Below, one piece after another: positions 1 to 64,000 of a DNA stretch of 64,000 nucleotides. Both the position numbers and the translations under genes were made by a program. This DNA is from Hyphomonas sp. (GTDB taxonomy: Bacteria > Pseudomonadota > Alphaproteobacteria > Caulobacterales > Hyphomonadaceae), in NCBI RefSeq assembly GCF_013823385.1, contig NZ_PNMA01000008.1:54609-118608 (forward strand), written 5' to 3'. Under the pieces are notes generated by a model, which saw nothing but the letters and a program-made list of their open reading frames with translations, did no database searches and had not been told where the DNA came from. The number at the start of each line of letters is the position of its first letter. Position 1 is the stretch's first letter.

Positions 1-118
1 CGACAATCTGCGGCGACAGGAGCGACGCGGGCGGGGGCACCTCATTCTGCGCCGACTGGCACGCCGTCATCAGGACCGCCGCAAGCGCCGACACTATCCC
101 TGTCCTCAACCGTCCCAT
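1..118 (-). CDS. Putative lipoprotein, N-terminal fragment (runs off the window)
   Basis: An open frame starts with ATG at 118 on the minus strand and runs off the left edge after 39 codons. The start is preceded by AGGAGCAG, a good ribosome-binding site about 5 bases away. The N-terminus (MGRLRTG, then a hydrophobic stretch ending MTAC) looks like a lipoprotein signal peptide with the acylated cysteine at residue 20, followed by a polar, proline-rich linker. Nothing of the mature domain is visible, so no function can be given. It is divergent from the S9 peptidase gene. Confidence 0.55.
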   Translation of the reverse strand, partial: MGRLRTGIVSALAAVLMTACQSAQNEVPPPASLLSPQIV

Positions 119-268
119 GCCCTGCTCCTTCACGCCATCGGTAAACATCTTTCCGCCTTAGACCCCGAATGTAGCGGCGATGTGAAGCCCAGGAGCTGAA
201 AAAGAGGTGACGGCAGGCCTCAACGCACTAAACAAAACGTCATGAAAAACTTCTGATGGGGAACCGCC

Positions 269-2239
269 ATGAAACGACACAGCCTCCGCCTCGTGTCCAT
301 TGCCGCGCTTGCCGCTGCCCTTGCCGCCTGCGCCCAGACCGCCACCACGCCGGCCGCCACGCTTACCGCAGCCAGCGCCGCGCCAATCGCCGCCGAGCGC
401 GTGACCAGGGGCAATCTCGTCCTCGAATCGATCCCGGAAATTCCCGCTGAGATCTCGGAGCGCCTCTCGGCCTATGAGAATGTCCGCAGCCATGCCTTCC
501 TGGACTGGACTGGCGATGGCAGCATTCTGATCACCACCCGTTTCGGCGACACCAACCAGGTGCATGAGGTAAAGAGCCCCGGCGGCGCGCGCCGGCAGCT
601 TACCTTCTTCGATGAAACCGTCAGCAATGCCACCGTGAACCCCAAGGGCGGCGCCTTCCTCTTCGCCCGCGACAAAGGCGGGGATGAATATTATCAGGGC
701 TACCGCTTCGACCTGCAGACCGGAACGATCACCGGCTTTACAGAGCCTGGCACACGCAACGGCTCTCCCCTCTGGGCCGATGCCGGCCAGCTTGCCGCCT
801 GGGCCCGCACCAATCCGGGTGACCCGAACAACGACATCATCATCGGCAACCCCGCCGACCCGGCCAGCGTGCGCGTGGCCCTGGAAGGCGAAGGCGCCAT
901 CGGCCCGGTCGACTGGTCCGATGACGGATCAAAACTGCTGCTGCAGCGCTATATCTCCATCGCGGAAAGCCGTCTCTTCGTTCTGGACGTGGCCTCCGGC
1001 GATCTGACGCAGATCAATCCCGGTGAAACGGTGTCCTATTCCGGCGGCGCGCTGCTCAGCGATGGCTCGATCCTCACCGCGACCGACAAGGACAGCGAGT
1101 TCACCAATCTGGTGAGGATCGCGCCTGATGGCACCTTTACCAACTATACCGGCGATATCGACTGGGGCGTGTCCGACTGGACGCTGTCGCCCGATGGCAA
1201 CACGGTGGCCTTCACCCTGAATGAAGGCGGCCTAGGGACGATCCATCTGCTGGAGGTCGAAAGCGGCCATGTCCGTCCCGGCCCCACCCTGCCCGTGGGC
1301 ATCGCCTCCGGCCTCGTCTTTTCCCGCAGTGGCAGCCATGTCGGCTTCACCTTCAACGCCGCCACAAGCCCGGCCGATGCCTGGTCATTCGATGTGGCGA
1401 CGCTGAACCTCACCCGCTGGACCGAAGCGGAAACCGGTGGCCTCAACCCCGATACCTTCATCGAGCCCGTCCTCTTCGATTATCCGAATGCGGACGGCAT
1501 GGATATTCCCGCCTTCATCTACAGGCCGAAGGGCGAAGGCCCGCATCCGGTGATCATCTCCATCCATGGCGGCCCGGAAGGCCAGTCCCGCCCCGGCTTT
1601 GCCTCCTCCTACCAGTATTGGGCGAATGAGCTGGGCATCGCTGTCGCCGTGCCCAATGTGCGCGGCTCCACCGGCTATGGCAAAACCTATGTGTCGCTGG
1701 ACAATGGTCTCAACCGGAAGAAGTCTGTCGAAGACATCGGCGCCCTGCTCGACTGGATCGCGGCACAGCCCGATCTCGACAGCGACAAGGTGATCGTCCA
1801 TGGCGGCTCCTATGGCGGCTATATGGTTCTCGCCTCGATGATCGATTACGCAGACCGGCTCGCCGGCGGCATCGACATTGTCGGCATTTCGGACTTCAAG
1901 ACCTTCCTTGAGAACACCGAAGGCTACCGCGCAGACCTGCGCCGCGCCGAATATGGCGATGAGCGGGACCCCGTGATTGCCGCCTTCTTCGACGAGATTT
2001 CGCCGTTGAAGAATGCCTCAAAGATCACCAAGCCCCTGTTCGTCATCCAGGGCTATAACGACCCCCGCGTTCCGTATACGGAGGCCGAGCAGATCCTTGA
2101 AGCGGTCAAGGCCAATGGCGTGAAAGCCTGGTTCATGATGGCGATGGATGAAGGCCATGGCTTCCGCAAGAAATCGAACCGCGAGGCCCAGCGCGAGGCC
2201 GAAACCCTCTTCATCCAGGAAGTGCTCGCCGAAAAATGA
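269..2239 (+). CDS. S9 family (prolyl oligopeptidase-like) peptidase, lipoprotein
   Basis: A 656-residue serine peptidase or acylaminoacyl-peptidase of family S9. The N-terminus is a lipoprotein signal (LAAALAAC, Cys at 21), so the enzyme is probably anchored in the periplasm. Residues ~60-400 look like a beta-propeller with repeated W-D/S-x-D-G blades. The C-terminal alpha/beta-hydrolase domain carries the nucleophile in GGSYGGYM (Ser514), an acid in GYNDPRVP (Asp598) and the His in DEGHGF (His630). Length and motif order fit the family well. It likely hydrolyses short peptides; the substrate cannot be read from sequence. It stands alone, with a 12-bp hairpin just after the stop. Confidence 0.88.
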   Translation: MKRHSLRLVSIAALAAALAACAQTATTPAATLTAASAAPIAAERVTRGNLVLESIPEIPAEISERLSAYENVRSHAFLDWTGDGSILITTRFGDTNQVHEVKSPGGARRQLTFFDETVSNATVNPKGGAFLFARDKGGDEYYQGYRFDLQTGTITGFTEPGTRNGSPLWADAGQLAAWARTNPGDPNNDIIIGNPADPASVRVALEGEGAIGPVDWSDDGSKLLLQRYISIAESRLFVLDVASGDLTQINPGETVSYSGGALLSDGSILTATDKDSEFTNLVRIAPDGTFTNYTGDIDWGVSDWTLSPDGNTVAFTLNEGGLGTIHLLEVESGHVRPGPTLPVGIASGLVFSRSGSHVGFTFNAATSPADAWSFDVATLNLTRWTEAETGGLNPDTFIEPVLFDYPNADGMDIPAFIYRPKGEGPHPVIISIHGGPEGQSRPGFASSYQYWANELGIAVAVPNVRGSTGYGKTYVSLDNGLNRKKSVEDIGALLDWIAAQPDLDSDKVIVHGGSYGGYMVLASMIDYADRLAGGIDIVGISDFKTFLENTEGYRADLRRAEYGDERDPVIAAFFDEISPLKNASKITKPLFVIQGYNDPRVPYTEAEQILEAVKANGVKAWFMMAMDEGHGFRKKSNREAQREAETLFIQEVLAEK

Positions 2240-2250
2240 GGCGCCGCACA

Positions 2251-2284
2251 CCGCTCTTTCCCCGCGCCTGCCGGGAAAGAGCGG
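2251..2284 (+). terminator. Perfect 12-bp hairpin after the S9 peptidase gene
   Basis: CCGCTCTTTCCC and GGGAAAGAGCGG form a perfect 12-bp stem with a 10-base loop, 11 bases after the peptidase stop codon. There is no U-tract, so it may be an RNA 3'-end stabiliser or a weak or Rho-assisted terminator rather than a classic intrinsic one. Confidence 0.45.
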
Positions 2285-2374
2285 CTCCGGCTGCCGGAAT
2301 TGCTTTTCCTCTCGACCCCGGCCAGCGGCGCGCTAAGTGTAGGCGGGCGCCAGCCCCGGCCGAGAGGAACCTCC

Positions 2375-3046
2375 ATGATCACCCTGCACCATCTTGAGAA
2401 ATCCCAGTCCATCCGCATCCTCTGGCTGCTGGAGGAGCTGGGGGTTCCCTATGAGATCAAGCTCTACGACCGCGACCCGCAGACGCGGCTTGCGCCCGCC
2501 GCCTACAAGGCCATCTCGCCGCTGGGCACCGCCCCGGTGATCACGGACGGCGCCATCACGCTGGCCGAAACCAACGCCATCGTCGACTATATCTGCGACA
2601 CGCATGATACCGGCCGCCTGCGCCCCGCGCCCGGCTCACCCGAGCGCGTGAAATACCTCTTCTGGTTCCACACCTCGCAAGGCAGCCTGCAACCGCTGCT
2701 GACCAACAAGTTCGTAATGATGGCGATGCAGACGCGCGCGCCCTTCCTCGTTCGCCCCGTTGCCAGATCGCTCGTCGGCGCGCTGGATCAGGCTTTCTTC
2801 GGCCCGCGCCTGGCTGCCCTGTTCCGCGAGATCGAAAAGGCGCTCAGCGAGAGCAAATGGTTTGCCGGTGATGAACTCACCGCCGCCGACATGGTGATGG
2901 GCTATTCCATGGAACTCTGCGTTCACCGCGCCGGCATGGACGAGAAGACCCATCCCAACGCCTACCGCTTCCTGAAACAGATGCGCGAATACCCTTCCTA
3001 TATCCGCGCCATGGAGAAGGATGGCAAAGGCACCATCCTCCTCTGA
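2375..3046 (+). CDS. Glutathione S-transferase family protein
   Basis: A 223-residue cytosolic glutathione transferase-like protein. The N-terminal thioredoxin-fold domain includes MITLHHLEKSQS and the loop SPLGTAPVI with the cis-proline before beta3, then the glutathione-contacting E-T-N segment (TLAETNAIVDYI). The C-terminal helical domain spans about residues 90-220, with the GDELTAADMVMG N-capping-box region typical of GSTs. The catalytic residue near the N-terminus is a Ser or Tyr candidate and is not certain. Start chosen at 2375 because GAGAGGAAC lies just upstream and the protein then begins at the family's usual first strand; an open frame extends 25 codons further upstream without GST similarity. 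Confidence 0.85.
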   Translation: MITLHHLEKSQSIRILWLLEELGVPYEIKLYDRDPQTRLAPAAYKAISPLGTAPVITDGAITLAETNAIVDYICDTHDTGRLRPAPGSPERVKYLFWFHTSQGSLQPLLTNKFVMMAMQTRAPFLVRPVARSLVGALDQAFFGPRLAALFREIEKALSESKWFAGDELTAADMVMGYSMELCVHRAGMDEKTHPNAYRFLKQMREYPSYIRAMEKDGKGTILL

Positions 3047-3069
3047 TCTGATCCGCCTACGGATGGCGC

Positions 3070-4077
3070 CTAATCCAGCACATCCTTCACGGCCGGGCCC
3101 CAGGGCGAATTGCCGAGCATTGCCAGCTGCGTCTCGCGGGAGACCGCGTTGATTGCTTCCTGTGGCTTGTTGCCGGGATGCACGGGCCGGCGGAGCGGGC
3201 GCGTGCCGCGCGGCATGGCAATGATCTCGGCAATGGCGCGGGGAATGTCCATCGGGTCCGTCGTCCCGCCCCCGCTGCTCGGCTGGCCCATGCCGGCGGT
3301 CATTTCCGGATAAGCATCCAGCAATTCCTGCGGCGTGCGCGCCTTCAAGGCGGCGGCCCGCGCCGTGCTCTTTTCCCAGATCTTCGTTGGATAGCCGCCC
3401 GGCTGGATGATCGTGACCTCGATCCCCTGCGCGGCAACCTCATAGGCGAGGGTCTCCGACAGCGCCTCCAGCGCAAACTTCGTCGGCGAATAATGCCCGA
3501 TGCCCGGAATGATGACGCGGCCCAGCTGGGAGGAGATCTGGAAAATCTGCCCCTTCCCCGCCGCGCGCATCGCCGGCAGCACGGCCCGCGCCATCCGGTG
3601 GGGCCCGAACACATTCGTCTCGAACAGCAGCTTTGTGGCTTCCATGTCCTGCACTTCGGCAGGCCCGCCAAGGCCGATCCCGGCATTGTTGATCAGCACG
3701 TCCAGCGTGCCGCCGGTCTTCTCCAGAACGGTGGCTACGCCGCTGGCAACGCTCTCATCCGACATCACATCGATTTCAACCACCTCGATGGCGAGCCCTT
3801 CCTCGCGGGCGAGCTGTGCCAGTCCCTCTGCTTCGGGCCGGGGCAGGTTCCGCATCGTGGCGAACACGCGCGCGCCCAGGCGGGCATAATGCTCCGCCCC
3901 AAGACGGCCAAAGCCGGAGGCGGCCCCGGTGATGAGAATGGACTTGCCCTCCAGTGCGCCAGGCGGCGGCGCCTGCGGCCCCGTCTCGCCCAGCGCTTTG
4001 GGCGCCCCGCTCATCGCCCCCAGCACTGCGGCTGATCCGCCGATCATCTGCCGGCGGGTTGCACCCTTCTTGCCCAT
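3070..4077 (-). CDS. SDR family oxidoreductase with Tat signal
   Basis: A 335-residue short-chain dehydrogenase. Residues 1-35 form a twin-arginine signal (TRRQMIGGSAAVLGAM), so it is predicted to be exported folded with its cofactor. The Rossmann motif GAASGFG, NNAG, catalytic Ser (SSQLG) and YxxxK (YSPTK) are all present and in order. It probably oxidises or reduces an alcohol/ketone using NAD(P). Start at 4077 is supported by GGAGAGAG upstream; longer starts would hide the Tat motif. A Tat-exported SDR is less common than a cytosolic one. Convergent with the GST gene. Confidence 0.85.
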   Translation of the reverse strand: MGKKGATRRQMIGGSAAVLGAMSGAPKALGETGPQAPPPGALEGKSILITGAASGFGRLGAEHYARLGARVFATMRNLPRPEAEGLAQLAREEGLAIEVVEIDVMSDESVASGVATVLEKTGGTLDVLINNAGIGLGGPAEVQDMEATKLLFETNVFGPHRMARAVLPAMRAAGKGQIFQISSQLGRVIIPGIGHYSPTKFALEALSETLAYEVAAQGIEVTIIQPGGYPTKIWEKSTARAAALKARTPQELLDAYPEMTAGMGQPSSGGGTTDPMDIPRAIAEIIAMPRGTRPLRRPVHPGNKPQEAINAVSRETQLAMLGNSPWGPAVKDVLD

Positions 4078-4187
4078 GGCTCTCTCCCTCTCTGCTTGCT
4101 GACAGGACAATAGGCGGAAAAGCCGCAGAGACAAACAAAACCGGCGCGCTGGCAACGCGCCTCACGGGTCACATCTGCGTGGGGAGA

Positions 4188-4670
4188 TCAGCCCACCTCA
4201 GCCGAATAGTTGATGGCGAAGCAATGCGTCCCCGCTGCCTCCCGCCGGTCGCCCAAGTTTGGCAGCGCGTTTGTTGACCGGTATTGAAACGGCCCGTCCT
4301 CCTGCTTCCGCGGGGCGGCGAACTCCGCGCAGATCTGCGTGACGCGGCCCTCCTCGCGCACCAGAGCAAAGGGCGCGTCCGTGACGGGATCCACGCGCAG
4401 GTCGCCATTGAAGCATTTGTCCTGCGCCGTAGACCGGTATTCCTTCCAGACCACCTCCAGCTGCTCGGCCGTTTCTGGAATCTCCATCCCGGCCTTCTGC
4501 AGGCAGACGAGGGCATTGGCCGTCGAGAGCAGTGCTGTTTCCCGCTGCTGGTCCTCTTTCAGCCGCCGCGCTTCGGCAGGCCCACCGGTCACCGCCAGCC
4601 CGGCCACAATCGCCGCCAGAACGATCACCCCCAACCCCGTCCACAGGACCATATCCCGGCTAAATGCCAT
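4188..4670 (-). CDS. Hypothetical single-pass membrane protein
   Basis: A 160-residue protein with one N-terminal transmembrane helix (about residues 9-30, LGVIVLAAIVAGLAV) and a soluble, probably periplasmic domain. The C-terminal part contains several cysteines (CLQ, KCFN, ICAEF, THC) that could form disulfides. I do not recognise a family. Its start overlaps the end of the upstream DUF5671-like gene by 11 bases, so the two are probably co-transcribed and translationally coupled. Confidence 0.6.
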   Translation of the reverse strand: MAFSRDMVLWTGLGVIVLAAIVAGLAVTGGPAEARRLKEDQQRETALLSTANALVCLQKAGMEIPETAEQLEVVWKEYRSTAQDKCFNGDLRVDPVTDAPFALVREEGRVTQICAEFAAPRKQEDGPFQYRSTNALPNLGDRREAAGTHCFAINYSAEVG

Positions 4671-5304
4671 TGGCTTCGTCCCGCTCTGCATTGGTGATGA
4701 AATAGCCGAAGATCGCCCCGGCGATTGCCGCCACCACCAGCGCCTTCAGGGCAAAGCGCAGGGTCAGCTCGCCGCTGAGGAAATTGTAGACGACCGAGAT
4801 TGCATCGGCGACGAGGATGGTGCCCGCAATCACGAGGCTGACATAGATCAGCCATTTGCGGATGCGGGAGCGTTGCAGGGCGGGGTTGCTGCGCCGCGCC
4901 TTCAGCAGGATGCGCGCCAGCCAGAAGAAGATCGGTGTGCCGACGATCAGCCCGGCAATCGCCGAGCGTATCTGCGTGTCCGACCCGCCCCAATAGCGGT
5001 AGGGCTGCTCGATCTTGTCCGGCACCGCCGTATCGATCAGCGCAAACAGCAGGGAGCCAAGATTGTAGGCCACCACGCTGAGCACGATGAAGAAGAGAAG
5101 GTAGAAGAAGGCCTCACGGGCCGAGAGATAGGATTGCGGCCGGGGTACAGCGACCGGGAAGGCCGTCTCGGCAAAGGCGGAGAGGGACTCGTCCACCTCC
5201 TCTGCCCGCCATCCGGCATCCAGCAGCGCCGTCCGGATCGCGGGCCGCGCCTGCCCTCTTTCGAGGGCTTCCTTGACGAAAGCTGTCAGTATGCTGTTGG
5301 CCAT
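4660..5304 (-). CDS. DUF5671-like membrane protein
   Basis: A 214-residue protein. Residues 1-45 form a small soluble helical segment with an alternating pattern (FVKEALERGQARPAI...LDAGW), followed by about four transmembrane helices (REAFFYLLFFIVLSVVAYN; a second near 115; two more near 150 and 180). The REAF-YLL helix followed by a segment with tyrosine and IR...I pairs is what I associate with DUF5671, a domain of unknown function. First gene of a two-gene minus-strand unit and located directly downstream of the tmRNA gene. Confidence 0.6.
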   Translation of the reverse strand: MANSILTAFVKEALERGQARPAIRTALLDAGWRAEEVDESLSAFAETAFPVAVPRPQSYLSAREAFFYLLFFIVLSVVAYNLGSLLFALIDTAVPDKIEQPYRYWGGSDTQIRSAIAGLIVGTPIFFWLARILLKARRSNPALQRSRIRKWLIYVSLVIAGTILVADAISVVYNFLSGELTLRFALKALVVAAIAGAIFGYFITNAERDEANGI

Positions 5305-5404
5305 AGGTTCCCCGGATCGCGATCAGTGTTGACGCGCAGAGTGGACGCCAATCAGGGCGTTCACAAGACAATTTCCAGGAGGAGAAGGTGGAGGCTTCTG
5401 TTGC

Positions 5405-5704
5405 CAGGCGCCTCCGGGCCCCGCCTAGGGGTCTGAAACCCTAGGAGTTAAGGTCGGAAAACATCCGGCCGCTTACGCAGCCATCAGTTCGCCTTCAGCA
5501 AAGTTGTCGTTTGCAACTATTTGCTTGTGAGCTTCTAACGCAGCTCATGCGAGCGAAAGCCTCGTCTTTACACGTCCGTCGACACTATTTCGGCCCCGTC
5601 AGAAACAGACCTTCAGAGAGGTCTGCTTGTGGTGGAGCCGCCGGGTACCGCCCCCGGGTCCGAGCCGCTTATTACACGCGCGTTTATCGCCATAGTCCGA
5701 AGAC
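5405..5704 (-). ncRNA. ssrA: tmRNA, circularly permuted two-piece form
   Basis: On the minus strand the acceptor piece comes first: a T-arm-like segment and then CGGCTCCACCA ending at 5630. After a ~32-base intervening segment the coding piece starts with GGGGCCG at 5597. GGGGCCG pairs with CGGCTCC including a G3-U70 wobble, the identity element for alanyl-tRNA synthetase. The tag frame is at 5514-5473: GCA resume codon to TAA, encoding ANDNFAEGELMAA. This is the permuted layout known from Caulobacter and other alphaproteobacteria: the precursor is cut into acceptor and coding RNAs. It rescues stalled ribosomes with SmpB. The outer ends are estimates: the 5' end from a predicted promoter, the 3' end from a CCTAGGG hairpin. 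Confidence 0.93.
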
Positions 5705-5710
5705 CGGGCC

Positions 5711-5739
5711 AATATAGGGGATAGCCGGGCCAAAGGTAA
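5711..5739 (-). promoter_or_regulatory. Predicted promoter of the tmRNA gene
   Basis: On the minus strand TTACCT (5739-5734) and TATATT (5716-5711) are separated by 17 bases, a reasonable sigma-70 pair, which would start transcription near 5704 just before the acceptor piece. The site lies inside an inverted repeat (GGCCAATATAGGGGATA versus TATCCCCTATATGGCC, about 5708-5763). Confidence 0.5.
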
Positions 5740-5776
5740 GCCCCTGATATCCCCTATATGGCCCCACGGGCAGCCA

Positions 5777-7117
5777 TCACCCGGCCTGCCCTGCCGCTGC
5801 GGCCGGGAGAGCCGGGCGGTAAGCTTCCGCATTTGTTGTGAATTCCGCATGGCCATAGCGTTTGAGCAGCCTGTGGATCTTCGCCACCAGGCGCCGGTCC
5901 GCCATCTCCCGCAAGCCAGGCACCTTCGCCGCCGCGCCATATAGCGCCATTTTCAGCCCGATCATGGGCAGCACGATCCCGGCCACGAGATAATCCAGGA
6001 AACCCACCTCGACGCCCATGTCCCGCGCCGCCTTGACGCTGCCGCCGAGGAAGCTCTGGACCAGCACCATCCGCCCCACCCGGCGCTCCAGCGAATTGTG
6101 GATACGGTTGCCCAGCGACTTGTCCGGCGGCAGGTAGGCAGCCAGCGTGGCGCGCACGAGCTCGCCGCAGGTGGCGTCGTCAAAGCCCTCGCGGATGGAG
6201 GCGCTGCGCGCGTTCATGATGTCGATAATGCCTTGGGGCGTATCCATCAGCAGGTCTTCCGGCAGGCCCAGCAGGTAGCAGCGATAGCGGCTGAACTCGA
6301 CGCGGGCGCGCTCCTCCGGCGTGAACTCGGTGCGCCCCTGTTCCACCATCTTGAAAGCCAGCAGGAACACATCGATCAGCCCGGCCGGCATCTGGTCCAC
6401 CTGCGGGATCGGAATGCCGTAGACGGACTTGTCCCAGCTCTTGCTCATTCCGCGCAGCACATTGAACCGCACCATGGAATGCATCAGGCGCACCATCGCC
6501 GCCGCCTTGAACCCCTCCCCGCGCGGCTCCAGCGCGCCGGGCAGCGTCGTGACGGTGAAGAAGGTCGCCGTCTCGTTCACGCGCTTGGCCGCCGTGGTGT
6601 TGGAAAGCGTGCCGGTCAGCGCCATTGGCAGGGCGGTATATTTGTTCATGAAGGTGGCCAGGAAGGCGCCGCGGATCGTCCAGGGCGCAAACACCGCCAT
6701 CGGCAGGCGGTTGAGCTCTGCGCCCCGGCGCACCAGGTCCATGTTCAGCCAGGCGGGTCTCACTTCCATTTCGGCGATCAGCGCGGCCAGTTCCGGCGGC
6801 GCATCCGGCACAGCGCCGATGCCCTCGTCGCAGGCCGTCTGCAGCATGCTGACCAGCCGCTTGAACCCGTATTTGGGCATCAGGGCGGCATAGGCATCCG
6901 CCGTCACATCGCCCAGCATCGTATAGGCACGCACCCGCGCCACCATATCGGCCGGCGGGGCGGGGAACTTGTCGGCATAGGCAGCCATCGTGCTGACCGA
7001 GATGTCATCGGTGTACCGCTCGGGCGTCGCCGAGAAATCCACGCCGCCATACATCACCGGCAAAACAGTCTTCTGAAGCTGGATGCGCTGGTGAACAGCG
7101 TAGAGCGATACGGGCAT
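5777..7117 (-). CDS. Oxygenase MpaB family protein (DUF2236)
   Basis: A 446-residue protein resembling the MpaB/latex-clearing-protein superfamily, heme-dependent proteins often annotated DUF2236. Visible family features are a W-x-I-R-G-A-F segment near residue 145, the VRLMHSMVRFNV block near residue 210 with a His that is the expected heme ligand, and a C-terminal amphipathic region. Substrate unknown; relatives cleave or oxidise isoprenoid-like or lipid substrates. The gene is divergent from a TetR regulator 102 bases away, which probably controls it. Confidence 0.7.
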   Translation of the reverse strand: MPVSLYAVHQRIQLQKTVLPVMYGGVDFSATPERYTDDISVSTMAAYADKFPAPPADMVARVRAYTMLGDVTADAYAALMPKYGFKRLVSMLQTACDEGIGAVPDAPPELAALIAEMEVRPAWLNMDLVRRGAELNRLPMAVFAPWTIRGAFLATFMNKYTALPMALTGTLSNTTAAKRVNETATFFTVTTLPGALEPRGEGFKAAAMVRLMHSMVRFNVLRGMSKSWDKSVYGIPIPQVDQMPAGLIDVFLLAFKMVEQGRTEFTPEERARVEFSRYRCYLLGLPEDLLMDTPQGIIDIMNARSASIREGFDDATCGELVRATLAAYLPPDKSLGNRIHNSLERRVGRMVLVQSFLGGSVKAARDMGVEVGFLDYLVAGIVLPMIGLKMALYGAAAKVPGLREMADRRLVAKIHRLLKRYGHAEFTTNAEAYRPALPAAAAGQAG

Positions 7118-7219
7118 AGAGACAGTCCTTGGCTAGCTTGAACAAATAATGTAAGTAATTCTCAGATTTTCCACTCGCATCAGAAAAACAGCTGAGCGCA
7201 GGAAAGTTGGGGGACGCAA

Positions 7220-7837
7220 ATGACTGAAAAGACGCGGAGAAATCCGAAGCAAGCGCGTGCGCAGGCCACTGTGGACGCGATTCTGGCGGCAACCTTTCAG
7301 CTTCTGGAGAGCGAAGGGGAAGGCCGGCTGACCACAAACCGCATTGCCGAACGCGCCGGTGTCAGCATCGGCACGCTCTATCAATACTTCAAGGACCGGG
7401 ACGACATTCTCGCCGCCATGGGCGAGCGTCAGGCCGAAGCGCTGCGCCAGAAGATCACCGAGATCGTGCTCGCCGCGCCGGAACAGAACGCCATCCGCAC
7501 CATCATCCAGGCGATCATGGGCGGCATCGAAGGCTCGCCTGAAACGCGCATCGTGCTGATGGACGCCCTGTTCAAGGCGCGGGGCGAAAGCATCATGAGC
7601 GAGCATCACCTGGCATTCGTCGAGGCGATCAGCTCACGGAGCGATCTCAAGCTGGTGCTGGGCCGGGAGTCTGCCTTCGTGCTGACCCATGCGGTGATCT
7701 GCCTCCTGCGGTCTGCCGCTGCCGAGCCGGAACTGGAGCTGGATCCCAAGGCGCTGGAAGATGAACTTGTGCTGCTGATGGAAAGCTATCTCATCGCCCT
7801 GGGCGCCAGAGCCGAAAAGGCAGCGGGCAAAGCCTAA
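7220..7837 (+). CDS. TetR/AcrR family transcriptional regulator
   Basis: A 205-residue regulator. Residues 10-65 are a clear TetR DNA-binding domain: [13 protein letters not shown], then helix-turn-helix [20 protein letters not shown]. The remainder is an all-helical ligand-binding domain with no recognisable specificity. Divergent from the MpaB-like gene; the AT-rich intergenic stretch with TAATGTAAGTAATT is a plausible shared operator, so it likely represses that gene and itself. Its 3' end overlaps the convergent uvrC by 4 bases. Confidence 0.88.
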
Positions 7838-9708
7838 CCGCCGTGGAAATGGCCGTAGATGCGGATGGCAAGGGCCTCATTGACGCCTTCGACTTCCATC
7901 AGGTCGGCGACCTTGGCGCGGGAAACGCCGCGGGCTGAGCCGAAATGGTGGAGGAGCGCCTTCTTCCGGGCCGGGCCGATGCCTTCGATTTCGTCGAGCG
8001 GGGAGCGGGCGGCTTCGGCGGCGCGTTTCTGGCGGTGGGCGCCGATGGCCCAGCGGTGAGCTTCGTCCCGCAGGCGCTGGAGATAGTATAAAACCGGCGC
8101 ATTTTCAGGGAGTTTGAAGGGGGCTCTGCCGGGCCGGAAGAATTGTTCGCGGCCGGCATTGCGGTCAACGCCCTTGGCGATGGACACCAAAGTCACGTCT
8201 TCCGGCGTCAATCCGAGCTCCGCGAGGGTCTCCAGAGTGGCATTCAGCTGGCCAAGACCGCCATCAATCAGGACAAGATCAGGCCAATCCTGGACATTTC
8301 CGGACTCTTTTTCCTTCAGCGCGCGCGCAAAGCGCCGCCGCATGACTTCCCGCATCATCCCGTAATCGTCGCCGGGGGTCAGCTCGGTGTCCTTGATGTT
8401 GAACTTCCGGTAGGCCTGTTTGCGGAAGCCTTCGGGGCCGGCCACGATCATGCCGCCGACGGCGTTCGTCCCCTGGATGTGGGAGTTGTCGTAGACCTCG
8501 ATCCGCTCCGGCGGCCTGGCCAGATCAAACACCTTCTGCACTTCGGTGAGCAGCCGCTCCTGGCTGGCGCTTTCGGCGAGCTTGCGTGAGAGCGCTTCGC
8601 TGGCATTGCGCTCGGCCTGGGTCAGCAGGTCACGTTTGGCGCCGCGCTCGGGCCGACGCAGCTCGATCTTCCGGCCAGCTTTCAGGGCGAGGGCTTCCTC
8701 GATCAGCTCGGCCTGTTCGGGCAGTTCATTGACGAGGATCAGCCTGGGCGGCGGGCGCTTGTCGTAGAACTGCACCAGGAAGGCGGCGAGGATCTCGCCC
8801 ACCGACTGGTCGCGTTCATGGCGGGGGAAGTGGGCGCTGGCCCCCCAGTTCTGACCCGCCCGGATGAAGAAGACCTGCACGCAGGAGACCCCGCCCTCCA
8901 TAGAGATGGCGAAGACATCGGCCTCCTCGATCCCGTCGGGGTTCACGTCCTGGGTGGAGCGGACATGCGCGATGGCGCGGATACGGTCGCGCAGCCGGGC
9001 GGCCGTCTCGAACTCCATGGCTTCGGAGGCCGCTTCCATCTCGGCGGCCAGCCGTTTCTGGAGGTCGGCCCCCTTCCCGCGCAGGAAGTCGGCCGCTTCA
9101 TCGGCCAGCTCGGTATAGTCTTCCTTCGAGATCAGCCCCACGCAGGGCCCGGCGCAGCGCTTGATCTGGTGCAGCATGCAGGGGCGCGTGCGGGCCGAAT
9201 AGACGCTGTCCTCGCAGGTGCGCAGCAGGAACGCCTTCTGAAGCGTGTCGAGCGTGCGCATCACCGCCCCGGCATTGGCGAAGGGGCCGAAATAGTCGCC
9301 CTCATCCTGCTTGGAGCCGCGATACTTCTTGATCTGCGGCGCCTCATGATTGCGGCGGATCAGGATATAGGGGAACGACTTGTCATCGCGCAGCAGCACG
9401 TTGAAGCGGGGTTTGAGCGATTTCACGAGGCTGGCTTCCAGCAGCAGCGCTTCGGTCTCGCTTTCGGTGACGACGAATTCCATCGCCCGCGTCATCGAGA
9501 TCATCCGCGCGATGCGCTGGGTGTGGCCGCCCATGCGGGTATAGTTCGAGACGCGCGCCTTCAGGTCGCGTGCCTTGCCGACATACAGCACCTCCCCCGC
9601 CTCCCCGAACATGCGGTAGACGCCGGGCTTGGCCGGAAGGTGTTTCAGGTTTTCTCGGATGACGTCCACCCCGCGGATCGGGGCAGCGCCGGGGCTCGCA
9701 TCGGTCAT
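7834..9708 (-). CDS. uvrC: Excinuclease ABC subunit UvrC
   Basis: A 624-residue UvrC, the dual-incision nuclease of nucleotide excision repair. It has the N-terminal GIY-YIG nuclease domain (GVYRMFG...[13 protein letters not shown], residues ~28-55), the cysteine-containing middle region ([12 protein letters not shown]), a UvrBC-interaction helix pair ([13 protein letters not shown]), the C-terminal RNase H-like nuclease ([15 protein letters not shown]) and a helix-hairpin-helix tail ([13 protein letters not shown]). The length is normal. It acts in the cytoplasm with UvrA/UvrB. Confidence 0.97.
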
Positions 9709-9766
9709 GGGGCAGAGATAGTCGAGACCGGCGGGCCGGGAAAGCTCAGGCGCTGCGCGCGGGCTG

Positions 9767-10057
9767 TCAGAGGGAAATGCGGCCGGACATCAGCAGCCCG
9801 CCAAACACCCCGGTGGCCACGAACAGCAGAAGGATGCCGGCGAAGTACCGGCCGCTGGGATTGCCTACGCCTTCCCCCCGGCCGCCGGGCAGGAACATGT
9901 AGCAAAGCATCAGCACGCCGAGACCGCCCAGCAGGCTCTTCTCAACCAGGCTCAGCTCGCCGACGAACTCGGCAGCGGCGCCGGCAAGCCCCGACATCTC
10001 GTGGCTGGCGCGGGTAACTACGGCGTCAAAATTCTGGGTCCAGCTATCCATGCTCAT
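9767..10057 (-). CDS. Small two-helix membrane protein
   Basis: A 96-residue protein with two predicted transmembrane helices ([16 protein letters not shown] near residue 42 and [17 protein letters not shown] near 72) and an amphipathic N-terminus. No family recognised. Two in-frame ATG codons lie six bases apart (10057 and 10051); GGAG upstream suits either. It is 58 bases upstream of uvrC on the same strand and might share its transcript. Confidence 0.6.
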
Positions 10058-10244
10058 GGCACTGCTCCGGATGTTGTGCTCTGCCTTCAGGCAGTTTTAT
10101 CCGCAACACAGCAAATTATGGGCCAGTTACGTTAGCGCCTCGCGAAAATGCCGGTAAAATTTGATCGATCTGGTTCACCGCTTGGGCAACCCTGCCCGCG
10201 CCTGCCGCCGGCGGGACACGGCAGCGCCAATTTAAGCGCCTTGA

Positions 10245-11522
<1,278 letters not shown>

Positions 11523-11537
11523 TCACCTGTCATAGGC

Positions 11538-11562
11538 GGAACCTATACCCGCAAAGCGGGTT
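11538..11562 (+). promoter_or_regulatory. EcfG-like (general stress response) promoter before dps
   Basis: GGAAC (11538-11542) is followed after 16 bases by GGTT (11559-11562), close to the alphaproteobacterial EcfG consensus GGAAC-N16/17-cGTT. It lies about 87 bases before the dps start codon. The spacer also holds a small hairpin (ACCCGC-AAA-GCGGGT, 11547-11561) that could instead help end the upstream aminotransferase transcript. Confidence 0.5.
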
Positions 11563-11648
11563 TCGGATTGGAATATCAGTCTCCCGGTCCCAATATGGAT
11601 GGGGTAGCGGGGGGCTGTTCCCCCAATCTGTTTCAAAAGGAGAATTTC

Positions 11649-12113
11649 ATGTCCATCGACATCGGAATGTCTGACGAAGCCCGTAAATCCTCAGCTGATG
11701 CCCTGAAGACCCTGCTGGGCGAGACCTATGCGCTCTATGTCAAAACTCATGGCTATCACTGGAACGTCACGGGGCCGCGCTTCAATTCGCTGCACAACCT
11801 GTTCATGACGCAATATACCGAGCTGTGGCAGGCTCTGGATGAAATCGCAGAGCGCATCCGCGCGCTGGGCCATTTTGCGCCGGGCTCCTCCGGCGAGATG
11901 ATGGAACATGCGACCATCAAGCCCGACAATGGCGTGCCCGACGCCGAGGACATGCTGAAAAACCTCGCCGCCGGCCATGAAGCGGTCAGCCGCGCGGCCA
12001 AGTATGGCATCACCATCGCCGAGAAGAATGCCGACCCGGTGAGCGTCGACCTCTTCACCCAGCGCGCGCAAATTGCCGAGAAGACCGCCTGGATGCTGCG
12101 GGCTTCGGTCTGA
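11649..12113 (+). CDS. dps: Dps family DNA-protecting ferritin-like protein
   Basis: A 154-residue Dps/starvation ferritin. The ferroxidase-site helices are recognisable: KTHGYHWNVTGPRF (site His residues), followed by FMTQYTELWQALDEIAERIRALG with the conserved W..LDE-AER pattern. It should assemble as a dodecamer, oxidise ferrous iron with peroxide and protect DNA under stress. A strong AAAGGAG stands 7 bases before the start at 11649. An EcfG-like promoter lies upstream, which fits known general-stress control of dps in this class. Confidence 0.93.
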   Translation: MSIDIGMSDEARKSSADALKTLLGETYALYVKTHGYHWNVTGPRFNSLHNLFMTQYTELWQALDEIAERIRALGHFAPGSSGEMMEHATIKPDNGVPDAEDMLKNLAAGHEAVSRAAKYGITIAEKNADPVSVDLFTQRAQIAEKTAWMLRASV

Positions 12114-12142
12114 CACGCCCCCTGCCATCCTTCCGTACAACG

Positions 12143-12228
12143 CTCATCCTGAGCGAAGTCGAAGGATGGCCACAAGCGTAACCGTCAAGCCCCGGCTCGC
12201 CCTTCGACTTCGCTCAGGGTGAGCCGGG
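12143..12228. repeat. Pair of short palindromic intergenic repeats
   Basis: Two related units face each other between convergent genes: CATCCTGAGCGAAGTCGAAGG (here 12146-12166) and, inverted, CCTTCGACTTCGCTCAGGG around 12200-12219 inside the palindrome GGCTC...GAGCC. A third member, CTCATCCTGAGCTTGCCGAAGG, sits at 63481-63502 inside another repeat. Such units are common between genes in this bacterial group and may shape mRNA 3' ends. Confidence 0.7.
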
Positions 12229-12241
12229 AGGAGCGCGCCCC

Positions 12242-13207
12242 CTACCCCTCAAACGCCACGCCCAGCCCGCGCGCCATGCCGGCGAGGGCGTCGCGCATGT
12301 AGGTGCGGGAAACTTTTGCCCGCATGTCGCGCATGTAAGCATGCGGCGCGCCGGGATAGACGTGCAGCTCGACCGGCACACCTTCGGCCATCAGGCGGCG
12401 GGCATATTCGAGGTTTTCCTCCGTGAAAAGATCAAGCGCGCCGGTGGAGATGAAGGTGGGCGGCAGGCCGGCGAGACTTTGCGCGCGCGCGGCCGCCGCA
12501 TAGGGCGAGACGCCGGGGCTGCCGGGCGGCTGGCCCAGCAGCGAGGCCCAGCCGAAATGGTTGGACGCATTGGTCCAGATGAACTCGCCATATATCGGCG
12601 AGAGATCAGCGCGCACCGCCGTGCGGTCGTCCAGCATAGGGAAGATCAGCTGCTGGTGGCAGAAACGGTATTCCCCCCGGTCGCGCGCCAGGAGGGCGAG
12701 CGCCGCGGCGAGGCCGCCACCGGCGCTTTCGCCCGTCACCGCGATGCGGGCGGTGTCGAGGCCGAGGCTGGCCGCTTCCCGGTTCATCCAGGCGGCGGCG
12801 GCATACGCATCTTCCACATTGCCGGGATAGCAGGTCTCCGGGGCGAGGCGGTAGGCCGGCGAGACGACGACCGCGTCGAACAGGTCCGCCCAGAGGGCGC
12901 ATTGCGGGCCCATGAATTCCGGATTGCCGGAGATATAACCCCCGCCATGCAGATGCAGGATCGCCGGGCGCGGGCCCCTGGCGCCGTCTTTCTTGCGGTA
13001 GAGTTTGACGCGCACATCGGGGGCGCCCTCCGGGCCGGGAATGAAGCGCTCCTCCATCGCCACCGTTTCGGGCAGCGGTGGCAGCTGCGCCAGCCCGGCC
13101 CGGTTCATCTCGCGCACCGCAGGCAGGTTTTCGGCATTGATGTTGATCGTCGGGAAGCTCTCAAGGAAGGGCAACAGCTCAGGATCAACAAGATGGCGGG
13201 ATGACAT
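12242..13207 (-). CDS. Alpha/beta hydrolase, hormone-sensitive-lipase family esterase
   Basis: A 321-residue carboxylesterase. The oxyanion-hole motif HGGGYISGN and nucleophile elbow GESAGGG (in VTGESAGGGLAAAL) identify the HSL (type IV) family; the acid (DLFTEEN region, after STGALD) and the final His (YPGAPHAY) follow at the expected distances. It likely hydrolyses short-chain acyl esters in the cytoplasm. Start at 13207 follows a strong GGAGGAAA; 37 further upstream codons are open but unlikely to be used. Convergent with dps. Confidence 0.9.
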   Translation of the reverse strand: MSSRHLVDPELLPFLESFPTININAENLPAVREMNRAGLAQLPPLPETVAMEERFIPGPEGAPDVRVKLYRKKDGARGPRPAILHLHGGGYISGNPEFMGPQCALWADLFDAVVVSPAYRLAPETCYPGNVEDAYAAAAWMNREAASLGLDTARIAVTGESAGGGLAAALALLARDRGEYRFCHQQLIFPMLDDRTAVRADLSPIYGEFIWTNASNHFGWASLLGQPPGSPGVSPYAAAARAQSLAGLPPTFISTGALDLFTEENLEYARRLMAEGVPVELHVYPGAPHAYMRDMRAKVSRTYMRDALAGMARGLGVAFEG

Positions 13208-13335
13208 GGGTTTCCTCCGGATATTTTCTCGATGCCAGCATTCCCGATCCGGAAGGGAGCGTCGAGCCCTTGCGGCGGGGCAGCCAGAGAGAATCCCGTT
13301 GACAGAAACCGCTGACATGCGACCACTCAGGCCGC

Positions 13336-14217
13336 ATGACGATAACTTCCCTGCCCGGACGCGAGCGTAGCGACGCCCTCGAAGGCGGCGTGATTGCCCA
13401 TTACATCACGCGGCCCGATGATCCCCACCTGCTGCGCTTCTACGCCGCCTATGATGCCGCCTTCATCCTGCCCGACGAGAAGGAAGACCTGGACGGCTTC
13501 CGCGCCTGTCTCGCCCTCAATGACGGCGAAGCCTATGAGCGCCTTTCGGCGCTATACGGGCCTTACCGGGAGATGGCGATCCTGCTGACCGAAGGGGCGA
13601 ACGGCCCGGTGCTGGGGGCGGCCAATTTCATCGCCTTTGCCGGCGACGGGACGGACCCGACGGTCTCCCTCTCCTACATCTTCGTGGACGCAAATCAGCG
13701 GCGGCGCGGCCTGTTCGGCCTCCTGATGCACCTCATCCGCGAGGAAGCGCGCGAGGCCTTTGCCTGGCCGGAGGGCGACATTCCCGCGCCCCTGATCTTC
13801 ATCGAGATGAACAATCCGGTGAAGATGAGCCCGGAAGACTATGCGCTCGACAGCCAGCATGCGGGCCTCGATCAGGTTGACCGGCTGAAGATCTGGGAGC
13901 GGCGCGGGGCGCGGCTTGTGGGCATGGACTATCGCCAGCCGCCCCTGTCAGACGATCAGGGATCGGAGGATGAGTTGCTGCTCGGCGTGCTCGGCTCTGG
14001 CGGCGCGGAGTCTCTGACCGCCTGCCGGATGCTGGCGCATATGCGGCGCTTCTTCGGGGTAACGGTTCTGAAAGGGCGTGACCCGGTCGGGTCGCCTGTG
14101 GCCGCCGCTCAGCTCGCCGCGCTGGACGCGGCCTGCCAGCGCGGCGACCGAATTCCCCTCACCGGATTTGAATCAGTCTTCGCCGCTGCCGCACAGGTGC
14201 GACGGGACCGAAGCTAG
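13336..14217 (+). CDS. GNAT family N-acetyltransferase-like protein
   Basis: A 293-residue protein with a GNAT-like core: strand VSLSYIFVD followed by the acetyl-CoA pyrophosphate-binding turn QRRRGLFGLL (residues ~118-128) and the helix MHLIREEA. The acceptor substrate is unknown and the C-terminal 120 residues have no match I recognise. It precedes the 642-residue membrane protein by 41 bases on the same strand, so the two may form an operon. Confidence 0.6.
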   Translation: MTITSLPGRERSDALEGGVIAHYITRPDDPHLLRFYAAYDAAFILPDEKEDLDGFRACLALNDGEAYERLSALYGPYREMAILLTEGANGPVLGAANFIAFAGDGTDPTVSLSYIFVDANQRRRGLFGLLMHLIREEAREAFAWPEGDIPAPLIFIEMNNPVKMSPEDYALDSQHAGLDQVDRLKIWERRGARLVGMDYRQPPLSDDQGSEDELLLGVLGSGGAESLTACRMLAHMRRFFGVTVLKGRDPVGSPVAAAQLAALDAACQRGDRIPLTGFESVFAAAAQVRRDRS

Positions 14218-14258
14218 CCGGCGGGGGGCCGGCGACCGAAACTTCAGGGGAGGCCCGG

Positions 14259-16187
14259 ATGACGGAGATGGCCGGCATCAGCCACGGCTTTGAGGAGTGC
14301 GAGGACAAGTCTGTCTATTTCACCCTCTCGCTATATGTCAGTGAAAAGAAGGTCACCGCCGCGCTCGGGCGCCATCTGGACGCCGAAACCGTGCGGGATT
14401 TCCAGCCGGGCTACCGGGGCAGCAAACGCCTGCGCGACGCGGTGGAGCCGCTGTTCAACGACATTGCCGACCGCGAACGCCTGGGCGCGGTGGATGACTT
14501 CCTGCTCGATACGCTCTGCCCGCAGAATGGCGAGTTCATCGAGATCACGGCGCCTTACGAGATCGCCTGGTCGACCGAGGGGCGCCGCTTCATCGCCACC
14601 CCGCCGGGCCTCGGCAAGACGCGCACCCTCCGGGTGCGGCGCTTCTGGTATACCCATGCCAATGGCGCCATTGGCTATCACCTCTCCTTCCGCTATAATT
14701 ACGACCACACGCCCGGAGAGTTCTACTTCCTCTCCCTGCTGCAGAAGGCGGCCGCGCCGAAGGAGTTTGAAGCGGCCCCGCGCCCCCAGGGCGCCCCGCC
14801 CTTCCGCGCCACCGATGACCGCACCGGCATTGCCCCGCTGGACCTGTTGCGCGTGAAAAGCCCGCGCGGAGAGGATCTCAGCTTCTGGCAATATGTGCGC
14901 GCCTCCTTTGATCTGGACGCGGAAGACCTGTTTGGCAAACTGCCAAGCGATACCGGCAAGGGCCGCGCCCCGCTGCTGGCACCTACCTTCGACGCGCTGG
15001 TGGCCGAGGCGCCGTTCATCGAGGTGCCCGGCCTGACGATGCCGGTGTCGCGCCTCCTCTTCTTCTTCGAGGACGCCACCTTCTTCCGCCGCCTGCTGCC
15101 CGAGCCGGACCCGGTGACCGGCCTGCCCCCGCCGCGCACGCTGATGGTGCAGGAGGAATGCTACCTGCCCTATCAGCAGAAGCTGGACGGCCTCAATCCG
15201 CGCGGCCTGGTGGATGTGCCCGAGGTCCGCATGGGGCCGGACTACTGGCATTGGGTGATGAACCGCCCCGACTATGACAAGTTCACCGATGCGGAGATCG
15301 AGGCGGCCCGCAAGACCCGGCCCGGCATGGACGACCGGCGCCGTCAGGACTGCCTGCAATACCTGTTCATGGCCGGCTTCAACCAGAACATCATCGACTT
15401 CATGAACCAGGACCCGTCCGAGATCCTGGATTCAACCGACCCGATCTACCCGGCCAATGAGGCACAGGCGACCGAGCGGAAATTCGTCCGCTTCGCCAAT
15501 CCGCGCGCCCTGACCACCTATGTGGAAAAGGCCCGCAGCCTGGAGGCCGCCAACGACTATATCGGCACCTGCCCCTATGCCTTCATGATCCATGTCGTCT
15601 CGATGCATAACGAGTTCATGACGCGGGAATATGAGGCCTCCGCCTTCGACCTCATCGATGAGGTGGAAAAGCTCGGCAGCAAGGGCCGGCTGAAGCGCGC
15701 GGCGGAAGCCTTCTACGCCTTCCGCACCGGGCAATATGCCGACTATTACCGCGACCGGTACCTGAACGTCTTCCGCTATGACACCGAGAGCGAGGTGTTC
15801 GAGAAGATGACCCAGCTGCGCGGTATCGGCCGGCGGAATCATTATATCGAACGCCTGATCTCGAACATGGAAAGCCAGACCCGGGACCGGGAAGCGCGCC
15901 TCGCCAAGAAGGACGAGAGCGCGATGAACCTGCTGCTCGGCGCGTTGGGCGTGTTCGGCTTCTTCCAGCTGGCCATGATGTGGGCCGACAAGCTGCGCGA
16001 TCTCAGCCGGAATGACGAGGTTTCCGTCAGCCTCAGCTGGGTGCCCCCCTTCCTCGACCTGTCAGGCGGGAATCTCGATCAACCCTGGAACGAGTTTTCG
16101 GTTTTCGTGCTCTACGCCTCGATGACCTTCACGATTGCGCTCGTGATTTTCCTGATCTGGCGTCTTATCCGTGGATTCTTGCGGTAA
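14259..16187 (+). CDS. Large unrecognised protein with two C-terminal membrane helices
   Basis: A 642-residue protein I cannot assign. It begins after a good GGGAGG site at 14247. Residues 1-520 are soluble, rich in aromatic and acidic residues, with no P-loop, protease or nuclease motif. Residues ~525-555 look like a charged long helix (ERLISNMESQTRDREARLAKK). Two membrane helices follow (about 557-576 and 615-635) with a ~38-residue loop between, and the tail RLIRGFLR is short and basic. A big cytosolic body, a long helix and two C-terminal membrane spans recall CorA-type channel architecture, but no GMN-like loop motif is seen, so this is only a structural analogy. Possibly co-transcribed with the GNAT gene. 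Confidence 0.7.
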   Translation: MTEMAGISHGFEECEDKSVYFTLSLYVSEKKVTAALGRHLDAETVRDFQPGYRGSKRLRDAVEPLFNDIADRERLGAVDDFLLDTLCPQNGEFIEITAPYEIAWSTEGRRFIATPPGLGKTRTLRVRRFWYTHANGAIGYHLSFRYNYDHTPGEFYFLSLLQKAAAPKEFEAAPRPQGAPPFRATDDRTGIAPLDLLRVKSPRGEDLSFWQYVRASFDLDAEDLFGKLPSDTGKGRAPLLAPTFDALVAEAPFIEVPGLTMPVSRLLFFFEDATFFRRLLPEPDPVTGLPPPRTLMVQEECYLPYQQKLDGLNPRGLVDVPEVRMGPDYWHWVMNRPDYDKFTDAEIEAARKTRPGMDDRRRQDCLQYLFMAGFNQNIIDFMNQDPSEILDSTDPIYPANEAQATERKFVRFANPRALTTYVEKARSLEAANDYIGTCPYAFMIHVVSMHNEFMTREYEASAFDLIDEVEKLGSKGRLKRAAEAFYAFRTGQYADYYRDRYLNVFRYDTESEVFEKMTQLRGIGRRNHYIERLISNMESQTRDREARLAKKDESAMNLLLGALGVFGFFQLAMMWADKLRDLSRNDEVSVSLSWVPPFLDLSGGNLDQPWNEFSVFVLYASMTFTIALVIFLIWRLIRGFLR

Positions 16188-16260
16188 AGTGTGTTTTGTA
16201 AATTCTGTAAATCCAGAAACCCGGCTTTTCAGACCTTACAAGCCGCCCCGGACGCACCAG

Positions 16261-16298
16261 AAAAAGAAAGCCCGGCAGCATCTGAAGACGCGCCGGGC
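16261..16298 (-). terminator. Intrinsic terminator (sRNA candidate / LysR transcript)
   Basis: On the minus strand GCCCGGC (16298-16292) pairs with GCCGGGC (16276-16270) and is followed directly by TTTCTTTTT, a standard Rho-independent terminator. Confidence 0.8.
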
Positions 16299-16375
16299 AT
16301 AAAGTGGGGTCCTGAAGGGGGGAGGAAACGCCCAATCGGAGGAATGATCGGGTTATGCCCAGGACCCTTGGCATG
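16261..16375 (-). ncRNA. Candidate small RNA with anti-Shine-Dalgarno loops
   Basis: A predicted ~115-base RNA on the minus strand. It starts just after a promoter-like pair and ends at an intrinsic terminator with a U-rich tail. A 7-bp stem GGGTCCT/AGGACCC (16367-16361 with 16313-16307) closes a domain holding a second stem, CCCGAT/ATTGGG, whose loop exposes TCCTCC (16343-16338). A second TCCTCCCCCC stretch (16326-16317) is single-stranded. Exposed UCCUCC sequences are how several alphaproteobacterial trans-acting sRNAs block translation. It lies 86 bases downstream of the LysR gene on the same strand, so a processed 3' UTR is an alternative. Confidence 0.55.
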
Positions 16376-16380
16376 ACGCC

Positions 16381-16408
16381 TAGATAGGCCATCTTCGCTG
16401 CAATGCAA
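16381..16408 (-). promoter_or_regulatory. Predicted promoter of the sRNA candidate
   Basis: TTGCAT (16408-16403) and TATCTA (16386-16381) are 16 bases apart on the minus strand, placing a start near 16375. The match to the sigma-70 consensus is moderate. Confidence 0.4.
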
Positions 16409-16461
16409 CATGCGACACAGCAGCCCAATCATGCAATTCTGCATGCGTTACACTAAGTTCA

Positions 16462-17370
16462 CTAACCTTGACGCATAGAAGGCCGCCGCAGCGACTCTGT
16501 CTCGGCCGTCAGGAACTCCCGGAAAGCCGCCACGCGCTTGGATCGGCGCAGGTCGCTGGGGTAAATGAAGTAAAGATCGAAAACCGGCCCAGTTACTTCA
16601 GGAAGCACCCGCACGAGGCGGGGCAGCGTCGCGGCCATATAGTCCGGCACGTCGGCAATCCCGAGACCGGCATCAACCGCCCGGAGCATTGCGAAGACGT
16701 TGTTCACTTTCAGGGTCGCATTGCGGGGGGGTGCGTCATCGCGCCCTACCCGGCAGGCGAAGGCCATTTCGAACAGCGGGGTGGATTCGTCGCCATAGGC
16801 GATGATCCGGTGATTATCGAGATCCTGAGGCTCCTTGGGCACGCCATGGGCCTTGAGATATTCGGGCGAGGCATAGAGGTTGGTGCCCAGCGAGCCGAGC
16901 TTGCGCTGGATCAGGTCTGCCTTGTCGGCCGGCCAGAGGCGCACGGCGCATTCGGCTTCCAGCTTCAGAAGGTCATATTCGAACTGGTCATCGAGCCGCA
17001 GATCGAGCCGCAGATCGGGATGGCGGCGGATAAAATTGCCGAGCCGGGGCACCATCCAGATCGACCCGAAGGCGACCGGGGCAGCCACGATCAGCTCTCC
17101 CTGCGGGGTTTCCTGCTGGTCGCGCAGGGCCGTGTTGGCCGATTGGGCGGCCGAGGCCATCTCCATCGTCGAGCGGTAGAGGGTGTGGCCGCTATCGGTC
17201 AGCACCAAGCCGCGCGCATGGCGCTGGAACAGCGAGACGCCGAGCTGTTCCTCCAGCGCCGCAATCTGGCGGGAGACGGCGGATTGGGAAATGCCGAGGC
17301 GCTCGCCCGCAAGGGTCAGGCTGCCGGATTCGGCGGCGGCGTGAAATGATCTGAGCTTACCCCAATCCAT
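16462..17370 (-). CDS. LysR family transcriptional regulator
   Basis: A 302-residue LysR regulator. Residues 1-60 hold the winged helix-turn-helix (LRSFHAAAESGSLTLAGERLGISQSAVSRQI... is the diagnostic pattern; AALEEQLGVSLFQR follows). The rest is the periplasmic-binding-like effector domain. Start 17370 (MDWGKL) is the usual LysR first residue set; the frame is open further upstream. It is divergent from the SDR gene at 17531, its most likely target. The effector is not predictable. Confidence 0.92.
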   Translation of the reverse strand: MDWGKLRSFHAAAESGSLTLAGERLGISQSAVSRQIAALEEQLGVSLFQRHARGLVLTDSGHTLYRSTMEMASAAQSANTALRDQQETPQGELIVAAPVAFGSIWMVPRLGNFIRRHPDLRLDLRLDDQFEYDLLKLEAECAVRLWPADKADLIQRKLGSLGTNLYASPEYLKAHGVPKEPQDLDNHRIIAYGDESTPLFEMAFACRVGRDDAPPRNATLKVNNVFAMLRAVDAGLGIADVPDYMAATLPRLVRVLPEVTGPVFDLYFIYPSDLRRSKRVAAFREFLTAETESLRRPSMRQG

Positions 17371-17530
17371 GGGAAGGGTTTGTGACGGGAGTTTGAACCT
17401 GCGGCAAGAGGAATGACGCGCCGGGTTGCTTTTTGGAACGCAATATCCTTGGCGCGGCGTCACCATTTGCAAGCCGCCCGCCCCTGCCTAAACAGGAAGA
17501 AAGACAGCCAGACAGGGAAGGAAACCGTCC

Positions 17531-18313
17531 ATGCAGATCACCAATGATACCGCCGCCGTTGTCACCGGGGGCGCCTCGGGCCTTGGCCAGGCCACCGCCC
17601 GCGCCCTGGCCAAGGCCGGCGCCAAGGTCGCCATCTTCGACATCAATGCCGAAGCCGGCGAAGCCACCGCCAAGGAAATCGGCGGCATCTTCTGCAATGT
17701 GAACATCATGGACGAAGCCTCCGTCGTCGCCGGCTTCGAGAAGGCCCGCGCCGCCCACGGCCAGGAGCGGATCACGGTGCATTGCGCCATGGCCTCGAAA
17801 GGCGGCAAGACGCTTTCCTGGGACAAGGAGAACGCCCGCTACAAACGCCTCTCGACCGAAGACTATGAGTTCGGCGCGCGTGGCGTGCTGGTCGCGTCCT
17901 ACCGTATCGCCTCGCTCTCGGCCGAGGGCATGGCAAACCTGCCGGAGCTGGAAGATGGCGAGCGCGGCGTGATCACGCTGACCGCATCAGTGGCCGCGCA
18001 GGATGGCCAGATCGGACAGGTCGTCTACGGATCATGCAAGGCGGGCGTCAACGGCCTCGTCCTGCCGATGGCGCGGGACCTGATGGATATCGGTATCCGC
18101 GTCAACTCGATCATGCCGGGCATCTTTGCCACGCCGCTGATGCTGCGCGCCTCCGACAAGGTGCTGAACTCGCTCGCCTCATCGGTCCCCTTCCCCAAAC
18201 GCCTCGGCAAGCCGGAAGAGTATGGGTCTCTGGTGCTGGAGCTGGTGCGCAACACCTATTTCAACGCCCAGTGCCTCCGCCTCGATGGCGGCATCCGGAT
18301 GGCGCCGAGGTAA
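17531..18313 (+). CDS. SDR family dehydrogenase, 3-hydroxyacyl-CoA dehydrogenase type II-like
   Basis: A 260-residue NAD-dependent SDR. Cofactor motif TGGASGLGQA at residues ~13-21, DIN at the end of beta2 favouring NAD over NADP, Ser (TLTASVA), YxxxK as YGSCK, and the MPGIFATPL substrate-loop segment. The overall pattern resembles HSD17B10/3-hydroxyacyl-CoA dehydrogenase type II, suggesting fatty-acid or branched-chain acyl-CoA oxidation. The GAA-rich leader before 17531 carries GGAAGGAAA as ribosome-binding site. Probably controlled by the divergent LysR protein. Confidence 0.88.
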   Translation: MQITNDTAAVVTGGASGLGQATARALAKAGAKVAIFDINAEAGEATAKEIGGIFCNVNIMDEASVVAGFEKARAAHGQERITVHCAMASKGGKTLSWDKENARYKRLSTEDYEFGARGVLVASYRIASLSAEGMANLPELEDGERGVITLTASVAAQDGQIGQVVYGSCKAGVNGLVLPMARDLMDIGIRVNSIMPGIFATPLMLRASDKVLNSLASSVPFPKRLGKPEEYGSLVLELVRNTYFNAQCLRLDGGIRMAPR

Positions 18314-18323
18314 GCTGTTACCT

Positions 18324-18403
18324 CCGCTCATCCCCGCGAAGGCGGGGATCTCGCAAGGTTCATCCAAGCCTCCCCAGATCCCCGCCTTCGCGGGGATGAG
18401 CGG
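18324..18403. repeat. Perfect 28-bp inverted repeat between convergent genes
   Basis: Arms at 18324-18351 and 18376-18403 are perfect reverse complements (CCGCTCATCCCCGCG... against ...CGCGGGGATGAGCGG), with a 24-base spacer. Each arm is itself palindromic (ATCCCCGC-GAAG-GCGGGGAT). A related, interrupted copy occurs at 63418-63518. It could fold into a large hairpin terminating both flanking convergent genes. Confidence 0.85.
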
Positions 18404-18411
18404 ATGGAAGT

Positions 18412-19869
18412 TCAGGTCAGCACCTCTCCCCCAATCCTCACAATCTCCGTGAGCAGAAGATCAAGATCGGTGTCCTGCGTGCGGTGGTTGGTGAGGTTGA
18501 TGCGGATGGCGAGGCGGCCCTTGAGACGGGTGGTCGACGGGGCCGCAATGCCGCTTTCCTGCAGGCGCAGGACGATTTCCTCGTTCAGCGCGTCGAGCGC
18601 GGCTTCCTCAAGCCCTTCCGGGCGCAGGCGGAAGCAGCAGATGTTGAGCCGCGCCGGGGCCAGCAGCTCAAAGCGCCGGTCAGCCGCCACCTTGCCCGAC
18701 AGATAGGCTGCCTGCGCGCAGTTGCGGGCAATCGCAGCGCCGAGCCGCTCCGTGCCAAAGCCGGCAATCTGGGACCAGACCTTCAGGGCACGGAAACCGC
18801 GTGACAGCTCCGGCCCATATTCCACCGGCCAGGGGTTGCCCGCGGCAATGCCACGTTCGGTGCCTTTGAGATAATCCGGCCGGTCGGAGAAGGCGTGGCG
18901 ATGCAGTGCTTCATCGCGCACCAGAACGCAGCCGGCATCATAGTTCACATGCAGCCATTTATGGAAATCGAAGGCGATGGAATCGGCCTGGCTGATGGCG
19001 GCAAAGCGGCTGGCATGTTCGGGCGAGAGGCGCGCCAGCGCGCCGAAAGCGCCATCGACATGGAACCAGAGGCCTTCGGCCCTTGCGATGCCGGAAAGCT
19101 CCGCCAGCGGATCGGTTGAGCCGGTATTGACGGTGCCGGCCGTGCCGATGATGAGGAATGGCGTAAGGCCCGCTTCCCGGTCGGCCCGGATGGCGGCGCG
19201 CAGGGCCTCCATATCCATCTCATAGGCCTCATTGACCGGAATGCGCCGCAGCGCGTCCGTGCCGAGGCCCAGAATGTCGAAGGCGCGCGGGTTGCAGGCA
19301 TGGGCCTCGGCGGAGGCATAGCCGACCAGCCTGTCGCCGCAGATGCCTTCCTTCCGGCTACGGAAGTCCAGGCGGGCGTCGCGCGCGGTCTTCACCGCGA
19401 TGACCGTGGCAAGCGATGTGCCCGAAACGATCAGGCCACTGGCGCTCTCGGGGAAGCCGAACATCTCGCGGCACCAGGCAATCACCTGGCGCTCGACATA
19501 GATGGCGCCATGGTCGCGCCCGCCGGCATTGGCGTTGAGGGCGCTGGCGGTGATCTCCGCGAGCAGGTTCTGCGGCGTGCCCGAGCCATGCACCCAGCCG
19601 AAGAAGCGGGGATGGGTGTTGCCCACGCCATAGGGCAGGAGCGCGGCGAGCTGGCCGGCAAGGTCTGCCTCCCCCTGCCCGTCCTTGGGGAGGGGCTGGG
19701 CGAAGGCAGCCTTCATTTCCGGCGGAAACGGGGTCCAGACCCGGCCTTCGCGATTGGCGGTCATCTTGTCGATGGCGGCGTCGAGCAGGTCGTGCGCGGT
19801 CTGGCGGAAGGCGGCCCAGTCGGCAGGGTCGAGCCCCTGGCTGGGGGCGGGTGATTTGGGGTCAGTCAT
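18412..19869 (-). CDS. Pyridoxal-dependent (aromatic-L-amino-acid type) decarboxylase
   Basis: A 485-residue group II PLP decarboxylase. Recognisable: HPRFFGWVHGSGTP near residue 80, the SGTSLATVIAV PLP-phosphate region, GTAGTVNTGSTDP, HVDGAFGA with the PLP-contacting Asp, and DFHKWLHVNYDAG with the Schiff-base lysine. It removes the alpha-carboxylate of an aromatic or related amino acid; the substrate (tryptophan, DOPA, other) cannot be told. Start at 19869 follows the stop of the upstream S24 gene by 28 bases; the Shine-Dalgarno match is weak. Confidence 0.88.
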   Translation of the reverse strand: MTDPKSPAPSQGLDPADWAAFRQTAHDLLDAAIDKMTANREGRVWTPFPPEMKAAFAQPLPKDGQGEADLAGQLAALLPYGVGNTHPRFFGWVHGSGTPQNLLAEITASALNANAGGRDHGAIYVERQVIAWCREMFGFPESASGLIVSGTSLATVIAVKTARDARLDFRSRKEGICGDRLVGYASAEAHACNPRAFDILGLGTDALRRIPVNEAYEMDMEALRAAIRADREAGLTPFLIIGTAGTVNTGSTDPLAELSGIARAEGLWFHVDGAFGALARLSPEHASRFAAISQADSIAFDFHKWLHVNYDAGCVLVRDEALHRHAFSDRPDYLKGTERGIAAGNPWPVEYGPELSRGFRALKVWSQIAGFGTERLGAAIARNCAQAAYLSGKVAADRRFELLAPARLNICCFRLRPEGLEEAALDALNEEIVLRLQESGIAAPSTTRLKGRLAIRINLTNHRTQDTDLDLLLTEIVRIGGEVLT

Positions 19870-19897
19870 GGGAGGACAGGCCTTTGAACTTGGGCGC

Positions 19898-20515
19898 TTA
19901 CTGACTCGCCCAGAGGATGCGCGCAATCCAGGCAATCTCGGAGGGCTTGAATTCCCTCGGGTCATAGGCCGGGTTGAGGGAGGCCAGTTCGATGGTGCGG
20001 ACGTTGCGTTTGGCCAGCACCTTGGCCATCACTTCGCCGGAGGTGGTCTTGGCGACGACCCGGTCTCCGATCTTCACCTCGGCGCCGGGGGCGACGATGA
20101 TCCGGTCGCCGGCGCGGTAGGCGGGCTCCATCGAATCGCCACTGATTTCAAGGGCATAGACGGTCTCTGCGCCGAGCCCAGGGAAGCGGACTTCCTCCCA
20201 GCCGGCGCCGACCGGGAAGCCGGCATCATCGAAGAAGCCGTCCTGCCCGGCCTGGGCAAAGCCGATCAGGGGGGCCGAGCCACCCCGGCGGCCTTCGACG
20301 AGGGCGGCAAAATCATCAAAGCCTGCGCCGACGGCTTCGAGGGCGCGGGCGAGGCTTTCGGTGCTGGGCCAGCGGGGGCGGCCATCGGCGCCTTCGCGCT
20401 TGGACGGGTTGAAGCTGGTGGGGTCGAGCCCGGCCCGTTTGGCGAGGGCTGAGGGGGTGAGGCCGTGATGGGCGGCGAGCCGGTCAAGCCCCCGCCAGAT
20501 GTCCTTGTGCTGCAT
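19898..20515 (-). CDS. S24 family (LexA/CI-like) repressor-peptidase
   Basis: A 205-residue protein with an N-terminal XRE-like helix-turn-helix (LDRLAAHHGLTPSALAKRAGL) and a C-terminal S24 peptidase fold. The nucleophile is in ISGDSMEP and the general-base Lys in GEVMAKVL, matching the Ser/Lys dyad of LexA and CI repressors. It probably self-cleaves or simply dimerises through that domain. Two GGAA...TTCC palindromes lie 24-54 bases upstream of its start, so autoregulation is likely. It is not the classic LexA by its N-terminus. Confidence 0.85.
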   Translation of the reverse strand: MQHKDIWRGLDRLAAHHGLTPSALAKRAGLDPTSFNPSKREGADGRPRWPSTESLARALEAVGAGFDDFAALVEGRRGGSAPLIGFAQAGQDGFFDDAGFPVGAGWEEVRFPGLGAETVYALEISGDSMEPAYRAGDRIIVAPGAEVKIGDRVVAKTTSGEVMAKVLAKRNVRTIELASLNPAYDPREFKPSEIAWIARILWASQ

Positions 20516-20539
20516 CAGGATGCGCCATTCTGAAACCTT

Positions 20540-20569
20540 GGAATATATTCCTATTGCAGGAATTTTTCC
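20540..20569 (-). promoter_or_regulatory. Twin operator and promoter of the S24 repressor
   Basis: GGAATATATTCC (20540-20551, perfect palindrome) and GGAATTTTTCC (20559-20569) have centres about 18-19 bases apart, close to two helical turns. They overlap a promoter-like TTGACG (20579-20574 on the minus strand), whose -10 region would fall between them. Placement and symmetry fit a self-repressed gene. Confidence 0.55.
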
Positions 20570-20575
20570 CTATCG

Positions 20576-21838
20576 TCAACGGCTTGGCGGTGTCCAGTCG
20601 GATGGGGGGACATTGCGGCGGCGCAGGCGGATGGCGAGGCCGAGCGCGACCCCGACGCCGATGGCGATCGTGAGGTCTGCCACCACCGTCAGCACCAGTG
20701 TCAGCAGCAGGAGCAGCCGGTCTTCCAGGGGCAGGCGCGCATATTCGGCCCATTTGTCCGGCTCGGACATATTCCAGGCGGTGAGCAGCAAAAGCCCGGC
20801 CAAGGCGGGTAAAACCAGCTGCCCGGCAAGGTCAGACAGGGACAGCATGATGACAAGCAGGGTCAAAGCATGGACAATTCCGGACACCGGCGTCTGCCCG
20901 CCGGCCTTCACATTCGTGGCCGTGCGCGCAATCGCGCCGGTGGCCGGCAAACCGCCGAACAGCCCCGATCCGAGATTGGCCGCGCCCTGCGCCATAAGTT
21001 CCGCATTGGGGCGATGGCGCCCGCCGATCATCCGGTCTGCCACCATGGCGGAGAGAAGCGATTCGACCCCGGCCAGGAAGGCGATGACGAGGGCCGACGG
21101 CAGCAGCTCTTTCAAACGGGCGAGGGTGATCTCCGGCAGGCCGGGCACCGGCAGGCGGGAGGGCAGATCGCCGAAGCGGCTGGCGATGGTATCCACCGGC
21201 AGATGGGCAAAGGCGGCCACCGCCGAGGTGAGCCCGACGGCGACGATGAGGCCCGGCCAGCGCGGCGCCAGGCGCCGGAAGAGGACGATCAGCAGGATGG
21301 TGGAGAGGCCAATGCCGAGGGCGGCGGGATTGAATGTTGCCCTCGCCTCCCAGAGGGCGGGCAGCTTGTGCAGGAAATCCGCCGGCAGATGATCAATCTG
21401 CAGCCCGAAGAGGTCCTTGAGCTGGCTGGTGGCGATGATCAGGGCGATGCCCATGGTGAAGCCGTTGACCACCGCTTCCGGGATGAACTGGATGAGATTG
21501 CCGAGCCGCAGCGCGCCGGCGGCCAGCAGGATGAGCCCGGCCATCAACGTGGCCAGCACCAGCCCGTCAAAGCCATGATGGGCGATGACGCCATAGACGA
21601 CCACGATGAAGGCCCCGGTGGGCCCGCCGATCTGCACCCGGCTGCCCCCGAGTAGCGAGATGAGCAGGCCGCCGATGATCGCCGTGACGAGGCCGACGCC
21701 GGGATCGGCGCCCGAGGCGATGGCGATGGCGAGGCTGAGCGGGAGGGCGACCATGGCCACGGTGACGCCGGCGAAGGCATCTGCCGCGAAGAGTTTCGGC
21801 GTGTAGGTCTTGAGGGTGGTAAGGAGTTTCGGGGTCAC
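20576..21838 (-). CDS. SulP family inorganic anion transporter, no STAS domain
   Basis: A 420-residue inner-membrane transporter. The N-terminal AGVTVAMVALPLSLAIAIASG and GGSRVQIGGPTGAFIVVVYG segments are the conserved SulP signature. It is probably a sulfate, bicarbonate or other anion transporter. The protein ends shortly after the last membrane helices (IGVGVALGLAIRLRRR), so the cytosolic STAS domain usual in this family (~550+ residues in total) is missing. The frame is closed by a proper stop and there is no STAS-like frame nearby, so this looks like a natural short form. Confidence 0.88.
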   Translation of the reverse strand: MTPKLLTTLKTYTPKLFAADAFAGVTVAMVALPLSLAIAIASGADPGVGLVTAIIGGLLISLLGGSRVQIGGPTGAFIVVVYGVIAHHGFDGLVLATLMAGLILLAAGALRLGNLIQFIPEAVVNGFTMGIALIIATSQLKDLFGLQIDHLPADFLHKLPALWEARATFNPAALGIGLSTILLIVLFRRLAPRWPGLIVAVGLTSAVAAFAHLPVDTIASRFGDLPSRLPVPGLPEITLARLKELLPSALVIAFLAGVESLLSAMVADRMIGGRHRPNAELMAQGAANLGSGLFGGLPATGAIARTATNVKAGGQTPVSGIVHALTLLVIMLSLSDLAGQLVLPALAGLLLLTAWNMSEPDKWAEYARLPLEDRLLLLLTLVLTVVADLTIAIGVGVALGLAIRLRRRNVPPSDWTPPSR

Positions 21839-21942
21839 ATCGCTGGCGGGCGCGAGGATTTGCGGGCGTCCGTACTTCAGTAATGCCTAAAGTAGGGAGG
21901 GTCGCGGCGCAACTGTGGCGCTTGTTCGCAGCAATGGCCGGG

Positions 21943-22677
21943 TCAGAGCCGCCAGCCGCCGGAGCCTGCGCCGCCGGAGCGGACATCCGGGATCAGATGT
22001 TTGCGGGGCAGCGAATAGACCCGCCCCTCCCCCATGGCGAAGGCCATGCAGCCTTCGGGGAAGACGGCGGAAAAGGCCGTATCCAGAATATTGAGGCCCC
22101 CGGCAAAGGCGCCCATGGCGGGCATGACGAGGCGCGCGCCATCGCAGGCGAAGCAGCGGCGGCGGACAGACCGTCCGCGCCCGGCAACCTTCGCCACGGG
22201 GTGAAGGTGGCCGGCAACCTCGCCCGCCTCCCCTTCCGGCTCGTGCCGGAAGACGAGGCCATCGAGGCGCAGGACCTTGGCCGCGCGCCCGCCGAGATGG
22301 GCCGGGGGATCGGGATCATGGTTGCCCTCGATCCACACCCAGTCATGGGCGGCCGTCAGCGCGCGGATACGCGCCGCATAGGGCGGCGGCAGGCGGTGTT
22401 CAGACTGGCGGTCATGGAAACTGTCGCCGAGGGAGAGGATGGTTTCGGGCCTCAGGCGGGCGCAGAGGGCTTCGAGCCGCGCGAGGGTGGCGCCGGTGTC
22501 ATAGGGGGGCAGAAGCTGGCCGGCGGCAGCGTAATTGGAGCCTTTTTCCAGGTGCAGGTCTGACACCACCAGCAGCCGGCGCGCGGCCCACCAGAGGCCG
22601 CCCTCCGGCAGGGGCGTCAGCAGCTCTCCGGCCAGGTGGAGCAGGGTTTCACTGGAAAGGGCGCGGGCAGCGGTCAT
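21943..22677 (-). CDS. pdeM: Ligase-associated DNA damage response endonuclease PdeM
   Basis: A 244-residue calcineurin-like metallophosphoesterase. Metal-binding motifs occur in order: SDLHLEKG (D-x-H), SLGDSFHD (GD), EGNHDPDP (GNHD), and HEP/GHLHP near residue 160-175. The layout matches PdeM, which normally sits beside a DEXH helicase, an ATP-dependent ligase and an exonuclease in a repair cassette. That helicase is present here but 3.2 kb away. ATG at 22677 is chosen; a TTG codon 12 codons upstream is possible and neither has a clear ribosome-binding site. Confidence 0.85.
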   Translation of the reverse strand: MTAARALSSETLLHLAGELLTPLPEGGLWWAARRLLVVSDLHLEKGSNYAAAGQLLPPYDTGATLARLEALCARLRPETILSLGDSFHDRQSEHRLPPPYAARIRALTAAHDWVWIEGNHDPDPPAHLGGRAAKVLRLDGLVFRHEPEGEAGEVAGHLHPVAKVAGRGRSVRRRCFACDGARLVMPAMGAFAGGLNILDTAFSAVFPEGCMAFAMGEGRVYSLPRKHLIPDVRSGGAGSGGWRL

Positions 22678-22760
22678 GGGAGGAGGATTGGCGCGGCGGG
22701 GGCGCGCGGTCAACTGGAGTATACTGCGAACAGTGCACTGATTCGAATCCGAGGATCGCT

Positions 22761-23384
22761 ATGGATTGGACAAGTCTTTTTCTAAGTTGGTCTCATACCA
22801 TTTGGCTAACCTGCGCGATAATTGGACTGTTGCCGTTAGCATTCGCACACTGGCTAAGAAATTCTCTGGCCGGAACGTACTTTATTACTGCCGGAATGAT
22901 GGCCTTCTACGCCAGCGCATTTCTCTACATATCAACACTGGCGTCTGGGTCAGCAAAACCGCTATCTTTATTCCTTTATGCAGCTGCTGTTGTCTTAGCT
23001 CTCATAAGTTTCTGGTCGATAGTGCGACTTCCCTATTCACTGAAGGCGCCAAACGAGCCCGAGCTGCCACGATGGCTACAGTTTGTCTGCTTCTTTTCAG
23101 CTTTGGCCTTTATCCCCATTATATTTGGCACTTGGGGAACGATACTCGATCCAGTCGATTCAACTAATCGAGTTTTCCATCTGCATACTGATTTCACGTT
23201 GCGGCTATTTGATATCATCTCATTTGGCTACTTATCGACATATCATGGCGAGATCCTCGAAAAGTACTCATCCACGGTATCAACCAAAAGATGGTTCATT
23301 ATGCTCTTTAACTTGAGTGTAGGCGCTTATCTCTTATCACCTCTAGTTGCTATGCTTAGGCGACCCACTTCTCACCACGTGTAG
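22761..23384 (+). CDS. Low-GC multi-pass membrane protein of unknown function
   Basis: A 207-residue protein with five or six predicted membrane helices (for example WLTCAIIGLLPLAFAHWL, GTYFITAGMMAFYASAF, LQFVCFFSALAFIPIIFG, WFIMLFNLSVGAYLLSPLVAML). No family recognised. Codon use is strikingly unlike its neighbours: many A/T-ending codons, TTA, CTA, AGA and ATA, in an otherwise very GC-rich region, which suggests recent transfer. It starts 47 bases from the divergent pdeM and is followed by a GC-rich gene. Confidence 0.6.
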   Translation: MDWTSLFLSWSHTIWLTCAIIGLLPLAFAHWLRNSLAGTYFITAGMMAFYASAFLYISTLASGSAKPLSLFLYAAAVVLALISFWSIVRLPYSLKAPNEPELPRWLQFVCFFSALAFIPIIFGTWGTILDPVDSTNRVFHLHTDFTLRLFDIISFGYLSTYHGEILEKYSSTVSTKRWFIMLFNLSVGAYLLSPLVAMLRRPTSHHV

Positions 23385-23484
23385 TATAACCCTTCGCTCA
23401 CAAGCCCCCCGGAACGGGGGATGGAGGCCTGTGGCGGGGTGGGGTTTTCTGGCGGCGTGTTCACAGCCAAAGGGGAGATCTGAG

Positions 23485-23970
23485 ATGATGAGAGCGATTG
23501 TGACGGGCGGGCTGGCCGCGCTGGTGGTGGCGGCGTGCGCATCGGCGCCGGCTGAGGCGCCTGCGGCGGCGGCGGCAACCACGCTGAGCGATGAGGAATT
23601 CCGCCCGCTGTTGCAGACGGCGCATTTCAGCCACAAGCCCGAGCGCAAGGCCGATGAGGCGCTGACCCAGCTGATGGCGCGGCCTGACCTCTCCGATGCG
23701 CAGAAGGCCGAAGTGCTTTACCGGCGCGGCTCGATGCGCGGGCTGTTCATCGGCAACTGGCCGCAGGCCTATCCGCAATGCGCGATGCGCGATTATCTCG
23801 CCGCGCTGGAACTTGGGCCCACCGACGCGGTGGAGACCAAGATCGTGAACGATCTCAAATATCAGGTCAGCCGGCGGATCTATTTCAATCAGGAGCCTTT
23901 CCTGGGCGTGCCGGAAGACTGCAAACCGTATGTGGATCAGGCGCTGGCGAAGCTGGGGCCGGGGCATTAG
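23485..23970 (+). CDS. Hypothetical lipoprotein
   Basis: A 161-residue protein beginning with a lipoprotein signal (LAALVVAAC, Cys at about 19), then an Ala-rich linker and a helical domain with TPR-like spacing (AQKAEVLYRRGSMRGLF ... MRDYLAALELGP). It is probably anchored in the outer or inner membrane facing the periplasm. AGGGGAG lies 8 bases before the first of two adjacent ATG codons (23485, 23488). Function unknown. Confidence 0.65.
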   Translation: MMRAIVTGGLAALVVAACASAPAEAPAAAAATTLSDEEFRPLLQTAHFSHKPERKADEALTQLMARPDLSDAQKAEVLYRRGSMRGLFIGNWPQAYPQCAMRDYLAALELGPTDAVETKIVNDLKYQVSRRIYFNQEPFLGVPEDCKPYVDQALAKLGPGH

Positions 23971-24006
23971 GCGCGGCTGAGAGGGCCGGGAAAGAGCCGA
24001 TAACTG

Positions 24007-24043
24007 CCCCACCCCAACCCTCCCCACAGTCGTGGGGAGGGGG
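24007..24043. repeat. 37-bp palindromic GC-rich repeat
   Basis: CCCCACCCCAACCCTCCCC ... GGGGAGGGGG. The same unit, with only two base changes in the centre, appears twice in inverted orientation at 63201-63237 and 63284-63320, so it is a dispersed repeat family. Confidence 0.8.
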
Positions 24044-24164
24044 CATGTTGTGCGTGGGGAGAGGGGTTCTGGCGGCCGGGCGCAGCCGTTTTGGCCCGAG
24101 AGGCGGGGCCTTCGGGGGATTTGGGCTGGAGTGCAGGCGGTCCCGGCGCAATGACGCTGCGCGT

Positions 24165-24259
24165 TTTGGCCGGGATGTCCCGGCTCAATCGGCGGCTTTG
24201 CCGCCTTTGGCCGGGATGTCCCGGCTCAATCGGCAGCTTTGCTGCCTTTGGCCGGGATG
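24165..24259. repeat. 41-bp tandem repeat, 2.3 copies
   Basis: Units at 24165-24205 and 24206-24246 differ by two bases (GGCGGCTTTGCCGCC versus GGCAGCTTTGCTGCC, a compensatory change that keeps the hairpin); a 13-base partial third copy follows. Each unit holds two small palindromes, GCCGGGATGTCCCGGC and the one above. The rest of the 294-base gap 23971-24264 shows only the 37-bp repeat and no gene. Confidence 0.85.
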
Positions 24260-24264
24260 ACAGT

Positions 24265-24969
24265 TTATGAAGTATCCCTCCGCCAGCGGAGGGAATCCTC
24301 GGCGGCGAGGTTCATGTCCTGAAGGATATCGCGGAAGGGCGCGTAGAGATGGCGCGTGTTGCCGGGGATGCGCGTGAAGGCGAGGCGGCGGGGCGCCCTG
24401 CCCCTGGCTTCGTCGCGGGCGCAGCGGCGCAGATAGCGGCGGGCCTCGCGCCAGGGGTTCAGATAAGCGCGCTCCAGCGCGAAGAGGCGGCGCAGCAGCC
24501 GGGTTTCGCTGGCCGCCTCCTCTTCATCCGTTGCCGGACGATTCTTTGGCGCCGGGGCGGCAGGCGTGGGCGTGTCGAGAAAGAGGATGCGGGGCAGCGG
24601 GGCTTCCGGCGCCGGGCGCGGGCGGCGGGCGCGGGGCGCAGGCTCTGTCAGGCAGAAGACCGGATAGCGGATGCCCGGCCTGGCCCGAGGCGGGGCTTTG
24701 GGCGCGGCGCGGGCGGCAGAGGCGGGGCGCACGGCCGGCAGCGGCAGCGTGCCGGCGAGCACGAGGATCGCGCGGCGCACGGTGGCTTCAGCGGGCACCA
24801 CAAAGCGGCGCAGGATGAGCCTTGTATAGGCCGCCGGCGGGGGCGCAGCGCCGAACTGGGCGAGCGCGGCGCGGGCCATGGCGATGAGACCGAGCGCCAG
24901 CCCGGTCGCGCGGCGCAGCAGGGCCACCACGCCTGTCTCATCTTCCGTCTGCGGATCTGTCTCGCTCAT
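24265..24969 (-). CDS. Hypothetical basic, Ala/Pro/Arg-rich protein
   Basis: A 234-residue protein starting at 24969 (MSETDPQTEDE). It has an acidic N-terminus, a possible single membrane or amphipathic helix (VALLRRATGLALGLIAMARA), a long Ala/Pro/Arg-rich disordered middle (residues ~85-140) and a basic helical C-terminus (LLRRLFALERAYLNPWREARRYLRR). No family recognised. The codon pattern is typical of the region, supporting a real gene despite low complexity. Confidence 0.5.
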   Translation of the reverse strand: MSETDPQTEDETGVVALLRRATGLALGLIAMARAALAQFGAAPPPAAYTRLILRRFVVPAEATVRRAILVLAGTLPLPAVRPASAARAAPKAPPRARPGIRYPVFCLTEPAPRARRPRPAPEAPLPRILFLDTPTPAAPAPKNRPATDEEEAASETRLLRRLFALERAYLNPWREARRYLRRCARDEARGRAPRRLAFTRIPGNTRHLYAPFRDILQDMNLAAEDSLRWRRDTS

Positions 24970-25168
24970 GGAGGCGAGTATAGGCATGACTTGAGAGGGG
25001 GTGGATAAGGGCGCCTTCCGCCGGGGCTGACCCTTTGAATCCAAAGGCATTCATGAGGAAAATTTAAGGGGATAACCTCAAATACCAGATTGTTATGGGC
25101 GGGTGCCGGGTCTAGGGGTGTGCCCGGGTGAGTTGAGGAATGGATATAACATTCTGGACCCTCTGTGT

Positions 25169-25903
25169 ATGCTTGCCCCGCGTAATGATCTCCCCTCCCT
25201 GAAACATCGCTTTGACCAGACCGGCCGCGTGCTGGTGCCGGACATATTCGAGCCGGACTTTGCCAGATCGGTGCTGGAGACGGCCCGGCAGCATGATGGC
25301 TGGCTGCTGGTGACGCGCATTCAGGGGCAGCACCGCGAGTTTGACGCCGCGCAGATGGCCGCCCTGCCCGCCGAGCGGCTGGCGCCGTTTGAAGAGCTGG
25401 TGGCGGCCGAGGCACGGGCGGGCTTCCAGTACCGGTTTGAACGCCACCTGCTGTATGACAATCTGCGGGCCGGAAAGCTGCCGGACGGGCCGTTGCGGCA
25501 GATGGCCGAGACGCTGAATTCGGAAGCCTTCATCGCCCTGCTGCATGACATCATGGGGGCCGATCATGTGCCGGGAGAGACCTTCTGTGACGGGCAGCTG
25601 ACGCGCTACCGGGCCGGGCATTTCCTGACCTCGCATGATGACGAATTGCCGGAATTCCGGCGGATTGCCGCCTTCGTGGCAAACCTGACGCCGGACTGGA
25701 ATGCCGATATGGGCGGCCTGCTGATGTTTACCGGCCAGGACGGGCATGTGCAGGAGGCGTTCACGCCGATGTTCAACACCCTCTCCTTCTTCAAGGTGCC
25801 CCAGCAGCATGCGGTGAGCGCGGTGGCGCCCTTCGCCAGGGGCACGCGGCAGGCGGTGACGGGGTGGCTGCGCAAGGGGCCGCCGCCCGCCCCTACCCCA
25901 TAG
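25169..25903 (+). CDS. 2OG-Fe(II) oxygenase, prolyl-hydroxylase-like
   Basis: A 244-residue iron/2-oxoglutarate dioxygenase. The facial triad is visible: HDD in FLTSHDDELPEF (H-x-D), the distal His in FKVPQQHAVSAV, and the 2-oxoglutarate-binding Arg in RGTRQAVTGW. The TRYRAGHFL..H and GGLLMF segments match Tpa1/OGFOD-like prolyl hydroxylases. The target protein or small molecule is unknown. Start at 25169 is the first ATG giving a family-like N-terminus. Its last 11 bases overlap the convergent helicase gene. Confidence 0.8.
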   Translation: MLAPRNDLPSLKHRFDQTGRVLVPDIFEPDFARSVLETARQHDGWLLVTRIQGQHREFDAAQMAALPAERLAPFEELVAAEARAGFQYRFERHLLYDNLRAGKLPDGPLRQMAETLNSEAFIALLHDIMGADHVPGETFCDGQLTRYRAGHFLTSHDDELPEFRRIAAFVANLTPDWNADMGGLLMFTGQDGHVQEAFTPMFNTLSFFKVPQQHAVSAVAPFARGTRQAVTGWLRKGPPPAPTP

Positions 25904-28682
25904 CATCCCGCACGAGGTCTTCTTCGGCTTCGCGCAGGATGGCTTCCATGGCGGAGGCGCCGAAGACGGGTTCGCGGCCGACTTCGAGCATCACGGGCAC
26001 GGCGAAGGGGCTGATCTTTGCGAGCGGCTTGTGGACGATGTGGCCGTGGATGCGGGCGAGCATGCCGGAGAGGCGGCGGACGTCCAGCAGGCCGGTGGCG
26101 GCGTCGGCGCGGGTGGCCTCAAGGAGGATGTGGCCGGGTTCGTGGCTGCGCAGGACATCGAAGATGAGGTCTGTCGAGAAGGTGACCTGGCGGGAGTTTT
26201 TCTCCGACCCCGGAAGGTTGCGGTGGATGAGGCCGGAGATCTGGGCGCAATGGGCAAAGGTGCGCTTCATCAGGGCGCTTTCGTCGAGCCATTCTTCCAG
26301 ATCATCGCCCAGCATATCCGGGTGGAAGATCGCGTCCATGTCGAGGCCGCGCATGTCCTCCATGCCCCAGACGGCCATGGCGTATTCGCTGGCGACGAAG
26401 CCGGTGGGCTTTGCGCCGGCGCGCTCGAGCCGGCGGGTGACGAGCATGCCGAGGGTCTGATGGGCCAGGCGCCCCTCGAAGGGATAGGAGACGAGATAGT
26501 GCCGGTCGGCGCGCGGGAATGTTTCCACGAGCAGATGATCCGGCGGCGGAATGGCTGAGCGCAGCGCCTGGATTTCGAACCACTCACGCACGGGGTCCGG
26601 CAGGTGTTTCCATTCGTCCGGATTGTGGATCATGTGGCGGACACGGTCTGCCAGGAAGGTGCTCAGCGGAAACTTGCCGCCATTATAGGTCGGGATGGCG
26701 GGGCTCTCCGCCTCGGCGCGGACGCAGAGGGCGTCCATGCCGTCAATGCCCAGCAGGCGGAGGATTTCGCCGGCAAAGAGGAAGGTGTCGCCGGGGGTGA
26801 GGAGGCTCAGGAAGTATTCTTCCATTTCGCCGAGTTTGCGGCCGGCTCGGAGGGCGCGGCGGGTCTCTCCTCCCCCGCCTGCGGGGGAGGTGCCCGAAGG
26901 GCGGAGGGGGGAAGCGGCAGTACGCTGGGCTCCCCCCTCCGACCGCTTCGCGGCCACCTCCCCCGCAGGCGGGGGAGGAGAAGGTTGCGCTGCGCCTCGC
27001 CCCGCGAAACTTGCCAGGCGGACATTGAGCATTGGCGCCTCGACGATGGCGCCGACATTCATGCGGTGGGCCTGTTTGTCTCTTGGAGTTCGGGCGACCC
27101 AGAGGCCGTCGGCGCGGCGCACGATGCGGTGGAAGCGGTCATAGGTTTTGAGGGCGTAGCCGCCGGTGGCGACGAAATCGACGAGGCGTTCATAGGTTTC
27201 CCAGTCGAGGGACGCGTAGGGCTGGGCCTGGCGGATTTCGTCGTAAAGGGCGGGCAGATGGAAGCCTTCGCCGCAGGCGCGGCCCATGACATGCTGGGCG
27301 AGAATGTCGAGCGCGCCACTGCGCGGGCCTTCGCCGTCAATCTCCCCGGCTTCGACGGCGGCTTCAGCAGCGCGGCATTCGAGGACTTCGAAACGGTTTG
27401 TCGGTACAAGGATGGCCTTGGAGGCTTCGTCCATACGGTGGTTGGAGCGGCCGATGCGCTGGATGAGGCGGGCGGCGCCCTTGGGGGCGCCCATCTGGAT
27501 GACAAGATCGACCTCGCCCCAGTCGATGCCGAGATCGAGGGTGGAAGTGCAGACCACCGCCTTGAGTTGGCCCGCAGCCATGGCGGCTTCGACGCGCTCG
27601 CGCTGGTCGCGGGCAAGCGAGCCGTGATGGAGCGCGATGGGGAGGCCGTCCTCGTTCGCTGCCCAGAGCTCCTGGAAAAGCAGCTCGGCCTGGCTGCGCG
27701 TGTTGACGAAGACGAGCGTCATCGTGGCGTCGCGGATGGCTTCGTAGACTTCGCCGACGGCGAAGCGGCCGGAATGGCCCGACCATGGGATGCGCTCGCG
27801 GGAGACGAGGATGGAGATGTCGGGGGAGAGGGCGGTGGGGGTTTGTATTATTCGTACACGGCTTTCTTCTCCTCCCCCGTTTACGGGGGAGGTGCCCGAA
27901 GGGCGGAGGGGGGAAGCGGCAGTATGCGGGGCTCCCCCCTCCGTCGCCTTTGGCGCCACCTCCCCCGTGAACGGGGGAGGAGAAGAGGGTTGTTCTGCGG
28001 GGCGGCGGACGTTGAGCCAGCCCGCAAGCTGCTCTGGATCGCGCACGGTGGCGGAGAGGCCGAGGAAGCGGCAGGTGGGGGACCAGGTTGCCAGCGTGGC
28101 GAGGCCGAGGGCGAGGAGGTCGCCGCGTTTCGACGGGGCGATGGCGTGGATCTCGTCGATGATCACGCATTTGAGGTCGGCGAAGAAGCTGGCGGCGTGA
28201 TCGGAGGCGATCAGGAGGGCGAGCTGTTCAGGGGTTGTCAGGAGGATGTCGGGCGGGGTCTTGCGCTGGCGCTGGCGGACATGGGGGGGCGTGTCGCCGG
28301 TGCGGGTTTCGATACGGATGGGCAGGGCCATCTCGGACACCGGCGTCATGAGATTGCGCTGAACGTCGGCGGCGAGCGCCTTGAGGGGGGAGATGTAGAG
28401 GGTGTGCAAAGCCGGACGCGGGGCTCCCCCCTCCGTCGCCTTCGGCGCCACCTCCCCCGCAGGCGGGGGAGGAGAAGAAGGGTTGCTGAGTTCGATCAAG
28501 GTGCCGAGGAAGCCGGCGAGGGTTTTGCCGCCGCCGGTGGGGGCGATGAGGAGGGCGCTGGCGCCGGACAGCGACGCCTCTGCCAGGGCAAGCTGATGCG
28601 GGCGGGGCGACCAGCCGCGCGCGGCAAACCACGCCTCGAAGGCGGGCGGCAGGCGGAAGGAAGGCGGGGCAGTGTCGGCCAT
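25893..28682 (-). CDS. Ligase-associated DEXH-box DNA helicase (Lhr-like), with three repeat-derived inserts
   Basis: A 929-residue superfamily 2 helicase. Walker A APTGGGKT (47-54), motif Ia YISPLKALAAD, DEXH box IIDEIHAI, SAT motif LGLSATVRDP and motif VI QRIGRSNHR, followed by the Lhr-type C-terminal domains. This helicase acts in DNA-damage response with PdeM and an ATP-dependent ligase. It is about 100 residues longer than I expect for the family, and the excess is three low-complexity inserts at residues ~68-88, ~232-272 and ~567-606, each reading PPP..GEVA.K.[TS]EGGA and each encoded by a copy of a palindromic repeat. All keep the frame and leave motifs intact, so the enzyme is probably functional. 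Start 28682 gives MADTAPPSF. Confidence 0.9.
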   Translation of the reverse strand: MADTAPPSFRLPPAFEAWFAARGWSPRPHQLALAEASLSGASALLIAPTGGGKTLAGFLGTLIELSNPSSPPPPAGEVAPKATEGGAPRPALHTLYISPLKALAADVQRNLMTPVSEMALPIRIETRTGDTPPHVRQRQRKTPPDILLTTPEQLALLIASDHAASFFADLKCVIIDEIHAIAPSKRGDLLALGLATLATWSPTCRFLGLSATVRDPEQLAGWLNVRRPAEQPSSPPPFTGEVAPKATEGGAPHTAASPLRPSGTSPVNGGGEESRVRIIQTPTALSPDISILVSRERIPWSGHSGRFAVGEVYEAIRDATMTLVFVNTRSQAELLFQELWAANEDGLPIALHHGSLARDQRERVEAAMAAGQLKAVVCTSTLDLGIDWGEVDLVIQMGAPKGAARLIQRIGRSNHRMDEASKAILVPTNRFEVLECRAAEAAVEAGEIDGEGPRSGALDILAQHVMGRACGEGFHLPALYDEIRQAQPYASLDWETYERLVDFVATGGYALKTYDRFHRIVRRADGLWVARTPRDKQAHRMNVGAIVEAPMLNVRLASFAGRGAAQPSPPPPAGEVAAKRSEGGAQRTAASPLRPSGTSPAGGGGETRRALRAGRKLGEMEEYFLSLLTPGDTFLFAGEILRLLGIDGMDALCVRAEAESPAIPTYNGGKFPLSTFLADRVRHMIHNPDEWKHLPDPVREWFEIQALRSAIPPPDHLLVETFPRADRHYLVSYPFEGRLAHQTLGMLVTRRLERAGAKPTGFVASEYAMAVWGMEDMRGLDMDAIFHPDMLGDDLEEWLDESALMKRTFAHCAQISGLIHRNLPGSEKNSRQVTFSTDLIFDVLRSHEPGHILLEATRADAATGLLDVRRLSGMLARIHGHIVHKPLAKISPFAVPVMLEVGREPVFGASAMEAILREAEEDLVRDAMG
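26866..26983 (-). repeat. Palindromic repeat in helicase gene, copy C (full)
   Basis: A ~118-bp inverted repeat: outer arms CTCCTCCCCCGCCTGCGGGG (from 26867) and, at 26957-26981, the inverse ending CGGGGGAGGAG. Encodes residues ~567-606 of the helicase, in frame. The element also carries the internal GGGCGGAGGGGGG / TCCCCCCTCC pairing. Confidence 0.85.
27868..27988 (-). repeat. Palindromic repeat in helicase gene, copy B (full)
   Basis: The same ~120-bp element as copy C with arms CTCCCCCGTTTACGGGGGAG and CTCCCCCGTGAACGGGGGAG. The TTTACG/GTGAAC change in both arms shows the copy diverged as a unit. Encodes helicase residues ~232-272 in the same frame and orientation. Confidence 0.85.
28421..28481 (-). 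repeat. Palindromic repeat in helicase gene, copy A (half)
   Basis: About 60 bp matching one half of copies B and C (GGGCTCCCCCCTCCGTCGCC then CTCCCCCGCAGGCGGGGGAG). Encodes helicase residues ~68-88 between motifs I and Ia, in the same frame as the other two. Confidence 0.8.
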
Positions 28683-28783
28683 GGCGAAGATTAAACTAGG
28701 GCAAGGCGCGGCGTCTGGCTCTTTCATTTTGCGGCGGAAAGGAAGAAGTTGCATTCGCCCTGCAAAATCGATGGAGCCTGCCG

Positions 28784-29467
28784 ATGCGTCCCCGCCTCTT
28801 TCTGACCGGACTTTGCGTTATCGGCCTCGCCCTGCCCGCCGGTGCCGACGCGCTGCTGGAAAAGGCACGCAAGGTGCCCAGGGAGGGCCCGGCCTATCTT
28901 TTCGACATGTCATTTGATGACGGCAAGCAGCGCTTGAGTTTCAAGGTCGATCAGGCGCGGCCCGAAGACGAACGGGTGGTGGCGATTACGCCGGACATTG
29001 CAAGCCTTGAGGGCGAGGCCGCCAAGCGCGCCGAGCGGCTGAAAAGCGAAACCAAGGGCGACATCTGGTGCAACAGATTTACCGAAGCCATTCCGCCGGG
29101 CGCCACGCGGATTTCGGAAAATGCCAGCACGGCGACCTACAGCTTCACCCCCCTGCCCGGCGAGGACAAGAATATGCGCGCCATGGTGAAACACCTGACG
29201 GGCACCGCCGTGCTCGACAAGGCGACGGGCAATGTGCTGGCCTATGAACTGGCTGCGCCCAAGGCGTTCAAACCGGCGATGGCGGCCAAGATCGACACGT
29301 TCAGCATGAAGGTGGCGTGCAAGGCCGCGCCGGACGGGCGCAGCCATGTGGACACGTTCACGCTGCTGGTGGCGGGCAATGCGATGATGCAGGACTTCCG
29401 CCAGAGCGAAACGCGCAAGGTGTCAAACCTGAAGGCAGCGCCTCAATCCGGCTACGGAGCGCCCTGA
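28784..29467 (+). CDS. Hypothetical secreted/periplasmic protein
   Basis: A 227-residue protein with a cleavable signal peptide (MRPRLFLTGLCVIGLALPAGADA). The mature part is mixed alpha/beta, with a paired-cysteine pattern (DIWCNRF and KVACKAAP) that could form a disulfide. No family recognised with confidence. Divergent from the helicase, 101 bases apart. Followed by a hairpin (CGCCGGCC/GGCCGGCG, 29486-29515) without a U-tract. Confidence 0.65.
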   Translation: MRPRLFLTGLCVIGLALPAGADALLEKARKVPREGPAYLFDMSFDDGKQRLSFKVDQARPEDERVVAITPDIASLEGEAAKRAERLKSETKGDIWCNRFTEAIPPGATRISENASTATYSFTPLPGEDKNMRAMVKHLTGTAVLDKATGNVLAYELAAPKAFKPAMAAKIDTFSMKVACKAAPDGRSHVDTFTLLVAGNAMMQDFRQSETRKVSNLKAAPQSGYGAP

Positions 29468-29525
29468 GCGAAGACGAGGAATATACGCCGGCCACTGCCT
29501 CGGCAGCGGCCGGCGGAAGGACGCG

Positions 29526-31028
29526 TCAGCGCGGGCGGCGGGTGGCGGCGGCGGCGTTTTCGGCTTCGGCGGCGCGGCGCAGGTCTTCGGCGGCAAGGCC
29601 CCGGTCTGCATCGGCGGCCTGGAGGGCGCGGGTGACATCCAGAACAAACCGTTCAATGTCGAACCGGGCGCCGCCGATCGTGTCATAGCCCTGGCGGACG
29701 ACCACGGTGCGCAGCGCCGGAAGGATGACGATATACTGGCCGCGATTGCCGGCGGCGTAGAAGGTGCCTTCGGGCACGCCGGGGACATTGTTCATCAGCC
29801 AGAACTGGGCGCCATAGCCGCCCCTGGAGGCGGCGTCTGCCGGCTGGGCCGGGGCGGGTGTACGGACGAACTCAACCCAGCCTTCCGGCAGCAGGCGTTC
29901 ACCCGCCCACATGCCATCCTGCAGGTAAAGCTGGCCGATGCGGGCCAGATCGCGGCCCGTGGCCCAGACCTGGCTGGAGGAGATGAAATCGCCGTTCCAG
30001 TCGATCTCCATCGTGGTGCGCACGGCGCCGATCTTGTGCAGGACGGCCTCATACGGGAATCGGTGGAAGCGGGTATCATCCGCCATCGCTTCGCGCAGGG
30101 CGCGCATGGCGATGACGGTGTCATTGTTGGCATATTTGAAGCGGGAGCCGGGCTCGACTTCAAGGATGCTGGTGGCGGCCTGGTCAACCACGCGGCCGCC
30201 GCCGAAATAGAGGCGATCCGTGCGCGAACCGTTTTCGCCGCTGTCGAGGCCGCTGGCCATGTGCAGCAGGTTTCGGATGGTGATCTCGCGGCGTGGGTCT
30301 GCGCCCTTGTTCCAGGCGGCGATGACAGCGGGATAGTCGATGTCGATCAGGCCCTGGCGGCGGGCGGCGCCGATAATTGTGGCGGTCAGGGATTTGCCGA
30401 CCGACCAGGTGCGCTGGGGCGTTTCATGCTCCACGCCGCGGGCATAGCGCTCGGCCACGACCTGGCCATCGCGCACGACGATGACCGAGCTGGTGCGGGT
30501 GCCGGCGCCATAGGTCATTTCATCGAAAGCGGCGGTGACGGGCATTTCGAGGCGCTCGGCCTCTTCCAGGCGCAGCTCGACTTTCACATTCGAGCCGATG
30601 GCGCTGCCCCGGTCCTGGGTGGTGTATTCGGGCCAGGCGGCAAAGCGGGGCAGGAAATCGAGGGCCTTCTCCGTGGCGCCGACGGGCAGCTGGGTGCAGC
30701 CAAAGCCGGGGCGGTAGGCGGCCAGGCGGGGCGGCATCAGCGGGGAATAGTCGACCGAAACGGTCTTGCGGGACTGGTCGATCCGCGCCGGAGGCAGCTG
30801 GTCGAAATAGCGGGCATAGTCGGGATAGATGCCGGAGAGCTCGTTCTGGTCGAGTTCCTGCTGGGTCTGGCCCGCGACGAAGAGGCCCGAACAGGTGAAG
30901 GTGGCCTTCCAGCCGGCGGCCAGGGCGCGCTGCGTGTCCTCGGTGGTGCCGCCTTCCTGGGCCATGGCCGGAAGGGCAAGCGGGATCGACAGGGCCAGCG
31001 CCGCAAGGGCTGCGCGGAATGTGGGCAT
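29526..31028 (-). CDS. Serine hydrolase, class C beta-lactamase/esterase family, exported
   Basis: A 500-residue protein with a signal peptide (LALSIPLALPAMAQ). The beta-lactamase-fold motifs are present: SxxK as SVGK (Ser209, Lys212) and YxN as YAN (299-301). A preceding domain of about 130 residues is not recognised. Members cleave esters or D-amino peptides rather than beta-lactams in most cases; I infer a periplasmic esterase or peptidase. It lies between convergent and divergent neighbours and seems monocistronic. Confidence 0.85.
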   Translation of the reverse strand: MPTFRAALAALALSIPLALPAMAQEGGTTEDTQRALAAGWKATFTCSGLFVAGQTQQELDQNELSGIYPDYARYFDQLPPARIDQSRKTVSVDYSPLMPPRLAAYRPGFGCTQLPVGATEKALDFLPRFAAWPEYTTQDRGSAIGSNVKVELRLEEAERLEMPVTAAFDEMTYGAGTRTSSVIVVRDGQVVAERYARGVEHETPQRTWSVGKSLTATIIGAARRQGLIDIDYPAVIAAWNKGADPRREITIRNLLHMASGLDSGENGSRTDRLYFGGGRVVDQAATSILEVEPGSRFKYANNDTVIAMRALREAMADDTRFHRFPYEAVLHKIGAVRTTMEIDWNGDFISSSQVWATGRDLARIGQLYLQDGMWAGERLLPEGWVEFVRTPAPAQPADAASRGGYGAQFWLMNNVPGVPEGTFYAAGNRGQYIVILPALRTVVVRQGYDTIGGARFDIERFVLDVTRALQAADADRGLAAEDLRRAAEAENAAAATRRPR

Positions 31029-31184
31029 GGGCGAGTCTCCTAGGCTGGGCCCAAGTGTAGGCAGGCGGGCGTTTCGGGCAAGCCCGGCGCGACAGTTTCC
31101 GGCCGGTTATCACCGCCTGTTGACCGGGGCCACCCGCCCGGCGTTTATGAGCCGACGCGATGCTTTCAGAAGGGGACCATCGGA

Positions 31185-32387
31185 ATGCGACGCACCCATT
31201 ACGCCCTTGCGGGCGCCTGCCTGCTGCTGGGCCTGACACTGGCGGGCTGTGATCAGGTGAGACTGCCGGGGCTGAACCCGGTTTCGCCAGGTCCCGCCGA
31301 CAAGGCCGGCGAGGCCACCGGCGGCTATACCGAAACGGACCTGCAGCCGACACCCGAAGAGATAGAGGCAGAGCTGGCCGAAGCGGCGCGCAAGGCCGAA
31401 GAAGACGCGGCGGCCGCAGAGATGCCGGCGGCGGGCGCCAGCAGCGAGCCCGGCGAGGACGCGGCCCCTGCCCCGGATATGCCGTCAGAGGATGAAGCGC
31501 GCCTGGCGCCGGAAGCGGTGCGGGCGGCCTCCCTGGGCCTCGTCAATGCCAGCCGCTGCGCCCTGCCACAGGGGGCAGCGCCGACGCCGACCGTGGCGAT
31601 GGCCGCCGGGGCGACCGAGCTGGAAGAACCGGTGGCGGGCACCGAAGCGGTGAACGCGCTGGCCGCGACGCTGGGCGCCTTTCCCGGCATCGTGAAGATC
31701 GAGCCGCGCCGGGCCGAGCCGACGGGCGCGGTAGCCACCGGCCATTGCGGAGCGGTACGCGTGGCGCGCAACTGGTTCGTGACAGCGGCCCATTGCATTG
31801 ATGAACCGTTCGACGAGATCCGGGTGATCGGCGAGGCCGCCAATCTGCGCAGCCCTGAGGCCAAGCGCGTCTCGGCCGAATATGCGGTGTGCCATGCCGG
31901 CTATCAGGGAACGGACAATGGCTATGCCAATGACATTGCGCTGGTGCGCCTCAGCGAGGAACAGGTGGCGAGCCTGGGCAATGTGCCGGTGGCGCGGTTT
32001 GGCGCGACGCGCCGGCCATTGGCCCCTGCGAACTATCCGGCGGCCGAGATGGCCGGCTGGGGCCTCACCCGGTTTGACGGGCAGCTGTCCAACGACCTTC
32101 TGACCACGCGCCTGAAGATCACCCATGCCGGCCCGGCGGCGATCACGGTGGCGAGCGACAATGGCGCGGGCCCCTGCATCGGTGACAGCGGCGGGCCGCT
32201 CTATGTGACCGAGGCCGATGGCAGCAAGACGGTGGTGGGGATACTCTCCGTTGTCGAACAGAACCGCACGACCGGGCATTTCTGCGAGGGGGAGTATAAC
32301 GGGCGCTATACCAACCTGCAGGGCTATGCCGACTGGATCGCCTCGGTGATGGCGCTGTGTGACGCCGATGCGGGCGCCTGCCGCTGA
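31185..32387 (+). CDS. Trypsin-like serine protease, lipoprotein
   Basis: A 400-residue S1-family protease. The lipoprotein signal ends LTLAGC (Cys at ~22). An acidic, Ala/Glu/Pro-rich linker (~residues 35-110) separates it from the catalytic domain. The triad is visible as TAAHC (His), NDIALVRL (Asp) and GDSGGP (Ser). Four or more cysteines flank the active site as in trypsins. It is likely an envelope-anchored endopeptidase; no PDZ domain is present, unlike DegP. Start ATG at 31185 follows GGGGACCATCGGA. Confidence 0.9.
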   Translation: MRRTHYALAGACLLLGLTLAGCDQVRLPGLNPVSPGPADKAGEATGGYTETDLQPTPEEIEAELAEAARKAEEDAAAAEMPAAGASSEPGEDAAPAPDMPSEDEARLAPEAVRAASLGLVNASRCALPQGAAPTPTVAMAAGATELEEPVAGTEAVNALAATLGAFPGIVKIEPRRAEPTGAVATGHCGAVRVARNWFVTAAHCIDEPFDEIRVIGEAANLRSPEAKRVSAEYAVCHAGYQGTDNGYANDIALVRLSEEQVASLGNVPVARFGATRRPLAPANYPAAEMAGWGLTRFDGQLSNDLLTTRLKITHAGPAAITVASDNGAGPCIGDSGGPLYVTEADGSKTVVGILSVVEQNRTTGHFCEGEYNGRYTNLQGYADWIASVMALCDADAGACR

Positions 32388-32448
32388 TCCGGGGATGGAC
32401 GGGGGCTGGGCGGGCCTATACTTGGAAGAGAGCGAAAAGGGCCGCCCC

Positions 32449-33210
32449 ATGCATAGCCGGATATTACCTCTCCTGGTCCTGATCGTGGGCATCCTGCAGC
32501 CGCTGGCAGGCGCGCTGGCGCCGGTGTTCGGCATCGGCATTCCTGTGGGCGAGGCCAACCGCGCGGGGCTGGCGCCGGAGCAGCCGATGCCGCCCTTCTT
32601 CTCCATCTGGAGCGTGATCTTTGCCGTCTATATCGCCTTCGGCCTTGCCGGGCTGCGCAAGCCGGAAAGCTGGCCGCGGGCGACCGGGCTGCCGATGCTG
32701 CTGGCAGGCGTGGGCAACATCCTGTGGATGCTGAGCGCGCAGCTGTTCAACATCCAGCTTCTGAACTTCATTCTTCTGGGGCCGATCTTCCTCTTCTCCT
32801 GGCTGGCCGCGCGCAGCGCGCATGAGCTGCGCGGGGGGAGCCGCTCTGCCAGCTATTATCTCGGGGCGACGGCCAGCGGGCTGCTGGCCGGGTGGATTTC
32901 GGCGGCGACGGCGGTGTCGATCCCGCTGACCGTGCGCAGCCTGACGGGGCTGGGCGATTCGGATTTTCCCTGGCCGATGTTCTGGACGACGCTGGGCAGC
33001 GCGGGCGTGTTTGCCTGGCTGTTTGCCAGCCGCATCAGCGCCAGCCTCTGGTATTTCGCGGCGCTCGGCTGGGGCATCCTGGGCATCGCCTTCCACAACT
33101 GGCTGGAAACGGGAATGCACCTCATCGGCCATATCGCCTTTGGCTGCCTCATTCTGCTGCTGCTGGTGAGGCTGACGCGCGGCGCAAAGCCGGTTAGACC
33201 GGCGCCATGA
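32449..33210 (+). CDS. TspO/MBR-like multi-pass membrane protein
   Basis: A 253-residue integral membrane protein with about seven helices. The segment FFSIWSVIFAVYIAFGLAG and repeated Trp/Phe-rich helices resemble tryptophan-rich TspO/MBR relatives, though the protein is longer than classic TspO (~160). Function, if TspO-like, would be tetrapyrrole or lipid binding; uncertain. Start at 32449 follows AAAGGG. Its stop overlaps the start of mscS-type gene (ATGA), so translation is coupled. Confidence 0.6.
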   Translation: MHSRILPLLVLIVGILQPLAGALAPVFGIGIPVGEANRAGLAPEQPMPPFFSIWSVIFAVYIAFGLAGLRKPESWPRATGLPMLLAGVGNILWMLSAQLFNIQLLNFILLGPIFLFSWLAARSAHELRGGSRSASYYLGATASGLLAGWISAATAVSIPLTVRSLTGLGDSDFPWPMFWTTLGSAGVFAWLFASRISASLWYFAALGWGILGIAFHNWLETGMHLIGHIAFGCLILLLLVRLTRGAKPVRPAP

Positions 33211-34382
33211 CGATACCTGCCGACGCGACGCGCCTGCTGGCGCAACTGAACATCGACACATCCACCTGGCCTGCCTGGCTGGCCGCTTCCTGGCCGCATA
33301 TGGTCAAATGGAGCCTGGTGCTGGGCTCCGTGGTGCTGATCTGGCTGCTGGCGACGGCGGTAAAGCATATCGTGCGGTTTACCGGCCAGCGGCTGACACC
33401 CAAGGACAAGGAGTTTGAAGGCTCGGCCTGGGACCTGATGGCCTCGGTGGCGCGGGTGTTTGCGCTGATCCTCTTCTCCCCCCTGCCGCTGGGCCTGGCC
33501 GGCTATGACTGGCGCGCGCTGGTGGAAGCCCGGGGGCCAGGCGCGATGGCGGCGGTGGCCATCCTGTTCTTTGCGCTGATGGGCGCCAACATGATCGCCC
33601 GCTCGCTGCGCAAGTTCGGCGAAAAGGCCCATGCCCATGCCGGGGCCGATGACACGCTGATCGCGTTTTCCGCCTCGCTGATCAAATATGTGATCTTTGC
33701 CGTCGCCATCGTGATGGCGCTGATCCAGCTGGGCTTTCCGGCCGCGTCGCTGGCCGCCGTACTGGGCGCGGCGGGCCTGGCGATTGGCCTGGCGCTGCAG
33801 GACACGCTCAAATCGGTGGCCGCCGGGGTGATGCTGGCGGTGTTCCGGCCGTTCCGGATCGGCGATTTCGTGACGCTGGCGGGCCTTGACGGAGAAGTGA
33901 CCAACATCACCCCCTTCACCACCTCGCTGAAGCAGATCGACAACAAGATCGTCTCCATCACCAATGACAAGGTGTGGGGCTCGCCGCTGATCAACCACAC
34001 GCTCCAACCCTTCCGCCGGGTCGATCTGATCTTCAGCATTTCCTATGAGGACGACATCGACAAGGCGCTGCAGATCCTGCGCAACACGGCGGAGAACCAT
34101 CCGCAGGTGATCGGCTATATGCCGATCTGGGCGGGCGTGCGGTCTCTGGATGACTGGGCGGTGTCGCTGACCCTGCGGGCCTGGGTGGCGACGCCCAATA
34201 ATTTCCAGGTGCGCGCCGACCTGATGAAAAATGTCAAACAGGCGCTCGACCGGGCGGGCATCACCATCCCCTTCCCGACCGCGACCCAGTATCAGGTGGA
34301 AGTGCCCGCGCGCGATAAGCGCCAGGCCGAAGAGGGCGAAACCGCCCTTTCCCCGCCGGCGGGACGCGATACCAGTGGCTGA
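33207..34382 (+). CDS. Mechanosensitive ion channel, MscS family
   Basis: A 391-residue MscS-type channel. Several N-terminal helices precede the pore-lining helix AASLAAVLGAAGLAIGLALQ, rich in Gly/Ala as in MscS TM3. The beta domain follows (IGDFVTLAGLDGEVTNI) and the C-terminal alpha/beta domain with VDLIFSISYEDDIDKAL. It releases solutes upon hypo-osmotic shock. Second gene of a coupled trio: ATGA overlap with the TspO-like gene before and an 8-base overlap with the next gene. Confidence 0.92.
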   Translation: MTIPADATRLLAQLNIDTSTWPAWLAASWPHMVKWSLVLGSVVLIWLLATAVKHIVRFTGQRLTPKDKEFEGSAWDLMASVARVFALILFSPLPLGLAGYDWRALVEARGPGAMAAVAILFFALMGANMIARSLRKFGEKAHAHAGADDTLIAFSASLIKYVIFAVAIVMALIQLGFPAASLAAVLGAAGLAIGLALQDTLKSVAAGVMLAVFRPFRIGDFVTLAGLDGEVTNITPFTTSLKQIDNKIVSITNDKVWGSPLINHTLQPFRRVDLIFSISYEDDIDKALQILRNTAENHPQVIGYMPIWAGVRSLDDWAVSLTLRAWVATPNNFQVRADLMKNVKQALDRAGITIPFPTATQYQVEVPARDKRQAEEGETALSPPAGRDTSG

Positions 34383-34758
34383 CGAGAGCCCGCCCCCAGC
34401 CCCCGAGGCGGGCCCCGAGGCAGCCCCGGCCGCGGCGCCACCGCCCCCGGCGCAGACACCTGTTCCGCCGCCCCCGAAGCGGCCGCTGCTGAAGCGCCTG
34501 TTCGGCATCAGTATCTTGGGCGGGCTGAAGCTGCTGGGGCTGTGCATCCTTACCGGCTTTTTCGTGATGGCGGCGAATTTCGACCCCGGCAATCCGGACT
34601 TCAACCTGGCCGAAGCCCTCCGCGCCATCCTGCGGCAATCCTTTGCGGCGCTGGGCTGGGCGATCGGGAATTTCTGGCAGCCGGCCCTGGCGGGCGCGCT
34701 GGTTGTGCTGCCGGTCTGGGTGCTCTGGCGGGTGGTCAGCCTGCCCTGGAGGAAATGA
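34375..34758 (+). CDS. Small proline-rich membrane protein
   Basis: A 127-residue protein starting with GTG at 34375, inside the end of the MscS gene. Residues 1-40 are Pro/Ala/Glu-rich, followed by two membrane helices (GLKLLGLCILTGFFVMAA and QPALAGALVVLPVWVLWRV). No family recognised. The start is inferred: upstream codons in this frame overlap the channel gene and read as Arg/Pro-rich shadow sequence. Probably co-expressed with the channel. Confidence 0.55.
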   Translation: MADESPPPAPEAGPEAAPAAAPPPPAQTPVPPPPKRPLLKRLFGISILGGLKLLGLCILTGFFVMAANFDPGNPDFNLAEALRAILRQSFAALGWAIGNFWQPALAGALVVLPVWVLWRVVSLPWRK

Positions 34759-34842
34759 GGCGGCAGCTTCCGCGACGTCCCCGCTGGCGGCCGCATCGGG
34801 GCGCCTGTACGCTCGTTAAAGACACCTGAGGGAGGACCAGAA

Positions 34843-35745
34843 ATGGACGTATCGAAACTGATGTTCCGCGACGGGCTGATGAAGGATGAACGCATCCTGG
34901 TCACCGGCGGCGGAACGGGCCTGGGCAAGGAAATGGCCGAAGGCTTTCTGAAGCTGGGCGCAGAAGTGCATATCTGCGGGCGCCGGGGCGGCGTGCTGGA
35001 AGAGACCGCGAAGGAATTGATGGACAAGCATGGCGGCAAGGTTGTGCCCCATGCCTGCGACATTCGTGTGGCCGAAGCGATCACCGAGATGAATGACAAG
35101 ATCTGGTCGCAGCATGGCGCGCTGACCGGCCTCATCAACAATGCGGCGGGCAATTTCATTTCGCGTACGGAGGATCTCTCGATCCGCGGATTTGACGCGA
35201 TCTCGAACATCGTGTTCCGCGGCAGCTTCTACATGACGCATGACATCGGCAAGCGCTGGATTGCCGAGAAGCGGCGCGGCAATGTCTGCTCCATCCTGAC
35301 GACCTGGGTGTGGAATGGCGGGCCGTTTGTGGTGCCGTCGGCCATGTCGAAGGCGGGGGTCAATGTGATGACGCAATCCCTTGCCGTCGAATGGGGCCAT
35401 TACGGGCTGCGCTTCAACGCGATTGCGCCGGGCCCCTTCCCGACCGAGGGCATGTCCAAACGCCTTTCACCCGACGCCGAGGGCGCCGAGCGGATGGACC
35501 GGGGCGTGGCCAACCCGATGGGCCGCGTGGGCGAGATGCATGAACTCGTCAACCTCGCCGTATTCCTGATGGCGCCGGGCGCCGAATATGTGAACGGCCA
35601 GACGATTGCCATCGACGGGGCGATGTACAATGCCTCCGGCGGCAATTTCAGCATGCTGACGGCCTGGGGCGATGAGCAGTGGGCCGCCGCCCGCGAAGCC
35701 ATCGAAGCCACCAACGCCAAGGACCGCGCCAAGCGCACGGTGTGA
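34843..35745 (+). CDS. SDR family, 2,4-dienoyl-CoA reductase-like
   Basis: A 300-residue NADPH-dependent SDR. Cofactor motif TGGGTGLGKEM (~21-31), GRR after beta2 (NADPH preference), NNAAGNF. The usual catalytic Tyr is absent: the motif reads PSAMSKAG, so Ser replaces Tyr four residues before Lys, exactly as in the DECR family, whose members reduce 2,4-dienoyl-CoA or trans-2-enoyl-CoA during unsaturated fatty-acid oxidation. I infer that role. A strong GGGAGGA precedes the start; a U-tailed terminator follows the stop. Confidence 0.85.
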   Translation: MDVSKLMFRDGLMKDERILVTGGGTGLGKEMAEGFLKLGAEVHICGRRGGVLEETAKELMDKHGGKVVPHACDIRVAEAITEMNDKIWSQHGALTGLINNAAGNFISRTEDLSIRGFDAISNIVFRGSFYMTHDIGKRWIAEKRRGNVCSILTTWVWNGGPFVVPSAMSKAGVNVMTQSLAVEWGHYGLRFNAIAPGPFPTEGMSKRLSPDAEGAERMDRGVANPMGRVGEMHELVNLAVFLMAPGAEYVNGQTIAIDGAMYNASGGNFSMLTAWGDEQWAAAREAIEATNAKDRAKRTV

Positions 35746-35765
35746 GGCTTTCTCCAGAAAAGCAG

Positions 35766-35802
35766 CGGGCGCGGAAGAGAAGCTCTCCCGCGCCCGTTTT
35801 TT
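35766..35802 (+). terminator. Intrinsic terminator after the DECR-like gene
   Basis: CGGGCGCGG (35766-35774) and CCGCGCCCG (35788-35796) form a 9-bp GC stem followed by TTTTTT. It lies 20 bases after the stop codon. The opposite strand has a weaker U-rich tail, so it may also serve hslO. Confidence 0.88.
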
Positions 35803-35814
35803 ATGTCGCAAGCC

Positions 35815-36735
35815 TCAGTTGGCCGGGCCGGTGACGCTTTCGATCGGCAGCACATAATGGCGATTGCAGAACTGGCAGTCGATGGCGAGCGTGCCATTGG
35901 GCTCGACCAGATCGCGCAGCGACTCTTCGGGCATGCCGCGCAGCGTCTGCAGCAGGCGTTCCTCATTGCAGGTGCACCGGTCATCCACTGCGCGGCTGTC
36001 TTCCAGACGCACGCCCTGCTCATGGAACAGGCGGAAGAGAAGATCCGTCATCGGAAGGCCGGGGTCTGCCAGCTCGCCGGGCGTCAGCGTTGCGAACAGG
36101 GCCTCGGCCTCGCGCCAGGCTTCCTGCGTGTCGCCCCGGTTCTCGTCGCCCGCGATGCGCTGGATCATCATGCCGCCGCACACCCAGTCTCCGCCCTCGA
36201 CAGGCTCGACCGAAAGCCGGATGCGCGAGGGCACCTGCTCGGACATGCTGTAATAATCCTCCGCACACTGCGCAAGCGTACCCTTGTTGAGCGGCACGAT
36301 GCCCTGATAGGGCTGCAGGTTCGGATTGTCCTGCAGGAGGATCAGGCCGAGCCGGCCGCTGCGCCCGAACAGCTGGGGCATATGGGGCGGCTTGCCCTTG
36401 TTGAGCCGGTCAAGATTGGCCCAGGCCTCTTCATCATAACGGGCATAGCCGCGCACGCCGCCATTGGTGGTGTATTCCCCCACCAGCATGCGCACCGGGC
36501 CATCGCCCTCGGCCTGAACCAGGATGCGGCCATCAAATTTCAGCGACGAGCCGACCAGGGCGGCCAGCGCGACGGCTTCGCCGAGGATCCGGGCGAGGTT
36601 TTCGGGGTAATCATGACGCGCCAGGATCGGGGTCAGACTGTCCGGGCCCATGCGCACGGCGCGCCCGCGGATGGGGCGGTCCTCGATCTGGAAACTGGCG
36701 GTGAAATCACCGGTCTGGAAGGCAGGCTGGGTCAT
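35815..36735 (-). CDS. hslO: Redox-regulated chaperone Hsp33
   Basis: A 306-residue Hsp33. The C-terminal zinc switch is visible as CTC and CQFC (DRCTCNEERL ... IDCQFCNRHY). Conserved substrate-region segments GYARYDE and PYQGIVPL are present. Oxidation releases zinc and activates holdase activity. Start 36735 matches the family N-terminus. In many relatives hslO follows argD-argF; here argF lies 2.2 kb away with an AraC and VOC gene between. Confidence 0.95.
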   Translation of the reverse strand: MTQPAFQTGDFTASFQIEDRPIRGRAVRMGPDSLTPILARHDYPENLARILGEAVALAALVGSSLKFDGRILVQAEGDGPVRMLVGEYTTNGGVRGYARYDEEAWANLDRLNKGKPPHMPQLFGRSGRLGLILLQDNPNLQPYQGIVPLNKGTLAQCAEDYYSMSEQVPSRIRLSVEPVEGGDWVCGGMMIQRIAGDENRGDTQEAWREAEALFATLTPGELADPGLPMTDLLFRLFHEQGVRLEDSRAVDDRCTCNEERLLQTLRGMPEESLRDLVEPNGTLAIDCQFCNRHYVLPIESVTGPAN

Positions 36736-36937
36736 GGGGCATATCCCGTTCGGCGCAAGGGGGCGTTCAAGGCGCCCCATGTGGCAGCGAGGCGCCCTGA
36801 TCGCAAGGGGGCAGCGGCAATCACCGGATTTCAAAAGGATTTTCCGGAGCATCAAGGGTTTGCGCCGATCGCCCGGCAGGCGTAGAGAATGATCCCTGCC
36901 GGTTGCGAAGCGGCGGAGGCTCGCCTATCCCGGCGCG

Positions 36938-37588
36938 ATGAGCCATGTTGAATGGGAATTCCAGGCGCGCGAGGACACGCCCGTAACGGTGCTGCCTGAT
37001 GGCTGCCGGGATGTGCTGATCATCTCAGCCCCCGGACGGATGGCGCAGACACTTCTCACCGAATGGGATACCGGCCCCCGGCAGGTTCTGGTGGCCAGGG
37101 ACACGTCGATCCGGGCCTACCGCCTGCAGCCGGGAACGGTTCTCTCCGAAGATGCGCTGAGCGCCATTTCGGCGGCGCCGGAGGAGGCGGGCCCCGCCCT
37201 TCAGGACGCGGCCGAGCGCGCCTCGGAAATGGCGAGCCTGATTTCCCTGCTCGCGGCCCCTTCTGCAAGCCTGGCCTCAGCCGCCCGGCAAGCGGGCGTG
37301 AGCGGGCGCACGCTGCAGAGACATTTCCGGACCCTGAAACTGCCACCCCCGGATTTCTGGCGCCAGCTTGGCCGGGCCCGTACAGCGGCTATGGCCCTTG
37401 CCACCCCTGCCCCGGTGGCAGAGGTGGCCGCGATGGCCGGCTACAGCGATCAGGCCCATATGACACGGGCATTCGGCCGCTGGTTTGGCATGTCTCCGGC
37501 GCGCCTGCGCCAAAACACAGCCCTGCTGGCGATCCTGCATCAACCGGGGCTGGGCAACTGGACCGGCGAGCAGATCTCCACCACATAG
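36938..37588 (+). CDS. AraC family transcriptional regulator
   Basis: A 216-residue regulator. A short N-terminal sensing region (VTVLPDGCRDVLI, DUF6597-like) precedes two AraC helix-turn-helix motifs: SLASAARQAGVSGRTLQRHF and PVAEVAAMAGYSDQAHMTRAFGRWFGMSPARLR. The last 49 bases overlap the convergent VOC gene. Target unknown, possibly that neighbour. Confidence 0.88.
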   Translation: MSHVEWEFQAREDTPVTVLPDGCRDVLIISAPGRMAQTLLTEWDTGPRQVLVARDTSIRAYRLQPGTVLSEDALSAISAAPEEAGPALQDAAERASEMASLISLLAAPSASLASAARQAGVSGRTLQRHFRTLKLPPPDFWRQLGRARTAAMALATPAPVAEVAAMAGYSDQAHMTRAFGRWFGMSPARLRQNTALLAILHQPGLGNWTGEQISTT

Positions 37589-37935
37589 CCGTTGGGATCG
37601 GCGACATAGGAGGTCGTCTGGCCCCAGGCTTCCTCGCGTGCATCCTGAAGCAGGCGCGCGCCTGCCTCCAGCGCGCGGGCGAGCGCAGAGCGCACATCCG
37701 CCGTCTCGAAGGCAATCTCGAATACCGGTTCGTGGACGGAAGGAATGCCGGGGGTCTTGCCGATCTGCCGCATCAGCGCCTTTGAGGAGAAGGCAAGCCG
37801 TGTTTCCCCGGTGGAGAGCTCACCATAGTCCCCGCTCTCATGCAGAAATCTCTTTTCCAGGCCAAATGCCCGCACGAAGAAATCAAGGCTGGCGGCTACA
37901 TCATCGACATAGAGTATGGTGTATCTGAAAATCAT
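37540..37935 (-). CDS. VOC (glyoxalase/bleomycin-resistance) family protein
   Basis: A 131-residue single VOC module pair. Start MIFRYTILYVDD at 37935; the beta-alpha-beta repeats (LYVDDVAASLDFF...; FETADVRSALARALEAGA) and the C-terminal metal-ligand-type ending PNGYVVEICS are typical. Function may be isomerase, dioxygenase or resistance-related binding; not predictable. The 3' ends of this gene and the convergent AraC gene overlap by 49 bases. Confidence 0.85.
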   Translation of the reverse strand: MIFRYTILYVDDVAASLDFFVRAFGLEKRFLHESGDYGELSTGETRLAFSSKALMRQIGKTPGIPSVHEPVFEIAFETADVRSALARALEAGARLLQDAREEAWGQTTSYVADPNGYVVEICSPVQLPSPG

Positions 37936-38031
37936 CCGGAAGCTCCTTATTGCTCGGAAGCCAAATAAGAGCATGGCGGCGTGGCCGGGTCTTGAAAGAT
38001 CGCGACAAGGGGCAGGCTTGGCCGTCCGGAT

Positions 38032-38958
38032 TTATTTCCCGAGGCACCAGCGCAGGATCGCCTTCTGGGCATGGAGGCGGTTTTCGGCTTCGTCGAAGAC
38101 GAGGCTGGCCGGGCCGTCGATGACTTCGGCGTCGACTTCCTCGCCCCGGTGGGCCGGCAGGCAGTGGAGGAATTTTGCCCCGCCGGCGGCCAGCGCCATC
38201 AGCTCCTCGGTGACCGCATAGGGCTCAAGGATCTGGAGGCGGCGTTCGGCGTCAGTGTCGCCCATGGAGACGAAGGTGTCGGCGATGACCACATCGGCGC
38301 CGGCGACAGCTTCCTCGGCGGTCTCGAAAAGGTCGATCCGGCCCTGAAGCTCGGCGGCGATTTCCAGATCGTCTTCATCCGGAGCAAAGCGCTTGGGCGT
38401 GCCGATGGCGAGGGAGAAGCCGAATTTCGGCGCGGCATGGATGAAGCTGGCACAGACATTGTTGCCATCCCCCACCCAGGCGATGCGGGCGCCCTGCAGG
38501 GTAAGCCCGTGTTCCTCCAGCGTCAGCAGGTCTGCCATGATCTGGCAGGGATGGGAGCGGTCTGTCAGGCCGTTGATTACCGGCACGGAGGCGGCCTCGG
38601 CGAAAAGCTCAACATCGGCATGGTCATTGGCGCGGATCATCACGGCATCGACATAGCGGGAGAGCACCTTGGCGGTGTCATCGATCGTCTCGCCCCGGCC
38701 GAGCTGCATGTCAGAGGAGGTGGCGGTGATCGACGAGCCGCCGAGCTGGCGCATCGCCATGTCGAAGGAGAAACGCGTGCGGGTGGACGATTTCTCGAAA
38801 ATCATCGCCAGCGTGTGGCCATCCAGCGGGGCGCCGGCATCCACCTTGCCCTTCGGCCAGCCGGCGCGGGCCTTCTTCATACGGTGGGCTTCATCGAGAA
38901 TCGCGCGGAGTTCGGCGCGCTCGATGGGCCAGAGATCAAGGAAATGGCGGATCGTCAT
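38032..38958 (-). CDS. argF: Ornithine carbamoyltransferase
   Basis: A 308-residue enzyme making citrulline from ornithine and carbamoyl phosphate. The carbamoyl-phosphate site SSTRTRFSF and active-site [11 protein letters not shown] are intact; [11 protein letters not shown] is the third signature. Start 38958 gives MTIRHFLD, the normal family length. The argD gene for the acetylornithine step is 11 kb away in the same orientation, so the arg cluster is dispersed. Confidence 0.97.
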
Positions 38959-39093
38959 GGGCGCTGCCCCCGCAAAAGAAAGGGCGCCGCATAGCGCGTT
39001 TTTCGCAGGATCGCCAGCGTTTGTTGGCCGGGCCGGTTTGGGCCCGGCCGCCCAGCCGGACTGGCCGGATGGGCGGCGCTGAGGCACGCGCCT

Positions 39094-39348
39094 TCAGGCG
39101 CGCTTTATGACCCTCACAACCAGAAGCAGAATCACCGCCCCGATGGTGGCGTGCAGGATCGCCGCGACAATACCGGTTCCCAGGCTGACATTCAGGGCCG
39201 GAAAGATATATCCCGCGATGAAGGCGCCGATGATTCCGATGATGATATTGCCGATCAATCCGAAGCCGAAGCCTTTGACGATCAGCCCGGCCAGCCAGCC
39301 GGCAACCGCCCCGATCAACAGAAAAATAATAATGCTTTCAAGGGTCAC
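39094..39348 (-). CDS. GlsB/YeaQ/YmgE family membrane protein
   Basis: An 84-residue transglycosylase-associated-type protein of three Gly-rich helices (FLLIGAVAGWLAGLIVKGFGFG ...). Start assigned to GTG at 39348 because AAGGAGA lies 6 bases upstream of it; the ATG further up would put this ribosome-binding site inside the gene. Family members are often stress-induced, and this one is divergent from an EcfG-type promoter. Molecular function unknown. Confidence 0.9.
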   Translation of the reverse strand: MTLESIIIFLLIGAVAGWLAGLIVKGFGFGLIGNIIIGIIGAFIAGYIFPALNVSLGTGIVAAILHATIGAVILLLVVRVIKRA

Positions 39349-39539
39349 TCTGGGTCTCCTTCCCATTGCGCAGGACCCGGGTTGAGCCGCTGCGCCGTGT
39401 TCGGGCCGCCTTTGGGGCTGCCCTTGGGGAAAGCATACGCCTGATCCGGCGGCCCCGGAAAGCAAAAAGCAACGCGCCGGCCCCTGTACCCGCCCGGGCA
39501 CAGGGCGGGCGGTTTTCAATTCTGAAATGCAAAAAAAAG

Positions 39540-39564
39540 GGAACCCGCCGCCTCCTGAGACGTT
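39540..39564 (+). promoter_or_regulatory. EcfG (general stress response) promoter
   Basis: GGAAC (39540-39544), a 16-base spacer, then CGTT (39561-39564): an exact match to the alphaproteobacterial EcfG/SigT consensus GGAAC-N16/17-CGTT. It lies 40 bases before the 30-residue ORF and faces the sigma-like gene. Confidence 0.7.
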
Positions 39565-39603
39565 TTTGTATTGGGAACAATCCGAACAGAAGGATCACAG
39601 CTC

Positions 39604-39696
39604 ATGCCCCAGAGAAAGGACCACTCCCGATTTGTGCTTGATGGCAAACAGATCGCGCCTGGCAAGCTGCGGTCGATAATGGAGAGTACGGGATGA
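39604..39696 (+). CDS. Small ORF coupled to the sigma-like gene
   Basis: A 30-codon frame (begins MPQRKDHSRF, ends SIMESTG) preceded by AGAAGGA 9 bases upstream. Its TGA overlaps the next start codon (ATGA). It is basic and has no recognised family; it is shorter than NepR proteins. It could be a leader peptide or a small partner of the next protein. Evidence is position, ribosome-binding site and overlap only. Confidence 0.45.
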   Translation: MPQRKDHSRFVLDGKQIAPGKLRSIMESTG

Positions 39697-40073
39697 CCGC
39701 GCACAGGGCCCCTCTGCCGCTTGCCCGCAACTTCAGATGGCATGAATTGCGCAATGATGGCAGGCGTTTCGGCTCCTTTGCCGACTGCGCCCAGCATTGT
39801 CTGCCGAGCCTCAGGGCCTGCGCGGGCCTGCTGGTGGGCAACCGCGCGGCCGGCGACATATTGATGGAAGAGTTTCTGGCACACCTCGTCGCCGAAATGC
39901 CGTCCAATGACGCATTGTCCTCGCCTGCCGAGTTTACGGCTGCCTTCGAGCAGTTCCTGCGCCGGACCTACGGAGAGCAGCCCCAGCGCATTGCGCTCTC
40001 CTCCGGCCCCGGCCAGATCATGGGCGTCTGGATGTCGATCGACGAATTTCTCGACACGATCGCGAACGGCTGA
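39693..40073 (+). CDS. Sigma-factor-like (PhyR N-domain-like) small protein
   Basis: A 126-residue protein. Residues ~34-70 (LPSLRACAGLLVGNRAAGDILMEE... is the diagnostic stretch) resemble the sigma-region-2-like helix of PhyR and of ECF sigma factors (LP.LRR.A..LTG....GD). There is no receiver domain and no complete region 4. I infer a sigma mimic that might bind an anti-sigma factor such as NepR. It is driven by an EcfG promoter and coupled to the 30-residue ORF. The similarity is short, so the function is tentative. Confidence 0.55.
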   Translation: MTAHRAPLPLARNFRWHELRNDGRRFGSFADCAQHCLPSLRACAGLLVGNRAAGDILMEEFLAHLVAEMPSNDALSSPAEFTAAFEQFLRRTYGEQPQRIALSSGPGQIMGVWMSIDEFLDTIANG

Positions 40074-40082
40074 CCTCCGCCT

Positions 40083-40403
40083 TCAGAAGCCGTAGGCGCG
40101 CTCCACCTTGGCGACGCGGATCGTATAGGCCGAATAGAAGGCTTCGCGGCCCCGTTTCTGGGCGGTGATGTGGTCGCCGTGGCGTTTCCAGGCGCGGATG
40201 GCGTCTTCGCTCTCCCAATAGGAAACGGTGATTTCCAACCCGCCCTCGCCTTGCGCGGACTCGTATCCCAGAAAGCCCGGCATCTTGTGGGCGAGGGTGA
40301 CCATCTCTTCGGCCATCCGAGTATATTCCGCCTCCTCCCGGCCGGAGAAGATGGCGGTGAAGATGACGGCCCAATAGGGCGCTTCAGGTGTTGTGGCGAT
40401 CAT
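40083..40403 (-). CDS. Antibiotic biosynthesis monooxygenase (ABM) family protein
   Basis: A 106-residue dimeric ferredoxin-like-fold protein of the ABM type: YWAVIFTAIFSG near the start, MPGFLGYESA, then ITVSYWESEDAIRAWKRH, the usual ABM helix-strand pattern. Such proteins act as small oxygenases, heme-degrading enzymes or uncharacterised stress proteins. Start 40403 is preceded by GAGGGGGA. The substrate is unknown. Confidence 0.8.
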   Translation of the reverse strand: MIATTPEAPYWAVIFTAIFSGREEAEYTRMAEEMVTLAHKMPGFLGYESAQGEGGLEITVSYWESEDAIRAWKRHGDHITAQKRGREAFYSAYTIRVAKVERAYGF

Positions 40404-40565
40404 GGCGGTGTCCCCCTCCTCTGGCCCCTTCACATGGCTGTCATTGTGGCACGCCATAGGCGCCCCTATCTAGCACCCTCCCCGCGCCGCGCCAGCTAGC
40501 ATCCGGCGGCAAAGTGCCCTAAGGGAGGCGCACAGTTTCAACCCTTTCCGGGAGTTAGCCCAGAT

Positions 40566-41780
<1,215 letters not shown>

Positions 41781-41790
41781 ACTCGGCGCC

Positions 41791-41968
41791 CCTCACCTCC
41801 CATCGCTGCGCGATGGGCCTGCTCGGACCGTTTGCAGTGCAAACGCCGTCCTTCGCAGCCTCTCCCGGAGGGAGAGGGGTTTTCACCACGCCATCTCAAA
41901 CGCAACATTACCCCTCTCCCGCTTGCGGGAGAGGAGGGACCCGCGCCCGAAGGGCGTGGGAGGTGAGG
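41791..41968. repeat. Large GC-rich repeat element between synthase and nspC
   Basis: Outer inverted arms CCTCACCTCCCA (41791-41802) and TGGGAGGTGAGG (41957-41968) enclose smaller inverted repeats, including CCTCTCCC and GGGAGAGG pairs. The same CTCCC/GGGAG style recurs in the helicase-embedded elements. It separates the synthase from nspC, so a shared transcript would pass through it. Confidence 0.75.
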
Positions 41969-41978
41969 GCCTTCTGAC

Positions 41979-43106
41979 ATGACCGATATCCAAACCCCCT
42001 GCTTCGTGCTCGACGCCGCCCGCCTCCGGAAGAACCTGGAGACGGCCCAGCGCGTGCGCGAGGAGGCTGGCTGCAAGGTGCTGCTGGCCACCAAGGCGTT
42101 TGCGATGCCCGCCGCCTTCCCCCTGATGAAGGACTATCTCGACGGGACGACCGCCAGCGGCGAGCAGGAAGCGATCATGGGCGCGGAGGAGTTCGGCAAG
42201 GAGGTGCATGTCTATTCGCCCGCATACACCGAAGATGAAGTCCGCCGTCTGACGAAAATTGCCCAGCACATCTATTTCAATTCGGCCGAGCAGCTTGGCC
42301 GGTTTGGCGATATCGCGCGGGACGCGGGCGCGCATGTGGGCCTGCGTGTAAACCCCGGCTATTCCAATGCCACGCTGGGCGGAGACCTTTATAACCCGAC
42401 CGCGCCGACGAGCCGGTTTGGAGAAGTGCCCTCAAAGCTGGCGCAGGTGAACTGGTCGGGCGTCGACATTTTTCACGTCCATGCCCTCTGCGAGAGCCTT
42501 CATGAGGGCTCGGTCGGCCTGATCGAGGCGGTGTCGGAAAAGTTTGCGCCTTACCTCGAACAGGCAAAGGCCGTGAATTTCGGCGGCGGGCATTTCCTCA
42601 ACAAGCCGGGCTATGATGTCGATGCGCTGATCGCGGCCATCCTCAAATTCAAGGCGCGGTTCGGGATCGAGGTGATCCTGGAGCCGGGCGCGGGGCTGGT
42701 GGTGAACACCGGCGAGTTGCACTCGACCGTTCTGGCTTTGCACTGGAACGAGATGGACCTGGCCATTCTGGACGCGTCCGCCTCGACCCATATGCCGGAT
42801 GTTCTGGAAGTGCCCTACCGCCCCGATGTGATCGGCGCGGGGATGCCGGGCGAGCTTCCGCATACGTATCGTTTCGGCGGGAAGACCTGCATGACCGGCG
42901 ATGTGATCGGGGATTATTCCTTCGAGAAACAACTGGAACCGGGCGACCAGATCATCTTCACCGACCAGATGCATTACAGCTTCGTCAAGACCAACACCTT
43001 CAACGGCACCCCGCTCGCCAACCTCGCCATCCGCTGGGAAGACGGGCGGATCGAGCAGGTCTCCGACTTCGGCTATGGCGAATTCCGGCGGCGGCTGGGG
43101 CGATAG
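41979..43106 (+). CDS. nspC: Carboxynorspermidine decarboxylase
   Basis: A 375-residue fold-type III PLP decarboxylase (alanine-racemase-like barrel). N-terminal CFVLD and ATKAF with the PLP lysine, NFGGGHF, the GAGLVVNTGE segment, and CMTGDVIGDY with the active-site Cys-Asp are all present. It removes the carboxyl from carboxy(nor)spermidine, the last step of the alternative spermidine pathway. The gene follows the synthase by 198 bases. Confidence 0.93.
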   Translation: MTDIQTPCFVLDAARLRKNLETAQRVREEAGCKVLLATKAFAMPAAFPLMKDYLDGTTASGEQEAIMGAEEFGKEVHVYSPAYTEDEVRRLTKIAQHIYFNSAEQLGRFGDIARDAGAHVGLRVNPGYSNATLGGDLYNPTAPTSRFGEVPSKLAQVNWSGVDIFHVHALCESLHEGSVGLIEAVSEKFAPYLEQAKAVNFGGGHFLNKPGYDVDALIAAILKFKARFGIEVILEPGAGLVVNTGELHSTVLALHWNEMDLAILDASASTHMPDVLEVPYRPDVIGAGMPGELPHTYRFGGKTCMTGDVIGDYSFEKQLEPGDQIIFTDQMHYSFVKTNTFNGTPLANLAIRWEDGRIEQVSDFGYGEFRRRLGR

Positions 43107-43120
43107 GGCGGAAGCTTAAG

Positions 43121-43220
43121 CGTGTCATCCCGGAAAGCGCGCAGCGCTTATCCGGGACCTTGCTGAGATTTGCGGAGAGAAGGTCCCGGATATTTGCTTC
43201 GCAAATTCCGGGATGACACG
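43121..43220. repeat. Inverted repeat between convergent genes
   Basis: CGTGTCATCCCGGA (43121-43134) and TCCGGGATGACACG (43207-43220) are perfect arms; an inner pair TCCGGGACCTT/AAGGTCCCGGA lies between. It may form a bidirectional terminator-like structure between nspC and the nitrilase gene. Confidence 0.8.
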
Positions 43221-43228
43221 GAGATTCG

Positions 43229-44071
43229 CTAAAATCCGGCCCTCTCGACACGGAACACTTGGCTATTGCCCAGCGCCGGAATCCGCGCGCGCGCCTTGGC
43301 GACCTCTTCCAAATCAAGCTCCGCCATCACGATGCCCGGCTCCGTCGCGCTGCCCTCTGCCAGCACTTCGCCCCAGGGCGAGACGATGAGGGAATGGCCG
43401 AAGGTTTCGCGGCCGTCTTCGTGCTTTCCGGCTTGCGCCGGGGCGATGACGAAGCAGCCCGTCTCGATGGCACGCGCGCGGACGAGGATGTGCCAGTGGG
43501 CCTCACCCGTCACCTTCGTAAAGGCGGCAGGAATGGCGAGGATGTCAGCGCCCGCCTTGGCGAGCGCCCGGTGGAGATGCGGGAAGCGGACATCATAGCA
43601 GATGGTGAGGCCGAGCTTTCCAAAGGGCGCGGCGGCGAGCACGGCGGTTTCGCCAGGGCGATAGGCGCGGCTTTCCCGGTAATTCTGGCCGTCGCCAACC
43701 TCCACATCGAACATGTGGATCTTGTCATAGCGGGCGATGACGCCGCCATCCGGCCCGATGAGGAAGGAACGGTTGGCGAAACGGTCATCCGCGCCGTCTT
43801 CCAGCGCAATCGCGAGCGAGCCGATGAGCAGCGTGATGCCAAGTTCGGCGGCGAGTGCGCAAAAGGCAGGCAGGTTTTCATCGCTTGCTTCGCTTCGCAC
43901 TTTCGGGCGCGCCATGCCGGGGCGGATGTCGAGGAGGTTCGTCATCTCCGGCGTCGCGATGAAGCGCGCCCCCTGCCCGGCAGCCTGCCGGATAAGCGCG
44001 GTGGCGGCGGCGAGGTTTGCGGCAGGCTCGGTGCCCGAGCGCATCTGGATACAGGCAGCGGTCAGTTTCAT
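43229..44071 (-). CDS. Carbon-nitrogen hydrolase (nitrilase superfamily amidase)
   Basis: A 280-residue amidase. The Glu-Lys-Cys triad is in ATPEMTN (Glu), YDKIHMFD (Lys) and TICYDVRFP (Cys), in the expected order and spacing. The layout resembles deaminated-glutathione amidase/omega-amidase (Nit1/Nit2 types), which repair metabolites. Substrate is inferred from family only. Its start is followed by a divergent lipase-like gene 129 bases away. Confidence 0.93.
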   Translation of the reverse strand: MKLTAACIQMRSGTEPAANLAAATALIRQAAGQGARFIATPEMTNLLDIRPGMARPKVRSEASDENLPAFCALAAELGITLLIGSLAIALEDGADDRFANRSFLIGPDGGVIARYDKIHMFDVEVGDGQNYRESRAYRPGETAVLAAAPFGKLGLTICYDVRFPHLHRALAKAGADILAIPAAFTKVTGEAHWHILVRARAIETGCFVIAPAQAGKHEDGRETFGHSLIVSPWGEVLAEGSATEPGIVMAELDLEEVAKARARIPALGNSQVFRVERAGF

Positions 44072-44200
44072 GAGCGCCAGACTAGCGCGCCGGAGGCTGC
44101 CCCGCCAGCGCCCCGGAGGCTAAAGCAGCGCTGGCGGGGCGCGGCGGGTTCTGGTAATTTGACGCAGGCTGCACAGTGTGGAGCCGTTGGGGGACAGACA

Positions 44201-45403
44201 ATGCCCGGCTGGGTGAAACTCGCGCGCAGGGGTGTGGTGGGGCTGATCCTCCTTGTCCTGTTGATTGTCCTTGGCGTCTGGTTCTGGTCCTATCCGCCCG
44301 CGCCGGGGAAGTTCTTTAAGGCGGAGGTGGCGGCCGGCACAGGGCCAGGGCATCTGCTGAAATCTGAGCCCTACAAGCGCAGCGTGCCCAAAGGCGCGGT
44401 TGCCCGCCGCATCCTTTACACCACAACGCTGAGCGGGGGCGCGCCGGCCACAGCCAGCGCCATCGTGATGTGGAAGCCGCAGGAAGACATGACGGCGCCC
44501 CGGCGGGTGATCCTCTGGGCGCATGGCACGCTGGGCGCCGCGCCCGGCTGTGGCGCCTCGATGCAGGCAAACCCCTTTGCCGATGTGCCCGCCCTTGGCG
44601 CGCTGCTGGAAGAAGGCTGGGTGTATGTGGCGAGTGATTATGCCGGGCTGACGACGCCGGGGCCCCACCCCTATCTGATCGGCGACGGGGAAGCCCGCTC
44701 GGTACTGGACGCGGCGCGGGCCGCGCATGACCTTTCAGAGCTGACCCTGTCGCTGGAAACCGTGATCTGGGGCCACTCCCAGGGGGGGCATGCCGCGCTC
44801 TGGAGCGGTATCCTGGCGCGCAGCTACGCCCCGGAACTGCAGGTCAAGGGCATCGCCGCGCTTGCTCCGGCAACGGATATTCCGGCCATTCTGGCCGAAA
44901 CGGAAGCAACCCCGATGGGCCGGATATTCTCCTCCTTCGCGGCGCGCGCCTATGCCGACACCTATCCCGATCTCTATTTCAGCGGCATCGTGCACGACCA
45001 GGCCCGCTGGCAGGCGAAGGAGATTGCCGAGCGCTGTTTTGCCGATGCGCGCGTGGTGGTGCCGGTGCTGCTGGCAGAGAAGTTCACCGAAGGCTCCATC
45101 TTCCGGGGCGGGGAGACGGGCACGAGTTTCCGCCGGAAGCTGGCCGAGAACATCCCCAGCCGGAAACTCGGCGCGCCGGTGCTGATCCTGCAGGGGCGGC
45201 GCGACGATGTGGTGAGCGCCAAGATGCAGGCCGGCTATGCGCGCGAGCGCTGCGCGGCGGGCGAAACCATCGACTATCAGCAGTTTGACACGCTGGACCA
45301 TGCCTCCATCGTGGCGCCGGATGCGCCGACCGCGCCGATCCTGATCAAATGGACGCGCGCCCGGTTTGACGGAACGCCCGCGCCGAAGGTCTGCCCCAGA
45401 TGA
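44201..45403 (+). CDS. Alpha/beta hydrolase, secretory-lipase-like
   Basis: A 400-residue protein with an N-terminal membrane anchor or signal (GVVGLILLVLLIVLGVWFW). The nucleophile elbow is GHSQGGHA, the acid lies in LQGRRDDVV and the His in LDHASIV. The WAHGTLG oxyanion segment and overall length match the LIP/secretory-lipase family. It is probably an envelope-anchored lipase or esterase. The frame is open far upstream but that part overlaps the opposite nitrilase gene. TTGGGGGA lies before the chosen start. The stop abuts the convergent LuxR stop at TGATCA. Confidence 0.85.
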   Translation: MPGWVKLARRGVVGLILLVLLIVLGVWFWSYPPAPGKFFKAEVAAGTGPGHLLKSEPYKRSVPKGAVARRILYTTTLSGGAPATASAIVMWKPQEDMTAPRRVILWAHGTLGAAPGCGASMQANPFADVPALGALLEEGWVYVASDYAGLTTPGPHPYLIGDGEARSVLDAARAAHDLSELTLSLETVIWGHSQGGHAALWSGILARSYAPELQVKGIAALAPATDIPAILAETEATPMGRIFSSFAARAYADTYPDLYFSGIVHDQARWQAKEIAERCFADARVVVPVLLAEKFTEGSIFRGGETGTSFRRKLAENIPSRKLGAPVLILQGRRDDVVSAKMQAGYARERCAAGETIDYQQFDTLDHASIVAPDAPTAPILIKWTRARFDGTPAPKVCPR

Positions 45404-48034
45404 TCACCCGTTTCCGAGCAGCCAGGGATCGTTCTGTACACGCAGCATGACGGCCATCCGGTTCTGGGCGTTGAGCTTGGAGAGGACCGATGAGACATGA
45501 TGCTCCACCGTGCGCGGCGAGCGGCCGAGTTCTTCGGAAATCTCGCGGTTGGAACAGCCCCGGACGATCAGGCGCAGCACATCCTGCTCGCGGCGGGTGA
45601 GACCGAGGGGATGATCGCGGGCCGCGCTGTAGGTGCCCCGGCGGGGGCGCGGCAGGCTGCGCGTGACGCCCATCTCTGCGGCGCGCCGCCGGGCAAAGGC
45701 AGCGCCCGCCTCTGCGCCCATGCCCTGAAGGTCATGCACGGCCTGGCCAAGCAGTTCCACATCCTCACTCTGCAGACGGACGATTGCAGAAGCATAGGGC
45801 ATGCCCAGCGCTTTCCAGGCGCCGGACGCCCGCGCGATCTCCCCCGCCAGCTCAAGCTGGAAGGGTTCGGGCAGTGTCTCGGGTGAGAGACCGGGCACCT
45901 GCCGGCCAAGGCGCCGCGCCCAGACGGCCCGCTCCCCGATATTCCAGGGATGGCGATCCCCGTCCGACAGGGCGAAGAGGGCGTCAAGATGTTCGCCCGC
46001 CAGGCCGGGATTGCCGGAGAGCCAGGCATGTTCGATCAGCGTCAGCCGCGCGGGCACGATATGCTGCAACTCATCGGTCGCCATCGCATCGGCATAGGCC
46101 TGCTCCATCAGGCGCGGAGCTTCGGGGGCCGCCAGGCGCATGGCCGCCCGCGCCTGCACCAGGAGCGCCGGCAGGCGAACGACCAGGGTCAGCCGCTCGC
46201 GATCCGTGACGGAGGCCGCCAGCGTGACGGCGTCTTTCAGCCGCCCCTGCTCCATCCGCAACAGCGCCAGGCGGCCGGAGAGATAAAGCGTCCAGGCGTC
46301 GAGATCATGGTCGATGTCAAACGCAACACCCTCGGCGATCACCTTCTCGGCAAGCTCGAACTTGCGGAACTCCACGGCATATTCGGCAAGGTTGGTATAG
46401 GCGCGGGCGGCGTGTTCATGCAGGTTGTTGGCGAGGGATATGTCGAGGCTTTCCTGCAGCAGCGCCTCTCCTTCCGTCCGCCCCCGGAAGGCCAGCGCCG
46501 TGCCGATATTGTTAAGAGCGTGGGCGCGCAGATCGGGACGGGGAAAGTCTGCTTCCAGCGCCAGGGCGCGCTCGCCCCAATAGACGGCGTCCTCCATCTG
46601 GTCGTTCAGCATGTGCAGCTGCGACCGCAGGGAATAGGCCATGGCCTGTTCGGCGGAAGGGGGAATGCTTTCCAGTACACGGATGGCCTGGTCGGCCAGC
46701 CGCGCGGCCTCGAGCGCCTCGCCGCGATACCAGTGCATCCGCGAAAGCCAGCGAAGGTTTTCGCCCACCTTGTCCTGCCGGCCCAGCACGCGCCAGAGCG
46801 TGATGGCATGACGGCGGGCGTCGAGCACGTCTTCATCGATCGGCGCGGCAAGGGCGCTCTCATAGGCCCAGCGCTCATGCAGCAGCGCGGCGGTTTCGGG
46901 GTCTGCCTCTTCAACGAAGCGAAGCGCCGTACCCAGATGGGCAGCCGCTTCGCGGTGGGCGCCGCTGGCGGCGGCCCGCTCTGCCGCTTCGGGCGCAATC
47001 GCCAGCACGGCCGCCCCGTCCAGCGCGCCCGCCGCATGGTGGACCATCTGATCCAGCGGCGCGTCTGCCCCCTGCGCGCGCAGGGCTTCCAGTATACGGA
47101 CATGAAGGCTGCGCCGGACCTTGGCCGGAATCCGCTCGAGCGTGGCGGTGCGCGCGATCTCGTGCCGGAAGCGGATATCGCCGGCAGTGGAGGCCTGAAG
47201 GATGCCGCTGTCGGTCAGCTCTCCGGCCAGCGCCAGGGCCTCCTCGCCGCCAAGCTGGAGCAGCAGCGAAGGCGGGACGGCGGCTGGGATGACGCTGATC
47301 AGTTCCAGCAATTCGCGCGCCCCGCCCGAGAGCTGTCCCTGGCGGACGGTAACGGCCTCACGGATGGATCCGGGCAGATTGTCGGCAGCGCCCCGCCCGG
47401 CTGCCAGCATCTCGGTGACGAGGAAGGGGTTTCCGGATGTCTTCTGATAGAGCCAGTCCCCCGGAAGGCCGGCCTTGCGCGCCATGGCGCTGACGGCCTT
47501 GGGCGAAAGACGGCTCAGGGGAACCGCCTCGCGCACCGTGGCGGGCAATTCCTCCAGCACCTGGGTCAGCGGATGTTGCGCGCCGGTTTCATCATCCCGG
47601 TAGGTCAGCACCAGAACCAGCGGCAGGAAGGCAATGCGGCGGCCAAGATAGCGCAGCAGGTCCAGCGTGGCGTGATCGGCCCAGTGCATATCCTCCCAGA
47701 CCATCAGCATGGGACTGTTGGAGCGGCTGATCGTGTCGAGGATTGCCGCGAAGAGGTGCTGCCGGTCGCCATTTTCCAGCAGGGCGCAGACCTCGGGCCC
47801 GAGCATGTCTGCCATATCGCGCACCGGGCCGAGGGGGCGGGGCGTATAGAGCGCGTCGCAGCCGCCAGCGGCCGCGCGCCAGCCTCGGGGCAGGCGGGCC
47901 AGCAGGTCGCGGACCAGCGAGGTCTTGCCGATGCCAGCCTCGCCGCAGACGAGCGCCACACTCCCCTGCCCCCGGCCCGCCGCCGCGATCAGCGCGTCCA
48001 GCCGCTCGAAATCCCGTTCCCGCTCTACCAGCAC
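45404..48034 (-). CDS. LuxR family regulator with ATPase and TPR-like domains (LAL type)
   Basis: An 876-residue large ATP-binding LuxR regulator. N-terminal Walker A GEAGIGKTSLV (~31-41) and Walker B-like MLMVWEDMHWAD, a middle TPR/helical sensor region (residues ~400-750), and a C-terminal LuxR helix-turn-helix (LTRREQDVLRLIVRGCSNREI..ELG.S..TVEHHVSSVLSKL). It likely activates genes in response to a small molecule or nucleotide state, as MalT does. Target unknown. It is preceded by an intergenic region with a 20-bp palindrome. Confidence 0.92.
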   Translation of the reverse strand: MLVERERDFERLDALIAAAGRGQGSVALVCGEAGIGKTSLVRDLLARLPRGWRAAAGGCDALYTPRPLGPVRDMADMLGPEVCALLENGDRQHLFAAILDTISRSNSPMLMVWEDMHWADHATLDLLRYLGRRIAFLPLVLVLTYRDDETGAQHPLTQVLEELPATVREAVPLSRLSPKAVSAMARKAGLPGDWLYQKTSGNPFLVTEMLAAGRGAADNLPGSIREAVTVRQGQLSGGARELLELISVIPAAVPPSLLLQLGGEEALALAGELTDSGILQASTAGDIRFRHEIARTATLERIPAKVRRSLHVRILEALRAQGADAPLDQMVHHAAGALDGAAVLAIAPEAAERAAASGAHREAAAHLGTALRFVEEADPETAALLHERWAYESALAAPIDEDVLDARRHAITLWRVLGRQDKVGENLRWLSRMHWYRGEALEAARLADQAIRVLESIPPSAEQAMAYSLRSQLHMLNDQMEDAVYWGERALALEADFPRPDLRAHALNNIGTALAFRGRTEGEALLQESLDISLANNLHEHAARAYTNLAEYAVEFRKFELAEKVIAEGVAFDIDHDLDAWTLYLSGRLALLRMEQGRLKDAVTLAASVTDRERLTLVVRLPALLVQARAAMRLAAPEAPRLMEQAYADAMATDELQHIVPARLTLIEHAWLSGNPGLAGEHLDALFALSDGDRHPWNIGERAVWARRLGRQVPGLSPETLPEPFQLELAGEIARASGAWKALGMPYASAIVRLQSEDVELLGQAVHDLQGMGAEAGAAFARRRAAEMGVTRSLPRPRRGTYSAARDHPLGLTRREQDVLRLIVRGCSNREISEELGRSPRTVEHHVSSVLSKLNAQNRMAVMLRVQNDPWLLGNG

Positions 48035-48104
48035 TGCAGACTGCTCCCCTCCCAGCCTGCTCTCCCCAAAGCCGGCCAGAAGATGAGCTTAACCGGGGCC
48101 CGCG

Positions 48105-48124
48105 CACATGAAAGCTCAAATGTG
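48105..48124. promoter_or_regulatory. 20-bp dyad upstream of the LuxR gene
   Basis: CACATGAAAGCTCAAATGTG is a near-perfect dyad (CACAT...ATGTG with AGCT at the centre), 71 bases upstream of the LuxR start. GGGCCC hexamers flank it at similar distances on both sides. A self-regulatory operator is plausible but unproven. Confidence 0.4.
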
Positions 48125-48151
48125 GGTAGGGCCCGCCAAAATATAGGTATC

Positions 48152-48267
48152 TGCACGGACGCGAGCAGCGCTCAGATTTGCTAATTGCGGAGTAGCAAGT
48201 GTGGGGGGACCGCACGTGCGCATTCCAGGGACAGGCTATGCTCTCTCAGCCTGTCCCTTTTTCTTTT
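48152..48267 (+). ncRNA. Candidate plus-strand small RNA
   Basis: Between two minus-strand genes there is a strong intrinsic terminator on the plus strand (48228-48267) with no plus-strand coding gene before it. TATAGGTAT at 48142-48150 could be a -10 region. The predicted ~115-base RNA would hold a TTGCT/AGCAA hairpin (48178-48198) and the terminator. The promoter is weak and no conserved family was recognised. Confidence 0.4.
48228..48267 (+). terminator. Orphan intrinsic terminator
   Basis: GGGACAGGC (48228-48236) pairs perfectly with GCCTGTCCC (48249-48257), followed by TTTTTCTTTT. It serves no plus-strand gene I can see. Confidence 0.85.
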
Positions 48268-48282
48268 CAGCAAAAACAAGGT

Positions 48283-48831
48283 TCAAACGCCGATCCGGGC
48301 CCGCACGAAATCTGCGCGCTGGCTGACGGAGGCGCGCGGAAGCTCGACAAGGTTGTATCCAAGCTCCGTATACACACGCCGCATAGCCTCACAGGTTCGC
48401 CGGGCGGTATCGAAGTCCTGCCGGCGCTCGGTATCGGTGTGGAAGATCTCCTCCCAGGGCGGCGCCAGAAAGACGAGCGAATTGTACCGATGGGTCTCGG
48501 CGGCCTGCCAGACATGCGCGGGCACCTCCAGCTCTTCCAGCGTCAGATAGCCGGCAACATCCGGCACGCCCCGGTCAAAGAGGACAGGGCCAGGCAATGT
48601 GGCGGCCGCGCTCAAGGACCGCAGCTCCCAGCCGAGCATCAGCTCTGCAAACAGCGCGCGGTCTTCCCAGGGTAGCGCCCGGCCGCCAATGGCCATCTGC
48701 GAACGGATGATCCCCCGTCCTGCCTCCGGCATCACGGCAATCCCCTGCCCGGCCAGATGTTCCAGCAGCGCCGTCTTGCCCGCGCCGGGGCCACCCGTCA
48801 GGATGAAGCAGTGGGAAGCGTTTTGGCACAT
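48283..48831 (-). CDS. AAA-family ATPase/nucleotide kinase-like protein
   Basis: A 182-residue P-loop protein (AAA_28-like). Walker A GGPGAGKTALL at ~13-22 and DRGVPDVAGY (a Walker B/lid-like Asp). Small kinases such as NadR and related phosphotransferases share this outline; the substrate is unknown. AGGAGG lies 8 bases before the start at 48831. It is the gene after the thioesterase on the same strand (44 bases), so they may be co-transcribed. Confidence 0.75.
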   Translation of the reverse strand: MCQNASHCFILTGGPGAGKTALLEHLAGQGIAVMPEAGRGIIRSQMAIGGRALPWEDRALFAELMLGWELRSLSAAATLPGPVLFDRGVPDVAGYLTLEELEVPAHVWQAAETHRYNSLVFLAPPWEEIFHTDTERRQDFDTARRTCEAMRRVYTELGYNLVELPRASVSQRADFVRARIGV

Positions 48832-48875
48832 GGCAGGCCTCCTGAAGCGCCTCCGCAGGCGCCGGCCCCGGAGGA

Positions 48876-49715
48876 TTACTGGCCTGCACGCGGCAGGCAC
48901 ATCAATTGCGAGGCGCCGGTGGCCAGCAAATAGCCCTCCGCGTCACGGATTTCTCCATCAGTCGCCATCAGGCCGCCTTCAGCAATCGGCGCGCGGACGC
49001 GCATGTGCAGCCACTCGGCGTGGCGGGTGGGGCGATGGAAACGGTAGTGATAGTCAATGTTCGGCGCGACCCAGGGCGAGGGATCCTCCTCCGGATGGGC
49101 GGGGTATTGGGCAAGCCAGCCGAAGGTGTCGAGCAGCAGCAGAATACGCGCGGCGTCCACAAAGGGATCAGATGCCGTGGCGGTGGGGGTGAAGCGGTAG
49201 AAGCCTGTCAGTTCCGGATCTCGAGAGGCCTCCCCTACCCGCGGCATGCCCTTGAGGGGGCGCTGGTCGAAGCGGCGGAAGAAGGGCGGCGTGGTCTGTG
49301 CCGGATCAAGCACGTCATGCGCCGGAAGGGTTTCGGGGTCCGGCAGCCCCTCCAGACGGGTGGCGTCATGGACAAGACCGGGCATGCTGTCGGGCATCGT
49401 CCAGACCGAGCAAGTGAGCAGGCTCTTGCCCTCCTGCCTGAGATCAACCCGCAAGAGCTCGCTGCGCCGCCCTGCCCGCAGGCTTTCCACATGCAGCTCT
49501 GCCGCCGCGAACTTGCCGGGGCGCAGGAAGTGGCACGTCATGCTGACCGGCCGGGGAAAGGCGGCCGCCTCGCCGGCCGCGCGCAGGGCGAGGGCAGATA
49601 TGTATCCGCCCGCTGGCCCCCACAGAGCCCAATCCTCCCGCAGCGGCGCGGTCCAGACAGTCTCGCCCACTCTTTCAAGCCGGGTGGCCTGCTCGAAATC
49701 GTCTATTCGGCTCAT
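48876..49715 (-). CDS. Acyl-CoA thioesterase, TesB-like double hotdog
   Basis: A 279-residue protein with two hotdog halves. The N-terminal half has GPAGGYISALALRA, CHFLRPGKF and DLRQEGKSLLTCSVW; the C-terminal half has WLHMRVRAPIAEGGLMATDGEIRDAEGYLLATGASQ. The pattern (W-GP-GGY) matches TesB-like thioesterases of acyl-CoA pools. Start 49715 gives MSRIDDFEQA; the open frame upstream lacks similarity. Substrate chain length is unknown. Confidence 0.85.
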   Translation of the reverse strand: MSRIDDFEQATRLERVGETVWTAPLREDWALWGPAGGYISALALRAAGEAAAFPRPVSMTCHFLRPGKFAAAELHVESLRAGRRSELLRVDLRQEGKSLLTCSVWTMPDSMPGLVHDATRLEGLPDPETLPAHDVLDPAQTTPPFFRRFDQRPLKGMPRVGEASRDPELTGFYRFTPTATASDPFVDAARILLLLDTFGWLAQYPAHPEEDPSPWVAPNIDYHYRFHRPTRHAEWLHMRVRAPIAEGGLMATDGEIRDAEGYLLATGASQLMCLPRAGQ

Positions 49716-49840
49716 GACGCCCTCTTCCCCCTGTTGTTTCTGCCTGATGCAGACATTAGCAACCGGAAAGGGAAAGGGACAGCCACCCCAGGGTAGCCGT
49801 CTCTTCAAATTTCACGACCCGATATTGCCGGCAGGGGCGC

Positions 49841-51028
49841 TTACAGCGTCCACTCGGTCAGGGCGGCGTCGATCATGCTGACGGCGTCGCGGACCTGGGT
49901 GTCATCGATGATCAGCGGCGGGGCAAGGCGCAGGACATTGTTGCCGGCGACGCCCACGAGCAGCCCTTCATCGCGGCAGAGGGTCTGCAGGTTCTTCGGG
50001 TCCGCCTTGAGGCGCAGGCCCGTCAGCAGGCCCTTCCCAGTGACGCCGTCGACCTTGTCCGGATGGCTGTCGGCGAGGCTTTTCAGGCCCTGTGCCAGCG
50101 TGCCGGAGACGCGCCGCACATTGGCCAGGAACTCCTCATTCGAGATGATGTCCCAGACGGCATTGCCGACCGCCATGGCCAGCGGATTGCCGCCATAGGT
50201 CGAGCCATGGCTGCCCGGCTGCATCGGTTCGGCCACCGCCTCGATCATCAGGCACGCCCCGAAGGGGAAGCCCCCGCCAATGCCCTTGGCCGCGGCGATC
50301 ACATCGGGCGCCACGTCGGCGGCCCATTGATAGCCCCAGAGCTTGCCCGTGCGGCCCATGCCGCACTGGACCTCGTCGAACATCAAGAGCACGCCATGCT
50401 GGTCGCACAGCTCGCGCAGGCCCTTGAGGCATTGCTCGGGCATGGCACGCACGCCGCCCTCGCCCTGCACCGGCTCTACCAGCACGGCGGCGGTCGTAGC
50501 GGCGGCCAGCGCGGCTTTCAGCGCGTCATGATCGCCCCATTCCAGATGCACGAACCCCGGCAGTTTCGGGCCGAAGCCTTCAAGGTATTTCGGGTTGCCG
50601 CCGGCATTGATCCCCCCGAGGGAGCGGCCATGGAAGGCGCCGGTGAAGGTGATGATGTCGATTCGGTCCGGATTGCCCGCAGCCCAGTGATACTTGCGTG
50701 CCGCCTTGATGGCGCACTCGATCGCCTCGGTGCCCGAATTGGTGAAGAACACCCGGTCGGCGAAGGTATCGCGGCAGATCTTGTCGGCGAGTTCCTCCTG
50801 CCCCTTGATCCGGAACATGTTGGAGGTATGCCAGAGCTTGCCGGCCTGATCGCGCAGGGCGTCGACCATGGCCGGGTGCGCATGGCCTAGGGCATTAACC
50901 GCGATGCCCGCGATGAAATCGAGATAGCGTCGCCCGTCCTCGGTAAACATGTAGGCGCCTTCGCCCTGCACGAACACTTCCTCCGGCGGGCGGTAAACGG
51001 GAAGGATGTGCTGGCGGGGATCTTCCAT
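49841..51028 (-). CDS. argD: Acetylornithine aminotransferase
   Basis: A 395-residue class III PLP aminotransferase of the arginine pathway: N-acetylglutamate semialdehyde to N-acetylornithine. Visible: [50 protein letters not shown], and [14 protein letters not shown] with the Schiff-base lysine. Many bacterial ArgD proteins also serve lysine synthesis as DapC. Start 51028 gives [11 protein letters not shown]-rich palindromic promoter sequence lies 100-150 bases upstream. Confidence 0.93.
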
Positions 51029-51156
51029 CTTGGTCTCCTGTGACGCGGCGATGATCCGGAGGGCGGGTTTGAGGCGCCACGCATGCGGCGCGGCGCTGGG
51101 CAAGTCAACATGGGGGTGAGGATTACAGCGATTTAATCGAAAAACGATAATATCGC

Positions 51157-51184
51157 TTGACGTTTATCGATAAGTGCATATTGT
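51157..51184 (+). promoter_or_regulatory. Strong sigma-70-like promoter in the argD-hisG gap
   Basis: TTGACG (51157-51162) and TATTGT (51179-51184) are 16 bases apart on the plus strand. The -35 region is surrounded by ATCG-containing dyads (ATCGAAAAACGAT at 51138-51150, TTATCGATAA at 51164-51173), which may be regulator sites shared with the divergent argD gene. Confidence 0.5.
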
Positions 51185-51191
51185 TATTCAT

Positions 51192-51267
51192 GAAGCCGGG
51201 ACCGGCGGCGCGGTGACAACGCCCCTCGACTCCCCCTGAACCATCGCGGTTGCTGGTCCCGGTCTTC
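51192..51267 (+). ncRNA. Candidate structured RNA
   Basis: Starting just after the promoter, GAAGCCGGGACC (51192-51203) pairs with GGTCCCGGTCTTC (51255-51267) with a single bulge, closing a ~76-base RNA. Inside are GGCG/CGCC and AACC-atcgc-GGTT hairpins and a C-rich stretch CTCCCCCTG. No coding gene follows on this strand and no intrinsic terminator was seen, so its end is the weak point. The rest of the 399-base gap between argD and hisG holds only the hisG terminator. Confidence 0.4.
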
Positions 51268-51296
51268 ATCCCCAAATTCGTGAAAACTGACCCTGA

Positions 51297-51336
51297 AATG
51301 AAAAAGAGGCGTAGCCCCGTCCCCGGTCGCTACGCC
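51297..51336 (-). terminator. Intrinsic terminator of the hisS-hisZ-hisG operon
   Basis: On the minus strand GGCGTAGC (51336-51329) and GCTACGCC (51315-51308) form an 8-bp stem followed by TCTTTTTCATTT. It is 92 bases after the hisG stop. Confidence 0.75.
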
Positions 51337-51427
51337 CCTCCACCGTTTGCAGCGTTTCCTCCCAGAAACTTGCCTACCCATACGGCAACGTTTTCGGGGA
51401 TGTGTCAAGAATGTGTCCAAAAAAATT

Positions 51428-52138
51428 TTAAAGAGGGCGTTTTGTCTCTGCGCGGGGCTGACGCATAAGTAACTCTACGATAGCGTCCGCCTCCGCGCTC
51501 CAGGGCGCCCGGATGGAGCGCGTGAGCGAAGCCTGGCTTTTCAGGATCACCCCATCATCAAGCACCTTGAGACCATTGGCCCGCAGCGTGGCGCCGGTGG
51601 TGGTGATGTCGACGATGACGTCGGCCGTGCCAGTGGCCGGGGCAGCCTCCGTGGCGCCGGCGCTTTCGACAAGCCGGTATTCGCCCACCGATTTCTGCGC
51701 GAAATAGCGCCGCGTGATGCGCAGATATTTGGTGGCCACCCGCAGGCGGCGGTGATGCGCCTTGCGGAAGGCCGCGCCCGCCGCTTCCAGGTCCGCCATC
51801 GTGTCGACATCAAACCAGGCCTGGGGCACGGCGACAACCACATCTGCCCCGCCAAAGCCGAGGCGCTTCAATACTTCAAAATCCACCGGACCATCCGGAG
51901 ACAGATCATGCAGCAGGTCTTCGCCCGTAACGCCGAGATGCAGGCTGCCATCGATCAGGCCTTGGGCGATCTCGCTGGCCGAGAGCAGGCGCACTTCGGC
52001 GTCGATGCCTTCGATCTCGGCGGTATAGCCCCGCTCCCCGCCGATCTGGCGGACGGTGTGGCCGATACTGGCCAGCCAGTCTTCGGTCTGTTCCTTGAGA
52101 CGCCCCTTGGAGGGGACAGCGATCGTGATCCGGCTCAT
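51428..52138 (-). CDS. hisG: ATP phosphoribosyltransferase, short form
   Basis: A 236-residue catalytic subunit of the first step of histidine synthesis (ATP plus PRPP). The short form lacks the C-terminal regulatory ACT-like domain and works only with HisZ. The N-terminal AVPSKGRLKE and LGVTGEDLL segments, and the PRPP loop region VDITTTGATLRA, are intact. Its start overlaps the end of hisZ (ATGA), consistent with a 1:1 complex made from one mRNA. Confidence 0.94.
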   Translation of the reverse strand: MSRITIAVPSKGRLKEQTEDWLASIGHTVRQIGGERGYTAEIEGIDAEVRLLSASEIAQGLIDGSLHLGVTGEDLLHDLSPDGPVDFEVLKRLGFGGADVVVAVPQAWFDVDTMADLEAAGAAFRKAHHRRLRVATKYLRITRRYFAQKSVGEYRLVESAGATEAAPATGTADVIVDITTTGATLRANGLKVLDDGVILKSQASLTRSIRAPWSAEADAIVELLMRQPRAETKRPL

Positions 52139-53256
52139 GCTCCTGCCCTCCGCACACGCACCATCCGGTCTGGCCGCACGACGCCGCCGATCCCGGTTGC
52201 CGATACCTTGCCGCCGGAAAGCCCCGTCAGCAGGCCGTCATACCGCCCGCCGGCCGCCACAGGCTGGGTGAGTTCCAGGCCCGGCGCGAGGATTTCAAAT
52301 ACAAAGCCATCATAATAGGTGAACCGCCGGCCAAAGCCGGTGCGGAAGCGCGCGGTCTGCGCGGCGGCCGGCACACGCGTGAGGATGGCATCGGCGCGCG
52401 CTTTCAGTGCCGCAATCGAAACGGCAGCGGCGCCAAGCCCGTGGGCATCGGCGAGCGCCGACAGCGTTCCGGCCGCCTCCGCCAGCGGACAATCCACCTC
52501 GCGCAGGGCCAGCAGCACCTCGCGCGCCGCCTGGCTGAGGCCGCCCGCCTCGATGGCCGCGCAGCGCGCCTTCAGGCCTTCGACGATTTCGCCAAGGCTG
52601 CGCCCGCCTGCCATCGGAATATTCCGTTCAGAGAGCAGGTCGGCGAGCGCCGCAACTGGGTCTGCCGCGCTCAGCACCGCCGCCACTTCAGGCTCCAGCG
52701 GGCGGGAGGCTGCGTCCAGGACCGCGCGCACGCCGCCCTCCTGCCGGAAGGCGCGCTTCAGCAGATCGGCGGTTACGCCGGGCAGGCCGAGCGCGTCAAT
52801 GAAGGCGGGGAAAATCGCCAGATCACCCATGATGACGCCGGAAGGCGCCACGCCGCAGGCTTCCACCGCGCGGTGGATCAGCGCGAAAAGTTCCGCGTCG
52901 GCCTCCGCGCTCGCCTCATGGCCGAAGCGTTCGAGGCCGACCTGGGTGAACTCCAGCTGATCGTCCGGCGCCACCGGAATGCGGAAGGCGCGCGCGGCAT
53001 AGGTATAGGTTTTTGCCCCGTCCTCGCCCGCTTCGCGCCGGGCAGCTTCGCGCTGCGCCACGGGCAGCGTCAGGTCCGGCCGCATTGCCATCTCGGCGCC
53101 GCGATAATCCTGGAACACGCAGAGCCGCGCGCGCACGGCTTCGCCGGAAAGCTCCAGCGGAATGTCCGCCGGCAGAACATAGTCAGGATCGACCGGCGTG
53201 CCACCGGCCGTCTCGACGACCGCGCGGGCAACCGCCACCAGGGCGTCATGTTTCAT
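52135..53256 (-). CDS. hisZ: ATP phosphoribosyltransferase regulatory subunit
   Basis: A 373-residue HisRS-like regulatory subunit. It has class II synthetase core features (MRPDLTLPVAQ; GRRFTYYDGFVFEI; AAGGRYDGLL) but lacks tRNA-binding parts. It activates HisG and mediates histidine feedback. ATGA overlaps on both sides couple it to hisS and hisG. Confidence 0.92.
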   Translation of the reverse strand: MKHDALVAVARAVVETAGGTPVDPDYVLPADIPLELSGEAVRARLCVFQDYRGAEMAMRPDLTLPVAQREAARREAGEDGAKTYTYAARAFRIPVAPDDQLEFTQVGLERFGHEASAEADAELFALIHRAVEACGVAPSGVIMGDLAIFPAFIDALGLPGVTADLLKRAFRQEGGVRAVLDAASRPLEPEVAAVLSAADPVAALADLLSERNIPMAGGRSLGEIVEGLKARCAAIEAGGLSQAAREVLLALREVDCPLAEAAGTLSALADAHGLGAAAVSIAALKARADAILTRVPAAAQTARFRTGFGRRFTYYDGFVFEILAPGLELTQPVAAGGRYDGLLTGLSGGKVSATGIGGVVRPDRMVRVRRAGA

Positions 53257-54734
53257 GCGTGGGCCTCGACAATGCGGCGGACAGCCTCGACCATTTGGGC
53301 GCGCGGCACTTCGATCTGGCCGGGGCGGGCCTCGCGGTATTCCTCATTGGAGGAAATCGCCTTGGCCTTCTGCGCGCCGATCTCCAGATCCTTGATCGTA
53401 ACCGTGCCCTTCTCGATCTCGTCGGTGCCGACGATGACAACGGCGGGCGAGCTGCGCCGGTCAGCATATTTCATCTGCGGGCGCATGCCCGAAGCGCCCA
53501 TATAGGCTTCGGCCCGGATGCCGCCCTTGCGCAGCTCTGCCGCAAGCCCAAGCGCGATGCCGGGATTGTCCTTTTCCAGATTAAGCACCACCACCGGCCC
53601 GTCGAGCTTTTCGCCCTCGCCTAGGATGGCCAGCGCCGCTGCCAGCCGCGAGATGCCGATTGAAAAGCCCGTCGCTGGCACCGTCTCGCCGGCAAAGCGG
53701 GCGACGAGATCATCATACCGCCCGCCCCCGCCGATGGAGCCGATGCGATATTTCTTGCCATCTTCGCCGGTCACTTCGCGCAGCAGCTCTGCCTCAAACA
53801 CAGGGCCTGTATAGTATTCCAGTCCTCTGACCACGGACGGGTCGATCTTGACGTCATCCTCCGGCGCGCCGAGGGCCTCAAGGGCGAGCGCAATCGCTTC
53901 CAGCTCTCCCAGCCCTGCCTTGCCCTCTTCGGTGCTGCCCGTCGCCTTCGCCAGATTGGCGAGCGTCATTGCCCGCGTGTCCGCGCCTGCCTCAGCAAAG
54001 GCCAGCACGCGCTTCACCTCTTCGGCCCCAAGCCCGGCGCCCTTGGTGAAATCCCCGCTCTCATCCTTGCGGCCTGCGCCCAGCAGGTCTGCCACGCCCG
54101 AAGGGCCAAGCCGGTCAAGCTTGTCGAGCGCGCGCAGGATGGCGAGGCGGGTATCGGCAGAGGTGGCGCCCACCCCGTCCAGCACGCCATTGAGCAGGCG
54201 GCGGGTGTTGACGCGGATGACAAACTCGCCGGGCTTCATGCCCAGCGCGCGGAGGGCTTCGGCGCCCATCGCGATCATCTCGGCATCAGCATGCAGGCCG
54301 GGCGCGCCGACCGTATCGGCGTCGCACTGCCAGAATTCGCGGAACCGCCCCGGCCCCGGCTTCTCATTGCGCCAGACGGGGCCGGCGGCATAGCGGCGGA
54401 ACGGGCGGCCCAGCCCCTGCCCCTGCTCGGCCACGAAACGGGCAAGCGGCGCCGTCAGGTCATAGCGCAGCGCCATCCACTGCTCGTCATCATCCTGCAG
54501 GGCGAAGACCCCGGCATTGGGACGGTCAGAATCCGGCAGGAACTTGCCGAGCGCGTCGGCATATTCAAACGCGCTCGTTTCCAGCGCCTCAAAGCCCCAT
54601 TGGCGGTAAACCCCGGTCACCGTTTCCACGAGCCTGGCCTGGGCATGGATCAGGGCCTCGCGCTTGTCGGGAAAGCCGCGCGGCTTGCGGGCGAGATCCT
54701 TGCCTGTGAGAGGTTGGGCGTCCTTGGTGCTCAT
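53253..54734 (-). CDS. hisS: Histidyl-tRNA synthetase
   Basis: A 493-residue class II aminoacyl-tRNA synthetase. Motif 2 YAAGPVWRNEKPGPGRFREFWQCD, HisA-type GLEYYTGPVFEAEL and motif 3 GGGGRYDDLVARF, GFSIGISRL are present. Length and the GRFREFWQ variation match the divergent HisRS of some alphaproteobacteria, which are known to recognise tRNA-His without the extra G-1; whether this one does cannot be read here. Start 54734 gives MSTKDAQPL. First gene of the coupled operon with hisZ and hisG. Confidence 0.93.
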   Translation of the reverse strand: MSTKDAQPLTGKDLARKPRGFPDKREALIHAQARLVETVTGVYRQWGFEALETSAFEYADALGKFLPDSDRPNAGVFALQDDDEQWMALRYDLTAPLARFVAEQGQGLGRPFRRYAAGPVWRNEKPGPGRFREFWQCDADTVGAPGLHADAEMIAMGAEALRALGMKPGEFVIRVNTRRLLNGVLDGVGATSADTRLAILRALDKLDRLGPSGVADLLGAGRKDESGDFTKGAGLGAEEVKRVLAFAEAGADTRAMTLANLAKATGSTEEGKAGLGELEAIALALEALGAPEDDVKIDPSVVRGLEYYTGPVFEAELLREVTGEDGKKYRIGSIGGGGRYDDLVARFAGETVPATGFSIGISRLAAALAILGEGEKLDGPVVVLNLEKDNPGIALGLAAELRKGGIRAEAYMGASGMRPQMKYADRRSSPAVVIVGTDEIEKGTVTIKDLEIGAQKAKAISSNEEYREARPGQIEVPRAQMVEAVRRIVEAHA

Positions 54735-55103
54735 GGGGTCTTCAGATCCTGTTTGCCGGCTGGCCCCGCAATACCCGCAGGCAGCCCGATTGGAAAGGCG
54801 GCACAAAGGCCCCTGAGGCGTGCCCGTTCCGGCCTGCCGCATCTGGTCTGGTTCTCGGGATGGAACACTTGTCAGAGGCGCAGCCGGACCGGTTCGCGCC
54901 TCAACGGCGCGTCATGCGGGGTGATGATGGGGATGCATGCCTGTGTTCATTGGCGGGGCGGATACGCAGCGCGCCGGCCAAAGTCAAGCCATTCCGGGAG
55001 AAGCCCGGCAGGCGCGGTTGCACCCCCGGCAGCGCAGAGATACAGTTTCGGCCAAGGGTAGAGACATTGCCCGGATCAGGCACGCCCCGGAAAGGCCAAC
55101 GAG
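54735..55103. other. Intergenic region between hisS and the dioxygenase pair
   Basis: A 369-base divergent region. It must hold the hisS operon promoter and the promoter for the dioxygenase genes. One pair fits the latter: TTGCAC (55018-55023) and TACAGT (55041-55046), 17 bases apart, on the plus strand. I saw no T-box, riboswitch or tRNA in it. Confidence 0.6.
55018..55046 (+). promoter_or_regulatory. Predicted promoter of the dioxygenase pair
   Basis: TTGCAC and TACAGT with a 17-base spacer, start expected near 55053, about 50 bases before the first start codon. GGAAAGG precedes that codon. Confidence 0.45.
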
Positions 55104-56003
55104 ATGGCGGAGATCAGCTGCGACGATCGCATACCGGACAACATAGTCCGCCTTTCGATCAAGGATCCTCAAGCCGTTCAGTCCGCATATGAATGCGGCA
55201 AGCTGGTCATTCTGGAAGATGCCCGGATCGACGCTGACTATGCCTTCCTGTCTTCGATCCCCTCGCCAAAAGCGGCCCATCCTGGCCGTGAGAAATTCTG
55301 CCTGGCGCGGCAGGAGAGGTGGAAAGGCCATGACAGGCGAGAGGCCGTCTGGCACAAGTTTGAGACAGGCCCCTTTCAGGGGGATCCGGAAGGATATGCG
55401 CGGTTCCAGCGGGAAGTGAAGTCAGTAAACGGACAGATGAATGCCTTGGTGGAGCATCTGTTTGGGTCGCTGCCTTTCCGGACCCGTTCGATCACCTGGA
55501 AGTTCCAACGGATAACCGGCGAGAACCTGCACATCGACAATTTGCAGGGGTGCCAGAAGCTGGCGCAAATTCGCCTGTTTGCAAACCTGCATACAGCTCC
55601 AAGGGTGTGGGGAATTGCGAAGCATTGGCGGGCGTATGCCTCCCGCCTGTTTGAGACGGCCTCTCTGGAGGAAGTGCTTCACGACTATTATCAATTCAAT
55701 ACGCGCCTGAGCGTCGCCGCATTCGGATACAGTCATCACACGACGGATGATCCCAGGCATGTCGTGACCTTCAACCCCGGAGAGGTCTGGCTGGCGAATT
55801 CCGCAATTGTCGCCCATCAGGTAAGGTCAGGCGATTTGCTGACCATTGCCCACTATGAATATCCTTACAAAGGATATGTCAGAAAAACGGAGGCCCTGCC
55901 CGCCCTCATACGGCAACTCGGCGTCGAAAAACTCGGATACCTGGGTTACCACCAGAAGGTGCTGAGCCTGAAGCTCGATCCGCGCCGGATGGGGATAGGC
56001 TGA
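55104..56003 (+). CDS. Kdo hydroxylase-like 2OG-Fe(II) dioxygenase, first of a pair
   Basis: A 299-residue protein resembling KdoO, the dioxygenase that converts lipid-A-linked Kdo to Ko. H-x-D is LHIDN (His143, Asp145); the distal His238 and Arg241 are in VAHQVRSG. TAPRVWGIAKHW and FNPGEVWLAN match the family. It would act on the core sugar at the inner face of the inner membrane. It shares about a dozen landmarks with the next gene, 4 bases downstream, so the two arose by duplication. The substrate is inferred. Confidence 0.6.
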   Translation: MAEISCDDRIPDNIVRLSIKDPQAVQSAYECGKLVILEDARIDADYAFLSSIPSPKAAHPGREKFCLARQERWKGHDRREAVWHKFETGPFQGDPEGYARFQREVKSVNGQMNALVEHLFGSLPFRTRSITWKFQRITGENLHIDNLQGCQKLAQIRLFANLHTAPRVWGIAKHWRAYASRLFETASLEEVLHDYYQFNTRLSVAAFGYSHHTTDDPRHVVTFNPGEVWLANSAIVAHQVRSGDLLTIAHYEYPYKGYVRKTEALPALIRQLGVEKLGYLGYHQKVLSLKLDPRRMGIG

Positions 56004-56007
56004 CCCG

Positions 56008-56937
56008 ATGCCAAAGCTCGTCATCAATCCGCGCCTGGAAAACAATATCCGGCTCATCGACTACCGGAAATACGCCAATGCCGGGCTGGAGCGGCAGCAG
56101 GAACTCATGCGCTGGTATGAGGGCGGAGACCTGCTGGTTCTGACCAATTACCGTTTCGATGCCGGCCGGGAGGTTCTCTCTCGTGTCCTGTTTCCAAACG
56201 AGAAGCGCGCCAAGAAGATCATGCTCCACTGCGAGGAACTCGATCATGGCGAGCCCCCGCGCAAGGCAGCCTGGGATGTGGCGGCCGAATTCCTGCCGGC
56301 ATGCAATGTCTCTCCCGAAGAGTTCAGAACAGCCGTCCTCGCCGCCAATCAGGAACTCATCACGCTCGTTGATGCTCTGTTCCCGCACTATCGGTATGAC
56401 AAGCGGCTCTGCATCTACAACCTTTCGGAAATGCTGAGCCATAATCTGCATTTCGACAGCCCGCAGCACGCCGATGCCCACACCCAGATGCGCGCCTTCG
56501 TCAATCTCGACGACTTCCCCCGCATCTGGAACATCAGCCGGCGCCTGGAAGATGTGTCATCGGAATTCTATCACAAGGGTCATCTCGAAGAGACAATCGG
56601 GGAGCATCCGCGCGAGTTCACCCGGCGGCTGACCCATGCAGCCTTCGGCGACCGGTATGACAGCGGCGGCCACTTCCAGCCCAAGCATGCCATTGCCTTT
56701 CAGCCCGGCGAGGTCTGGTTCCTCAATCCCAACATGCTGGCCCATGAAGTGGTCTACGGGCGCCGGTTGCTCGATGCCGTCTTCCTGTTCGATCAGGCCT
56801 GCCTGCTCGATCCGGACCGCTACTTTCCGCAGATCGTGAAACGCTTGCATCAGCAGAAACTGACGCCCCGGGGATACTGGTGGCGCAAGGCGCTGAAATC
56901 CATGCGCCCCGGCCGCTCCGCCAAGCCCAAGGCCTGA
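56008..56937 (+). CDS. Kdo hydroxylase-like 2OG-Fe(II) dioxygenase, second of a pair
   Basis: A 309-residue paralogue of the preceding protein. H-x-D is LHFDS (His148, Asp150); distal His246 in LAHEVVYGRR with Arg252. DDFPRIWNISRR and FQPGEVWFLN line up with the neighbour. The two active sites are intact, so both are probably functional on different substrates or positions. The N-terminal ~60 residues differ most between the pair. Coupled to the first gene. Confidence 0.6.
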   Translation: MPKLVINPRLENNIRLIDYRKYANAGLERQQELMRWYEGGDLLVLTNYRFDAGREVLSRVLFPNEKRAKKIMLHCEELDHGEPPRKAAWDVAAEFLPACNVSPEEFRTAVLAANQELITLVDALFPHYRYDKRLCIYNLSEMLSHNLHFDSPQHADAHTQMRAFVNLDDFPRIWNISRRLEDVSSEFYHKGHLEETIGEHPREFTRRLTHAAFGDRYDSGGHFQPKHAIAFQPGEVWFLNPNMLAHEVVYGRRLLDAVFLFDQACLLDPDRYFPQIVKRLHQQKLTPRGYWWRKALKSMRPGRSAKPKA

Positions 56938-57104
56938 CACCGGGCCGGCTGAGTTTGGGTTTTGCCTTCTCCGGCGCCGGGGAACTTGAAGATGACGGAA
57001 TGCCAAGTATTAGATGGCCAGGCGGGCCATCGGGGGCGCCCGGTCAGGCGCGTGCGCCCAAGCCCCACTCACCGGCCTGCGGGCCAGGAGTGACGAGGCT
57101 TTCG

Positions 57105-58409
57105 ATGACACCCCTTCCCCTGGAACAGCCCCCCCTTCTCGGCCAGCTTGCCTCGGCGAGCTTCCGCATCGGCTGTCTCGGCTTTGGCGGCCCGGCGGGA
57201 CAGATCGCCCTGATGCACCGCGTCTTCGTGGAGGAGAAGCGCTGGATCAGCGAGGCGGAATATCTGCACGCGCTTAACTACTGCATGCTCCTTCCCGGCC
57301 CGGAAGCCCAGCAGCTGGCCACCTATGCCGGCTGGCGCCTGCGCGGCGTGGCCGGCGGGGTGATCGCCGGGCTGCTGTTCGTGGCGCCGGGCGCGCTGGT
57401 CGTGTTCGCGCTGACCTGGCTTTATGCCGCCTGGGGCACGCTGCCGCTGGTGGCGGCCCTCTTCTATGGCGTGAAGGCGGCGGTGATCGGCTTCATTGCC
57501 GAGGCGCTGGTGAAGGTTGGCCGGCGCGCGCTCAAGGGCCCGCAGGATGTCGCCCTGGCTGCGGCGGCCTTTCTGGGCCTCTTCCTGTTCCAGCTGCCCT
57601 TCCCGCTGGTGATCGGCCTTGCCGCCGCCCTGGGCTTCGCGCGCAGCTTCGCGCAAGCAAGGCCTCTTTCTGCGCCCCCGCCCGCCCCTTCTGAAAAAGC
57701 CAGCGCCGCAAAAGCCCTGCAGGCGGCGGCAGGCTGGGGCGCGCTCTGGTTTGCCCCGCTGATTACCGCCGCGCTGCTGCTCGGCCCGGATCATGTGCTC
57801 ACCAGGGTCGGCGTCTTCTTCTCCAAGCTGGCGGTGCTGACCTTTGGCGGGGCCTACACCGTGCTCGCCTATCTGCAGCAGCAGGCGGTGGAGGCCGAAG
57901 GCTGGCTCACCGCGCCGCAGATGATCGATGGCCTCGGCCTGGCTGAAACGACGCCAGGGCCGCTGGTGCTGGTCAACCAGTTCGTCGGCTTCATGGCCGG
58001 CTGGCAGGCAGACGGCGGCGGGCTGTGGCTGGCAGCGGCAGCGGCCCTGATGGCCAGCTGGTGTACGTTCGCGCCCTCCTTTGTCTGGATTTTTGCCGGC
58101 GCGCCATTTTCGGAGGGCCTGCGCCGCAGCCGCATGGCGGCGGGCATGTTGCAGGCGGTGACGGCCGCCGTATTCGGCATCATCGCCAAGGTGGCCGTGG
58201 TGTTCGGGATGGCAGTCCTGTTTCGCGGCGTTGTGAGTGTGTCCCTCCCCTGGGGCGGCAGCCTGGCTGTGCCTGATCCTGCCCGGCCGGATGTGCTGGC
58301 CATCGCCATCGCGGCGGGCGCCGCCATTGCCCTCATCCGCTACAAGGCAAACATTGTTCTGGTTGTCCTGGCTTGCGCGCTGGCAGGCCTGCTCAGCCTC
58401 TGGGTCTGA
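57105..58409 (+). CDS. chrA: Chromate efflux transporter ChrA (long, two-domain)
   Basis: A 434-residue CHR-family transporter with two homologous halves: N-terminal SFRIGCLGFGGPAGQIALMH and LLPGPEAQQLATYAGWR, C-terminal LTFGGAYTVLAYLQQQ and LAETTPGPLVLVNQFVGF. The FGGP...LPGPEAQ pairs are the signature of chromate exporters. It expels chromate; other oxyanions are possible. Start 57105 (MTPLPLEQ) is the best supported; a GTG five codons upstream is an alternative. Confidence 0.93.
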   Translation: MTPLPLEQPPLLGQLASASFRIGCLGFGGPAGQIALMHRVFVEEKRWISEAEYLHALNYCMLLPGPEAQQLATYAGWRLRGVAGGVIAGLLFVAPGALVVFALTWLYAAWGTLPLVAALFYGVKAAVIGFIAEALVKVGRRALKGPQDVALAAAAFLGLFLFQLPFPLVIGLAAALGFARSFAQARPLSAPPPAPSEKASAAKALQAAAGWGALWFAPLITAALLLGPDHVLTRVGVFFSKLAVLTFGGAYTVLAYLQQQAVEAEGWLTAPQMIDGLGLAETTPGPLVLVNQFVGFMAGWQADGGGLWLAAAAALMASWCTFAPSFVWIFAGAPFSEGLRRSRMAAGMLQAVTAAVFGIIAKVAVVFGMAVLFRGVVSVSLPWGGSLAVPDPARPDVLAIAIAAGAAIALIRYKANIVLVVLACALAGLLSLWV

Positions 58410-58430
58410 GGGGCGGCCGCGCGCGCAGGG

Positions 58431-58458
58431 TTGACGGCGCCCGCGCTTGATCTACCCT
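58431..58458 (+). promoter_or_regulatory. Predicted promoter upstream of terC
   Basis: TTGACG (58431-58436), 16-base spacer, TACCCT (58453-58458), start expected ~110 bases before the TerC start. I looked for a yybP-ykoY (manganese) riboswitch in the leader and did not find its conserved core. Confidence 0.4.
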
Positions 58459-58572
58459 GCGCGGCGTCAACCGGGTCCGGGCCCCTCTGGCGTTTGCGGC
58501 GGCAAATGCGATGTCGGAACCTTGAAGCAACACGCGCGGACGCGGCGCACTGCTTTGACGGCACCCCAAATC

Positions 58573-59625
58573 ATGCCTGATTTCCTGACCGTGGAATATG
58601 CGGCGCAGCCCTTATGGCTGTGGGCCGCTTTCCTCTCGCTGATCTGTTTCCTGCTCTGGGTCGATCTTGGCCTGCTCAACAAGAAGGACGAGGTCGTCTC
58701 TCCGAAAAAGAGCGCGATCATGTGGGCGAGCTTTGCGTCCCTCGCCGTCGCCTTCGGCTTCTACATCTATTTCGGCTATGAGCCGGACCCGCAATTCTAC
58801 AACAATCCGGAAAATCTCAACCAGCAGGCGGCGGTGCAGTTCGCCACCGGCTATCTTCTGGAAACCGCCCTCGCCTTCGACAACATCTTCGTCATCGGCA
58901 TGGTGTTCACCTTCTTTGCCGTGCCCCGGGAATATCAGCACCGGGTGCTGTTCTGGGGCATCCTGGGCGCCATCGTGTTCCGGGGGATTTTCATCTCGCT
59001 CGGCGCCGCAGTGGTCAACGAGTTCACCTGGGTATTGTTCATCTTCGCGGCCTTCCTGCTCTATACCGGCGGCAAGATGCTGGTCCCCGGCGGAGGCCCC
59101 GAAGAGGAAGAGCTGGACCTGGAGAAGAACCCGATCTTCCGTTTCCTGAAGAAACGCCTGCGGGTGACCGACGAGATCACCAACCACAATTTCTTCATCC
59201 GGAAGATTGATCCCGATACCGGCAAGATGACCCGCTATGCCACGCCGCTGCTGCTGGCGCTGTTCATGGTCGAAACGGTCGACATCATCTTTGCGGTGGA
59301 CTCTGTGCCGGCGATCTTTGCCGTCACCCGCGACCCGTTCATCGTCTACACGTCCAACATCTTCGCCATTCTCGGCCTGCGCTCGATGTATTTCATGCTG
59401 TCAGCAGCCGTGGAGCGGTTCAAATACCTCAAATACGGCCTTGCCGCCGTGCTGGTCCTGATCGGCATCAAGATCTTCTGGAACTTCCTGCTCTACAAGG
59501 AACTCCACCTCGTGCCCTATCTTGAGCCGCACTGGTCGCTGATGCTGACCATCGCGCTCCTGGGCGGGGCGATCCTCTTCTCGCTGTGGAAGACCGGCGC
59601 CGAAAAGCCGCACGCAGGCAGTTGA
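58573..59625 (+). CDS. TerC/Alx family integral membrane protein
   Basis: A 350-residue TerC protein with about nine helices. The conserved acidic positions in LETALAFDNIFVIGMVFTFF and LLALFMVETVDIIFAVDSVPAIFAVTRDPFIVYTSN are the family hallmark and probable metal path. Relatives export manganese or insert metal into secreted enzymes. Start at 58573 (MPDFLTVEY) has no strong ribosome-binding site; upstream codons are open. Confidence 0.93.
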   Translation: MPDFLTVEYAAQPLWLWAAFLSLICFLLWVDLGLLNKKDEVVSPKKSAIMWASFASLAVAFGFYIYFGYEPDPQFYNNPENLNQQAAVQFATGYLLETALAFDNIFVIGMVFTFFAVPREYQHRVLFWGILGAIVFRGIFISLGAAVVNEFTWVLFIFAAFLLYTGGKMLVPGGGPEEEELDLEKNPIFRFLKKRLRVTDEITNHNFFIRKIDPDTGKMTRYATPLLLALFMVETVDIIFAVDSVPAIFAVTRDPFIVYTSNIFAILGLRSMYFMLSAAVERFKYLKYGLAAVLVLIGIKIFWNFLLYKELHLVPYLEPHWSLMLTIALLGGAILFSLWKTGAEKPHAGS

Positions 59626-59652
59626 CCGCGCTGCCTTGAAGAACGCCCTTTG

Positions 59653-60123
59653 TCAGGCGCCCGCTGTGGTCCTGACGAAGGGCTTTCCCTCTTCCCGGCG
59701 GGGGATGACCTTGAAGATGCCGGTGCCCCGCATCAGCAGCTTGTCGCCCGTCCAGATGCGGCCCTCGACGGTGAATACATCCTCCTGCCGGCCGACGATC
59801 ACGCCCTTGCCCTCGACAAAGCTGCCCAGCGGCGCGCCGGAAACGAAATCGCACATCAGGCGGACGGTCACCCACCAGGTGTCGTCATCCTTCTCCACCG
59901 CCGCGCCCCAGGCCATGTCGGCGAAGGTCATCAGCATCCCGCCATGGGCGTTCATCATGCCGTTGGTGTGATACTCCTCCACCCGGAAGGCGCGCATCAG
60001 CGTGCCGTCTTCGCGCTTCTCGAACAGCGGGCCGATCTGGCGGCCAAAGCCGCGATGCCAGGCCAGCTGGGTATAGCCGGGCGGGAGCTCTGTGGTCTGA
60101 TAGCGGTTGAAATCGTCGGTCAT
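59653..60123 (-). CDS. PaaI family hotdog thioesterase
   Basis: A 156-residue single hotdog domain. The NAHGGMLMTFADMAWG segment with the HGG motif and an Asp is the PaaI/4-hydroxybenzoyl-CoA thioesterase signature. It hydrolyses an acyl- or aryl-CoA; substrate unknown. Start 60123 gives MTDDFNRYQ. The gene is convergent with terC (27-base gap) and divergent from the phospholipase-like gene. Confidence 0.88.
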   Translation of the reverse strand: MTDDFNRYQTTELPPGYTQLAWHRGFGRQIGPLFEKREDGTLMRAFRVEEYHTNGMMNAHGGMLMTFADMAWGAAVEKDDDTWWVTVRLMCDFVSGAPLGSFVEGKGVIVGRQEDVFTVEGRIWTGDKLLMRGTGIFKVIPRREEGKPFVRTTAGA

Positions 60124-60205
60124 GGGCAGGCTCCTAAACCCGGCTGCGCCTTCCCTGCAAGACCTGCCTTCAAATTGCCGCAACGTTCCGCAAACGATTT
60201 TTCCC

Positions 60206-60982
60206 ATGATGCGCGTGGTGGCTGCTTCTCTCGTTTTCCTCGGCCTTGCGGCGCAGCCCGCGATGGCGGAGCCCAGGGCGCGGGATGATATTCTCGCCGG
60301 CGCCTCGATCCTGGCCGCGCAGGAGCCGCTCGACGCCTGCGGCGGGCGCAAGCTGCTCGACAAGATCGTGCCCGATGGCCCGTTCCTTGAGGCGTGCAAG
60401 TTTCACGACGCCTGCTACCGCTCCGGCGCGCTCGATCAAGGCCGCTGCGACGCCGATTTCCTCTCCGACATGCAGGCCGCCTGCGACGCGGAATACCCCG
60501 TCCGCAGGGTAGGCGCGAGCAATGCCGCCTGCCGGGTGGCGGCGGCCACCTATTACAAGGCTGTCAATTCCCGCTTCGGCGCCCTGCTCTATCCGGGCGG
60601 CCAAACCGACGGCCAGCTCAGTGGCGTCACCCAGCGCATAACCGGCCATGGCGGCACGCCGCATCTGGAAGCCTGCAGCGAGGTGACCAACACCGCCAAC
60701 CGCAAGCTGCGCTACTATCTCACCCTGCATGACGCCAGGGGCCAGTGGATCGCCACCGCCCCGGCGCTGAAATCGGCCGCGCTGCAGCCGGGCGAGACGC
60801 GCCGGCTGTGCGTGGGCACGGCAGTCTCCCTCTTCCGCAGCGCCGAAAACATCGGCGGCGCCTATGCCGTCACGCTGAAGGCAGACGACCCCGCCTCGAT
60901 CAACCCCTTCGGTGATCTTGTCAGCCTCGACCGGATGGACTGCGACACCGCCACCGGCGCCTGCCAGAGAGTGGCGCCCTAG
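60206..60982 (+). CDS. Phospholipase A2-like exported protein
   Basis: A 258-residue protein with a signal peptide (VVAASLVFLGLAAQPAMA). ACKFHDACYRSGALDQGRCD carries the catalytic His-Asp of phospholipase A2 (C-x-x-HD-x-C-Y), and further cysteines (MQAAC, AAC, EAC) could form disulfides. The usual calcium loop is not obvious. It likely acts on phospholipids in the envelope; a non-catalytic role is possible. Two adjacent ATGs (60206, 60209) can start it. The stop overlaps the convergent rubredoxin stop at CTAG. Confidence 0.75.
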   Translation: MMRVVAASLVFLGLAAQPAMAEPRARDDILAGASILAAQEPLDACGGRKLLDKIVPDGPFLEACKFHDACYRSGALDQGRCDADFLSDMQAACDAEYPVRRVGASNAACRVAAATYYKAVNSRFGALLYPGGQTDGQLSGVTQRITGHGGTPHLEACSEVTNTANRKLRYYLTLHDARGQWIATAPALKSAALQPGETRRLCVGTAVSLFRSAENIGGAYAVTLKADDPASINPFGDLVSLDRMDCDTATGACQRVAP

Positions 60983-61155
60983 ATCTCGACCATGTCGAAA
61001 TCGGATTTCGGCGTGCCGCAGAGCGGGCAGATCCAGTCTGCCGGAATATCGCTCCAGCGCGTTCCGGGGGCGAGGCCCTCATTCGGGTCGCCCTCCTTCT
61101 CGTCATAGATGTAGCCGCAGGTGCGGCACTGCCATGTCTTGAACCCGTCGCTCAT
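60979..61155 (-). CDS. Rubredoxin
   Basis: A 58-residue rubredoxin. The iron is held by two CxxC knuckles: CRTCGY (Cys10, Cys13) and CPLCG (Cys43, Cys46), with the family's IYDEKEGDP and APGTRW segments between. It is an electron carrier, commonly for alkane hydroxylases or other oxygenases. Its start overlaps the end of the TetR gene (ATGA), so both are made from one transcript, next to a divergent P450 that may be its redox or regulatory partner. Confidence 0.95.
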   Translation of the reverse strand: MSDGFKTWQCRTCGYIYDEKEGDPNEGLAPGTRWSDIPADWICPLCGTPKSDFDMVEI

Positions 61156-61805
61156 TTGGTCTCCCCCTCCGGCCTGCGCAGCCGGGCCTTGATGGATGTG
61201 ATCAGCGCGCCATGCACCGGAACCGGATCGAAAGCCGGATCGACCAGCGCCTGCATGCGCATTCCCAGAAGCGAGCAGCCCACCAGCAGCGCCTCGGCAT
61301 CTGCGTCTATGTCTGCGCGGATATGGCCATTGGCCGCGCCGCGCTCGATGAAGCCGCGGATCAGCGCCCGCTCGATCTCATGGGAGTCGCGAAACGCTTC
61401 GCGCGTCTCCAACCGGTCGGCCACGGCAGCGGCCAGCAGCATGAAATAGGTGTCCGCCTCTGCCGATTCCCGCATGGCCAGGCAATGGAGGTCCACAAAG
61501 GCGCACAGCGCGCTCAGCCCGTCCATGTCCGAAACCCGCGCCGCGTCGAGATACTCCCCCTGCCCCTCATGCAGCCGGGCGATCACGGCCCGGATCAGCC
61601 CTTCCTTGGAGCCGAACCGCTGGGTGACGAGGCCGCGGGAAAAGCCCGCCTCCTTGCCGATCGCGTCAAAGGTTGCCGCAGACACGCCCTGCTGGCCCAC
61701 AACCCGGATGGCCGCGCTGAGCAGCTCGCGCTCCGACCGGTCACGCCTTTCGGCCTGAGTCAGCCGGCCTGCTGCCGCAGAAGATCTCGTGCCTGTGTCA
61801 GACAT
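61152..61805 (-). CDS. TetR/AcrR family transcriptional regulator
   Basis: A 217-residue TetR regulator: helix-turn-helix at ~25-65 (LLSAAIRVVGQQGVSAATFDAIGKEAGFSRGLVTQRFGSK is the region; GFSRGLVTQRF the recognition helix). It lies between rubredoxin, with which it is coupled, and the divergent P450, 99 bases away. A dyad ACTTGTT-N8-AGCAAGT in that gap is a likely operator. Its effector is unknown, perhaps a fatty or aromatic P450 substrate. Confidence 0.9.
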   Translation of the reverse strand: MSDTGTRSSAAAGRLTQAERRDRSERELLSAAIRVVGQQGVSAATFDAIGKEAGFSRGLVTQRFGSKEGLIRAVIARLHEGQGEYLDAARVSDMDGLSALCAFVDLHCLAMRESAEADTYFMLLAAAVADRLETREAFRDSHEIERALIRGFIERGAANGHIRADIDADAEALLVGCSLLGMRMQALVDPAFDPVPVHGALITSIKARLRRPEGETK

Positions 61806-61821
61806 ACGCACCCCGTAACAT

Positions 61822-61843
61822 ACTTGTTGGCTGTATAGCAAGT
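61822..61843. promoter_or_regulatory. Likely TetR operator between TetR and P450 genes
   Basis: ACTTGTTggctgtatAGCAAGT: 7-bp arms with one mismatch and an 8-base spacer in an AT-rich stretch between divergent genes, the usual place and size for a TetR-type operator. Confidence 0.5.
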
Positions 61844-61904
61844 TTGATGTAAAGCCATTCTCACCCCGGTAATCGCAAAACCCGGAAGTGGGAGGACTAG
61901 AAGC

Positions 61905-63179
61905 ATGACCATACCTGAACACATTGCCCGTGATGTTGTTGACCCCAAAGCCTATGCCGATGGCAAGCGCGTCGATGATGCCTTCCGCTGGCTGCGCGCC
62001 AATGCGCCGCTGGATGTGGCTGAAGTGGAAGGGTTTGACCCCTTCTGGGTCGTGACCCGTCATGCCGACATTCTCAACATCGAAAGACAGAACGATCTGT
62101 TCCACAATGAAGATCGCTCGGCCACGCTGACCACCATCGAAAGCGACAAGCGCGTGCGCGAGATGATGGGCGGCAAGCCGAACATCCTGCGCTCCCTCGT
62201 GCAGATGGATAACCCGGACCACATGCAGTACCGCCGCCTCACCCAGGCCTGGTTCATGCCGCAGAACCTGCGCAAGCTGGAAGACCGGGTGCGCGAGATC
62301 GCCCGCGGCTTCATCGACCAGATGGCGGCCAAAGGCACAGAATGCGATTTCGCCCGCGATGTCGCCTTCCTCTACCCCCTGCACGTGATCATGGAAGTCC
62401 TCGGCGTGCCGCCGATTGACGAGCCGCGCATGCTGAAGCTGACGCAGGAACTCTTCGGCACCCAGGACCCGGACGTGAACCGCGCCGGCAAGGAAGTGGG
62501 CACGGCAGAAGACGCGCTGAAGATGATCAACGAAACGATCTTCGACTTCATGACCTATTTCAACGCCATGACCGAAGACCGCCGCCAGAACCCGCGCGAA
62601 GACCTTGCCAGCGTCATCGCCAATGGCGCCGTCTATGGCCAGCCCCTCGGCCATCTCGAAGCGATGAGCTATTACATCATCGCCGCCACCGCCGGCCATG
62701 ACACCACCTCCAACACCACCGCCGGGGCGATGTGGGCGCTGGCCGAAAATCCCGACCAGTTCGCGAAAGTAAAGAACGATCTCTCGCTCATTCCTTCAAT
62801 GGTCGAAGAATCCATCCGCTGGGAAACCCCGGTGAAACACTTCATGCGCACCGCCACCGATGACACCGAAATCGCCGGGCGGAAGATCGCGAAGAATGAC
62901 TGGCTGTTCCTGGCCTATCCTTCCGGCAACCGGGATGAAGCCGTGTTCGAGGATCCCTACAGCTTCAAGGTCGACCGTTCGCCCAACAAGCATGTCGCCT
63001 TCGGCTATGGCGCCCATGTGTGCCTCGGCCAGCACCTCGCCCGGATGGAAATGCGCCTCCTCTGGGAAGAACTCCTGCCGCGCCTGAAATCCGTGGAACT
63101 GGCCGGAACGCCCTCCCGCACCCAGGCCAACTTCGTCAGCGGCCCGAAAACCGTGCCAATCCGCTTCCAGATGAGCTGA
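61905..63179 (+). CDS. Cytochrome P450
   Basis: A 424-residue soluble P450. I-helix AGHDTT, K-helix ExxR in EESIRW, heme loop FGYGAHVCLGQHLARME with the axial Cys373. Clade features (PFWVVTRHADI, AFGYGAHVCLG) resemble bacterial CYP125/CYP153-like enzymes that oxidise steroids or alkanes, but this is not certain. GGGAGG stands 12 bases before the start. Divergent from a TetR-rubredoxin operon; rubredoxin or a ferredoxin elsewhere would supply electrons. Confidence 0.92.
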   Translation: MTIPEHIARDVVDPKAYADGKRVDDAFRWLRANAPLDVAEVEGFDPFWVVTRHADILNIERQNDLFHNEDRSATLTTIESDKRVREMMGGKPNILRSLVQMDNPDHMQYRRLTQAWFMPQNLRKLEDRVREIARGFIDQMAAKGTECDFARDVAFLYPLHVIMEVLGVPPIDEPRMLKLTQELFGTQDPDVNRAGKEVGTAEDALKMINETIFDFMTYFNAMTEDRRQNPREDLASVIANGAVYGQPLGHLEAMSYYIIAATAGHDTTSNTTAGAMWALAENPDQFAKVKNDLSLIPSMVEESIRWETPVKHFMRTATDDTEIAGRKIAKNDWLFLAYPSGNRDEAVFEDPYSFKVDRSPNKHVAFGYGAHVCLGQHLARMEMRLLWEELLPRLKSVELAGTPSRTQANFVSGPKTVPIRFQMS

Positions 63180-63200
63180 CACACATCTCGGGGAAAGCGA

Positions 63201-63320
63201 CCCCACCCCAACCCTCCCCATAGTCATGGGGAGGGGGCCTGTTGCTCTGTGGGACAAGCAGACCTCTCCAATGCCACGAGTTGCCCCCTCCCCATGACTA
63301 TGGGGAGGGTTGGGGTGGGG
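63201..63320. repeat. Inverted pair of the 37-bp repeat
   Basis: CCCCACCCCAACCCTCCCC... (63201-63237) and its exact reverse complement (63284-63320) flank a 46-base loop. A third copy is at 24007-24043. Confidence 0.85.
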
Positions 63321-63417
63321 CTCAGCGAGGACAAGCACGCCCCCTATCCAACACCTCCCACCTCTCCCCCATGTCATCCCGGCGAAAGCCGGGACCCAGA
63401 CTCCCCTCTCCCAACCC

Positions 63418-63518
63418 CCGCTCACCCCCGCGCAGGCGGGGGTCTCGGGCGGGTGTGCGCCGCCTTGCGAGATCCCCGCCCTCATCCTGAGCTTGCCGAA
63501 GGGCGCGGGGATGAGCGG
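63418..63518. repeat. Nested palindromic repeats
   Basis: A CCGCTCAcCCCCGCG-type arm (63418-63446) pairs with a second arm (63468-63480 plus 63503-63518) that is split by a 22-base unit CTCATCCTGAGCTTGCCGAAGG (63481-63502). That unit belongs to the family at 12143. A separate TCATCCCGGCGAAAGCCGGGA hairpin lies at 63374-63394. Confidence 0.75.
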
Positions 63519-64000
63519 AAAAATGAGGGCACCTTATCCGCCCGGGTCCCTCCCTCGCGCAAACTCACGCCTATCCTCCCCACAGGAGCCGCGCCGGTAC
63601 CGTTCGGTTTGTGGGAGGGACGCCCCGGAGGATGGGAGGCGGTGGGAGTAACGGCCCGCAGCTTCTCTAGGGACGTTGATCCAGGCAAGCCGGACCAAAA
63701 AGCCGGTAGAGAATCCCGACTGGCCCGCCTTCTGTGAAAGCAGGAGGTCACGAGAGTGAGGGTAAGTGGTCAAGGCCTGGCAGCGCCGAAGTCATCCCGA
63801 AAACTGCCCGAAACTCCGGTGGCAGTGCGCGGCGGGCGAAAGCGCCCACACCGCAAACACTTTTCTATCCGGGCGCCGCGGCGCCCGCCGCGCAGGCTCC
63901 ACTTGAGGGGCCCTCTGACTGCTCCGACCCCGGATGGCTCCGCCAGTCCGGATACAGGTGTATGGAGGCACACCCCTCCCCTTCGTCACCCTCGATGGCC
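63519..64000. other. Unassigned right end of the window
   Basis: No reliable coding gene. Several short overlapping frames occur on both strands, which is typical of high-GC non-coding or structured-RNA sequence. Palindromic stretches (GGGCGCCGCGGCGCCC at 63870-63885) are present. A short frame starting ATGGCTCCGCC at 63934 runs off the end and could be the start of a gene. RNase P RNA, tRNA and rRNA signatures were looked for and not found. Confidence 0.5.

Follow-up and report, generated by a model that had tools for sequence, protein, structure and literature searches.

The gene for a ligase-associated helicase in a Hyphomonas species contains three in-frame copies of one GC-rich palindromic element, which raises the question of how repeats that elsewhere lie between genes came to occupy a DNA repair gene, and what keeps them there. 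The gene is a single open frame within the window, the 64,000-nucleotide stretch of DNA that was analysed, and encodes 953 residues when counted from the first ATG (Table 1). The likely start is residue 25 in this count and gives the same 929-aa product as in P0001. This product scores 1049.7 bits against TIGR04121, above the curated equivalog cut-off of 850 bits, and its Pfam and NCBIfam domains are complete despite the inserts, as had been noted of the helicase motifs from the sequence. Structure searches return a known fold, with the Lhr protein of M. smegmatis (5v9x) as the top Foldseek match of the helicase model (E 5.1e-41). Open frames span 830-849 aa in insert-free relatives within the genus, and the loops termed S1, S2 and S3 exceed the median length by 14, 42 and 37 aa, respectively; the sum, 93 aa, agrees with the original estimate of an excess of about 100 residues, roughly that of the inserts taken together. 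The partner ATP-dependent ligase (TIGR04120, 710.1 bits) is encoded outside the window (C3:131829-133388) and is not enlarged, given its open frame of 530 aa compared to 526 for the model.

Table 1. Features of the helicase gene in window coordinates, with residues numbered in the 953-aa count.
Feature	Position	Strand	Remarks
Ligase-associated DNA damage response DEXH box helicase (Lhr-type, TIGR04121)	25893..28754	-	likely start 28682 (MADT...), 929 aa; TIGR04121, Foldseek
Loop S1, residues 90-113, half element A	28416..28487	-	one arm ~28416-28477; encodes SNPSSPPPPAGEVAPKATEGGAPR
Loop S2, residues 251-301, linker between two RecA-like domains	27852..28004	-	full element B 27866-27985
Loop S3, residues 588-629, turn joining two long strands	26866..26993	-	full element C 26866-26983
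Hairpin 1, one arm of element B, CCTCCCCCGTTTACGGGGGAGG	27871..27892	.
Hairpin 1, other (inverted) arm of element B	27959..27980	.

The half copy (A) and the two full copies (B and C) add about 93 residues, and correspond to residues 66-89, 227-277 and 564-605 in the 929-aa count, close to where they had been placed at the outset. Copies B and C are 87% identical across 118 nt, the full length of C. The left arm of all three is read in one frame (PPPxxGEV), which bears out the common reading frame first noted, and at S1 the original loop codons have been lost. Among the helicases of the genus, open frames continue through the inserts, with the stops listed for some rows (e.g. G034 and G036) lying upstream of the likely start where this is visible; translation of the inserts is predicted from sequence.

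The 4.18-Mb genome contains 30 instances of the perfect palindrome CCTCCCCC-N(4-10)-GGGGGAGG and none of its reversed (non-complemented) control, which is more than chance would provide, and five of the 30 fall in the helicase gene, which spans only 2.9 kb. A genome-wide comparison of coding and intergenic copies by BLAST found 24 stretches outside the helicase, 23 of which overlap no predicted gene while one touches a predicted start. The intergenic arms are 43-58 nt in length with two hairpins each, and occur singly or as inverted pairs, in the manner of REP-like palindromes. They stand apart from the GTAG/CGTC REP superfamilies, as the tag (in either strand's spelling) lies within 8 nt 5' of the arm in only 2 of 80 cases and within 8 nt 3' of it in 1 of 80. 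Mobilisation by a REP-associated tyrosine transposase (RAYT; PF01797) was rejected, since PF01797 has no match in this genome (G000). Across the genus, PF01797 has matches at E 1e-3 in 9 of 42 genomes (four over the cut-off), including the palindrome-free G032 and G064 and none of the palindrome-richest G000, G022 and G002. The arms are inverted repeats, with no target-site duplication evident by eye in their flanks; no parent transposon was identified, and a search for in-frame copies on plasmids gave no match to the insert peptide. Also rejected was a special openness of the element to translation: whichever frame is read, 85-95% of the 62 distinct intergenic arms lack a stop, about the proportion seen among shuffled arms, so that the open frames are attributable to GC content.

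Alignment of the helicase with its relatives (225 proteins, duplicates included and those of 600 aa or less left out) revealed insertions of at least 12 aa over the median at three places only, namely S1 (20 rows), S2 (72 rows) and S3 (41 rows). In many Hyphomonas species these loops are occupied by several palindrome families, an observation that had no part in the original prediction. A tree was built of 139 non-redundant tips, with proteins dropped when they filled less than 93% of the core columns or matched a retained one at 98.5% identity or more; loops were counted as filled above 18, 20 and 22 aa for S1, S2 and S3 (so that the 22-aa S2 of G049 is included), and insert families were assigned by author-defined peptide patterns. 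Occupation recurs on this tree, with minimum presence/absence changes for S1, S2 and S3 of 11, 19 and 7 by FastTree and 11, 19 and 6 by IQ-TREE, and with 14, 36-37 and 16-17 changes of insert family. Of the 11 changes at S1, those of G000, G022 and P0003 may go back to a single event, and another involves the non-palindromic insert of L145. Gains and losses are not separable for certain, and we infer the direction of each change; with losses made three times cheaper than gains, S2 requires only 0-1 gains. In more distant homologues the loops are mostly short: 3 of 48 class homologues, comprising all those over the cut-off, carry a loop that exceeds the median by 12 aa or more (36 aa at S2, a tandem repeat; 43 aa at S2; 19 aa at S3), and by eye none is palindromic. 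The 30 best-scoring of these loci, a choice biased against inserts, have no long loops, and the other 18 have three. In the order sample of 24 genomes, 6 with only weak helicase matches were left out, and 3 of 18 homologues have a long loop, all at S2 and all in one other family. The S1 loop of Henriciella is partly tandem.

The palindrome is found at 181 sites in 26 genomes of the genus, of which 157 sites in 17 genomes, the first of them chosen partly for carrying helicase copies, were examined; the 24 sites left out, in nine genomes, include one in the helicase (G018). Among these 157 perfect palindromes, 22 are in the helicase and 135 elsewhere. By a codon-usage gene caller of our own, none of the 135 is enclosed in a gene that shows coding signal on each side of the palindrome, and nine reach the margin of a predicted gene or of a weak ORF; because the both-sides test also fails for nested helicase copies (L259 and five of six family IV copies), the safer wording is that 126 of 135 overlap no predicted gene. 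The one coding site with a long gene that had seemed to lie outside the helicase (L211) is in that genome's own helicase, and one of three helicase sites of G002 is on a separate contig, in an N-terminal fragment that is probably a misassembly at the repeat. Two further palindrome families show the same pattern as family I. Family II has 52 matches, 22 of them without a locus, and 5 of the 30 fetched are in the helicase. The locus of one of the remaining 25 (L280) did not extend far enough to be classified; among the other 24, 20 overlap no predicted gene and 4 overlap only the 5' end of one. For family IV, 6 of 17 matches are in the helicase and the remaining 11 overlap no predicted gene. Within the sample, then, no copy is seen inside another gene, and the helicase gene is singled out.

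Copies outside the helicase are more numerous in the 11 genomes whose helicase carries a pattern palindrome than in the other 31 (Mann-Whitney p 2.7e-5). By rough arithmetic assuming a coding share of 87%, the helicase of these 11 genomes is ~35-fold denser in palindromes than intergenic DNA (22 sites in ~30 kb vs 116 in ~5.6 Mb), and across all 42 genomes ~27-fold denser (23 in ~109 kb vs 158 in ~20 Mb), where sites are not independent insertions, many being common by descent and a full element counting as two. Such an excess is poorly explained by tolerance alone, that is, by random insertion everywhere with survival in three loops only because these are disordered and exposed. Other genes have exposed loops too, yet none of the 135 outside palindromes meets the both-sides coding test. 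Tolerance would be consistent with the modelled disorder of the loops, with their acceptance of differing families and peptides, with the resemblance of some inserts to decayed linkers in the protein alignment (P0031, P0080 and P0086), and with the loops that are long for other reasons in the 3 of 48 class genomes, at S2 and S3, and in Henriciella at S1. On balance it is rather unlikely, and it is likely that either selection or targeted insertion keeps the palindromes in the helicase. Of the original suggestion that the element is tolerated as protein, an in-frame repeat in loops modelled as disordered stands, and simple tolerance is not supported.

The best explanation, to which a probability of about 0.48 is given, is that REP-like palindromes were captured many times, in frame, by the three loops of this one helicase, and that selection on the protein explains their retention. 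Whichever palindrome family abounds in a genome would provide the supply; palindromes that elsewhere lie between genes would enter S1-S3 on many separate occasions, and selection on the helicase, either for long flexible loops or unusually permissive of them, would keep them there as in no other gene seen. After capture, exchange of sequence between copies seems to continue, and some inserts probably erode until they are plain linkers. The enzyme presumably works with its inserts, and selection rather than targeted insertion would do the sorting; no direct sign of positive selection is seen in the inserts, which are short and exchange sequence.

An alternative is targeted insertion, or a landing pad, whereby resident loop palindromes would attract more by nesting or conversion, so that a small number of ancient insertions is refreshed time and again. 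In G022, loop S2 consists of half a family I element and, behind it, a complete family II element, with the frame preserved; S1 and S2 of G000 have a common second-hairpin variant (GCGCC-GAA/AAA-GGCG) absent from the 62 distinct intergenic arms listed; and S1 has the same right flank in G000 as in G022 but differs between them in both hairpins. Such targeting is nonetheless unlikely, because other hairpins do not lie significantly closer to intergenic copies than expected from background (9 of 51 vs 5 of 52 flanks, p 0.26), the flanks display no common target motif by eye, and the short loops of most class and order homologues require several first insertions.

The reading frames point to the protein level, though intergenic arms are mostly stop-free in every frame. 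With G053 set apart, the family I left arms in the helicase DNA examined are all in frame 0 (PPPxxGEV; 12 of 12), the right arms are in frame 1 in six of seven cases (TSPxxGGG), and the Arg-rich third frame is used by none of the 19 arms. Exceptions are S1 of G002 (left arm in frame 1, right arm in frame 0), P0089, P0117 and the mutated right arm of G014. In the AlphaFold model, stretches with pLDDT below 50 are all in inserts, besides the N-terminus and residues 929-939, and the captured palindromes are accordingly modelled as disordered Pro/Gly-rich linkers. The anticipated surface loops hold as regards predicted disorder; their position at the surface, away from the active sites, is plausible from the model.

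The families are palindromic, and the hairpins could instead act as nucleic acid in the helicase gene or its mRNA, for example in autoregulation, with the loops simply being where the protein bears them. In the covariation sample of all 47-nt arms (10 of 19 coding and 12 of 62 intergenic), three base pairs not used for copy selection (columns 10-13, 27-35 and 28-34) vary on both sides in 6 coding and 10 intergenic cells, a count reached by 0 of 500 shuffles in either set. The number of pairs altered on both sides is unremarkable, being as high in 40 of 500 coding and 139 of 500 intergenic shuffles, as is that of further pair types (40 of 500 and 340 of 500). Paired variants may also be imports from the genomic pool, or products of quasipalindrome correction. 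Together with the frame preference and the several S2 linkers that look, from the proteins, like eroded inserts, this makes a nucleic-acid function quite improbable. Collapse of intergenic copies into the gene during assembly, to which the breaks of drafts G002 and G029 in or beside the loops might point, was rejected as next to impossible, since in-frame inserts are found in the single-contig G015, G018, G019 and G061 and in many other assemblies.

What is new is a single-gene, three-loop, multi-family palindrome sink, traceable through a whole genus that has cultured members and that is not known to be intracellular; the palindromes of Rickettsia and Wolbachia and the REPs of repair genes were already known. 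As originally proposed, the element is comparable to the Rickettsia palindromic elements (RPEs), ~120-150 bp palindromes inserted in frame in an alphaproteobacterium and kept as protein (Ogata 2000, 2002, via PMC10969869). R. conorii has 44 RPE integrations, with nearly half of elements in ORFs, according to the available text of PMC10969869, and whereas RPEs are described there as spread over many unrelated genes, the Hyphomonas elements of several families occupy three fixed loops of one gene in the sample. Bacterial MITEs with in-frame fusions, small non-autonomous repeats likewise adding peptides to proteins, are outlined in the same source; the Hyphomonas element differs in having no identified parent transposon or target duplication. 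In Wolbachia, several in-frame regions like palindromic elements occur in each of three recombination genes, all different from this helicase (addA 3, addB 2, priA 2), and were dropped from alignments as hard to align (PMC4224334, in the portion available). No report of such elements in this bacterial group was found in the literature searched, as first supposed; a 2013 paper had, however, described REPs within the repair genes of different bacteria (PMC3733652). The accessible sections of that paper describe intragenic GTAG/CGTC REPs as often residing in genes for replication or repair (UvrABCD, RecBCD, DNA polymerase I, DnaE2), which are sometimes a species' only REP-carrying genes, with recB of two Xanthomonas species bearing one at about the same site, and judge a fortuitous origin hard to accept. 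The Hyphomonas repeats resemble these in lying inside a repair gene, and differ in lacking the tag and in using a ligase-associated helicase; three-loop recurrence followed over a genus, several families and density relative to intergenic DNA go beyond what those sections contain. No later explanation of the repair-gene bias was found in the papers examined. Conceivably, genes for DNA-opening or -processing enzymes (here an Lhr-type helicase; elsewhere addA, addB, priA, recB, uvrA and dnaE2) are a dedicated refuge, into whose fixed loops unrelated REP-like families are selectively drawn and kept because their presence alters how the enzyme handles palindromes, or because the enzyme's own machinery could not excise them without damaging the gene that encodes it, but this is improbable.

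That repeats can become protein linkers may bear on the origin of disordered loops. For the repair-gene bias, Hyphomonas offers a comparison set in which the same gene has zero to three filled loops and several repeat families, alongside empty relatives and matched intergenic copies; among the carriers is H. neptunium ATCC 15444 (P0019), with S2 filled.

The gene that carries the palindromes encodes a helicase whose domains are DEAD, Helicase_C, WH_Lhr and DEAD_assoc, and mycobacterial Lhr (5v9x) is its best match in structure. As the original prediction had it, the palindromic element (family I) lies within this gene in one and the same frame, as one half and two full copies, distributed over three loops (S1, S2 and S3). 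The inserts were also suggested to fall in surface loops, and an AlphaFold model of the helicase (mean pLDDT 78.6, pTM 0.79) drops below a pLDDT of 50 at the inserts (residues 94-97, 103-110, 264-297 and 586-632), as well as at an N-terminal extension (1-29) and near the C-terminus (929-939). In the model, S1 and S2 each lie between a helix and the following strand, with S2 forming the linker that joins two RecA-like domains, and S3 is a turn joining two long strands; from the general fold, we take all three faces to be exposed and remote from ATP and DNA. The partner ligase gene is located elsewhere in the genome, without enlargement, and an NCBIfam search of the four genes adjoining the helicase in the window gave no matches over the cut-off. 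On the opposite strand, an open frame of 696 aa covers all of the inserts and the greater part of the helicase gene, and is probably a by-product of GC-rich codon usage.

Positions of the helicase gene, the antisense frame and further repeats in the window
Feature	Position	Strand	Family
Ligase-associated DEXH helicase	25893-28754	-	TIGR04121
Antisense open frame	26604-28694	+	
Palindromic repeat, TCATCCCCGCGAAGGCGGGGAT core	18318-18409; 63418-63483		
GC-rich repeat, CCCCACCCCAACCCTCCCCA...	24006-24064; 63201-63321		
Tandem pair, TTTGGCCGGGATGTCCCGGC...	24165-24246		

Enlargement of this protein is confined to the three loops. Among 225 aligned proteins (duplicates included), insertions at least 12 residues above the median occur in 20 rows at S1, 72 at S2 and 41 at S3, with none elsewhere between the anchors. 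The non-redundant set of 139 proteins has 16, 53 and 22 filled loops, respectively (over 18, 20 and 22 aa), and all three are filled in six proteins; the 32 Hyphomonas genomes of this set comprise 21 with no filled loop, five with one, four with two and two with three, and filled loops are also present in some Henriciella proteins. Three of 18 order homologues have a long S2, all from one other family, while the 48 homologues from other parts of the class that pass the family cut-off include two with a long S2 (a 36 aa tandem repeat; 43 aa) and one with a long S3 (19 aa), and no palindromes were seen by eye in these three class loops. The S2 of L352, a locus of class genome G100, holds 36 aa of short tandem repeats and was lengthened by a non-palindrome route, and S1 of the Henriciella loci L120 and L124 has a different, partly tandem filling (LSPIHREGTRRSGDQT, with a near copy in L120). 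In P0031, P0080, P0084, P0086 and similar proteins, S2 linkers of ~29 aa resemble eroded former inserts, so palindromes may eventually turn into ordinary linkers.

A BLAST search of the whole genome with the element, a check put forward with the original prediction, located 27 stretches, three in the helicase and 24 elsewhere, 23 of the latter clear of predicted genes and one at a predicted start. The perfect-palindrome pattern of hairpin 1, which spans more than one palindrome type, has 30 sites in this genome (G000) and 181 across 26 of 42 Hyphomonas genomes; its reversed, not complemented, control has none in most genomes and one in four. All 138 sites of 11 genomes were examined, and 22 lie in the helicase (G000, 5; G019, 4; G002 and G022, 3 each; G024, 2; G034, G005, G061, G014 and G020, 1 each; G029, 0), with 8 of the 116 others touching a predicted 5' end or weak ORF. 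Six further genomes contribute 19 sites, none in the helicase and one near a predicted 5' end; a G011 site near a 5' end is 11 codons past a predicted start. Pooled over these 17 genomes, the helicase accounts for 22 of 157 sites, and not one of the remaining 135 is flanked on both sides by coding signal. This two-sided test is imperfect, as nested copies inside the helicase itself fail it. Among 24 sites outside the 157, one (G018) is within the helicase. Other palindromes are also present in this gene: family II gave 52 matches, of which 30 were fetched and five are helicase loci, and 24 classified non-helicase loci are either clear of predicted genes (20) or overlap only a 5' end (4); family IV has 17 copies, six of them helicase copies and 11 clear of predicted genes; and S2 of G005 and P0089 holds yet another type, known from sequence only. 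One of the three G002 helicase sites belongs to an N-terminal fragment on a separate contig, probably a misassembly. Draft assemblies break inside or beside the insert loops (G002 contigs C1/C2, loci L096 and L060; G029 contigs C213/C482, loci L087 and L095), and loop inserts are therefore probably under-counted in drafts.

By rough arithmetic on sites, which are not independent events, palindrome density in the helicase is 27-35 times the intergenic density, an excess that would not be expected if tolerance alone kept palindromes in this gene. Copies elsewhere are more numerous in the 11 genomes whose helicase holds a pattern palindrome than in the 31 without one (p 2.7e-5), and capture thus depends on supply. 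Because density exceeds the intergenic level and capture tracks supply, the favoured reading is that captured palindromes would be sorted by selection on the helicase protein. Its main rivals are tolerance and targeted insertion into the loops. Nesting or exchange is shown by an S2 in G022 composed of a half family I element and a family II element, and by a private variant common to S1 and S2 of G000, but clustering of copies near other hairpins is non-significant.

The reading frames bear on sorting by selection as well. With duplicates removed, family I left arms in the helicase DNA examined are in the PPPxxGEV frame in 12 of 12 cases and right arms in the TSPxxGGG frame in six of seven, with none of the 19 in the Arg-rich third frame, although shared descent makes the independent cases fewer than those counted. 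The right-arm exception is S1 of G002, where the left arm lies on the other contig and is likewise off-frame; the protein sequences of P0089 and P0117 repeat this exception, and a mutated right arm in G014 is apparently in the Arg-rich frame. Arms are mostly free of stops in every frame, yet a preference exists, which suggests sorting at the protein level.

On a core tree built without insert columns, the minimum presence changes are 11 (S1), 19 (S2) and 6-7 (S3), and insert-family changes 14, 36-37 and 16-17. Shuffled labels require more (means of 15, 43 and 21), and loop presence therefore also tracks descent. Rooted at equal costs, the tree gives 11 gains for S1, 12-15 gains and 4-7 losses for S2, and 4-5 gains and 2 losses for S3; a 3:1 cost against gain leaves 4-7, 0-1 and 3-4 gains, respectively. 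The S1 gains in G000, G022 and P0003 may be a single event, and that of L145 is not a palindrome.

An intergenic arm (43-58 nt) consists of hairpin 1, CCTCCCCCG-NNNN-CGGGGGAGG, a hairpin 2 of variable length with a loop that is often GAA, AAA or GCA, and a GGAGGGGG tail, and a full copy is two arms inverted relative to each other. Three base pairs that are independent of copy selection are changed on both sides in 6 cells for coding arms and 10 for intergenic arms (0/500 shuffles as high in each), counts open to inflation by shared descent; neither the number of pairs changed nor that of further pair types stood out against shuffles, and the outer pairs of hairpin 1, being built into the search pattern, are uninformative on pairing. 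Since the arms lack a GTAG/CGTC tag and a PF01797 search of the genome gave no match, the element is named REP-like rather than REP.

Published sources describe intragenic REPs in repair genes (PMC3733652), palindromic regions in Wolbachia addA, addB and priA (PMC4224334) and Rickettsia palindromic elements (reviewed in PMC10969869). H. jannaschiana is among the genomes for which REP counts are tabulated in PMC12306157, in passages that make no mention of genes. At the level of titles and abstracts, no publication on palindromes in Hyphomonas, on palindromes and ligase-associated/Lhr helicases, on in-frame palindromes in alphaproteobacteria or on intragenic REPs describes this helicase case.

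The window holds other repeats. The palindromic repeat with the TCATCCCCGCGAAGGCGGGGAT core also occurs as a distant inverted pair and resembles common alphaproteobacterial repeats. The GC-rich repeat is present in both orientations, 39 kb apart, and the tandem pair consists of 41-bp copies that are 95% identical.
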